Positions 1 to 34,954 of a DNA stretch of 34,954 nucleotides are shown here, one piece after another. The DNA lies in NCBI GenBank assembly GCA_947479085.1, contig CANJYB010000017.1:1-34954 (forward strand), given 5' to 3'. The position numbers and the translations under genes are program-made. Each line of letters opens with the position of its first letter. Positions within the stretch are counted from its first letter, which is position 1. The notes below the pieces were generated by a model. It searched no databases and was not told the origin of the DNA. It saw only the letters and a program-made list of their open reading frames with translations. The stretch is from Bacteroidota bacterium (GTDB lineage: Bacteria > Bacteroidota > Bacteroidia > 2-12-FULL-35-15).

Positions 1-405
1 AACGGGGTGTACAGCGGTATGGGTGTTATGGGAACTTCTTTTGACCCCGCTATGGCCGGTGCAGGAACCTATTATGTTACTTATACTTTTACCGATGCTA
101 ACGGCTGCACAAGTGCTGATTCTTCTGCTATCACAGTAGATGCTTGTACCGGAATTCAAAACATTACCAATACTTCTGCTTTAACAGTTTATCCTAATCC
201 TAACAATGGCGAGTTTACCATCACTGCTGATGCAGAGGGTGTTTACACCATTGCTAATCAATTAGGGCAAACTATTAAATCGGTTCAGTTAACGGCTGCT
301 AATAATTACAGCATGAACCTGGACGGAATAAGCAATGGTATTTACTTTATTACCGGAGTTAATGGAAATAAAGTAGTAAGACAAAAAGTGGTGGTGACCA
401 GATAA
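1..405 (+). CDS. C-terminal end of a T9SS cargo protein (5' partial)
   Basis: The reading frame is already open at the first base, so the gene begins before the window and only its last 134 codons are seen. The visible part starts with the end of an Ig/PKD-like beta-sandwich (GTYYVTYTFTDANGC) and continues into a type A T9SS sorting domain: the YPNPNNGEF motif, the strand pattern around LGQTIKSVQL, then GIYFITG and a basic VVRQKVVVTR tail. Such domains are cleaved at the outer membrane when the protein is exported and anchored or released. The function of the missing N-terminal part cannot be told. A GTG at base 7 could be read as a start but would give a protein with no signal peptide, so it is rejected. 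A strong hairpin follows. Confidence 0.85.
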   Translation, partial: NGVYSGMGVMGTSFDPAMAGAGTYYVTYTFTDANGCTSADSSAITVDACTGIQNITNTSALTVYPNPNNGEFTITADAEGVYTIANQLGQTIKSVQLTAANNYSMNLDGISNGIYFITGVNGNKVVRQKVVVTR

Positions 406-432
406 CCGGTTTACTATTTATAACTAACAAAG

Positions 433-457
433 AACCCCGCCAGTAGCGGGGTTTTTT
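433..457. terminator. Rho-independent terminator between convergent genes
   Basis: Perfect 8-bp stem AACCCCGC / GCGGGGTT (433-440 and 446-453) with a 5-base loop, followed by a T run. It lies between the end of the T9SS gene at 405 and the end of the minus-strand regulator at 483. The T run favours the plus strand; the opposite side (AACAAAGAA) is a weaker U-rich tail, so it may serve both. Confidence 0.85.
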
Positions 458-482
458 GTTTATTTATAGGTGATATGCCAAA

Positions 483-1154
483 CTAAATGGGACCGGTAAT
501 ATCTATATTGTTTTCTTTACAATAAGCCAATAACCCGATGGGTCCGGAAACATTTGCTATTGTAAATATTTTAGACTTTCGGACTTTTATAGTTGATTCA
601 GCAAGAAAAACTTTATCTGAAATCTCTTTTATTTTCATGTCATTAAGTATGCATTTTATTATTTTCACGTCATTTGGGTCCAGCTTTTCACCAACGGGTT
701 TAGGAGGCAGTACCAAATGGTTTTTATCCAATTCTTTTTGCATTGCAAATGCTATTTTATCATTAAACCCAAAACCGCCATTCATCACCTTTTTAATGGA
801 AAAAACTATTTCATCTATTCCGGAATTTTTTAACAAATAACCCTCTGCCCCGTGTATGGCCGTATGAAGCATAATTTGTTCAGAATTGTGGTTTGAAAGC
901 ACAATTATTTTTATCTCTGGATAAAACTCGTGCAGTATAGGAAGAACTATGTACCCGTCCATACCTGGCATTTCCAAATCGAGCAAAATAAAATGGGGAA
1001 TGCAATACTGCAGCTTGATGAGCAGTTCCATGCCATCCAGCGCATGGCCCACTATTTTTATTTCTTGATGTCTTGATAATAACTTTTTTACCCCTTCTAT
1101 AAACACAAGATGGTCATCCACAATAAAACCTTTCATTTCATTTTCCATACACAT
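483..1154 (-). CDS. Orphan NarL/LuxR-type response regulator
   Basis: 223-residue two-component response regulator. An N-terminal receiver domain (about 7-125) shows the acidic pair in IVDDH (13-14), the phosphoacceptor Asp59 in LLDLEMPG, Ser87 in IIVLSNHN and Lys109 in YLLKN, so all residues for phosphorylation are present. After a linker, about 155-215 is a GerE/LuxR-like helix-turn-helix (MKIKEISDKVFLAESTIKVRKSKI split over the recognition helix); it is a divergent copy. No histidine kinase is in the window, so the partner is elsewhere. Starts at M1, M3 and M7 are all possible; M7 would place the first beta strand closest to the N terminus. Divergent from the gene at 1792, with an array of palindromes in the shared gap that this dimeric DNA-binding protein could plausibly bind (inference). 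Confidence 0.9.
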   Translation of the reverse strand: MCMENEMKGFIVDDHLVFIEGVKKLLSRHQEIKIVGHALDGMELLIKLQYCIPHFILLDLEMPGMDGYIVLPILHEFYPEIKIIVLSNHNSEQIMLHTAIHGAEGYLLKNSGIDEIVFSIKKVMNGGFGFNDKIAFAMQKELDKNHLVLPPKPVGEKLDPNDVKIIKCILNDMKIKEISDKVFLAESTIKVRKSKIFTIANVSGPIGLLAYCKENNIDITGPI

Positions 1155-1195
1155 TACTTTTTAAAAAAATTAATATTAGCTTGGGGATGTCCATC

Positions 1196-1223
1196 CAAAA
1201 ATAGGAATAATTTATTTACAAAA
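1196..1223 (-). promoter_or_regulatory. Possible promoter of the response regulator
   Basis: On the minus strand 1203-1196 reads TATTTTTG, matching the Bacteroidota -7 consensus TAnnTTTG, about 40 bases before the regulator start. A TTTTG at 1223-1219 could act as the -33 box but the spacer is only 15 bp instead of about 19, so the call is weak. Confidence 0.3.
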
Positions 1224-1471
1224 ATAATTTATGTGAAAATAAATATATACCAATGAAGCCACCATGGCTTTTTAAGCTAGAATTCTAACTATAAAAACTC
1301 AAACAAAGTGTATTTTTATTGCAGTTTTACTGTTAAATAAGGGGTGATAATTACACCACAATAGGCATACCATACCGCTAAGTTAACCAAATGGCTTCAA
1401 CCAATAAAACTGCCTTTCCGCTTTTTCCGAAATTCAGATAGCGTCTGTAACCATTGATTTTGCTATAGCGA

Positions 1472-1606
1472 AATACTAAAGTATAGTTTTTTACCAATAG
1501 GAGATATACTAAAGTATAATTATATAGCCCAAAAATATATACTAAAGTATAGTTTCCAGTCCTTCATTTATATACTAAAGTATATTCACTTCTATACTAT
1601 AGTATA
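1472..1606. repeat. Five phased 14-bp palindromes (operator-like array)
   Basis: Five copies of TATACTAAAGTATA or a near match start at 1472, 1505, 1538, 1571 and 1593. Each is a 6-2-6 inverted repeat (TATACT, two bases, AGTATA). The first has A for the leading T; the last has TATACTATAGTATA and is a perfect 14-bp palindrome. The bases between copies are unrelated, so only the palindrome is conserved. Start-to-start distances are 33, 33, 33 and 22 bp, all multiples of 11, which would put the sites on nearly one face of the helix. The array lies in the 637-bp gap between the divergent response regulator and the gene at 1792. Binding by a dimeric regulator is the simplest reading. The rest of the gap (1155-1471, 1607-1791) shows no gene. 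Confidence 0.8.
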
Positions 1607-1791
1607 CCAACCCTCCCAGACCCAACCTCTACTTTTACCAAAAAAATAATACAAGGTATCACCCCGGGCTTACCACCCAACAGTCGGGTAACACGAAGCC
1701 AAACAGCGACTGAAAACAAAAAGCAGGCAAACGGAACTAACACGGCTGGAAACCGTTGATAAAAAGGAAAGCCATATAAAAACTTTATAAA

Positions 1792-2478
1792 ATGAAAAAA
1801 GTAATTTATTTAGAAAATACAAGGAAGAACAGAACCTTGTTTATTAAAAGTTTAACATCGAAACAAAACACCATGATAGTGCTGATGACCATGCCACAGG
1901 CCATCCACGTTATCACGGCTGCGCTGGATATGCCAAAGGGAAATCTGGAAAAGGGTGCCCGTGCGCTCGAAATTATTACCGGCTGCACCAGCAACCCCTA
2001 TGTAACCATAGCCGGACCGGTAATAGCTGGCTATACCACTAACCTTACTAACTATAATGGCGCTACCCCATCCACCCGGGTAAACTTATGGAGAAAGGTA
2101 AACAACGACATGAAGGCCCTGATGCGCAAGTTTCAGGAAGCTGCCGATGGCGACCCGGCCAACGCTATAGCCATCATAGAATCAGGGAATTTCAGGATAA
2201 AGCAGGTAGCCGGCAGGGAAAAACAAAAGTTTGAAGCATTTAACGGTCCCGTATCGGGAACAGTATTGCTAACAGCTCCAGGATTTAAAGGCCGCTGCTG
2301 CCACGACTGGTGGTATTCCGAAGACCGCATTGCATGGTTCCGGATGGACCCTACTGTGGATGCTGAAACTCAAAAAGACGGATTAACACCCGCCAAATGG
2401 GCTTACTTCCGTTACCAGTTAATAACCAAGGACGGGCCACAGGGCATGAGCAGGGTGATAGATATTTTGGTAAAATAA
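1792..2478 (+). CDS. Unrecognised protein with C-terminal Fn3-like region
   Basis: 228 residues with no clear signal peptide. The N-terminal half looks helical, including an LWRKVNNDMKALMRKFQEAA helix (about 100-119), and is followed by DPANAIAIIESGNFRIKQ. The C-terminal part (about 150-228) has the spacing of a fibronectin type III-like beta domain: GTVLLTA, a WWYSEDRIAWFRM segment resembling the W-YS-DG-W pattern, GLTPAKWAYFRYQLITKDG and a final VIDILVK. This resembles a group of uncharacterised Bacteroidota proteins with a helical head and an Fn3-like tail; function unknown. The start is the ATG before KKVIYL with an A-rich leader (AAAGGAAAG about 20 bases upstream). The coding sequence looks richer in G and C than its neighbours. 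A palindrome array precedes it and a 21-bp tandem array begins about 30 bases after its stop. Confidence 0.65.
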   Translation: MKKVIYLENTRKNRTLFIKSLTSKQNTMIVLMTMPQAIHVITAALDMPKGNLEKGARALEIITGCTSNPYVTIAGPVIAGYTTNLTNYNGATPSTRVNLWRKVNNDMKALMRKFQEAADGDPANAIAIIESGNFRIKQVAGREKQKFEAFNGPVSGTVLLTAPGFKGRCCHDWWYSEDRIAWFRMDPTVDAETQKDGLTPAKWAYFRYQLITKDGPQGMSRVIDILVK

Positions 2479-2506
2479 CCGGGCATCAGGATTTGCGACA
2501 TAATTC

Positions 2507-2758
2507 CAAGCATTTGCTACACAAGTGTAAGGAATTATGTCACCTATCCTTACATCCACGACATAAGTGTAAGCATCCGTGACGCAAGTGTAAGCATCCA
2601 CGACATAAAAGTAAGCTTCCGTGACGTAAAACTAAGCATCCATGACGTAAGTGTAAAGATTTACATCGCAAGTGTAAGCTTCCGCGACATAAATCTAAGC
2701 ATCCACGTCATAAAACTAAGCTTCCATGACGTAAGTGTAAGCTTCCATGACGCAAATG
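2507..2758. repeat. 21-bp tandem array no. 1
   Basis: Nine consecutive units keep an exact 21-bp register without a single indel, starting at 2570, 2591, 2612, 2633, 2654, 2675, 2696, 2717 and 2738. The unit is TAAGCWTCC then RYGAC then RYAARTG. About three more degenerate units precede it (from about 2507). Neighbouring units differ by several substitutions, so this is an old or selected array rather than a fresh slippage product. One frame of the plus strand has TAA in every unit, and no start codon or ribosome site suggests translation. It occupies the first part of the 637-bp gap between 2478 and 3116. Confidence 0.85.
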
Positions 2759-2879
2759 CTCTTTCTCTGAAAAACAATGCTCCGAAAGCCGGATTAAGTG
2801 AATACATATACGGATTTTAAAAAATGAAATTAAAAACAGCCCACATGAAGGGCAAAAACAAGTAAAAAGAGTATTAACC

Positions 2880-2965
2880 CACTTCTCTTTTTCCTCCCCG
2901 GGCTGTTAAGTCCCGACAAATTCGGGAGAGGAACGGAGGGGTATAAAAAGAAGGAGGTGCCAAAT
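2880..2965. repeat. Imperfect inverted-repeat element
   Basis: A GC-richer patch in an AT-rich gap. Its core is a perfect 6-bp stem TCCCGA / TCGGGA (2911-2916, 2922-2927) with a 5-base loop. Outside this lie CCTCC (2893-2897) and GGAGG (2935-2939), and further out pyrimidine-rich CTTCTCTTTTT faces AAAAAGAAGGAGG, so the whole could fold as one long imperfect hairpin. It looks like a small MITE- or REP-like insertion; no coding capacity. A second small dyad, TCAGAAT / ATTCTGA at 3013-3030, lies nearer the next gene. Confidence 0.4.
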
Positions 2966-3115
2966 CAAGCAGATTAAAAGTACGCTTGCTCAAAACAGAT
3001 TACTATGTACTTTCAGAATGGGAATTCTGATTCGTTTAAATGAAGGAGGGTGTTTTGAGAAAAATTAAAAATCATTTAAAATATAAAAAAACAACTTTTT
3101 AAAACAAAAAGCCGA

Positions 3116-6100
3116 ATGATAGAGTTCGCTTTTGCAAGTAAAAAAATGCTGTTGGCCTTAATGCTGATGGGAGTGGTAATAAGTAATGGGTGGGGGCAGC
3201 TGTGTCAGGCACCTATTACTAATTATTGCGATTTGGTAAGGAATGGAAGCATGGACTACGCTCCTACTCCCCCTCCAACAACAGGTTCAGTTGGTTGGGC
3301 GTGTTCTTGGGCGAATACTCCAGATCCTATTAATCCTGCAACTAATACTCCAGACTATTTTTATACAGGTGCTGGGATAGTTTTTTGCACAAATACTGCT
3401 GTTAATGGAGGAAATACAATTTATAATATAGGAGTGCCGGAAAATAGATTTGGGACTCAAAATTCAGTAGCACTTAATGCGCAAAGCCATGGAGGATACT
3501 GTGGATTCAAAGTAATTGGGAATATTGGTGCGGGAGATAATCATATAGTATATGAACACTTTTATCAGCAATTAACAAGTCCCATGATTGCTAATGTGGT
3601 ATATACCGTTTCTTTTCAACTAAGTCTGGCTGAGTATTCGCAGTTTGTAGCCGATGAGGTGGGAATATTTTTAAGTAAGGATGCCCCGACAAATGGACCA
3701 GATAATTATCATCCCTTTTCGAGCTACGCTAACTCCACCTCCACTCTTAATCCTGCCCAAAGTTTTACCACAGGAACATATGGATATGTAGAAACTAATA
3801 AATATACAAAACCTAATGGTACTATTATAACTAATACGAATGGATGGTCAACTTTTACCTTTAATTACACTGCCATAGGGGGTGAAGAATATTTAACTGT
3901 TGGAGGTTTTGGAGTAAACTGGATGAGCAGGACAGCCGCAACATTGCCACTATGTTTTGCAAACGTTGGTAATAGCGGGGTGGATGAAGCTTATTACTAC
4001 ATTGATGAAATTCACATCATCGCCCAGCCATCTGTATTAACCATAGCGGCTACTCCTGTATGTCCTGGCCAAAGCTCTACTTTAACAAGTTATATTAATG
4101 GTGTGCTTAATACTACTGTGCCTATTAACTGGTCGGCTACGCCAACCACAGCATTTAGTGTTAATAATCAACCATCTACCACAGTAGGTCCTCTTGGTTT
4201 TGCTACTACTATTTCTGCCACTTTCGAAATCGCTCCTGCTTGCTTTTCAAATACAGCGCAAGTAAACATAGTATTTAAAGACCCTATGGTATGCTGTTAC
4301 CTTAATCCGGTCCCTGCTCTTATTGATACTTATACGGTGGGAGGTGCTGCTTTGCCCGGTTCTAATATTAATGTAGCATTAGCAACCCAAATATGGACCC
4401 CTGAGAGTAATCCTTTTGGAGGGTATATTGGGCATCCGATTGGGGATGCTACCACTCCGATAACAGTGTTTAACAAACTGATAATACCAGCAGGAAAAGA
4501 TGTTACCATAAGGGGTATGGTGTTTGAGTTTCGCCCGCGCGGCCATGCCAATGGTGGCACCGCCATTACCGGAGGTGCTAAAGTAGAAGTCAGGAACTCT
4601 ACCAGTAGCACACGTGGCGGAAGGTTAACATTAGACCAGGATGCTAACAACCCTGCCAATAAAACAATATTTACCACCTGGGATAAGTGCGAAGATTTTA
4701 TGTGGGAAGGAGTGGAAGTATGGGGTGGTTATCCTGCATTACCTCAAAATACCTTTTCAACAGGAAAAGAAGGATGGTTCAGAATGAGGAATGGCTCAAC
4801 AATTGAAAAAGCATATATAGGTGCATTGGCTGGCCGCAAGGGATATTTTTCAGCTAGTGGCCCATTTTATGCCACACTGGCCCCTAACACAGGTGGCGGA
4901 GTTATTCAAGCTTATAACAAAAGCCAGTTTTTAAACTGTACGTATGGTACTTTTTTTACTCCCTATTCGCTTCCCAATCAAAGCGTTTTTGATAATACTA
5001 TTTTTAAAACGGATGTGTTGTTTCATTCGGTGGATGGGGCGTATCCTATTGCTATGGCGCTTTTAAATACCTGTGTCGACATAGAGTTTATGTATTGTGA
5101 TTTTATTAATTACGGACCGGGAGGTACATTGGTTTACCCTCAAAACCCGCTGGTTACTTACGAATATTTATATGGAATAAAAGCAGCTAACACTACTTTT
5201 AAAGTATTTGGAAGTGCCGCACAGCACGGCAATTTCCTTAACTTTAACTATGCCATTAAAGCCCTTTATACTCATGATTTGGCAACTCCTTACATTGATC
5301 GTTGTGATTTTTACAATAACTGGAGAGGAGTGTATATAGGCAGTACTAAACTAATGGCAACTGTAATTAGAAACAAATTTATGGTAATGCGTTATTTTGC
5401 AAATACCGGTACCGAAATAAAAACCGCATATGGTTTATACCTGGATGGAGACAGTGGATACAAAGTGGAGGAAAACGAATTTACCACGTACTTCTATACT
5501 CCAGGCACCACCGACTGCATTGGTACTTTGGTTAATAATTCTGGAGACCAACCAAATGAAATTTATAAAAATACCTACCACGATATTTATAAAGGGATAC
5601 AAACTCAGAATTTAAATTATGGGGCTACCCCGGTTGTTGCCTTAACTAGGCCAAATGACTACGGATTGCAATTAATCTGCAATATCTTCGACCGAATCGA
5701 GGATAGAGATATGGGTATTACCAGCGGAGGTATTGATTATCACCAAGGGTCGAACAATCAGCATCCAGCATTAAATAAATTTAGCCATTCGCATAATGTA
5801 CCGTTGGAGAACGATTATTTTTCTTATGGCGTCAATGGAAATCCTCATGAATCAGAAATTGAATACGTTCATCCATCTGATTTATTGTATACACCGGAAA
5901 ATTTATGGTATACAGCCGGAGGACCAGCAACTATAGGTTTGTTATATAATGGAACACAGTTTGACCCCAATACCCAATGTTTAACAAAATTATGTGATAA
6001 TTGCTTACCGGGATTTCCAATACTGCCGATACCAGACCTGAAAGCTAAAGTTTCGGATTATCAATCCAAATTAGATTCGTTAAACCCATTGATAAATGAT

Positions 6101-7120
6101 GGAATGGATAGTTCCCTGTTTTTAGCCATAAATTCTGCTACGCCTCGCGATAGTGTAAAAGACCTGTTGCTTTCCAAATCGCCTTACCTGAGTGACGATG
6201 TGTTAATAGCCACTATTGCTCCTGCCAATGGTTTTTCTGCTACTAACATAGGTGATGTTATTATTGCTAATTCGCCTGTTACTGCCAGGGTACAGGATAG
6301 TTTGAATGCTATTACTTTACCGGGTAGCCTTGTTAGCCAGATAGCAGCCGCACAAACGGGGGTATCAACCCGCCACGAAACACTTGGAGGCATACATTAT
6401 TATACTTCCGAAATTGCTTTTTGCCAAAACGATATAGTTCGTAATTATTTGCTGACGAGCAACACCCAGTATGTTACCGACAGTGTGCTGGATGTAATGG
6501 ACGATACCACAGCCAGTATGGACGAGACTGCCACTGACCAGTATATAAAGCAGGGCAATTACGCCAAAGCCGATTCCATCATTAACTTATTGTCGCAAAA
6601 CCCGGATAAAGAAAGTGTGGTAAAACTAAAGGAAATATTGGAATATTTAACTCAAAATGCACAGCCTTTAGATTCTATTTTAACCAACACTCCCTACATG
6701 CAAAGAGTTTATGATGTGGTGGGTAACGACAGGCTGGAAGGATACGAAAAAGGCAGAATAATACTCTCCCTAATCAGCGGTAATGTGTATGAAGAACCCA
6801 TAGATGCAGATTTTAGAAGGGAACAACGAAGCATGCTGCTGGCTCCTGTTACAAAACCAATTGATAATAGTAAACTGGCTACCTTATATCCTAACCCTAA
6901 TAACGGGCAAATGCAGTTGAATTACAAACTAAGCGAAGAAGATATAGGCGTATTACGCATTATGGACATTACAGGTAGGTTAATAGCTAACTATACATTG
7001 AACAATGCAGAAAACATACTTAACATTAACCAGACTGTCTTGGATAATGGCATCTATATCTACCAGGTATATGTAAATGGTACAATAATCAATTCAGATA
7101 AGTTGATTATAGTTAAGTAA
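3116..7120 (+). CDS. Large secreted T9SS protein with beta-helix-like middle
   Basis: 1334 residues. A signal peptide is visible (KKMLLALMLMGVVIS, cut near GWGQ-L); the ATG used gives a 10-residue lead, and M11 is an alternative start. Residues about 30-295 form a beta-rich domain typical of T9SS cargo N termini (NGSMDYAPTPPP, then GWACSWANTPDPINP and TPDYFYTG). About 440-870 has a run of short strands and turns with many Asn and Gly (IPAGKDVTIRGMVFEFRP, GVEVWGGYP, FLNCTYGTFF, FYNNWRGVYIG), the look of a right-handed parallel beta-helix, as in many polysaccharide-binding or -cleaving proteins; no catalytic site could be assigned. About 985-1245 is more helical and Asp/Ser-rich. Residues 1257-1334 are a T9SS type A sorting domain (YPNPNNGQM, MDITGRL, GIYIYQV, KLIIVK). 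Probably surface exposed; substrate unknown. Confidence 0.85.
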   Translation: MIEFAFASKKMLLALMLMGVVISNGWGQLCQAPITNYCDLVRNGSMDYAPTPPPTTGSVGWACSWANTPDPINPATNTPDYFYTGAGIVFCTNTAVNGGNTIYNIGVPENRFGTQNSVALNAQSHGGYCGFKVIGNIGAGDNHIVYEHFYQQLTSPMIANVVYTVSFQLSLAEYSQFVADEVGIFLSKDAPTNGPDNYHPFSSYANSTSTLNPAQSFTTGTYGYVETNKYTKPNGTIITNTNGWSTFTFNYTAIGGEEYLTVGGFGVNWMSRTAATLPLCFANVGNSGVDEAYYYIDEIHIIAQPSVLTIAATPVCPGQSSTLTSYINGVLNTTVPINWSATPTTAFSVNNQPSTTVGPLGFATTISATFEIAPACFSNTAQVNIVFKDPMVCCYLNPVPALIDTYTVGGAALPGSNINVALATQIWTPESNPFGGYIGHPIGDATTPITVFNKLIIPAGKDVTIRGMVFEFRPRGHANGGTAITGGAKVEVRNSTSSTRGGRLTLDQDANNPANKTIFTTWDKCEDFMWEGVEVWGGYPALPQNTFSTGKEGWFRMRNGSTIEKAYIGALAGRKGYFSASGPFYATLAPNTGGGVIQAYNKSQFLNCTYGTFFTPYSLPNQSVFDNTIFKTDVLFHSVDGAYPIAMALLNTCVDIEFMYCDFINYGPGGTLVYPQNPLVTYEYLYGIKAANTTFKVFGSAAQHGNFLNFNYAIKALYTHDLATPYIDRCDFYNNWRGVYIGSTKLMATVIRNKFMVMRYFANTGTEIKTAYGLYLDGDSGYKVEENEFTTYFYTPGTTDCIGTLVNNSGDQPNEIYKNTYHDIYKGIQTQNLNYGATPVVALTRPNDYGLQLICNIFDRIEDRDMGITSGGIDYHQGSNNQHPALNKFSHSHNVPLENDYFSYGVNGNPHESEIEYVHPSDLLYTPENLWYTAGGPATIGLLYNGTQFDPNTQCLTKLCDNCLPGFPILPIPDLKAKVSDYQSKLDSLNPLINDGMDSSLFLAINSATPRDSVKDLLLSKSPYLSDDVLIATIAPANGFSATNIGDVIIANSPVTARVQDSLNAITLPGSLVSQIAAAQTGVSTRHETLGGIHYYTSEIAFCQNDIVRNYLLTSNTQYVTDSVLDVMDDTTASMDETATDQYIKQGNYAKADSIINLLSQNPDKESVVKLKEILEYLTQNAQPLDSILTNTPYMQRVYDVVGNDRLEGYEKGRIILSLISGNVYEEPIDADFRREQRSMLLAPVTKPIDNSKLATLYPNPNNGQMQLNYKLSEEDIGVLRIMDITGRLIANYTLNNAENILNINQTVLDNGIYIYQVYVNGTIINSDKLIIVK

Positions 7121-7138
7121 ATTTAATTCATTAATTTT

Positions 7139-7172
7139 GGCTTATGCAGAAAACCTGCATAAGCCATTATTT
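7139..7172 (+). terminator. Hairpin terminator after the beta-helix-like protein
   Basis: Perfect 11-bp stem GGCTTATGCAG / CTGCATAAGCC (7139-7149, 7155-7165) with loop AAAAC, then ATTATTTTAAT. The T-rich tail is interrupted, so efficiency is uncertain; read-through into the gene at 7187 is possible. Confidence 0.65.
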
Positions 7173-7186
7173 TAATATAAAAGAAC

Positions 7187-8629
7187 ATGAATATAAAAAC
7201 AAACTTTGGTTTGATTTTACTAACAATTCTATCAACCAATCTTTTTGCACAATCTTGGGATAATATGCAGAGTGGAGTAACTGGTCATACTCTTCCAAAT
7301 GGTGCATTACCAAGCATAAACGACATTATATGTTATCAAGGACGAATTATTGCTTGTGGAACCTTTCTAAATGCTGGTGGTATTTCAACCAACAACATTG
7401 CAAGCTGGAATGGCAACAACTGGGATTCTTTAGGTATTGGATTGTATAGTTCATTTTATCATAACGCTGACACGAAGTGTTTGCATATAAAAGAATATAA
7501 AAGTAAACTATATGGTTGCGGCTGGTTTGATGGTGCTGGTGGTAGTTCTTTTTATGATACAGCTCATGTAGTTATTGGTATTTCAAAATGGGATGGGACA
7601 GACTTTTACCCATTATTGCCTCACGGAAACTATTACACTGGGCTTGGGAATACTCCAGTTACAATGACTGAATATAAGAATAAACTATATATTGGAGGTG
7701 GATTTAATTCGTTTTGGCTTCCTAGCAATGGTGGACATTTGGCTAGGGGAATAGTGAGATGGGATGATACTACTTTTTCCAATTGTGGTTATTTTGATAG
7801 TAATGGTTCTGACTTTATTGCAACTTCTAGTATAGTATATAATAATAAATTAATAGAAGCAGGTGAATTTAATTCTATTAATGGAAGCCCTTATGGTATG
7901 TATGGTTATATAGGAGCTTACAATGATACTATATGGTCCACATTAAGCGTAGGTCTAAATGCACCTGTCTTCGCACTCTCAGTTTTTAATGGGGACTTAT
8001 ATGCTGGTGGAGTGTTTACAGCTACTGGGGATGGTTTAACACTACTTAACCATATAGCTAAGTGGGATGGTATACAATGGTCAGCTGTTGGTGAGGGTTT
8101 AAATGATACTGTACTTACCTTAACGGTAGATAGCGCACAGAGCAAGTTAGTTGCAGGAGGTCTTTTTACCCAAACAGGGCTCGGCATAACAGCTAAACAC
8201 CTTGCAGAATGGAACGGAACAAATTGGCAGGAATTAGGGGGAGGTGTAAATGGGCCAGTAACAGCATTACTCGCAAAAGACAGCAACTTATATGTAGGTG
8301 GTTTGTTTAACCAAATTGGTGGCACCACAGCTGCAAACAATATAGCGTGCTGGGGGCCAAGCCATGTGGGAGTAGATGATATTTCGGCAAGCTCAACCAC
8401 CATGCAATTGGAAATATACCCCAACCCAAGTAACGGGGAGTTTACAATAGAAAGTACAAGTAAAATAGAAAGTATAAAAGTGTTTAATATATTGGGAGAA
8501 ACTATTTATCAAACAGCAAAAGATAATCTGCAAGCAACAATTAATCTTTCATCTCAACCAAAGGGGATATATTTTGTGCAGGTAAAAACTGAGAAAGGAA
8601 TACTGAACAGGAAGATAGTTATTCAGTAA
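7187..8629 (+). CDS. Secreted propeller-like repeat protein with T9SS domain
   Basis: 480 residues. It begins with a signal peptide (MNIKTNFGLILLTILSTNLFAQ, split at Ala-Gln). Residues about 25-400 are repeats of about 45-60 residues with the pattern N-I-A-x-W-[ND]-G, W-x-x-x-G-x-G, L-Y-x-G-G-x-F (for example NIASWNGNNW, NHIAKWDGIQW, HLAEWNGTNW, LYAGGVF, LYVGGLF). This is a delta-60/Kelch-like pattern expected to fold into a beta-propeller. Residues 409-480 are a T9SS type A sorting domain (EIYPNPSNGEF, FNILGETIY, GIYFVQV, RKIVIQ). No enzyme motif is seen; binding or adhesion is a guess. The gene sits in the same direction as the large gene before it and ends at a terminator shared with a convergent gene. 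Confidence 0.85.
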   Translation: MNIKTNFGLILLTILSTNLFAQSWDNMQSGVTGHTLPNGALPSINDIICYQGRIIACGTFLNAGGISTNNIASWNGNNWDSLGIGLYSSFYHNADTKCLHIKEYKSKLYGCGWFDGAGGSSFYDTAHVVIGISKWDGTDFYPLLPHGNYYTGLGNTPVTMTEYKNKLYIGGGFNSFWLPSNGGHLARGIVRWDDTTFSNCGYFDSNGSDFIATSSIVYNNKLIEAGEFNSINGSPYGMYGYIGAYNDTIWSTLSVGLNAPVFALSVFNGDLYAGGVFTATGDGLTLLNHIAKWDGIQWSAVGEGLNDTVLTLTVDSAQSKLVAGGLFTQTGLGITAKHLAEWNGTNWQELGGGVNGPVTALLAKDSNLYVGGLFNQIGGTTAANNIACWGPSHVGVDDISASSTTMQLEIYPNPSNGEFTIESTSKIESIKVFNILGETIYQTAKDNLQATINLSSQPKGIYFVQVKTEKGILNRKIVIQ

Positions 8630-8653
8630 TCCTTTTAATGAAGAGATAAGTGT

Positions 8654-8703
8654 AGTGGCGGGACGCCACTTAATAATCGGCACAGGCGAAACACGCCTGC
8701 GCC
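8654..8703. repeat. Two adjacent REP-like hairpins
   Basis: GTGGCG-GGA-CGCCAC (8655-8669) is a perfect stem with a 3-base loop. It is followed after nine bases by GGCACAGGCG-AAACA-CGCCTGCGCC (8679-8703), a 10-bp stem with one mismatch. Both are GC-rich in an AT-rich gap and contain the same GGCG/CGCC core, like paired REP-type intergenic palindromes. They lie between the gene end at 8629 and the terminator at 8731. Confidence 0.55.
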
Positions 8704-8730
8704 AGCGGCAAATCTAACCTCATAAAAATA

Positions 8731-8760
8731 AAAAGGCTGCCCTTATCAGGCAGCCTTTTT
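8731..8760. terminator. Bidirectional terminator
   Basis: AAAAGGCTGCC (8731-8741), loop CTTATCA, GGCAGCCTTTT plus further T. A run on one side and T run on the other make it work in both directions, serving the plus-strand gene ending at 8629 and the minus-strand gene ending at 8778. Confidence 0.9.
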
Positions 8761-8777
8761 TATGCAAAGATATATTT

Positions 8778-9491
8778 TTAGTATTTCTCGTTATACAGCG
8801 AAACTGCTTTTTTGGTATTCACTGTTTTAATATGGCTAAATACCCCCGAAACAATAGGACAGGCTATGGCCAATATTCCACAAGCCCCTGCAATCTGGTA
8901 ATTAGTGGTAGGATCAGGGCCATGTTGGTAATAATATCCTGTATTAGAATTGTAAGTATATGTTGTTTTTTGATACTGAATAGTGCTGTTAATAGCAAGG
9001 TAAGCACCCAAACCAACCAACGGAAACGCCACAAAACCTATGTATTGCAAGTTATGAGCCTTTTTGGCTTTCACCACATAGCCCATAATTTTCGGGTCCT
9101 TGGTATTCATAAGTATTTCATGCACCTCGCGGTCTTTAATTAATATATGATGGTACTTGTAATAAGGCCCGCGAACTACAATTTTGTTATCCTCCGGGGG
9201 TGGTGGCGGTGCCACATAGGTTTCGCGCTCTGGTTCTCTTTGCGGTGGCGCTGCCTGAACTTCAAAGTGGTCTCTTACTCCGTTCGAATATTTAATCATA
9301 TTCACATCCGACTTGCTGATGGTATAAGTAGGGCCATCAATAAAATCTGCCTTTTTATATTTAATCTCAGACGAGTTGATATCCGTTACCTTTCCTCTTA
9401 TCTGGTCACCATTATTTTTTATTATGGTGTCCTGGGCAGAACAAAGATGAACGCTAAGAAAAGCAATAGCAACAATAATTAATTTTTTCAT
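8778..9491 (-). CDS. Exported Bacteroidota protein of unknown function
   Basis: 237 residues from the ATG at 9491. The frame is open 13 codons further upstream, but MKKLIIVAIAFLSVHLCSAQ is a clear signal peptide, so the inner start is preferred; it also leaves a TAnnTTTG box just upstream. After the cut, residues about 21-80 (DTIIKNNGDQIRGKVTDIN, then EIKYKKADFIDGPTYTISKSDV and MIKYSNG) match a small beta-barrel-like domain often seen at the N terminus of uncharacterised Bacteroidota envelope proteins. A Pro-rich linker (APPQREPERE, APPPPPE) follows, then two hydrophobic stretches (LQYIGFVAFPLVGLGAYLAI and IAGACGILAIACPIVSGVF) that could be membrane helices. No catalytic residues are apparent. 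Role unknown. Confidence 0.75.
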   Translation of the reverse strand: MKKLIIVAIAFLSVHLCSAQDTIIKNNGDQIRGKVTDINSSEIKYKKADFIDGPTYTISKSDVNMIKYSNGVRDHFEVQAAPPQREPERETYVAPPPPPEDNKIVVRGPYYKYHHILIKDREVHEILMNTKDPKIMGYVVKAKKAHNLQYIGFVAFPLVGLGAYLAINSTIQYQKTTYTYNSNTGYYYQHGPDPTTNYQIAGACGILAIACPIVSGVFSHIKTVNTKKAVSLYNEKY

Positions 9492-9508
9492 ATTATTTTT
9501 ATTTCTGA

Positions 9509-9516
9509 CAAAGTTA
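9509..9516 (-). promoter_or_regulatory. Possible -7 box for the gene at 9491
   Basis: Minus strand 9516-9509 reads TAACTTTG, a match to TAnnTTTG, 18 bases before the chosen ATG. No good -33 TTTG is seen at 19-20 bp upstream. Confidence 0.35.
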
Positions 9517-9560
9517 AAAAAAAACACCATTCTGATATTAATATAATAAATCAGGTGAAT

Positions 9561-11345
9561 TTAAAAGTGAAATGCTAAACCTCCTGACACACCAAACACG
9601 GAAGGATAGGTCTTGATAGGAACGTTGCCATCCATTGAAGTGATAGCCTGCCTGTAAGTAGGTTCGATAAATACGGACAATCGTTGCCAGATACGATACT
9701 GAATACCAATACCCAGGGAAGCCCCGAAGTACGCCTTTTTTAAACCCTCAATAGAAGGGTTGTATTCAGTTCCTGTATTTAATTCGGTAATAGTTGTTTT
9801 TTGTGAAACAAGAAAGTGAGAAGTAAATCCGAGAGCAATAAATCCTGTAAACCTGTTTTTACCCAACGTATACTGGCATTCCAAAGGCACCGAGATGTAT
9901 TTCAATTTTTGTGTTCCTTCAATATCCCAGTTAAATTTTTCCTCTTCCGGACTCTGGACATGATGCTTCTTAAGGTCAACCTGCATTTCAACAGTTCCAT
10001 AAGAAGTAACCAACAGCTGGTTTGGAATCTCAGAAAACTCTTCGTCATCATCAATCTCAAATTGCTTGTGTGTTTCAAAAGAGTTGGACACTGCGGAATA
10101 AACAACTGCCGTGGATAGTGACCATTTTTTATTAATCATATAACCGAATTTCAAACCGGTTGAATAAGCGAAATGTTGCACTTCTTTCATCGAACTGGTT
10201 TTTGAATTCAAATCTATAAGGGTGGTTAATAGTTTGTCCGGAGAATAAAATCCTGCGAGATAGAATTTAAAATCCTTCATCGGAATCAATGCGTTCAAAG
10301 GGTTTTTCTCTGTTTCAGCAGAAGCAACAGATGCAGTATCATTAGCAGCTTTTGTTTCCGAAACACTATCAGAAGGTAGTGCAGTATTTTTCACCTCCTC
10401 TGTTTTACTTTCCGTTGCACTTGCAATAGGTGCAGAATTTAATACTTCCTCCTTTTTAATATCCTCTGCATTTTCAGCAGAATTGTTAGCAGCAGCGCTC
10501 AGAACATTATCTTCCGAAGAAACTGTGGTGCCCGAATTATTATTTTCCTTTTCTCCACTTTCTTTTACAGGGACTTCCGAAACAACAGTTTTATCAATAC
10601 TTTCATGTATAGCCCCAGGTGTTACTGAAAGTGGTTTCGCATTTTCAGTTTCCGTTTTGTTTTCAGTATCTCCTTTTTGAATCTCAGCAGATAAAACCAA
10701 AGCACCTTCAACAGTTGGTTTTAAAGCATCGTCTGCTTTTTTAACCACCTCCTCAGCTTCTGTTTTTTTATTTTCTTTTTTATTTGCTTCTACATTAAAA
10801 TCTTCTTCGTTTGGTTTAGTAACCGAGGCATTGTTAGCTGAACCAGCAGGCAAGCCATTATCAGCGCTTGAGGTCACAGGTGTTTCCGCTTTTGAATGTA
10901 ATAGGTTGTTTTCTGAATTTTGTATTTCTGCTTTTACTTTTTCAGAGATTTTGTTTGCCGGGGAAGAACTTAAATTTGCATTTTCATTAACTACAACAGA
11001 ATTATTTTTCTTCTGAGTTTTATTTTCGGGAGCAGTCGTTTCTGTTTCATTTGGCTCAACAACAGCAGTAATTGAAGAGGGGGTGTAAGACTTATTCGAA
11101 TTTTCAACAGGAATATCTATCTTTTTAAAATTCTGGTTTAAAATTAAAAATACTAAGGAGATAACTACAACCGAAACACCAATGGAAAAATTAAAAATCC
11201 TGCCGTATCTTTTTTGTAACTTAGCATATTGAGTTTTGTCGAGTTTACTGTCCACAGTTGACCAAACCGATTGTGACGGTTGCATTTCAGCAGGCTCTAT
11301 CACCTCCCTGAACAATTGGTCAATATCTTCGTTTAACTCTTTCAT
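9561..11345 (-). CDS. Envelope-spanning anti-sigma-like / beta-barrel protein
   Basis: 594 residues. Residues 1-45 are a cytoplasmic, acidic-helical head (MKELNEDIDQLFREVIEPAE, then SVWSTVDSKLD) like that of FecR-independent anti-sigma or porin-family regulators of Bacteroidota. About 48-70 is one membrane helix (IFNFSIGVSVVVISLVFLIL). About 75-345 is a long low-complexity linker rich in Glu, Lys, Ala, Ser, Asn and Thr. About 350-594 alternates hydrophobic strands and ends in a final strand with aromatic residue (GVSGGLAFHF), the look of an eight-strand outer-membrane barrel of the OMP_b-brl type. The start codon overlaps the stop of the sigma factor gene by one base (TAATG), so the two are co-translated; the protein probably restrains or senses for that sigma factor. 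This is inference from architecture and position. Confidence 0.75.
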   Translation of the reverse strand: MKELNEDIDQLFREVIEPAEMQPSQSVWSTVDSKLDKTQYAKLQKRYGRIFNFSIGVSVVVISLVFLILNQNFKKIDIPVENSNKSYTPSSITAVVEPNETETTAPENKTQKKNNSVVVNENANLSSSPANKISEKVKAEIQNSENNLLHSKAETPVTSSADNGLPAGSANNASVTKPNEEDFNVEANKKENKKTEAEEVVKKADDALKPTVEGALVLSAEIQKGDTENKTETENAKPLSVTPGAIHESIDKTVVSEVPVKESGEKENNNSGTTVSSEDNVLSAAANNSAENAEDIKKEEVLNSAPIASATESKTEEVKNTALPSDSVSETKAANDTASVASAETEKNPLNALIPMKDFKFYLAGFYSPDKLLTTLIDLNSKTSSMKEVQHFAYSTGLKFGYMINKKWSLSTAVVYSAVSNSFETHKQFEIDDDEEFSEIPNQLLVTSYGTVEMQVDLKKHHVQSPEEEKFNWDIEGTQKLKYISVPLECQYTLGKNRFTGFIALGFTSHFLVSQKTTITELNTGTEYNPSIEGLKKAYFGASLGIGIQYRIWQRLSVFIEPTYRQAITSMDGNVPIKTYPSVFGVSGGLAFHF

Positions 11346-11905
11346 TAAGCGTTAGCGGCTAATTCGTATTGTTTAGTATGTGCTACTCTGTTTTTTAAAA
11401 TCTTTCTTGCGTCAAAAAGATTTGATTTAGAAGTCCCTTCTGAAACACCTAATTTTTCGGCTATTTCCTTGTGTTTCATCCCCTCAAAAGTATAAAGGTT
11501 AAAAACCATCTGGTAAGCAGGAGGCAATTTCTGAATCAATTCCATTAATGCTTTTCCATTCATGTCTTCAAAAACATTTTCACCCGAGAAAATGCTATTG
11601 TGAAGGCTTTCGATATTGACAATAACTCCAAACGGATTCGCTTTTTTAAATTTCGCAATGGCCGTATTCACCATTATTTTTCTTACCCAACCATCGAATG
11701 AACCTTCGTTCTTAAACTGATCAATATTTTCAAACACTTTCACAAACCCTTCCATCAAGGTATCTTCCGCATCTTCCCTGCTCCTTGAATATCGAAAACA
11801 AACGGCCATCATTTTTGGTGAAAGCCTTTCATAGAGGATGTTTTGAGCACGTCTGTCGCCCTTGCCACACTTTCTAATCAACTCTATCTCATTCAAATAT
11901 TCCAT
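11345..11905 (-). CDS. ECF RNA polymerase sigma factor (sigma-70 family)
   Basis: 186 residues, the usual size for an ECF sigma factor. Region 2 spans about 20-95 (QNILYERLSPKMMAVCFRYS, the DAEDTLMEGFVKVFENI core helix that contacts the polymerase, and the GSFDGWVRKIMVNTAI promoter-melting part). Region 4 spans about 125-175 (LPPAYQMVFNLYTFEGMKHK, then EIAEKLGVSEGTSKSNLFDA as the helix-turn-helix for the -35 element). It has no region 1 or 3. The next gene overlaps its stop by one base and encodes a membrane protein with an anti-sigma-like head, so this is likely an envelope-stress or surface-sensing pair. A promoter -7 box lies about 80 bases upstream. Confidence 0.93.
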   Translation of the reverse strand: MEYLNEIELIRKCGKGDRRAQNILYERLSPKMMAVCFRYSRSREDAEDTLMEGFVKVFENIDQFKNEGSFDGWVRKIMVNTAIAKFKKANPFGVIVNIESLHNSIFSGENVFEDMNGKALMELIQKLPPAYQMVFNLYTFEGMKHKEIAEKLGVSEGTSKSNLFDARKILKNRVAHTKQYELAANA

Positions 11906-11982
11906 TTCCTTTTGTTCCGACAGTGACTTAAACAGATGTCCATTTTATTAAAATGGTTGGGTTTGTTCACAATTATTTTAAA

Positions 11983-11990
11983 CAAATGTA
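11983..11990 (-). promoter_or_regulatory. Possible -7 box for the sigma factor operon
   Basis: Minus strand 11990-11983 reads TACATTTG, matching TAnnTTTG, giving a leader of about 70 bases. The expected -33 TTTG is not clear (TTCTG is the nearest). The remaining 11906-12185 interval has no gene that can be supported. Confidence 0.4.
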
Positions 11991-12185
11991 AAAAAATAAT
12001 TTTAAACAGAACCTAATCATCGATAAAACTTAATATAACAGAGATTAAAAATTTAATAAATAGTACCCAACCTTTAGGATGAAATACTACTCTATGTATT
12101 AAATGCATAACCTATTTGTTTCAATCCTGAAAAATTATAAACAATTAAACACTTTTATTGAAAATTAATTCCAATACTTATATCT

Positions 12186-12389
12186 ATGCTTGATTTCATT
12201 GTAAACACTTATGCCGGGGGCATTTTATGGATTCTTCTTTCACTAATCATTATTCTGAAAATGAAAAGCAAATCAGAGTATAACCGATCTGATTTTTTTC
12301 TGCGCTTTCTCAATGTAGTTTGTGTATGCTTTTTTATGGTATTAGGTATCGGTATCATTTCCGTTAAACTCTATGGTACCTTTCATTAA
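12186..12389 (+). CDS. Small two-helix membrane protein
   Basis: 67 residues, not recognised. Two hydrophobic stretches are evident: GGILWILLSLIIIL (about 11-24) and FLNVVCVCFFMVLGIGIISV (about 41-60), separated by a short basic/polar loop KMKSKSEYNRSD, which suggests a hairpin in the inner membrane with the loop in the cytoplasm. The frame is bounded by a very strong terminator about 20 bases after its stop, which supports it as a real transcript. The start is the ATG at 12186; no Shine-Dalgarno is visible, which is normal for this phylum. Function unknown. Confidence 0.5.
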   Translation: MLDFIVNTYAGGILWILLSLIIILKMKSKSEYNRSDFFLRFLNVVCVCFFMVLGIGIISVKLYGTFH

Positions 12390-12410
12390 TTTTCTCTGAT
12401 TACTTTTCTT

Positions 12411-12454
12411 AAACAAAAAGCCCTGTACATATATATGTACAGGGCTTTTTGTTT
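12411..12454. terminator. Bidirectional terminator with a 20-bp perfect stem
   Basis: AAACAAAAAGCCCTGTACAT (12411-12430), loop ATAT, then the exact reverse complement (12435-12454). A run and T run flank the GC part on both sides, so it can end transcripts from the small membrane protein gene and from the convergent C10 peptidase gene. Confidence 0.92.
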
Positions 12455-12469
12455 ATTAATACTTTTTAA

Positions 12470-15154
12470 TTATTTCCTGATAACAACTTTCTTTTTAATT
12501 ATATTTCCGTTATTATTTATGGTCACAAAATACATTCCTGCATCTTTATCAGTTAAGTCTAATTGAACAATATCATTCGAAATGGCTTTCACCTGTTTGT
12601 TCATAACCATTTCCCCGATAACATTATAAACAGAAATGGTCATGTTTTCATCTTCCATTTTACCAAGACCAATATTAATAATTCCTTTTGAAGGGATTGG
12701 GAAAACAGAAATATTCCCATCAGAAGAAGAATTTGTTACTCCTGTAGTTATCGCAGGATTCCATTTGTAAATTCCATCTGCAGTATTAGAAACATTGAAA
12801 CTACCAGCCCACCCTGTATTCATATCAAAAAAGGCAACTGAAGTAAAACGAACAGAACCGCTATCCACGTTTTGATAAGTTGCTCCATCATCATAACTTA
12901 TAGAAGAACCGTTACTTGGAAAAGAAGCCACATCAATCCAGGTAGAACTTGTTCCGGGAACAAAAGCAAGAGTCGGTGTTTTTACTACATAACCTGTAGG
13001 AAGCAGTGTTTGCCATGTTGCACCACCATCTGTAGTTTTTTTCAATCCATAAGGAGAAGCCTGTTCAACTGCAATACCAACATTCGCATCTTTAAATTGC
13101 ACTGTAAATGAAGCAGCAATTCCTGTGGAAGCCACCGTCCAGTTTACACCCATATTTGTTGATTTATAGCATCTGCCAAGGTTAGTGGTAAACCAAATGG
13201 TATTACCAACTGCATCATAATAATTAACGATACCCGCTTCTCCTGTTTGGCAATTTGGAATATTAGCTCCCGGAACCTGTGTCCAGGTTGCTCCGCCATT
13301 TGAAGTGGTGTAAACAAAGAATTCTGTACCGGTAGTTGCTGTTGGGTCACCAACGCAAACACCATTATTAGCATCAAAAAAGTGAACAAAATCTGCCCAG
13401 CTATTGGTAAAGGTTGCAGAAGGCTGCGTGTTCCAGGTTGTACCTCCATCTGTAGTTTTAACAATGGCTCCTCCTGTTCCGGTAATAGGGAACATACAAG
13501 CGTAAGCGGTCATATAATCAAATGCAAAAATATTAGACACTCCGTAATTGGCAGAGTTAGTAAAAGTAATTGTACCCGGATTCCATGTGGTTCCACCATT
13601 GTTTGTTTTGGTGAACTCTCTGATGTAAGCTATTGGATTTGTTCCATCGTAAGCTTTTGCCCAAACCGTATTTGCATCCACAATGTCAATCTGGTCAATC
13701 CCTCTGGAAGGAGAAGCGAAACCTGAATTCTGCATGGTCCAAACTGTTGGTGCTCCACCCACTTTTATATAACGCTCTTTTGTTTTTATATCAGAACCAT
13801 TTGCATTTGTTGCTTTTAAAGAAATCAGGTGATAGCCATTGGTAGCAAATGTAACTCCGGTAGGATTCTGTGCCGTTGATGTAGCAGGTGTTCCGCCATC
13901 AAATGTCCATAACCATGAAGTAGGGTTGTTTAAAGATAAATCAGTAAAATCAACAGGAGCACCAACTGCCGGAATAAGCGTTCCACCGGAAGCGATACTA
14001 AAATTTGCAATAGGAATTAATGAATTAAAAGGTACGATACGGATTACCGCTGAACGATCGGAGCTGAAATTATTTCCATTTGGATTTAATAAAGTCAGGT
14101 TAAAATATCCGGTATTATAAGTGCCCCAACCCCAGTTCATGTGAAATAACCAGGTAGTATTGTTATAACCATCGCATGTCCACTCGTGTCCGGAACCTGC
14201 AGCTCCATTATTGTCACCAGCTAACATACATGGACGACCTGCATCAATTTCCTCTTTAATTAAATTCAACCACAATTGGTCGGTTGGAAAAGTAGCACGG
14301 CTTTTTACTTCGCATGATGGTTGGTAATTAAAATAATTGATGAATGCAGGAGGCACAGCCTGAGAATATGCTCCTGAACCTCCAGGTGCATAATCCATAT
14401 TTACAGATACGCCCGCATGGTACATTAAAGTAGCCACAGCATTATTTTGAGCTGTAGTACCTCCGGTAGCATAAGAGTTAATCATGTTTGCCCATTGATA
14501 AGTTGTTGCTCCGAAATTTGCAGTTTGTACTCCATAAGTAGCATGAGTATAGGAGTGAGAACCGTTACCGGTTGCAGGATAATTCCAGAATTTCATTATC
14601 TGTGACATAGTGGTAGCAACACATCCTGTAGGAGTTCCGGAAGGACACAAGTTATTATACGGTGACCCTTGGTCCCATTTAATACCTGTGGTATTGCTTC
14701 CCAACAATGGACCTATTATAGCATTTGTACTTTTGGTAAATAATTGTTGTCTTATCTTATTCCAGTCATTTTTGGTTTCAGTATTTGATAAATTGTTTGA
14801 AAGCACATCATTAATTTCCGATACATAAGAGTCGAAAAAAGCCTGTGCAACTGGAGGAATATTATTAGGGTCAAATATTCCTTCGTAAGAATAACCAAGA
14901 ACAGGTGTCACTGCATCGTCAGCAGCAACCATTACAAAACCACCTGCATTAAAATTGAAAGTGTAATAATAAGTGGTGTTTCCGGTTTTTCTTTCAAATT
15001 GATTGGCAATTGAAAAATCGGTGATGGTGTTTGGGGCATAATGTGTAAAATATTTTATTGCCACATCCTTTGCATCTGTCATTGTAACAGGGTTTGCAAA
15101 CATTATTGCACCGTAAAGTACAATAGCTAAAGTAAATAGTAATTTTTTTATCAT
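12470..15154 (-). CDS. Secreted C10-family cysteine peptidase, PKD, propeller, T9SS
   Basis: 894 residues. Signal peptide about 1-20 (KKLLFTLAIVLYGAIMFA). About 21-145 is a Spi/SpeB-type propeptide (AKDVAIKYFTHYAP, GGFVMVAADDAVTPVLGYS). About 146-378 is the streptopain (C10) catalytic domain: Cys178 in PTGCVATTMSQIM is the nucleophile, His323 in SGHEWTCDGY the base, and the WGWG motif (341-344) follows as in the family. About 380-468 is a PKD domain (SWLWTFDGGTPATSTAQNP). About 470-810 carries BNR/Ycf48-like repeats with TTDGGTTW motifs, predicting a beta-propeller. The last about 80 residues are a T9SS type A domain (VFPIPSKGIINI, YNVIGEMV, GMYFVTI, KKVVIRK). Expected to be secreted as a zymogen that degrades proteins outside the cell. 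Transcribed alone; terminators lie on both sides. Confidence 0.92.
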   Translation of the reverse strand: MIKKLLFTLAIVLYGAIMFANPVTMTDAKDVAIKYFTHYAPNTITDFSIANQFERKTGNTTYYYTFNFNAGGFVMVAADDAVTPVLGYSYEGIFDPNNIPPVAQAFFDSYVSEINDVLSNNLSNTETKNDWNKIRQQLFTKSTNAIIGPLLGSNTTGIKWDQGSPYNNLCPSGTPTGCVATTMSQIMKFWNYPATGNGSHSYTHATYGVQTANFGATTYQWANMINSYATGGTTAQNNAVATLMYHAGVSVNMDYAPGGSGAYSQAVPPAFINYFNYQPSCEVKSRATFPTDQLWLNLIKEEIDAGRPCMLAGDNNGAAGSGHEWTCDGYNNTTWLFHMNWGWGTYNTGYFNLTLLNPNGNNFSSDRSAVIRIVPFNSLIPIANFSIASGGTLIPAVGAPVDFTDLSLNNPTSWLWTFDGGTPATSTAQNPTGVTFATNGYHLISLKATNANGSDIKTKERYIKVGGAPTVWTMQNSGFASPSRGIDQIDIVDANTVWAKAYDGTNPIAYIREFTKTNNGGTTWNPGTITFTNSANYGVSNIFAFDYMTAYACMFPITGTGGAIVKTTDGGTTWNTQPSATFTNSWADFVHFFDANNGVCVGDPTATTGTEFFVYTTSNGGATWTQVPGANIPNCQTGEAGIVNYYDAVGNTIWFTTNLGRCYKSTNMGVNWTVASTGIAASFTVQFKDANVGIAVEQASPYGLKKTTDGGATWQTLLPTGYVVKTPTLAFVPGTSSTWIDVASFPSNGSSISYDDGATYQNVDSGSVRFTSVAFFDMNTGWAGSFNVSNTADGIYKWNPAITTGVTNSSSDGNISVFPIPSKGIINIGLGKMEDENMTISVYNVIGEMVMNKQVKAISNDIVQLDLTDKDAGMYFVTINNNGNIIKKKVVIRK

Positions 15155-15299
15155 TGGTTAGGATTTATTTTGTGAATGACAAAACTGTTACTTTTTTCTT
15201 AATAAACCAAATAATAATGGCAAATAGTTTTTAAAATGCGACAGAGTGGTTATTGGTCTTTTAGTAATTTTTCAATAGTCAATGTTTTTTGGGCATAAA

Positions 15300-15334
15300 A
15301 AAAGTCCTGTTATTATATTAATAACAGGACTTTT
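15300..15334 (-). terminator. Terminator of the alpha/beta hydrolase gene
   Basis: Perfect 16-bp stem AAAAGTCCTGTTATTA / TAATAACAGGACTTTT (15300-15315, 15319-15334) with loop TAT. On the minus strand it follows the stop at 15357 by about 20 bases and is continued by a T run (complement of the A run at 15294-15303). Confidence 0.9.
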
Positions 15335-15356
15335 AAATAATAGTGATTTATCTTAC

Positions 15357-16673
15357 TTATTCAAATATTACTTTTTCAGAAGATATTTTTCCATCAGAAA
15401 TTACATTGATAAAATAAATGCCTGCATTTAAATTATCCCTGTTTATTACATATTTCTCTGCTTTAACAGATGAGGCTGAATTTACTTTTCTTCCCATAAC
15501 ATCATACATTTCGATAGTTACTGCTTTTCCTGAAAACAATGCTAAATCAATGGTTGCAGAAGTATTTGCCGGATTAGGATAAACATTAAAATCAACGTTT
15601 GCTGATAAATCATTTATTCCTCCTGCTATGGAAGGGGTTGCCGTATAACTACAATTTGGTGCTGTTCCGCAAGTAAATTGTTCAAGGAAAGTACGGGTAA
15701 TGGTAATAGTAGAATCGTAATAAGCTGCACTTGTTGTTTCCGGCACATGGCCTGCCCCTAACCATGTTTCCATACAATTGTTTATTCCAAGATTATTAGC
15801 TCTCATTGCTACTACTGAACTTCCACAAACTTTAAGCAAAGGAAATCCTACTACAGAAATAGTAGCATACCCATAAGGTACCGTTCCGTCAGTGGTTCCG
15901 TGAAAACTCAACAACGGAATATCTCCTGAATGCATCCATAACGTATCGCCTAATGCACCACAAAGATTTACAACTGCTTTTACAGTGGAAGGATATCCGG
16001 GATTACCACTTGCTCCTTCTATTCCACCATGCATACCAGGTTGACCTGTACTATTCCCAACTGTTACCCCGGTAGTATCAATATAAGGAGGAAACTCCGA
16101 CCATTGATCCAAATAAGCAAGATGCAAAGCTGTTAGCCCTCCTGCAGAAACTCCCATCATGAAAATATTATTCGTATCAATACCATAAGTATTTCCACCT
16201 ATTCTTGCATTTTTGCGGAAGAAACGAACTGCTGCTCTGGCATCATGTGTTGCACGAACAAGTTCGGCTCCTGCATCAGAAGAATCTACAACGTGAGCTC
16301 CGAAAGGGAAATTAGTCATTCCTAAACGGTACTCAATGGAAGCAGTTACATATCCCAAACGTGCTAAATCTTTAGCCAATGGAACCACATCTGTTCCTGT
16401 TTTGCTTCCTCCAACAAAACTGCCACCATGCACCAATATAACCAGGGCGCGACTGTTAGCCACATCGCCCACCGGCTGGTAAACATCGAGCAATAAACTC
16501 TGAGTTGTTCCTGCAGCGGTAACATTACTTCCATAAACAATTCCTGATGTTGGAGTTGGTACTGCCGGGAAAACATAATCGTGATAACGATTTCCTGCAC
16601 ATTGCGCATACGATGAAACGGATGCTCCAATGATAAGTGAGGTAAAGGTAAAAAGTGTGTAAAGTTTTTTCAT
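15357..16673 (-). CDS. Secreted alpha/beta hydrolase (esterase-like) with T9SS domain
   Basis: 438 residues. Signal peptide about 1-23 (KKLYTLFTFTSLIIGASVSSYAQ broken at Ala-Gln). Residues about 45-340 are an alpha/beta hydrolase: HGG oxyanion motif at 82-84, nucleophile Ser176 in GVSAG, acid Asp262 in FHGTTDGTVPYG and base His309 in GAGHVPE. The early HGGSFVGGS and DARAAVRFFRKNA segments resemble the carboxylesterase/BD-FAE type of acetyl- or feruloyl-esterase acting on plant polysaccharide side chains, but the substrate is not determinable here. Residues about 362-438 are a T9SS type A sorting domain (VYPNPANTSATI, YDVMGRKV, GIYFINV, SEKVIFE). Cysteines at 25, 239, 283, 300, 335 and 343 could form disulfides in the exported protein. 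Confidence 0.9.
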   Translation of the reverse strand: MKKLYTLFTFTSLIIGASVSSYAQCAGNRYHDYVFPAVPTPTSGIVYGSNVTAAGTTQSLLLDVYQPVGDVANSRALVILVHGGSFVGGSKTGTDVVPLAKDLARLGYVTASIEYRLGMTNFPFGAHVVDSSDAGAELVRATHDARAAVRFFRKNARIGGNTYGIDTNNIFMMGVSAGGLTALHLAYLDQWSEFPPYIDTTGVTVGNSTGQPGMHGGIEGASGNPGYPSTVKAVVNLCGALGDTLWMHSGDIPLLSFHGTTDGTVPYGYATISVVGFPLLKVCGSSVVAMRANNLGINNCMETWLGAGHVPETTSAAYYDSTITITRTFLEQFTCGTAPNCSYTATPSIAGGINDLSANVDFNVYPNPANTSATIDLALFSGKAVTIEMYDVMGRKVNSASSVKAEKYVINRDNLNAGIYFINVISDGKISSEKVIFE

Positions 16674-16745
16674 AGTTTAAGGTTTTATAATTTTGGATAA
16701 AGGTAATAATGTGTTTTGAATAAAAAAATAAATTGTGTTCAACAC

Positions 16746-17978
16746 TTAAAATACATACTCAATGCTGATACCCGGCACCACTGCTTTGGTTTTATAAGTT
16801 CCGCCAAACTGTGTTTCCAGGTTGGTATCGGTGCGTTTCATCCCTTCAATGTAAAGCATGGATGCATCTAAATGAAAACGCTTAGTAAGCCGGTACGATG
16901 CTCCTACTGTTATTCCTAATTTATTTGCATCCGGTGTTTCCGGTGTCAGGTAACCATCTTTTACAGGTGTTTGGTCATAATAGGCTCCTAATCTCAGCAC
17001 CCATTTTCCGGTCACTTGGTACTGTGCTCCTACTCTGAAAATAAACACATTCTCATACATTCGTGCGGAGTGTATGTCTTCCAGTTTATCTGTATTGTCA
17101 GCAAAATCAATCACCAGCGAGTCGTATGATTTCCAGCCCACATAATTTACATCCACTGCCAGTTTCAATTTGGTGGTGGCTGCATATCCTATTCCCAGGG
17201 AAATGGTACTTGGCAAATGAAGCTGTGTGGAAAACGAAGTGGAAGGGAAAAAATTGCTGACCGATGCAGGTACTTCAAAATCGGCAGAACCACCATTTAC
17301 CTTTACATTTACCTGCGAACGATAATCTATTCCCAATGTAAATTTATTGCTTAATTTAAAATACACTCCGGCATTAAATCCGTAACCGGAGGCTTTTCCC
17401 TGCAGGTTTCCTTCTCCGTATTTACCGGTGCTATCCTGTATGGGTATTCCTTTCCGCAAACTGAAATCTCCGGTGGCATATATAAATCCTGCTCCAATGC
17501 CAATTTTATCAGTAAGCTTAACAGATGCTGTAGGTTGAATAAAGAAGGTTTTCAAATCTATTTCACGGATAAGAAACTGACCTAACCAGTCGTCCTGCCA
17601 TTGCACTTTGCTGCCAAAAGGATTATAAATGGCCAAACCTACATTCCATTTATCTTTTTTATGAAACTTATATACAGCATAAATAGTTATAGGTGTTCCT
17701 GTATGCTTTTCGGGATGGGCTATGTAACCCAGTTCAGAATTGAGGTAAGTAGTACGTGGAAATATAAAACTCCCACCAATGGATATTCCCCGCAGGGAAT
17801 CTAAAAACGAAACCGCACCGGGATTAAAAAGCAGGGAGGCATTGTCGAGGCATAAACCCGTGCCGGTATGTCCCATTCCTGTTTGTTTCTGACCCTGGAG
17901 ATTTACCTGAAATCCTCCTGCAAAAGAAAGGGAGGAAATAAAAAGCGATAAAATAAATACGATGTTTTGTTTTTTCAC
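16746..17978 (-). CDS. FadL/OmpP1-type outer-membrane transport protein
   Basis: 410 residues when started at the GTG at 17978. The frame stays open upstream to 18131, but that extension runs through the terminator hairpin of the preceding gene, and the GTG directly precedes a signal peptide (KKQNIVFILSLFISSLSFA), so the longer reading is rejected. The mature N terminus GGFQVNLQGQKQTGMGHTGT and then NASLLFNPGAVSFL are the hallmark of the FadL hatch region; the rest is an amphipathic beta-barrel of about 14 strands ending in ISIEYVF with a terminal aromatic. The family takes up long-chain fatty acids or other hydrophobic compounds such as aromatic hydrocarbons across the outer membrane. The only porin-like channel in this stretch; substrate unassigned. 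Confidence 0.9.
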   Translation of the reverse strand: MKKQNIVFILSLFISSLSFAGGFQVNLQGQKQTGMGHTGTGLCLDNASLLFNPGAVSFLDSLRGISIGGSFIFPRTTYLNSELGYIAHPEKHTGTPITIYAVYKFHKKDKWNVGLAIYNPFGSKVQWQDDWLGQFLIREIDLKTFFIQPTASVKLTDKIGIGAGFIYATGDFSLRKGIPIQDSTGKYGEGNLQGKASGYGFNAGVYFKLSNKFTLGIDYRSQVNVKVNGGSADFEVPASVSNFFPSTSFSTQLHLPSTISLGIGYAATTKLKLAVDVNYVGWKSYDSLVIDFADNTDKLEDIHSARMYENVFIFRVGAQYQVTGKWVLRLGAYYDQTPVKDGYLTPETPDANKLGITVGASYRLTKRFHLDASMLYIEGMKRTDTNLETQFGGTYKTKAVVPGISIEYVF

Positions 17979-18065
17979 GGAGCGAATGTAGGAAACAATT
18001 TGAAGATATGGAAAGAAGTTGTGGTAATTTGAAAAATGAGGGAGGAAAATAACCGTTCTAAAAAC

Positions 18066-18098
18066 AAAAAACTCCCTACACTTTTGTAAGGAGTTTTT
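18066..18098 (-). terminator. Terminator upstream of the FadL gene
   Basis: AAAAACTCC (18067-18075) pairs with GGAGTTTTT (18090-18098), with an inner TAC/GTA extension around loop ACTTTT. On the minus strand it is followed by a T-rich tail, so it ends the transcript of the BNR-repeat gene. Its position inside the long open frame of the FadL gene supports the downstream GTG start for that gene. Confidence 0.8.
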
Positions 18099-18121
18099 GG
18101 AGTCTTTAAAGGTACTTAGAT

Positions 18122-18154
18122 AAACCTTCAAGGTTTTAAAAACCTTGAAGGTTT
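18122..18154. repeat. 33-bp perfect palindrome
   Basis: AAACCTTCAAGGTTTT (18122-18137), one central base, then its exact reverse complement AAAACCTTGAAGGTTT (18139-18154). It begins 4 bases after the stop of the BNR-repeat gene. Each arm itself contains the CCTTCAAGG/CCTTGAAGG half palindrome. It could act as an early terminator or be a REP-like mobile palindrome. Confidence 0.7.
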
Positions 18155-18157
18155 CTG

Positions 18158-19402
18158 TTATTGCAACACTATCTTCCTGTTCGCCACATTTGCTTCTGAG
18201 ACATTGGTTGTTGAGCTTGTCGAAACAATTCTTACAAAATAAACTCCCTTAGCATTCCCACTCATATCAAGCGTAAGTTGTCTGGTTGGTGAGCCTGTCG
18301 AACCACCTGTTGTTTGTTCTGTTTTTACTATTTGCCCCATTATATCCATTATTTTTATGGTGCGTAAGGTTGTTGAGCCTGCCGAAACATCAGTATTAAA
18401 GGTTAAGGTAGTTTGTTCTGTAAATGGGTTAGGAGAAATGTTGAGATTATTTGTTTCTGCCGCTACATCATCTACTCCTACAGTAGTTGTTAATTTATAA
18501 ATAATACCATTAGAGCCGCATGCATAACCAGTATTTGCATTTGGAAAGAAAACACAATTAAAAGTTTGAACACTTGCTTGGTCAACTGTCCAATTCATAC
18601 CACCGTCAATGGTTTTTTGAATTAGCCCACCTCCCGAACTACCTCCGGAAGCAAAGCCAGTATTATTGTCTATAAAAAAAACACTTGCTAAAGGCTGTGG
18701 ATTATTGCTTGCGATTATATTCCAGGTTTCTCCTCCATCAATAGATTTTGCAATCTCCATATCTCCAACTGCATATCCTACCAAAGGCGAGGGAAATTGA
18801 ACATCATTCAAATCCCAAATTGTAGATTTCTCAGTCCAGGTTAGTCCACCATCTGTTGTTTTATATATCCCATTACCATATAGAACCAAAAAACCTATCA
18901 TGGTATTTATAAAATATACTTTCTGAATTCCTGTACTTATAGAACAAAATTGAGCCGAAACCTTATTCCAAGTTGTTCCTCCATTATAGGTTTTATATGT
19001 TAGGACAGAATCCACCATATCATTCGGACCAATGGCATATCCTATGCCGGCTGTTGGAAAATAAACGGAAGTAATATAAACCGAATCATTGAAATTATCT
19101 GAATAAGTAACCCCGCCATTAGATGTTTTTAGAACTCCTCTGGCACCTGTAACATAACCCGTATCAGCACTTGTAAAAAAAATTTGACCCCACATATCCT
19201 GATGAATTCCAACCATATTCCAGTTAGCGCCTCCATCTATTGTTTTATGCATATACCCTGAGACAGCTAACGAATAACCTATATTTGTGGTTGGAAAGTG
19301 TATTGACATTAAGTGATTTGCTGTTGAGGAGTTTTGTTGCACCCATTGTGCATTTGTGTTAAATGAAAATGCAATAAAAGCTATTAATAATATCCTTTTC
19401 AT
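18158..19402 (-). CDS. Secreted Ycf48/BNR-repeat propeller with altered T9SS domain
   Basis: 414 residues from the ATG at 19402 (MKRILLIAFIAFSFNTNAQ is the signal peptide; the frame is open six codons earlier but that adds only MFQNKT). About 20-315 has seven or so repeats of about 40-45 residues with DGGxxW/NGGxTW motifs and FPTxxIGYxxG strands (HKTIDGGANW, LKTSNGGVTY, YKTTDGGLTW, AKSIDGGETW, QKTIDGGMNW), as in Ycf48/sialidase-type beta-propellers. No sialidase active site is seen. About 322-414 is a T9SS type A domain (NISPNPFTEQTTL, MDIMGQIVKTE, GVYFVRI, NRKIVLQ), but it is longer than usual because three short Ser/Thr/Gly-rich insertions coincide with near-identical 21-base sequences. A T9SS remnant ends 4 bases upstream of the start. 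Confidence 0.85.
   Translation of the reverse strand: MKRILLIAFIAFSFNTNAQWVQQNSSTANHLMSIHFPTTNIGYSLAVSGYMHKTIDGGANWNMVGIHQDMWGQIFFTSADTGYVTGARGVLKTSNGGVTYSDNFNDSVYITSVYFPTAGIGYAIGPNDMVDSVLTYKTYNGGTTWNKVSAQFCSISTGIQKVYFINTMIGFLVLYGNGIYKTTDGGLTWTEKSTIWDLNDVQFPSPLVGYAVGDMEIAKSIDGGETWNIIASNNPQPLASVFFIDNNTGFASGGSSGGGLIQKTIDGGMNWTVDQASVQTFNCVFFPNANTGYACGSNGIIYKLTTTVGVDDVAAETNNLNISPNPFTEQTTLTFNTDVSAGSTTLRTIKIMDIMGQIVKTEQTTGGSTGSPTRQLTLDMSGNAKGVYFVRIVSTSSTTNVSEANVANRKIVLQ
18206..18388 (-). repeat. Three REP-like 21-mers inside a coding sequence
   Basis: Copies at 18206-18226, 18284-18304 and 18368-18388 (plus strand: GGTTG, K, TGAGCYTGYCGAAMC). They start 78 and 84 bases apart, both multiples of three, so all are read in the same phase on the minus strand and encode STSSTT, STGSPT and SAGSTT. 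They fall in three different positions of the T9SS domain that look like loops between beta strands, and their sequences are far more alike than the surrounding code. Confidence 0.75.
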
Positions 19403-19406
19403 AGTT

Positions 19407-19541
19407 TTATTTTGAAACAATTAGTTTAATATTTTTAGTAAACTCATTTGCCTTCATTTGGCAATAATAAATTCCTGCTGCAAATTTAGCAGAATTAAAG
19501 TTAATAGTATAATTTCCTTTTTCGCTTGGTTTTGTTCGTAA
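19407..19541 (-). pseudogene. Remnant of a T9SS type A sorting domain
   Basis: The minus-strand frame from 19541 to the stop at 19409-19407 gives 44 residues including GNYTINFNSAKFAAGIYYCQ and a KLIVSK end. This is the last half of a type A sorting domain: two strands, the G-I-Y-Y signature and the basic-hydrophobic tail. No start codon, signal peptide or YPNP motif precedes it; in the same frame there is a TAA just upstream, and shifting by one base reads GDINYEQ, which would fit the preceding strand, so a frameshift is likely. Further upstream the sequence passes into the 21-bp array instead of a gene body. The neighbouring BNR-repeat gene starts 4 bases after it, suggesting a former two-gene transcript whose first gene was lost. 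Confidence 0.7.
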
Positions 19542-19563
19542 TTAATATCTCCCAAAACGTAAA

Positions 19564-19836
19564 ACCTCTTTTTCGTTCCGTAAAGCCTTTTTATTACAAA
19601 CAAAGACCTTTTCCTTTGAAACAAAGACCTTTTTCTTATACCGAAAGACCTTTTCTTATTAAAAAGAGACCTTTGTTTCATACCGAAAGACCTTTTTATT
19701 ACAAACAAAGACCTTTCTTTCATACCGAAAGACCTTTTTGTTATAAACAAAGACCTTTCTTTCATACCGAAAGACCTTTTTGTTATTAACAAAGACCTTT
19801 CTTTCATACCGAAAGACCTTTCTGTTACAAACAAAA
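19564..19836. repeat. 21-bp tandem array no. 2, with 42-bp higher order
   Basis: The core ACCT (GCCT in unit 2) recurs at 19564, 19585, 19606, 19627, 19648, 19669, 19690, 19711, 19732, 19753, 19774, 19795 and 19816: thirteen units in strict 21-bp register with no indel. In the second half two unit types alternate, one ending CTTTCATACC and one ending TTTGTTATAAA or similar, so the region also repeats at 42 bp. The array begins about 20 bases from the T9SS remnant. Because 21 is a multiple of three and units mostly lack stops, several frames are open, but none has a gene-like start. Confidence 0.88.
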
Positions 19837-20221
19837 CGTTTTGTTTGTGATAAAAAGGCAAAACGAAGGTTTTTCAATGTTTATAGAGGTTTGCGATGCA
19901 CAAACGGAGGTTTAGAACCAATTCAAGGAACTTTCCCTTCTTATTTAAGGAATAGGGCAAAACACATGTTTTGATGCATTAGCTTGTTGGGGAATGGACC
20001 AAAACAAGTGTTTTGGCCTTATCTGAAAACAAGATTTGCGTAAAACAGGATTACTAATAGAACGATGGTTCTTTGATTTTTAACCTTAAAGCTAAACCAG
20101 TCCATACCATAATCAATACCTCGCCCCCGAAAAATTGGTTGCTACTAACCACTAATCGTATTTTTTTAAAATCCAACCGTTTTCTTACCTATTAATATTA
20201 CTTTTAGGCAAAATTTTATTT
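19837..20221. other. Gap with decayed array and no gene
   Basis: From 19837 to about 19950 the array continues in decayed form: AGG cores at 19867, 19887, 19908, 19926 and 19948, with spacing 18-22 bp. Around 19967-20050 there are loosely similar AAAACA/GTTTTG stretches. From 20051 to 20221 nothing beyond the AT-rich leader of the CotH gene is seen; TACTTTTA at 20199-20206 is a poor match to a -7 box. Confidence 0.5.
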
Positions 20222-22291
20222 ATGAAAAGAATATTCTTAACCTTTAATTTACTTTGGGCAGTTGTTATTCATGCGCAAACCTTTACAAGCACTGCGGTTA
20301 CCGCCATTCCCGATGCCGGACCCATGGTTACCATTCCCATTACCGTTTCGGGGTTATTGCCTACCACTATAGATACCATCTTTGGGCTGGAAACAGTTTG
20401 TTTTGATATTACCCATACCTATACTGCCGATTTGCACATCTGGCTTCAATCTCCTGACGGAACCATTGTAGCCTTGTCGGAAGCCAACGGGGGCGGAGGA
20501 GATAACTTTACAGGTACCTGCCTTAACGAATGGGCTGCCACTTCCATAGTGCTCGGAAGCGCTCCTTTTACGGGAACGTATCGCCCGCAGGGGTTTATAG
20601 GTGCTATTAATAACGGACAGGTGGGAAACGGTACCTGGAATTTTCTGATACAGGACCAATGGGGAGCGGACACCGGGTTTGTAAACAGCTGGAGCATTAC
20701 CTTTGGCAATGCCCCTGCTCATCCGTTTTTGTTTACTTCCAGCAATTTGCCCATTGTTACTCTTAACACCTTTAACCAAAACATTGTGGATTCGCCAAAC
20801 ATATTGGCACAAATGGGTATTATTGATAACGGACCGGGCAACCGGAATCATGTTACCGATTCCTTAAATTGTTTTAATAATAAAATACTGATACAGGTGC
20901 GGGGCAGCAGTTCGCAATCCTTTCCGCAAAAATCGTATAGTGTTACCACACTTACTACTGCCGGAGCCAATAATGATACTATACTCATGGGTATGCCTGC
21001 CGAACACGACTGGATATTATATGCACCCTATGATGATAAAACCTGTATGCGGAATGTGCTTGCTTATGATATTGCTAACCAAACGGGGCATTATGCTTCG
21101 CGCACCCGCTTTTGCGAACTGGTATTGAACGGGCAGTACGAGGGCATATATGTAATGATGGAAAAAGTGAAACGCGACAGCAACCGGGTGTCGGTTAATA
21201 AACTGGTGCCTACTGCTACCAGTGGTGACGACTTAACCGGTGGATATATTTTTAAGATTGACAGAGATGATGGGGCAGGAAGTTACTGGACTTCCAATTT
21301 TTTTTCAAACACTGGTATCAATATCAACTTTGTATATGTTTATCCTAAATATACGGCCATGCTTCCTATTCAAAAAACCTATCTTCAAAGTTATGTTGAT
21401 TCGTTTGAGCTGGCTCTGAACGGTCCCAATTTCGCTGACCCGGTGGTGGGATACCGCAGATACATTGGAGTAAGTTCGTTTATTGATTATTTTCTGTTGA
21501 ACGAAGTAAGTAAAAATGTGGATGGATACCGGTTGAGCACATTTTTTCATAAAGAGAAAAGAAGTAAAGGCGGACAGATAAAAGCAGGCCCGGCATGGGA
21601 CTATAACCTTGCCTGGTGGAATGCAGATTATTGCGGAGGCGATTCGGATACCGGCTGGGTGTACCAGCAAAATAATATTTGCGGAGGTGGTTATCAAAGT
21701 CCGTTTTGGTGGGATAAGTTTCTGCTCGACCAAAGTTATACCTATGAGTTAAAATGCCGGTGGATAGAACTGCGTCAGAATATATTAAGTGTAAACAGGA
21801 TAAATACGTATTGCGATTCGCTGGCACTTTACCTGGATGAAGCACAGCAAAGGCACTTTACGGTATGGCCAATTATCGGAGCCTATACATGGCCCAACCC
21901 AAGCCCAATACCTACCAGCTATGCAGGAGAAATAACCGCCATGAAAACATGGATACTGAACCGGATAACATGGATGGATGCTCATTTGCCGGGTACCTGT
22001 AATACAGCAATAACCGAAAACAACCTTACTGCGCAATCTGTTTTTATATATCCCAATCCGTTTGCAAACAATTTCCGTTTGAATTTTTACCTTCCTCACG
22101 TGGATATTTTGAAAATAGAAATAACGGATGTATTGGGCAAAACAATTAAAACAATGGAACAAAAGGAATATCATGAAGGAGAAAATAATATGGAAATAAA
22201 CATAGGAGATGACATTAGTACCGGGATGTATTTATTAAAAATCAGTTCGCCTTCAGGTACTGCAGTAATGAAAATAGCAAAGACAGAATAG
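20222..22291 (+). CDS. P-domain / CotH-kinase-like protein with T9SS domain (copy 1)
   Basis: 689 residues. Signal peptide about 1-18 (KRIFLTFNLLWAVVIHAQ). About 25-160 is a proprotein convertase P-domain (CFDITHTYTADLHIWLQSPDG, GNGTWNFLIQDQWGADTG, WSITFG). About 175-580 is a CotH kinase-like domain: RGSSSQSFPQKSY, PAEHDWILYAPYDDKT, LNGQYEGIYVMMEKVKRD, GGYIFKID (340-347), FIDYFLLNEVSKNVDGYR with Asp434, and AWDYNLAW with Asp460. Asp434 and Asp460 correspond by order and spacing to the catalytic and metal-binding aspartates known from spore-coat CotH; this mapping is inference. The last about 75 residues are a T9SS type A domain (IYPNPFANNF, TDVLGKTIK, GMYLLKI). Likely a surface kinase-fold protein; substrate unknown. 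Followed by a close paralogue. Confidence 0.88.
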   Translation: MKRIFLTFNLLWAVVIHAQTFTSTAVTAIPDAGPMVTIPITVSGLLPTTIDTIFGLETVCFDITHTYTADLHIWLQSPDGTIVALSEANGGGGDNFTGTCLNEWAATSIVLGSAPFTGTYRPQGFIGAINNGQVGNGTWNFLIQDQWGADTGFVNSWSITFGNAPAHPFLFTSSNLPIVTLNTFNQNIVDSPNILAQMGIIDNGPGNRNHVTDSLNCFNNKILIQVRGSSSQSFPQKSYSVTTLTTAGANNDTILMGMPAEHDWILYAPYDDKTCMRNVLAYDIANQTGHYASRTRFCELVLNGQYEGIYVMMEKVKRDSNRVSVNKLVPTATSGDDLTGGYIFKIDRDDGAGSYWTSNFFSNTGININFVYVYPKYTAMLPIQKTYLQSYVDSFELALNGPNFADPVVGYRRYIGVSSFIDYFLLNEVSKNVDGYRLSTFFHKEKRSKGGQIKAGPAWDYNLAWWNADYCGGDSDTGWVYQQNNICGGGYQSPFWWDKFLLDQSYTYELKCRWIELRQNILSVNRINTYCDSLALYLDEAQQRHFTVWPIIGAYTWPNPSPIPTSYAGEITAMKTWILNRITWMDAHLPGTCNTAITENNLTAQSVFIYPNPFANNFRLNFYLPHVDILKIEITDVLGKTIKTMEQKEYHEGENNMEINIGDDISTGMYLLKISSPSGTAVMKIAKTE

Positions 22292-22329
22292 CAAAATTAT
22301 TGCACATAACAACTTTCTGTCTATATATC

Positions 22330-22360
22330 TTTGTGTGTTAATAAATTGTTTATATATTTG
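22330..22360 (+). promoter_or_regulatory. Bacteroidota-type promoter of the second CotH gene
   Basis: TTTG at 22330-22333 and TATATTTG at 22353-22360 with a 19-bp spacer match the -33 TTTG / -7 TAnnTTTG consensus closely. The start of transcription would be near 22367, giving a leader of about 27 bases before the ATG at 22394. The second CotH gene therefore seems to have its own promoter despite following the first by about 100 bases. Confidence 0.65.
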
Positions 22361-22393
22361 CACAATTGACATTAAATAAAATACTTTAAATTT

Positions 22394-25300
22394 ATGAAGA
22401 AAAAGCTACTAACTACTTTTTGCCTCTTATTAACAGGACTTTTAAGTGCACAAACTTTTACCAATTCGGTTGGAGGTGCCATTACTGATAATAATGTGTA
22501 TACCAATTTTACAATAACGGTAAGCGGATTACCTACCCAACTTAATACAAGTACGTTCGGGCTGGAATGGGTAAATATAAATATTGTACATCCCAATGTT
22601 GGCGATTTGCGAATAAAATTAACTGCGCCCAATGGAAATGTTTTTTACCTCACCTCTTTTAACGGAGGTACCGGGGATAACTACACCAATACTACCTTCA
22701 GCGATACTGCTTCGGTTAATATCAGTGCAGGAGTGGCCCCGTTTAATGGTGTGTACCATCCATTAGACCCTCTTGCAAATTTTAATAACACCATGAACCC
22801 GAATGGAACCTGGACATTGCAGGTGAGGGATGCTACCACCGGAAACATTGGTAGCTTAACCAACTGGAGTCTGCATTTTGGCAGCCAACCGGCCGGAGGA
22901 TTAACATTTACAAGCAGCAATTTACCCATTGTAGTAATTAACACAGGAGGAGTAACTATACCTGATGAACCAAAAATAAGAGCATGGATGGGAATTATCT
23001 ATAACGGGCCAGGGGTAAGAAACTATATGAATAATCCCTTTAATAATTACAGAGATAGTATCGGAATAGAAACCAGAGGCTCAAGTTCTGCTGGATTTCC
23101 TCAAAAACAATATGGAATAGAAACACGAAATAATGCCGGTCTTCCGCTCGATACTACCGTGCTTGGCATGCCTGCCGAACACGACTGGGTGCTGTACGCC
23201 CCTTACGATGACAAAACCTGTATAAGAAATGTACTTACTTATGACATTGCAAATAAAACAGGACATTATGCATCGCGTACCAAGTTATGCGAAGTAGTGC
23301 TAAATGGTCAGTACCAGGGAATATACGTATGGATGGAGAAAGTGAAAAGAGATAGCAACCGATGTGATGTTGCCAAACTGGATTCGAATGATGTGGCTGG
23401 AGATTCCCTGACAGGAGGTTATATTATTAAGGTGGATAAGTTAACCGGAAACGGAGGAGATGGCTGGTATTCCAATTATCTATCCCCAGTAAGCAATCAT
23501 ACGATTTATTTCCAATATCACTATCCTTCCGAACTTGATATTCTTCCTGCACAGAAAACATATCTCCAGAATTATGTGGACAGTTTTGAAACAGCTTTGA
23601 ATGGCCCTAACTTCCAGGATCCTGTTAATGGATTCCGGAAGTATGCAAGTCAGGGTTCGTTTATTGACTATTTTCTGTTAAATGAAATAAGTAAAAATGT
23701 GGATGGATATAGGTTAAGCTCTTATCTGCATAAAGATAAATACAGTAAGGGAGGCAAACTAAAGGCTGGTCCTGCCTGGGATTTTAACCTGGCCTGGTGG
23801 AATGCTAATTATTGCAATGGAAATGTTACCACAGGATGGGAGTATAATTTCAATAGTGTGTGCTCTTCGGATGGATTTCAAAATCCTTTTTGGTGGTCAA
23901 AGTTATTACAGGATACCATGTATGTAAAAGCATTGAGATGCAGATGGAATGAATTAAGACAAACCACATTAAGTATTACCACATTGAATAACTATATCGA
24001 TTCGCTTGCTGCTTATTTGCAGGAAGCACAGGTAAGACACTTTACCAAATGGCCGATAATCGGGGTGTATACCTGGCCTAATCCAACTCCAATTCCAACC
24101 TCTTACGCAGGCGAAATAACTGCATTAAAGTCGTGGATTCAGTCAAGGGTAACATGGATGGATGCTAATCTTCCGGGAACCTGCGTTCCTTCCATAGCCG
24201 ATTTTTATTCCAATAACCTAGTGGTTTGTGCGGGAGACTCTATTAAATTTCATGATAATAGTTCACTGTATCCTACTTCCTGGTCGTGGAGTTTTCCGGG
24301 AGGTTCCCCTTCTTCATCCACCTTACAAAATCCAAAAATATTGTATCCTACAGCAGGAACCTATAACGTAACCTTAACTGCCACAAATATTGCAGGTAGC
24401 GGAGCACCCGTAACTTTTACAAGTTATATTACAGTCAACCCTTTGCCAGTAGTTACTGCGCCTGCCAATGTAAATGCATGTGTAGGAAGCCCTGTTGCTG
24501 CATCTTCGTTTACAAGTTCTGTAATTGGAACAACCTTTCAATGGACCAACTCTGATACTACTATTGGTTTGGCAACGAGTGGGACTGGAGATTTCTCTTC
24601 TTTTAATGCCATTAATACAACCGGAACACCTGTAAGTTCCACCGTAACAGTTACTCCAACTGCTAATGGCTGTTTAGGAAACCCAATAACTTATACCATT
24701 ACTGTAAATCCATTGCCTTCTGTTTCTGTAGACTCAACAACTATTTGTGAGGGAACAACTGCTTCATTAACTGCTAATGGAGGTACCAGTTATACCTGGA
24801 GTGCGGGAGCAACTCCAACAGGAGTAAATACTGCTGATGTTTCACCTTTAACTACCACTACATATACAGTAACAGGAACCACTGCAGGATGTTCAACTAC
24901 TGCTGTTTCCACCATCAATGTACAAAGCGCTATTAATGTGACTGTAAATTCACCAACTATTTGCAGCGGACAAACTACAGGGCTAACTGCAGGCGGAGCT
25001 ACTTCGTTTTCATGGTCGGCAGGAGCAACTACAACCGGAACAAATACAGCTGATGTTTCACCATCTGTAACAACAACATATACTGTTACCGGAACTGATG
25101 CAGCCTGCACTGCTACTGCTGCTGCAACTGTTACAGTTGATCCGGCCGTTTCTGTTTCCATTAATTCCCCGTCCATCTGCACAGGGGAAACAGCAAACCT
25201 TGTTGCCAATGGTGCAACTTCATATACATGGTCCTCAGGAGTGAATATAACTGGTAACAATTCCGCTGATGTATCACCAACCATAACCACTACCTATACT

Positions 25301-26287
25301 GTAACCGGTACCGCAGGAACCTGTTCCGACTCGGCTTTTGCAACCGTAACAGTTGTGCCATCTCTTACTGTTATCGTAAATTCTGTAACCATTTGTGAAG
25401 GAAATACTGCTAACCTGACAGCTAATGGTGCAAATGTTTATATCTGGAGTGCCGGAGCCACAAGCGTTGGTGTAAATACTGCTGATGCTAATCCTATAAC
25501 GACATCTACTTATACCGTAACTGGTAGTTCAGGAAACTGTTCTGCTACTGCTGTATCTACCGTAACTGTTTTACCTCCTCTTACCGTTTCAGTAAATTCG
25601 GTAACCATCTGTGCAGGAGATACTGCAAACTTAGCAGCTAACGGTGCAACGGCCTATACCTGGAGTGCAGGAGCAACCAGTGTGGGAGCAAATACTGCTG
25701 ATGCTACTCCTCTAGCTACATCTACTTATACGGTAACAGGTAGTTCAGGTACTTGTACCGGAACAGCTTTATCTACCGTAACAGTAGATACCATTCCTGC
25801 TATCCCAACTATTTCAACTGCTGGCAATGTGTTGATTTCAAGTTCAACCACCGGAAACCAATGGTATTTTAACGGTGCTATTATTCTTGGGGCAAATAGC
25901 CAATATTATACAGCCTTTGCAAATGGAACTTACACCGTTATTGTAAGCAACGGCAACTGTTCTTCTGCTGAATCAAACCCTGAACTTTATTATTCTGTAG
26001 GAATAGCAAGTACTTCCGGCTCGGATAATACGGTGAGCATTTATCCTAATCCATTCTCTGATAATTTTTCATTGTCTTTTTATTTAAAAGATGCAGAGCA
26101 AATTAAAATAGAAGTAACTGATGTTTTGGGCAGAAACATTAAGACTCTGGAAGAAAGAGAATTTGCTGAAGGAAATAATACATTGGAAATTAATTTTACC
26201 AGCGGGGAATTAAAAGAGGGGATTTATTTCCTTAAAATGATTTCAGCTAAGGGTACTATTGTAGAGAAGATTGTAAAAATGAAATAA
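22394..26287 (+). CDS. P-domain / CotH / PKD / Ig-repeat protein with T9SS domain (copy 2)
   Basis: 1297 residues. Signal peptide about 1-19 (KKKLLTTFCLLLTGLLSAQ). About 22-160 is a P-domain (VNINIVHPNVGDLRIKLTAP, NPNGTWTLQVRDATTGN). About 175-590 is a CotH kinase-like domain closely similar to the previous gene (PAEHDWVLYAPYDDKT, GGYIIKVDK at 341-349, Asp437 in KNVDGYR, Asp463 in AWDFNLAW). About 605-690 is a PKD domain (SWSWSFPGGSPSSSTLQNP). An unrelated Ig-like segment follows, then five Ig-like repeats of about 72 residues (nucleotides 24719-25792), one more Ig-like domain (GNQWYFNGAIILGANSQYY) and a T9SS type A domain (IYPNPFSDNFSL, TDVLGRNIK, GIYFLKM). The repeats probably act as a stalk that carries the N-terminal domains away from the surface. 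Ends at a terminator shared with a convergent gene. Confidence 0.9.
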   Translation: MKKKLLTTFCLLLTGLLSAQTFTNSVGGAITDNNVYTNFTITVSGLPTQLNTSTFGLEWVNINIVHPNVGDLRIKLTAPNGNVFYLTSFNGGTGDNYTNTTFSDTASVNISAGVAPFNGVYHPLDPLANFNNTMNPNGTWTLQVRDATTGNIGSLTNWSLHFGSQPAGGLTFTSSNLPIVVINTGGVTIPDEPKIRAWMGIIYNGPGVRNYMNNPFNNYRDSIGIETRGSSSAGFPQKQYGIETRNNAGLPLDTTVLGMPAEHDWVLYAPYDDKTCIRNVLTYDIANKTGHYASRTKLCEVVLNGQYQGIYVWMEKVKRDSNRCDVAKLDSNDVAGDSLTGGYIIKVDKLTGNGGDGWYSNYLSPVSNHTIYFQYHYPSELDILPAQKTYLQNYVDSFETALNGPNFQDPVNGFRKYASQGSFIDYFLLNEISKNVDGYRLSSYLHKDKYSKGGKLKAGPAWDFNLAWWNANYCNGNVTTGWEYNFNSVCSSDGFQNPFWWSKLLQDTMYVKALRCRWNELRQTTLSITTLNNYIDSLAAYLQEAQVRHFTKWPIIGVYTWPNPTPIPTSYAGEITALKSWIQSRVTWMDANLPGTCVPSIADFYSNNLVVCAGDSIKFHDNSSLYPTSWSWSFPGGSPSSSTLQNPKILYPTAGTYNVTLTATNIAGSGAPVTFTSYITVNPLPVVTAPANVNACVGSPVAASSFTSSVIGTTFQWTNSDTTIGLATSGTGDFSSFNAINTTGTPVSSTVTVTPTANGCLGNPITYTITVNPLPSVSVDSTTICEGTTASLTANGGTSYTWSAGATPTGVNTADVSPLTTTTYTVTGTTAGCSTTAVSTINVQSAINVTVNSPTICSGQTTGLTAGGATSFSWSAGATTTGTNTADVSPSVTTTYTVTGTDAACTATAAATVTVDPAVSVSINSPSICTGETANLVANGATSYTWSSGVNITGNNSADVSPTITTTYTVTGTAGTCSDSAFATVTVVPSLTVIVNSVTICEGNTANLTANGANVYIWSAGATSVGVNTADANPITTSTYTVTGSSGNCSATAVSTVTVLPPLTVSVNSVTICAGDTANLAANGATAYTWSAGATSVGANTADATPLATSTYTVTGSSGTCTGTALSTVTVDTIPAIPTISTAGNVLISSSTTGNQWYFNGAIILGANSQYYTAFANGTYTVIVSNGNCSSAESNPELYYSVGIASTSGSDNTVSIYPNPFSDNFSLSFYLKDAEQIKIEVTDVLGRNIKTLEEREFAEGNNTLEINFTSGELKEGIYFLKMISAKGTIVEKIVKMK
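24719..25792 (+). repeat. Five tandem Ig-like coding repeats
   Basis: Five units of about 215 bases (71-72 codons) inside the second CotH gene. Each contains TICxGxTAxLxANGATSYTW, SAGAT, NTADVSP and TTTYTVTG motifs and one conserved pair of Cys. Units 4 and 5 are the most alike (both have WSAGATSVG and STYTVTGSSG), suggesting that the array grew at its C-terminal end most recently. Confidence 0.85.
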
Positions 26288-26310
26288 CATTTATCAATGT
26301 AAATAAAAAA

Positions 26311-26337
26311 GGCGGTCTGGTTGACCGCCTTTTTTTA
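26311..26337. terminator. Bidirectional terminator
   Basis: GGCGGTC (26311-26317), loop TGGTT, GACCGCC (26323-26329), with an A run before and a T run after. It lies between the CotH gene and the convergent YwqK-like gene, whose stop codon is reached at the outer edge of the T run. Confidence 0.92.
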
Positions 26338-27096
26338 TTTCTTTAGTTCACCGTTTTTATAATTTTCGGTTTTAATTACTTTTCCTTCTTCATCCATTTC
26401 TTTCCATGGACCTTCCTTCTTTCCATGCACATACTTTCCTGTTACCTTTGGTTTGCCGCTTTCAAAGTATTCGTGGTAATCTCCCTCTTCCATATTGTTT
26501 ACCATATTTACTTCCGTGTTCACATTCCCATTTTTATAAAATGATTTTTCAGGACCATCAATCACTCCCATTTTATAATTGTATTCCATGTTCACTTTTC
26601 CTTCAGGGAAATACCATTCTGTTTTTCCATCGCGTTTCCCGTTTTTAAAAATTCCTTTTTCCTGGATTTTACCATCATTATAATAAAGGTTCTTCACCCC
26701 GTTATATACTCCCATTTTATAATCTATTTCTGAACTTACTCTTGCACCATTTAAATAGGTATAGCATTTTCCATTCAGGGTATCGTTTATGTAATTATCC
26801 TTTTTATTGTAAAACCCTGATTTATCAATGGCTATACTGATACCGTTCTTCTTTCCGTTTTTGTATTCGTCAAGGTTACTTATTATTCCATTCATATAAT
26901 AACCAATCCAAAGTCCTTCCTTTTTGTCGTTTACATAGGTACCACACCAGTCTATCTGTTTATCCTTTTCTTTCCAGAAACCATTTTTCTTTCCGGAGGA
27001 ATCGGTTTTATTTGTATCAGCAGGCAGCGTGGTAATGGCCATTGCTGAGCAGCTTATTGCAAGCATTGTAATGACGGATAATATTGTTTTTTTCAT
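26335..27096 (-). CDS. Exported YwqK/MORN-repeat protein
   Basis: 253 residues. Signal peptide about 1-20 (KKTILSVITMLAISCSAMA). The rest is a chain of about eight MORN_2-type repeats of about 22-24 residues with the pattern G-x-W/Y-x-x-Y/F-x-x-G-x-x-x-x-x-x-x-Y-K-N-G-K-K-x-G (for example GLWIGYYMNG, EYKNGKKNG, IFKNGKRDGKTEWYFPEG, GDYHEYFESGKPKVTG, KYVHGKKEGPWKEMDEEG). Annotation pipelines often call such proteins toxin-antitoxin system YwqK family antitoxin, but a toxin partner is not present here and the exported location makes that role doubtful. More likely a structural repeat protein of the periplasm or surface. Transcribed alone on the minus strand. Confidence 0.85.
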   Translation of the reverse strand: MKKTILSVITMLAISCSAMAITTLPADTNKTDSSGKKNGFWKEKDKQIDWCGTYVNDKKEGLWIGYYMNGIISNLDEYKNGKKNGISIAIDKSGFYNKKDNYINDTLNGKCYTYLNGARVSSEIDYKMGVYNGVKNLYYNDGKIQEKGIFKNGKRDGKTEWYFPEGKVNMEYNYKMGVIDGPEKSFYKNGNVNTEVNMVNNMEEGDYHEYFESGKPKVTGKYVHGKKEGPWKEMDEEGKVIKTENYKNGELKK

Positions 27097-27183
27097 AATT
27101 AATTGTTTAATTTTTTACGATGCAAAATTCTTACTTTTTAAAATTCGTTATTATAATGTTGCTGTTAAAATTTGTTAAGCAAC

Positions 27184-28230
27184 TTACAACCATTTTTTTC
27201 TCCTGAAATAAAACAAGAGTGAAACAATCATAGAAATCATAACTATCCATACTATGGCGTACCCCCAGGGACTTTCCAGTTCGGGCATGTATTTAAAATT
27301 CATGCCGTACACCCCCGCAATAAATGTAACCGGAACAAACAAGGTGGTAATAATAGTTAACACTTTCATTACTTCATTCATGCGGTTACTTACACTCGAA
27401 AGATAAATATCCATCATTCCTGAAAGCAAATCACGATAAGTTTCCACGGTATCAATTACTCTTACGGTATGGTCATGCACATCCCGCAAATAAATATCAG
27501 TGGTTGGTTTAATGAGTTCTGTTTCGCTTCTTTGAAAATTATTTATCAACTCACGCATTGGCCAAACTGCTTTTCGGACAAAAATCATTTCCCTTTTCAT
27601 GTAATGCAATTGCTGCATGGTTTCCTTTGTTGGCTCCGTAATTAAATCTTCTTCCAGCAATTCTATTTTATCCCCTATCTTTTCCAAAATAGTAAAATAA
27701 CAATCCACCACAGCATCTATTAAGGCATACGCAAGGTAATCGGCCCCCATTTTTCTTATTTTCCCTTTTCCTGTACGAATACGGTTACGGATTAAATCAA
27801 AAGCATCTCCCCCGTGAACTTCCTGGAACGAAATAACCATGCCTTCCATTAGCACCACACTCAATTGTTCCGAACGAATCTCTGTATCGTAATACATCAT
27901 TTTCATAATCGTTACCACATAACTATCGAACTCTTCAAACTTGGCTCTCTGGCTGGTGTTTACAATATCTTCCAACGTTAATGCATGTATACTAAATTGT
28001 TTCCCGATGCGTTCAATCAACTCCACATTATGTATTCCATCTACATTAATCCACTTTACCATTAGCGGGTTAATGTGGTTCATACATTCATCTATGTCGT
28101 AAAAATCTTTTTCAACTACTTCGGTTTCGTTGAATTCAATAAGGGTAATTTTTACTTTTTCTTTATGGTCTTCACCATAATAGATAACCGTTCCCGGAGG
28201 GGCACCTGTTTTATTTTGTAACGTATTCAT
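27184..28230 (-). CDS. corA: CorA magnesium/cobalt transporter
   Basis: 348 residues, the normal length for CorA. A long N-terminal cytoplasmic alpha/beta and coiled-coil region (HALTLEDIVNTSQRAKFEEF, then VVLMEGMVISFQE and ALIDAVVDCYFTILEKIGDK) leads to two C-terminal membrane helices: TTLFVPVTFIAGV (about 292-304) and AIVWIVMISMIVSLLFYF (about 325-342). Between them is the diagnostic GMN motif (309-311) in VYGMNFKYMPEL, which forms the selectivity filter, followed by the conserved Pro/Glu loop. The C terminus is the basic RRKKWL. It forms a homopentameric Mg2+ channel in the inner membrane. A heptamer repeat lies in the short leader, so its own promoter region is compact. Confidence 0.96.
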   Translation of the reverse strand: MNTLQNKTGAPPGTVIYYGEDHKEKVKITLIEFNETEVVEKDFYDIDECMNHINPLMVKWINVDGIHNVELIERIGKQFSIHALTLEDIVNTSQRAKFEEFDSYVVTIMKMMYYDTEIRSEQLSVVLMEGMVISFQEVHGGDAFDLIRNRIRTGKGKIRKMGADYLAYALIDAVVDCYFTILEKIGDKIELLEEDLITEPTKETMQQLHYMKREMIFVRKAVWPMRELINNFQRSETELIKPTTDIYLRDVHDHTVRVIDTVETYRDLLSGMMDIYLSSVSNRMNEVMKVLTIITTLFVPVTFIAGVYGMNFKYMPELESPWGYAIVWIVMISMIVSLLFYFRRKKWL

Positions 28231-28238
28231 TTGATAAA

Positions 28239-28273
28239 AGTATTATGTATTAAGTACCATGTACTAAGTATTT
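28239..28273. repeat. Five 7-bp tandem repeats
   Basis: AGTATTA, TGTATTA, AGTACCA, TGTACTA, AGTATTT follow each other without gaps between the corA start and the rsmI stop. The unit is WGTAYYA. It resembles heptameric short tandem repeats found between genes in other bacteria. Confidence 0.6.
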
Positions 28274-28287
28274 TGAATAATAAAACA

Positions 28288-29001
28288 TTACTCTTCGTCA
28301 TCATTCTCCTTCGGAATAGAGCGGGAAGTAGCTTGTTTATTCCCTTCCAGCACAATTACTATTTCTCCTTTGATTGTTTTTGTTTTAAAATAGTCGGCCA
28401 GTTCCTGTAAAGTTCCGCGTTTATTTTCTTCAAACATTTTAGTCAGTTCTCTTGATACGGAAGCTTTCCGCTCTGCTCCATAAAATTCTATAAACTGTTC
28501 CAATGCTTTTACAAGGCGATGAGGCGATTCGTAAAACACAATGGTTCTATGTTCGTTTATCAATGATTTTATTTTTGTTTGTCTTCCTTTTTTCTGGGGA
28601 AGAAATCCAACAAAAACAAATTCATCGCAAGGCAAACCGGAATTGACCAAGGCAGGTACAAAGGCTGTAGCACCGGGCAAACATTCCACTTCTATTCCTT
28701 TGGCAATGCATTCTCTTATCAATAAAAAACCGGGGTCGGAGATTCCGGGGGTTCCTGCATCGGTTATCAATGCTATCTTTTCTCCGTTTGCTATGCGTTC
28801 CGAAATCATCTCAACGGTTTTATGTTCGTTGTGCTGATGATGAGCAAACATTTTTTTTTCAATACTTAAATGCTTTAATAGAATGCCTGACTTGCGGGTA
28901 TCTTCTGCCAGTATTAAATCTACTTCTTTTAAAATACGGATGGCCCGAAGGGTAATATCTTCAAGGTTTCCGATGGGTGTAGGGACTATGTATAATTTCA
29001 T
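28288..29001 (-). CDS. rsmI: 16S rRNA (cytidine(1402)-2'-O)-methyltransferase
   Basis: 237 residues from the ATG at 29001; the frame is open 12 codons further, but MKLYIVPTPIGNLEDITLRA is the canonical N terminus. Family motifs in order: VPTPIGNLEDIT (about 6-17), AEDTRKS (about 33-39), ITDAGTPGISDPG (about 82-94, the SAM-binding part), LPGATAFVPALVNSGLP (about 107-123), FVGFLPQKK, and FYESPHRL. The enzyme 2'-O-methylates C1402 of 16S rRNA in the decoding centre, together with RsmH which does the N4 position. It is a tetrapyrrole-methylase-fold, SAM-dependent enzyme of the cytosol. Normal length, all motifs intact; near-universal gene. Confidence 0.96.
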   Translation of the reverse strand: MKLYIVPTPIGNLEDITLRAIRILKEVDLILAEDTRKSGILLKHLSIEKKMFAHHQHNEHKTVEMISERIANGEKIALITDAGTPGISDPGFLLIRECIAKGIEVECLPGATAFVPALVNSGLPCDEFVFVGFLPQKKGRQTKIKSLINEHRTIVFYESPHRLVKALEQFIEFYGAERKASVSRELTKMFEENKRGTLQELADYFKTKTIKGEIVIVLEGNKQATSRSIPKENDDEE

Positions 29002-29015
29002 AAATGAATGGTTCT

Positions 29016-29080
29016 CGCAAAGGCGCAAAGTTCGCAAAGATTACAATTAGCTTTTTTCTTGCGTGCTTTGCGTCTTTGCG
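29016..29080. repeat. Inverted repeat of CGCAAAG triplets
   Basis: Left arm 29016-29039 has three CGCAAAG blocks (CGCAAAG, G, CGCAAAG, TT, CGCAAAG). Right arm 29058-29080 is its near reverse complement (CTTGCG, TG, CTTTGCG, T, CTTTGCG) after an 18-base spacer. Only about three positions fail to pair. It fills the gap between rsmI and the M28 peptidase gene and would form a large hairpin in either transcript. Confidence 0.75.
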
Positions 29081-29087
29081 TGCAAAA

Positions 29088-30446
29088 TTAATTCGTGTTG
29101 AGGCTATCGCCAAACTTAGTTATCAATTCGAACAAATTCTGAAATTCGTTCAAAGGTAATGTTTCTGCTCTATCATATATATCATGATACGCCTTTATTC
29201 CTCCCATGGTGTAAATAAAACAGGCATGTACTCCATGTTCCGAAAAGAAGTAATGGTCGCTGTTGGCCGCTTTGCCTCTTATCTTCACGTCTTTAATAAA
29301 ATTATGTTCCAAATTAATTTGTTTGAGCTTATCAAACTCATTTTTAAATAAGGTTCCGTTCACAACAGTTATGCCATCTTCACCCGTTCCCATAATGTCC
29401 ATATTGAGTAAAAATTTAATTTGCTTTAAAGGAAATAAAGGATGTTCCACATAATATTTGGAACCCAACAAACCTACTTCTTCACCACAAAAAGCCATGA
29501 AAGCAATTGAACATTTAGGTTTGTGTTCGGGCATGGAATAATACCTGGCAAGGTTAAGCAGCATAGCACAACCACTTGCATTATCATTGGCTCCCGGGAA
29601 ATAGACATCCTTTCCCATCTGACCTAAATGGTCGTAATGGGCGGAGTATACTATAAATGAATCAGGATGTTCAGAACCTTTAATGTATCCAATTACATTT
29701 TGAGAAGGGTGAGCAGGGAGGAATTTGGTTTGCATGTTTAATGCGCCAATAAATTCTTTTCCACATAAATTGAAACTATCAACAGGTATTTGAATGGTTG
29801 TATATTTAGAAATTTCTTGCGATTGATCCCAAGTTAGTTTCTTTACCAACTCAATTACCCCAGCGGTTCCAAAATAATTTTCTTTAGTTTTTTTTAAATA
29901 CTCTATTTTTGATTTGTCTGTAACCCCTCTATCATCAATAATAACAAAAGTGTGAGAAGGGTTCTTTATTTTCTTTTTGAAACGATTAAACTTTTTTAAT
30001 GATGTGGTATATGTGGAATCAAAAACTAAAAAGTTCAATGTATTAACGAAAGAAGGTGAACCTGGAGAAATTAAAAAATTGCTCCCAGCTGCACCTTTAA
30101 AACTTTCACATTTTTTTTCTTTTCTTTCCGGATCAAAATAATCAACGCCAAGCCAAAAATCAATTTTCCCCGGAAAAGTATTCACTGCAAACGAAAACCT
30201 CTGATAATAGTCCTCCTTAAAACTATTTAATCCAGACTTTTTAAATTCTGTTTTTAAATAATTGGCAGCTATGCTATCGCCTCCATTTACATATCCCCGG
30301 CCATGCATACTTTCGGAAGCCATAGTATCCACTATTTTTCGGGCATAATAATAGGCATCTCCCTTTTTTATTTCCTGCGGAAAAACAAAGCAGGGAATAC
30401 AAAGAAAAAGGAAGAACAGTACACTCTTTTTTATAGTAAATAACAT
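29088..30446 (-). CDS. Exported M28-family zinc peptidase
   Basis: 452 residues. Signal peptide about 1-23 (KKSVLFFLFLCIPCFVFPQ). The catalytic part shows the M28 pattern: SAHYDHLG with His270 and Asp272, GANDNASG with bridging Asp288, the acid pair FCGEEVGLLGS with Glu322 (base) and Glu323, NMDIMG with Asp350, and a C-terminal AYHDIYDRAET carrying the last zinc His. The region between about 100 and 240 before the catalytic core could be a PA-type lid (KFNRFKKKIKNPSHTFVIID). The early MHGRGY segment is usual in Bacteroidota members. No T9SS domain, so the protein is expected in the periplasm or as a lipid-free outer-membrane protein. It acts as an amino- or carboxypeptidase; exact specificity cannot be read. 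Confidence 0.92.
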   Translation of the reverse strand: MLFTIKKSVLFFLFLCIPCFVFPQEIKKGDAYYYARKIVDTMASESMHGRGYVNGGDSIAANYLKTEFKKSGLNSFKEDYYQRFSFAVNTFPGKIDFWLGVDYFDPERKEKKCESFKGAAGSNFLISPGSPSFVNTLNFLVFDSTYTTSLKKFNRFKKKIKNPSHTFVIIDDRGVTDKSKIEYLKKTKENYFGTAGVIELVKKLTWDQSQEISKYTTIQIPVDSFNLCGKEFIGALNMQTKFLPAHPSQNVIGYIKGSEHPDSFIVYSAHYDHLGQMGKDVYFPGANDNASGCAMLLNLARYYSMPEHKPKCSIAFMAFCGEEVGLLGSKYYVEHPLFPLKQIKFLLNMDIMGTGEDGITVVNGTLFKNEFDKLKQINLEHNFIKDVKIRGKAANSDHYFFSEHGVHACFIYTMGGIKAYHDIYDRAETLPLNEFQNLFELITKFGDSLNTN

Positions 30447-30534
30447 AATAATGCAGGTAAATTATAACAACACCTCTTATCTAATCCTTTCTCCAATTGA
30501 GCTTTATTAATTTATAAAGGTTTAAAAATCAAAA

Positions 30535-30870
30535 CCCCAAGGTTTTGTACCAAAGTTCGGGAAGTTTTGCCAAAAGTTCCGAAGATTTGACGAAACTTCC
30601 GAAGATTTCCGAAAAGTTCCGAAGATTTAACCAAACCTCGGATGTTTTGAACCATTCCTCGGATGTTTTGGTCAAAAGTTCCGAAGATTTTCAAAAAGTT
30701 CCGAAGATTTGCGAAAAGTTCGGAAGTTTGGACGGAAACATCCAGGTTTTGATTCAAAACCTTAGGGTTTCAATTTATATACTTAGGGTTTCCATTCATA
30801 CCTTCCGGGTTTTACTTAATATATACCAGGTTTTGATTAAATCCATTCATGTTTCGGATAAAAATTTTGG
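30535..30870. repeat. ~21-bp tandem array no. 3
   Basis: About sixteen degenerate units. The TTCCGAAGATTT-type cores begin at 30556, 30577, 30597, 30617, 30637, 30658, 30679, 30699 and 30719; a second block with CAGGTTTTGAT or TTAGGGTTT cores follows at 30741, 30762, 30783, 30803 and 30824 and decays by 30870. Spacing is 20-22 bp, so this array drifts, unlike the two strict ones. It fills most of the 525-bp gap between the M28 peptidase start and the stop of the next gene. 30447-30534 is an AT-rich leader; 30871-30971 holds nothing recognised. Confidence 0.8.
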
Positions 30871-30971
30871 AAGATTAAAACAGAAGAGAAAGGAAACGAA
30901 TCAAAAGACTTGGCTTCCGGTTGAAATGAAACAGGTTTTGGCAAACAAACATAAGGTTTTGCTTCATTTAT

Positions 30972-31643
30972 TTAACTAAATCTTCTGCTTATCAGGTCCA
31001 TTAATCGTTTTACGGTATCTTTTTCCACATCCCAGTTATACAATAATTTTAAACTTAGAAAATAGGTCATTGCCGATTCGAAAGATTCAGATGAATTGAA
31101 TTGTTCAATCGCAACGGTATAATCCAGTGTATTTCCCTGAAACAATTCGTTGGTAAACTGGACCCGGTCATTTATTCCTATTGCAGCTTTCAGGTCGGTT
31201 ATGGCAGGTTTGGTAATTGTTTTTGCTGTTGGTTTTTCCGATTGTTTTTTTTCTTCCTTTTTTTCCACCTTTGCTTTTTCAACCACAGGAGGTAATTCGC
31301 TCCCGAACAAATCAGAAGATGCAACAGTTGGTTCTGTGGGTTTACTTTCCTTCACTTCTTCTTTAATAACTACCTCTGCTTTTGGCTCTGCTACAACATT
31401 TACAGGCTCCGGAGTTTTTTCCTGTTCCTGTTCCATCTCAGCAGGTTTTTCTGTTTCCATCTCTTCCGGAAGAGAATTGAGGTAATTAAACACAATCGAC
31501 CTTTCGTGTAATCTTTCTATTTTATGAAGAATAGATTCCAACTCCAGTTGCGGAATGTATTTACTGTCTCCTATATTATCCGAATGCTCTTTAATGCTGT
31601 TTATCAAAGCCGCAATTTCTTTCCTGATCTGGTATTTCGACAT
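30972..31643 (-). CDS. Charged helical protein of unknown function
   Basis: 223 residues, no signal peptide or membrane segment, so cytosolic. Residues about 1-62 look helical (KYQIRKEIAALINSIKEHSD, LELESILHKIERLHERSIVF). About 63-145 is a low-complexity Glu/Lys/Pro linker. About 150-223 is a compact helical domain (ITDLKAAIGINDRVQFTNEL, LDYTVAIEQFNSSESFESAM, RLMDLISRRF) that resembles the C terminus of an uncharacterised conserved protein found near thymidine kinase or other housekeeping genes in Bacteroidota. Divergent from tdk, with a shared AT-rich 103-base promoter region. No enzymatic motif; it may be an adaptor. The array no. 3 follows its stop. Confidence 0.75.
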   Translation of the reverse strand: MSKYQIRKEIAALINSIKEHSDNIGDSKYIPQLELESILHKIERLHERSIVFNYLNSLPEEMETEKPAEMEQEQEKTPEPVNVVAEPKAEVVIKEEVKESKPTEPTVASSDLFGSELPPVVEKAKVEKKEEKKQSEKPTAKTITKPAITDLKAAIGINDRVQFTNELFQGNTLDYTVAIEQFNSSESFESAMTYFLSLKLLYNWDVEKDTVKRLMDLISRRFS

Positions 31644-31746
31644 AGTAATTATATTTTTAAAGGTAAAATTTTACAACGCTTTTTTGATTAATTTCGTTGC
31701 TCATTTATTTGCAATAAAATTACAATAAATTTTTCACTAACAAAAA

Positions 31747-32322
31747 ATGTTTCTCGAAAACACCATTCATTCGCATAAACGAAAAGGAGTAATAGAAGTA
31801 ATTTGTGGTTCCATGTTTTCTGGAAAAACCGAAGAACTGATACGAAGAATGAAACGGGCACAGTTTGCAAAGCAAAAAGTGGAAATATTTAAACCCGCTA
31901 TTGACACACGTTACGATGAAGTTAAAGTAGTTTCACACGATAGTAATTCCATTCATTCCACTCCTGTCCCTTCTTCTTCCAATATTTTATTGCTTGCCAG
32001 TGATGTGCAGGTGGTAGGAATAGATGAGGCTCAATTTTTTGATATGGGGCTCACTGAAGTTTGTAATGAACTTGCCAATAATGGTGTTCGGGTTATCGTT
32101 GCCGGGCTGGATATGGACTATCTTGGAAAACCTTTTGGCCCTATGCCATCTTTATTGGCCATAGCAGAGTATGTTACCAAAGTTCATGCTATCTGTATGC
32201 GTTGCGGAAACCTTGCCAATCATTCTCATCGGATAACCGAAGAATCAGGACTGGTAGTGCTTGGCGAAACTAATAATTACGAACCTCTTTGCAGAGATTG
32301 TTTTACCGAAGCAAGAAAATAA
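31747..32322 (+). CDS. tdk: Thymidine kinase (type II)
   Basis: 191 residues, usual for the bacterial TK1-like enzyme. P-loop GSMFSGKT (about 21-28) in [20 protein letters not shown], the Walker B/catalytic IDEAQFF (about 92-98), [14 protein letters not shown] (substrate lasso, about 118-131) and a zinc knuckle of CMRCGN and CRDCF near the C terminus. It phosphorylates thymidine to dTMP with ATP for nucleotide salvage in the cytosol. The stop is 3 bases before the ATG of the murF-alr gene, so the two are co-transcribed. Confidence 0.96.
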
Positions 32323-32325
32323 TTT

Positions 32326-34809
32326 ATGCAATACACCATCTCTACCATCGCCTCTGTTGTTAACGGAGAAATAATTGGAAGCAATTCGAAAAGTCCTGTA
32401 ATAAAAAATTTACTGATTGACAGCCGCAAACTTTCAAATGCAGAAACTTCCTTATTCTTTGCCATTAAAGGCGAACGACATGACGGACATGCTTACATCA
32501 TTGACCTATATGAAAACGGAAACAGGAATTTTGTAGTTTCTTCGTTACCAAAAAATACTTCTTCCTTTACCGATACCAATTTTATTTTAGTAAAAGACAC
32601 GCTCCTTGCTTTGCAGCAATTATGTGCCTATCACCGGAAACAATATAATATTCCTGTTATAGGAATAACAGGGAGCAACGGCAAAACCATTGTTAAAGAA
32701 TGGTTGTTTCAACTGATGCGGGAGGATAAAAACATTGTTCGCAGTCCAAAGAGTTTCAACTCTCAGGTGGGAGTTCCTTTATCTGTATGGCAAATGAGTG
32801 AGGAACATGATTTGGGAATATTTGAAGCCGGAATTTCAAAACCTTCGGAAATGAAAATGCTTGAAACCATTGTTCAGCCAACCATAGGATTGATAACAAA
32901 CATAGGGCAGGCGCACGATGAGAATTTTGAAAACCAGAAACAGAAAACAGGCGAAAAACTAAAACTGTTTTTAAAATCGGAAGTACTTATTTACTGCAAA
33001 GATTATGTACTTATACATGATGAGATTACAAATGATAAAGCTTTAAATGATTTAAAAACATTTACCTGGTCAAAAAGATTACGGGCCGATTTGCTTATTG
33101 GGAGAATTTCTAAAACCGACTCCGATTCGGAGATACAAGCGGTTTTTAAAAATAATTTCATCAGCATTTCCATTCCTTTTATTGATGAAGCAAGTATAGA
33201 AAATGCTATACATTGCTGGGCCATGATGCTTTACCTTGGTTACGAAAACACTGTTATAGCGGAGCGGATGCGTTATTTAAGTCCTATAGCAATGAGGCTG
33301 GAACTAAAAGAAGGAATAAATAACTGTTCTATTATTAATGATACTTATAATTCTGATTTAGGTTCCCTGGCCATTGCCCTTGATTTTTTAAACCAGCAAA
33401 AACAACATCCTAAAAAAACCATTATCCTTTCCGATATTTTACAAAGCGGGCAAAAGGATGAAACCCTTTACAGGGAAGTAGCTGAACTGATTCATAAAAA
33501 AGGAATATCAAGAATAATAGGAATAGGTGAAGGTATTTCGGGGCAGGCCAATCAATTTAATATTGAAAAAAACTTTTATAAATCCACTTCTGATTTTCTG
33601 CAACAGTTCAATAATTCTTTTTTTGAGGATGAAACTATTTTATTGAAAGGTGCCAGGATATTTGGTTTTGAAGCCATCAGTAAAGTAATACAGCAAAAAG
33701 CACACGAAACTGTTTTGGAAATTAACCTCAATTCCATTGTACATAATCTGAATTACTATCGCTCAAAAATAAAAGCCGAAACTAAAATTATGGCAATGGT
33801 AAAAGCGTTTTCTTACGGAAGCGGAAGTTTTGAAATAGCCAATATACTTCAGTTTCACAGGGTAGATTACCTTGCAGTAGCTTATGCTGATGAAGGAATA
33901 GAATTAAGAAAGGCAGGAATAACCGTTCCGATTATGGTAATGAACCCCGAAGAACAAAGTTATGACGCCATGATTCAGTATAATCTTGAACCGGAAATAT
34001 ATAGTTTCCGTGTATTAAGTTTGTTTGAAGATGCTGTTAAACGAAGCGTTCACAGTGGTTCTAAATCAGTTTCCATTCACATCAAACTCGATACTGGCAT
34101 GCACCGCTTAGGCTTTGATGAAACCGACCTGAACGAATTAATAGTAAAAATTAAAAACAATAAACACCTTAAGATAAAGTCAGTTTTCTCTCACCTTGCT
34201 GCAAGTGATGAACACGAGCATGATGATTTTACGTGGCAGCAGATAAAGAAATTTAATTCAATGAGTGCCTCCATCACTTCTCATTTTGATTACTCAATTC
34301 TTAAACATATTTTAAATTCTTCCGGCATTTCCCGGTTTCCAGATGCACAATTTGAAATGGTAAGACTCGGAATAGGATTGTATGGAATAGGTTCCGAAGC
34401 AACGGAACAACAGCAATTACAAAATGTGAGTACTTTAAAAACAAGCATTTCGCAGATTAAAAATATTCCTGCGAATGAAACCATTGGTTACAGTAGAAAA
34501 GGAGTTGCCTCCCGCGATATTCAGATTGCAACTGTCCCAATTGGTTATGCAGACGGACTAAGTCGTAAATTAAGTAACGGTGTCGGGAAAATGATGGTTA
34601 AGGGAAAACCTGCTCCCATCATTGGCAATGTATGTATGGATATGTGCATGATTGACATTACCGATATTAAAGCAAACGAAAGTGATGAGGTAATTATTTT
34701 CGGAGAAGATTATTCCATTTCGCAGGTGGCAAAAGATGTCGGAACTATTCCTTATGAAATATTAACCAATGTTTCGAGGAGAGTAAAGCGGGTGTATTAC
34801 CAGGAATAA
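32326..34809 (+). CDS. murF/alr: Bifunctional MurF ligase / alanine racemase
   Basis: 827 residues. Residues about 1-455 are UDP-MurNAc-tripeptide D-alanyl-D-Ala ligase: LIDSRKLSNAETSLFFAIKG at the N terminus, ATP-binding GITGSNGKT at 113-121 with Lys120, LGIFEAGISKPSEM, TNIGQAHDENF, and NDTYNSDLGSLAIALD. Residues about 465-827 are alanine racemase: LEINLNSIVHNL, PLP-lysine Lys493 in AMVKAFSYGSG, KLDTGMHRLGF, LGIGLYGIG, catalytic Tyr722 in TIGYSRKG, PIGYADGLSRKL and NVCMDMCMIDIT. The fusion joins supply of D-Ala with its addition as D-Ala-D-Ala to the peptidoglycan precursor; D-Ala-D-Ala ligase itself must lie elsewhere. This fused form is known from Bacteroidota. The substrate-site residues of both halves appear intact. 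Confidence 0.95.
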   Translation: MQYTISTIASVVNGEIIGSNSKSPVIKNLLIDSRKLSNAETSLFFAIKGERHDGHAYIIDLYENGNRNFVVSSLPKNTSSFTDTNFILVKDTLLALQQLCAYHRKQYNIPVIGITGSNGKTIVKEWLFQLMREDKNIVRSPKSFNSQVGVPLSVWQMSEEHDLGIFEAGISKPSEMKMLETIVQPTIGLITNIGQAHDENFENQKQKTGEKLKLFLKSEVLIYCKDYVLIHDEITNDKALNDLKTFTWSKRLRADLLIGRISKTDSDSEIQAVFKNNFISISIPFIDEASIENAIHCWAMMLYLGYENTVIAERMRYLSPIAMRLELKEGINNCSIINDTYNSDLGSLAIALDFLNQQKQHPKKTIILSDILQSGQKDETLYREVAELIHKKGISRIIGIGEGISGQANQFNIEKNFYKSTSDFLQQFNNSFFEDETILLKGARIFGFEAISKVIQQKAHETVLEINLNSIVHNLNYYRSKIKAETKIMAMVKAFSYGSGSFEIANILQFHRVDYLAVAYADEGIELRKAGITVPIMVMNPEEQSYDAMIQYNLEPEIYSFRVLSLFEDAVKRSVHSGSKSVSIHIKLDTGMHRLGFDETDLNELIVKIKNNKHLKIKSVFSHLAASDEHEHDDFTWQQIKKFNSMSASITSHFDYSILKHILNSSGISRFPDAQFEMVRLGIGLYGIGSEATEQQQLQNVSTLKTSISQIKNIPANETIGYSRKGVASRDIQIATVPIGYADGLSRKLSNGVGKMMVKGKPAPIIGNVCMDMCMIDITDIKANESDEVIIFGEDYSISQVAKDVGTIPYEILTNVSRRVKRVYYQE

Positions 34810-34814
34810 AAAAT

Positions 34815-34954
34815 TTATAAGGAAAGAGAATATTCTATTCCGACAATGTATAAATTCTGCGGGGCAGAAATGTCGAACTCCTCCTGTATCATATAATAAA
34901 GCCCGAAAGCATGCCTGTCGTTTCTTTTATAATCCAATCCTATAAAGTAACGTC
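34815..34954 (-). CDS. C-terminal end of a DUF2490-like outer-membrane protein (5' partial)
   Basis: The minus-strand frame from the window edge to the TAA at 34817-34815 has 45 codons and no stop: RYFIGLDYKRNDRHAFGLYY, then MIQEEFDISAPQNLYIVG and IEYSLSL. Alternating hydrophobic strands, the MIQ-EF segment and the terminal Y-S-x-S-L are typical of the last strands of DUF2490 proteins, which are small outer-membrane barrel-like proteins of unknown function. The start is beyond the window. Its stop is only 5 bases from that of murF-alr, so the two genes are convergent with almost no gap and no hairpin was seen there. Confidence 0.7.
   Translation of the reverse strand, partial: RYFIGLDYKRNDRHAFGLYYMIQEEFDISAPQNLYIVGIEYSLSL

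Follow-up and report, generated by a model that had tools for sequence, protein, structure and literature searches.

In our study, the CotH domains that carry a serine at the position of Asn171 of PKA were found, on the basis of their sequences, to be a distinct and clearly bounded branch with a different catalytic loop. Two proteins of this Ser type, CotH1 and CotH2, are encoded in the window (the whole stretch of 34,954 nucleotides analysed), and both are probably secreted. Our preferred reading, which sequences and models place at about an even chance, is that they are exported CotH proteins that would still depend on a nucleotide and would handle the metal or the phosphate in a changed way. 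CotH is one of the few bacterial protein kinases of atypical kind. It was common in Bacteroidota, where 144 of the 392 sampled genomes of the phylum gave a CotH match, and the proteins examined nearly all carried export signals. An active Ser type would open the subject of extracellular modification in Bacteroidota together with the question of the donor; an inactive one would represent a large bacterial pseudokinase branch.

The initial annotation had described two tandem CotH paralogues, and both open reading frames were confirmed, on the + strand and separated by 102 bp (Table 1). The two proteins shared 57% identity over residues 2–599 and are thus not recent copies. Each began, in sequence and model, with a hydrophobic helix followed by Ala-Gln, and a simple rule found a hydrophobic N-terminus in 127 of the 130 Ser-type proteins. 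The N-terminal P-domain and the T9SS tail that had been assigned to both proteins were borne out. The P_proprotein family of Pfam matched residues 59–161 of CotH1 (E 1.1e-9) and 60–162 of CotH2 (E 5.7e-14); Por_Secre_tail matched residues 609–685 (E 1.5e-11) and 1216–1294 (E 2.8e-12), respectively, and TIGR04183 confirmed both tails. The genome matched the PorU equivalog model at 1340.9 bits, far over its cut-off of 420; among 14 control genomes two matched and none exceeded the cut-off. As to the additional modules claimed for CotH2, the PKD domain was recovered at residues 608–670 (E 7e-9), whereas the "Ig-like repeats" proved to be five 72-residue repeats, with ICxG motifs at residues 784, 856, 928, 1000, and 1072, that matched no Pfam Ig family at E 0.01. 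A 216-bp tandem repeat (25343–25793) lies inside this region, and the extra repeats are probably a spacer or an adhesive stalk.

Table 1. Features of the CotH1 and CotH2 genes and their surroundings (positions in the window).
Feature	Position	Strand	Details
CotH1 gene	20222..22291	+	689 aa
CotH1 Sec signal peptide, residues 1-18	20222..20275	+	HA end before Gln19, cleavage by eye; helix 2-15 in model
CotH1 P-domain, residues 19-164	20276..20713	+	PF01483; furin P-domain Z 13.9 over 116 residues
CotH1 CotH domain, residues 224-585	20891..21976	+	PF08757; Z 31.9 to 5jd9
CotH1 Phe344	21251..21253	+	aligns with B. cereus CotH Tyr142, which stacks on adenine
CotH1 Asp434	21521..21523	+	catalytic-base Asp by alignment (PKA D166; B. 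subtilis CotH D228)
CotH1 Ser439	21536..21538	+	replaces metal-binding Asn (PKA N171)
CotH1 Lys444	21551..21553	+	invariant in Ser type
CotH1 Trp459 + Asp460	21596..21601	+	Trp245 of B. cereus (adenine stacking); PKA D184 / B. subtilis D251
CotH1 T9SS type A C-terminal sorting domain	22046..22276	+	PF18962, TIGR04183; NucA sorting domain 8glk_D, Z 10.6
CotH2 gene	22394..26287	+	1297 aa
CotH2 Sec signal peptide, residues 1-19	22394..22450	+	SA end before Gln20, cleavage by eye; helix 2-16 in model
CotH2 P-domain, residues 20-165	22451..22888	+	Pfam P_proprotein; furin P-domain Z 13.8 over 117 residues
CotH2 CotH domain, residues 225-589	23066..24160	+	PF08757; Z 31.0 to 5jd9
CotH2 Asp437	23702..23704	+	catalytic-base Asp by alignment
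CotH2 Ser442	23717..23719	+	replaces metal-binding Asn
CotH2 Lys447	23732..23734	+	Ser-type lysine
CotH2 Trp462 + Asp463	23777..23782	+	alignment
CotH2 PKD domain, residues 606-681	24209..24436	+	PF00801, PF18911
CotH2 five 72-residue repeats (approximate limits)	24716..25813	+	ICxG spacing of 72
CotH2 T9SS type A sorting domain	26039..26275	+	Pfam Por_Secre_tail, TIGR04183
Terminator-like hairpin	26305..26337	.	between CotH2 and convergent MORN-repeat gene; read by eye

Membership of the CotH family was supported by profile and by predicted fold. Against PF08757, whose Pfam cut-off is 23.8 bits, CotH1 scored 185.5 bits (E 2.3e-54) and CotH2 190.1 bits (E 9.2e-56), both matches spanning the whole profile (1–322). 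The AlphaFold models (pLDDT 90.5 for CotH1, 86.5 for CotH2), which provided the structure prediction that the initial annotation had proposed as a check, both matched the CotH of Bacillus cereus, CotH1 aligning with 5jd9 over 337 residues (rmsd 3.0) and CotH2 over 339 (rmsd 3.2; Z 30.2 to 5jda). These were the top structural matches by a wide margin; the next kinase folds for CotH1 were CtkA (Z 11.6) and HipA (Z 10.8). By phmmer against the PDB, CotH1 alone reached 5jd9 only at E 0.17, so that profiles and folds were needed to link them; another CotH (L014) matched nothing in the PDB at E 0.01, and a 16-row profile gave E 1.3e-6, but with a score of -2.7 bits for its catalytic segment. In this genome 11 CotH matches exceed the Pfam cut-off, so the pair belongs to a larger set, and CotH1 and CotH2 are not alone in joining a CotH domain to a T9SS tail or to a P-domain. 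The Asn-type CotH proteins of Bacteroidota are likewise exported, judging by their N-termini, but differ from CotH1 and CotH2 in keeping the Asn and in falling outside the Ser group. Of the five in this genome, four matched a T9SS tail, though for one of these the score fell below the Pfam cut-off, and LTD or Fn3-associated domains were often present.

The initial annotation had placed its residues exactly, with D434/D437 within NVDGYR, D460/D463 within AWD, and GGYI at 340/341. The two aspartates align with D228 and D251 of B. subtilis CotH, which are spaced 23 apart like the corresponding residues of 5jd9, and their equivalents were Asp in 166/166 CotH domains. The D228Q and D251A mutants were inactive, according to PMC7821199. 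In a review (PMC12189002), the equivalent of PKA Asn171 is described as kept in CotH, and adenine is stacked between Tyr142 and Trp245 in B. cereus CotH. The claim of an intact CotH core stood in part: both Asp and the Trp (W459/W462) were present, whereas the Asn171 equivalent was Ser439/Ser442 and the stacking Tyr aligned with Phe344 in CotH1 and, by the same column, with Ile345 in CotH2. Kinase activity is therefore not readable from the sequence. The Bacillus protein shares with CotH1 and CotH2 the fold over ~340 residues, the catalytic Asp, the metal Asp, and the stacking Trp; CotH1 and CotH2 differ from it in the Ser, in the branch-specific Lys444, GGYI, and GPxWD, in their signal peptide, P-domain, and T9SS tail, and in a host without a Spo0A match.

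When 166 CotH domains were typed by the Asn171 column, 130 contained Ser, 35 Asn, and one Asp. All 130 serines were at D+5 without a gap, which is the D166–N171 spacing of PKA. Nine residues, K317, R322, G340, Y342, P375, Q384, E428, K444, and G456, were found in 129–130 of the 130 Ser-type domains and in 0–1 of the 35 Asn-type domains. Lys444, G456, and Y342 were common to all 130, the lysine recurring in a single Asn-type domain, and the invariant Y342 lies two residues from the Tyr142 column in the same predicted strand. In a tree of 50 of the 130 Ser-type rows and all 36 others, the Ser-type proteins formed one group with 100/100 support, recovered in 100% of 200 bootstrap trees and deeply split from the rows including B. 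cereus CotH. This group sits on a long branch (2.11), where the tree program warns of long branches meeting (they were left in), and as the tree is unrooted it does not establish Asn-to-Ser as the direction of change. The Ser-type profile matched 76 of the 392 sampled genomes of the phylum, and this spread, with the near-invariant columns in 130 sequences, argues for a working site. One Ser-type protein came from the record of Hymenobacter sp. BT18 (L052).

According to the reading that we prefer, Sec would carry CotH1 and CotH2 to the periplasm, and the T9SS would take them across the outer membrane and remove the sorting tail, the P-domain being an N-terminal beta module. The CotH domain, in which the catalytic Asp is kept along with the metal Asp of the DFG-like motif and the Trp that stacks on adenine, probably still binds a nucleotide and transfers a group from it; the recipient would be a surface or extracellular protein or glycan. 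The Ser-type site probably uses one metal ion, because the second metal ligand Asn is replaced by Ser and a lysine is invariant; Lys444 or other branch-specific charged residues may take over part of the charge work. Several points count against this reading. A missing Asn ligand is one of the marks of pseudokinases; the putative beta3 Lys (columns 236/237) was missing in 13 of the 130 Ser-type domains, two of them (L013 and L015) in this genome; and the stacking-Tyr column was I, L, or V in 106/130. ATP is scarce outside the cell, and the initial annotation was right to regard the phosphate donor as puzzling. Fam20, the Golgi casein kinase (4kqa), also has a kinase fold (Z 8.9 over 233 residues for CotH2) and acts on secreted proteins; it works in the eukaryotic Golgi lumen, into which ATP is imported.

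The main rival, a possible though clearly less probable one, is that the domain is a pseudokinase, binding a nucleotide or other ligand without transfer and contributing structure or adhesion to a surface protein. Absence of the metal Asn across the whole Ser branch would fit this, as would secretion into surroundings with no evident ATP, the stalk-like repeats of CotH2, and the lack of a widely shared neighbour gene among 80 loci. However, the catalytic and metal aspartates were invariant, and the many fixed charged residues resemble a rebuilt rather than a dead site. The Ser branch also keeps the catalytic-loop HRD Asp that the pseudokinase ILK, a member of another kinase family, lacks. In favour of the rival, ILK has the same Ser at the Asn171 position, and its single cation is held by Asp184 alone, as stated in PMC4718504. 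CotH does not occur in a review of bacterial pseudokinase families (PMC12599244). In the open-licence literature, outside which most subscription journals lie, no publication on T9SS-linked CotH was found.

A bolder proposal, which we consider unlikely, is that the Ser type has made the CotH fold into an enzyme class of its own. Its members would be extracytoplasmic transferases that rely on one metal ion and on a lysine recruited to the site, perhaps using a donor other than ATP or transferring another group, and Bacteroidota would have a layer of surface modification that has gone unrecognised. Improbable, too, is the ordinary CotH Ser/Thr kinase of the initial annotation, phosphorylating extracellular proteins with ATP: homology, fold, and both Asp agree with it, but the Ser at the Asn171 equivalent, the mostly non-aromatic stacking-Tyr column, and the deep split from B. 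cereus CotH speak against it. That CotH1 and CotH2 are decaying or chance copies without function is very improbable. In its favour, 10 of 36 genomes of the genus had no Ser-type match at E 1e-20 and two copies in the phylum sample had an internal stop; against it, the other 26 gave 55 matches with no internal stop, full-length relatives of CotH1 ranged from 79% down to 56% identity in the genus with more distant ones beyond, CotH lay near MORN/CorA genes in 8 of 16 regions, and the active-site columns were invariant.

The expectation that the host does not sporulate held as far as the proxy Spo0A_C reaches: the genome, rated 99.4% complete, gave no match, and B. subtilis was the sole match among 14 controls; a spore-coat role was rejected on this basis. 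No conserved partner gene emerged when 655 ORFs of 80 loci were clustered; besides CotH no neighbour was found in more than nine loci, the commonest cluster comprising 11 ORFs in nine loci. The synteny with MORN, CorA, TP-methylase, M28, and TK in the genus looks like a housekeeping context and was absent from L131 and L132, the loci of the closest CotH relatives. At the gathering threshold Rfam found nothing in the window, and the window contained no tRNA. An ORF at 19454–19861 (-), with a Lys/Arg/Ser-rich repeat resembling the SKR regions on which CotH acts as a kinase in Bacillus, was considered as a CotG-like substrate and rejected. It sits on one of several intergenic arrays of ~21 bp with differing units, and because 21 is divisible by 3, an array of this period that happens to lack stops will read as an open frame. 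Stops occurred in most frames of the array at 2553–2756, and that at 30552–30760 had a period of 20; in L131 and L132, the arrays close to the CotH pair had other units and lay in other places.

The tandem genes CotH1 (20222-22291, +, 689 aa) and CotH2 (22394-26287, +, 1297 aa) were found where the initial annotation had placed them, as genes of secreted CotH-kinase-like proteins. The source genome has 4.28 Mb and is 99.4% complete, and the window covers bases 1-34,954 of its contig 17. Pfam assigned both proteins a T9SS tail and a P-domain as well as a full-length CotH domain; CotH2 also contained a PKD domain and five repeats, the latter recognised from a period of 72 residues. The E-values of the CotH domains, 2.3e-54 (CotH1) and 9.2e-56 (CotH2), rule out matches by chance. 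Structure prediction, proposed as a check, gave models that both matched B. cereus CotH. The model of CotH1 (58 aligned sequences, pLDDT 90.5) had the two B. cereus structures as its top fold matches (Foldseek E 4.1e-15 and 5.7e-15; Z 31.9, 337-339 residues), and that of CotH2, covering residues 1-604 only (33 aligned sequences, pLDDT 86.5), matched them with Z 31.0 and 30.2. In the predicted models, the N-terminal part matched furin-type P-domains (Z 13.9 in CotH1, 13.8 in CotH2) and the C-terminal part of CotH1 resembled T9SS sorting domains (8glk_D, Z 10.6). PHROG 6813, a phage family of unknown function, matched the CotH region of 20222-22291 (E 5.5e-33), suggesting that CotH-like domains also occur in some phages.

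A review describes the equivalents of PKA D166, N171 and D184 as kept in CotH, and adenine as held by Tyr142 and Trp245 in the B. cereus protein (PMC12189002); D228Q and D251A of B. subtilis CotH are described as inactive (PMC7821199). Since a single-sequence PDB search was weak (5jd9 at E 0.17), profiles were used to map the active site. A profile of ten own-genome proteins aligned 316 residues of 5jd9 in hmmsearch (E 3.4e-22), and hhalign of the 58-row alignment against the same stretch gave a probability of 95.7 (E 9.4e-9). In both alignments, D434 of CotH1 paired with the Asp of NFDG, and D460 with the first Asp of WDYD; the Asp-Asp spacing of 23 in 5jd9 equals that of D228-D251 in B. subtilis. 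W459 aligned with the Trp preceding the second Asp. The published B. cereus numbering was taken as the chain index minus one, because the adenine Trp245 is residue 246 of the printed 5jd9 chain; by this numbering the second Tyr of IYY is Tyr142, which aligns with F344. S439 aligned with the 5jd9 Asn five residues past the first Asp, the place of PKA N171. The core had been called apparently intact: its Asp numbering was exact and the Asp pair and Trp are kept, but the N171 equivalent is Ser439. The observation is real and well described, and this one correction to its interpretation raises its interest.

The substitution was followed in 166 CotH domains, comprising 119 domains (window, own genome, genus and class genomes and 80 named loci, identical sequences counted once), 46 further domains (own genome and 40 regions of the phylum sample) and 5jd9. 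The Asp pair was Asp in all 166, whereas at the N171 position 130 domains had Ser, 35 had Asn and one had Asp, a ratio that is no census, since the loci and relatives were picked for resembling CotH1 or its alignment. Position 444 was Lys and positions 456-457 were Gly-Pro in 130/130 Ser-type domains, compared with 1/35 and 0/35, respectively, of the Asn type. Sixteen columns, including S439, showed one residue in at least 97% of the Ser type and the same residue in less than 20% of the Asn type. The distance from Asp to Ser was always 5 (130/130); that from Asp to Asn was 5 in 11, 8 in 23 and 9 in 1, so the Asn match in 24 of the 35 rests on a gapped alignment. When the profiles of the Ser and Asn types were compared (probability 99.8, E 2.4e-29), the gap fell in the same loop. 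In an unrooted tree of 86 rows (50 of the 130 Ser rows and all 36 others), a single branch (support 100/100) separated the Ser rows from the others and recurred in 100% of 200 bootstrap trees; the program gave a warning of long branches that meet, including the one to the Ser rows.

Conservation of the Asp pair and Trp, together with the fixed branch-specific charges, suggests that the nucleotide site of Ser-type CotH is functional but handles metal differently. In 13 new Legionella kinase families surveyed, N171 was kept in all (PMC9758233), which suggests that it is rarely lost. The strongest rival is that the Ser-type domain is a pseudokinase, because the pseudokinase ILK, as described, has the same Ser at the N171 position as CotH1 and binds a single cation, through Asp184 only (PMC4718504). 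Under a simple rule, exported-looking N-termini were found in 127/130 Ser-type, 34/34 Asn-type and 1/1 Asp-type proteins. As both Bacteroidota types look exported, the donor question is common to them and is not accounted for by the Ser change.

PF08757 at E 0.001 was found in 144 of 392 phylum-sample genomes (143 above the cut-off). The Ser-type profile at E 1e-20 matched in 26/36 genomes of the genus and in 76/392 of the phylum sample; the latter counts profile matches rather than Ser itself, with at most four candidates scored per genome and a few matches being short pieces. The own genome contained 11 CotH matches above the cut-off (five Ser type, five Asn type and one partial without type). 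At E 0.01, nine of the 11 proteins had a T9SS tail; two of the nine fell below the Pfam cut-off, one of them being cut by a contig end. With a profile made in this analysis, an N-terminal P-domain was found in 75/119 domains, which makes the architecture of CotH1 a common one among its relatives. When the P-domain label was mapped onto a tree of 118 rows, it needed nine changes, at least six forced by well-supported branches. The second tandem gene of a region of genome G003 (L135, 9079-11130, -) has a P-domain and grouped (100*) with the own-genome protein of region L012, which has none; the P-domain thus moves between close CotH relatives.

Same-strand tandem CotH genes were present in 7/16 relative regions, selected in part for tandem matches, and a CotH gene lay near a CorA gene, with or without a MORN gene, in 8/16, as in the window. 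The neighbours in L131 and L132, the regions of the closest relatives of the pair, differed from those of the window. Longer copies of CotH2 were found in genomes G004 (1297 aa), G005 (1028 aa) and G015 (1938 aa). In own-genome region L014 (G000:C22, 4148-7359), DUF4956, VTC (polyphosphate polymerase-like) and Asn-type CotH genes were consecutive, with Wzy and MBOAT genes after them; in C. perfringens NELoc-2, too, a CotH gene is described as having VTC genes nearby (PMC2879425). The same cluster encoded an 864-aa protein (11330-13921, +) whose CotH match was weak and incomplete (37.9 bits, profile 2-262). The window also encoded a C10 peptidase with a Spi inhibitor propeptide, PKD domain and T9SS tail (12470-15154, -) and a single protein with Mur ligase and alanine racemase domains (32326-34809, +).

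Intergenic tandem arrays of 183-309 bp were observed whose period was about 21 bp (20-22 or 42), the unit being distinct at every site. In 165,954 bases of the own genome, 9/9 arrays of at least 100 bp (periods 10-130) were of this kind and none of the nine overlapped an ORF of at least 150 aa. The 40 regions around CotH genes in other phylum genomes (254,024 bases) contained none. In 13 regions of the genus (213,394 bases), 5/5 arrays were of this kind. A length of 21 bp corresponds to two helical turns.

Positions of the tandem arrays whose period is about 21 bp
Region	Positions
Window	2553-2756
Window	19582-19835
Window	30552-30760
L012	5756-5970
L015	6248-6480
L016	9983-10192
L017	12769-13052
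L019	5478-5768
L020	12029-12264
L131	
L132	
L138	
L142
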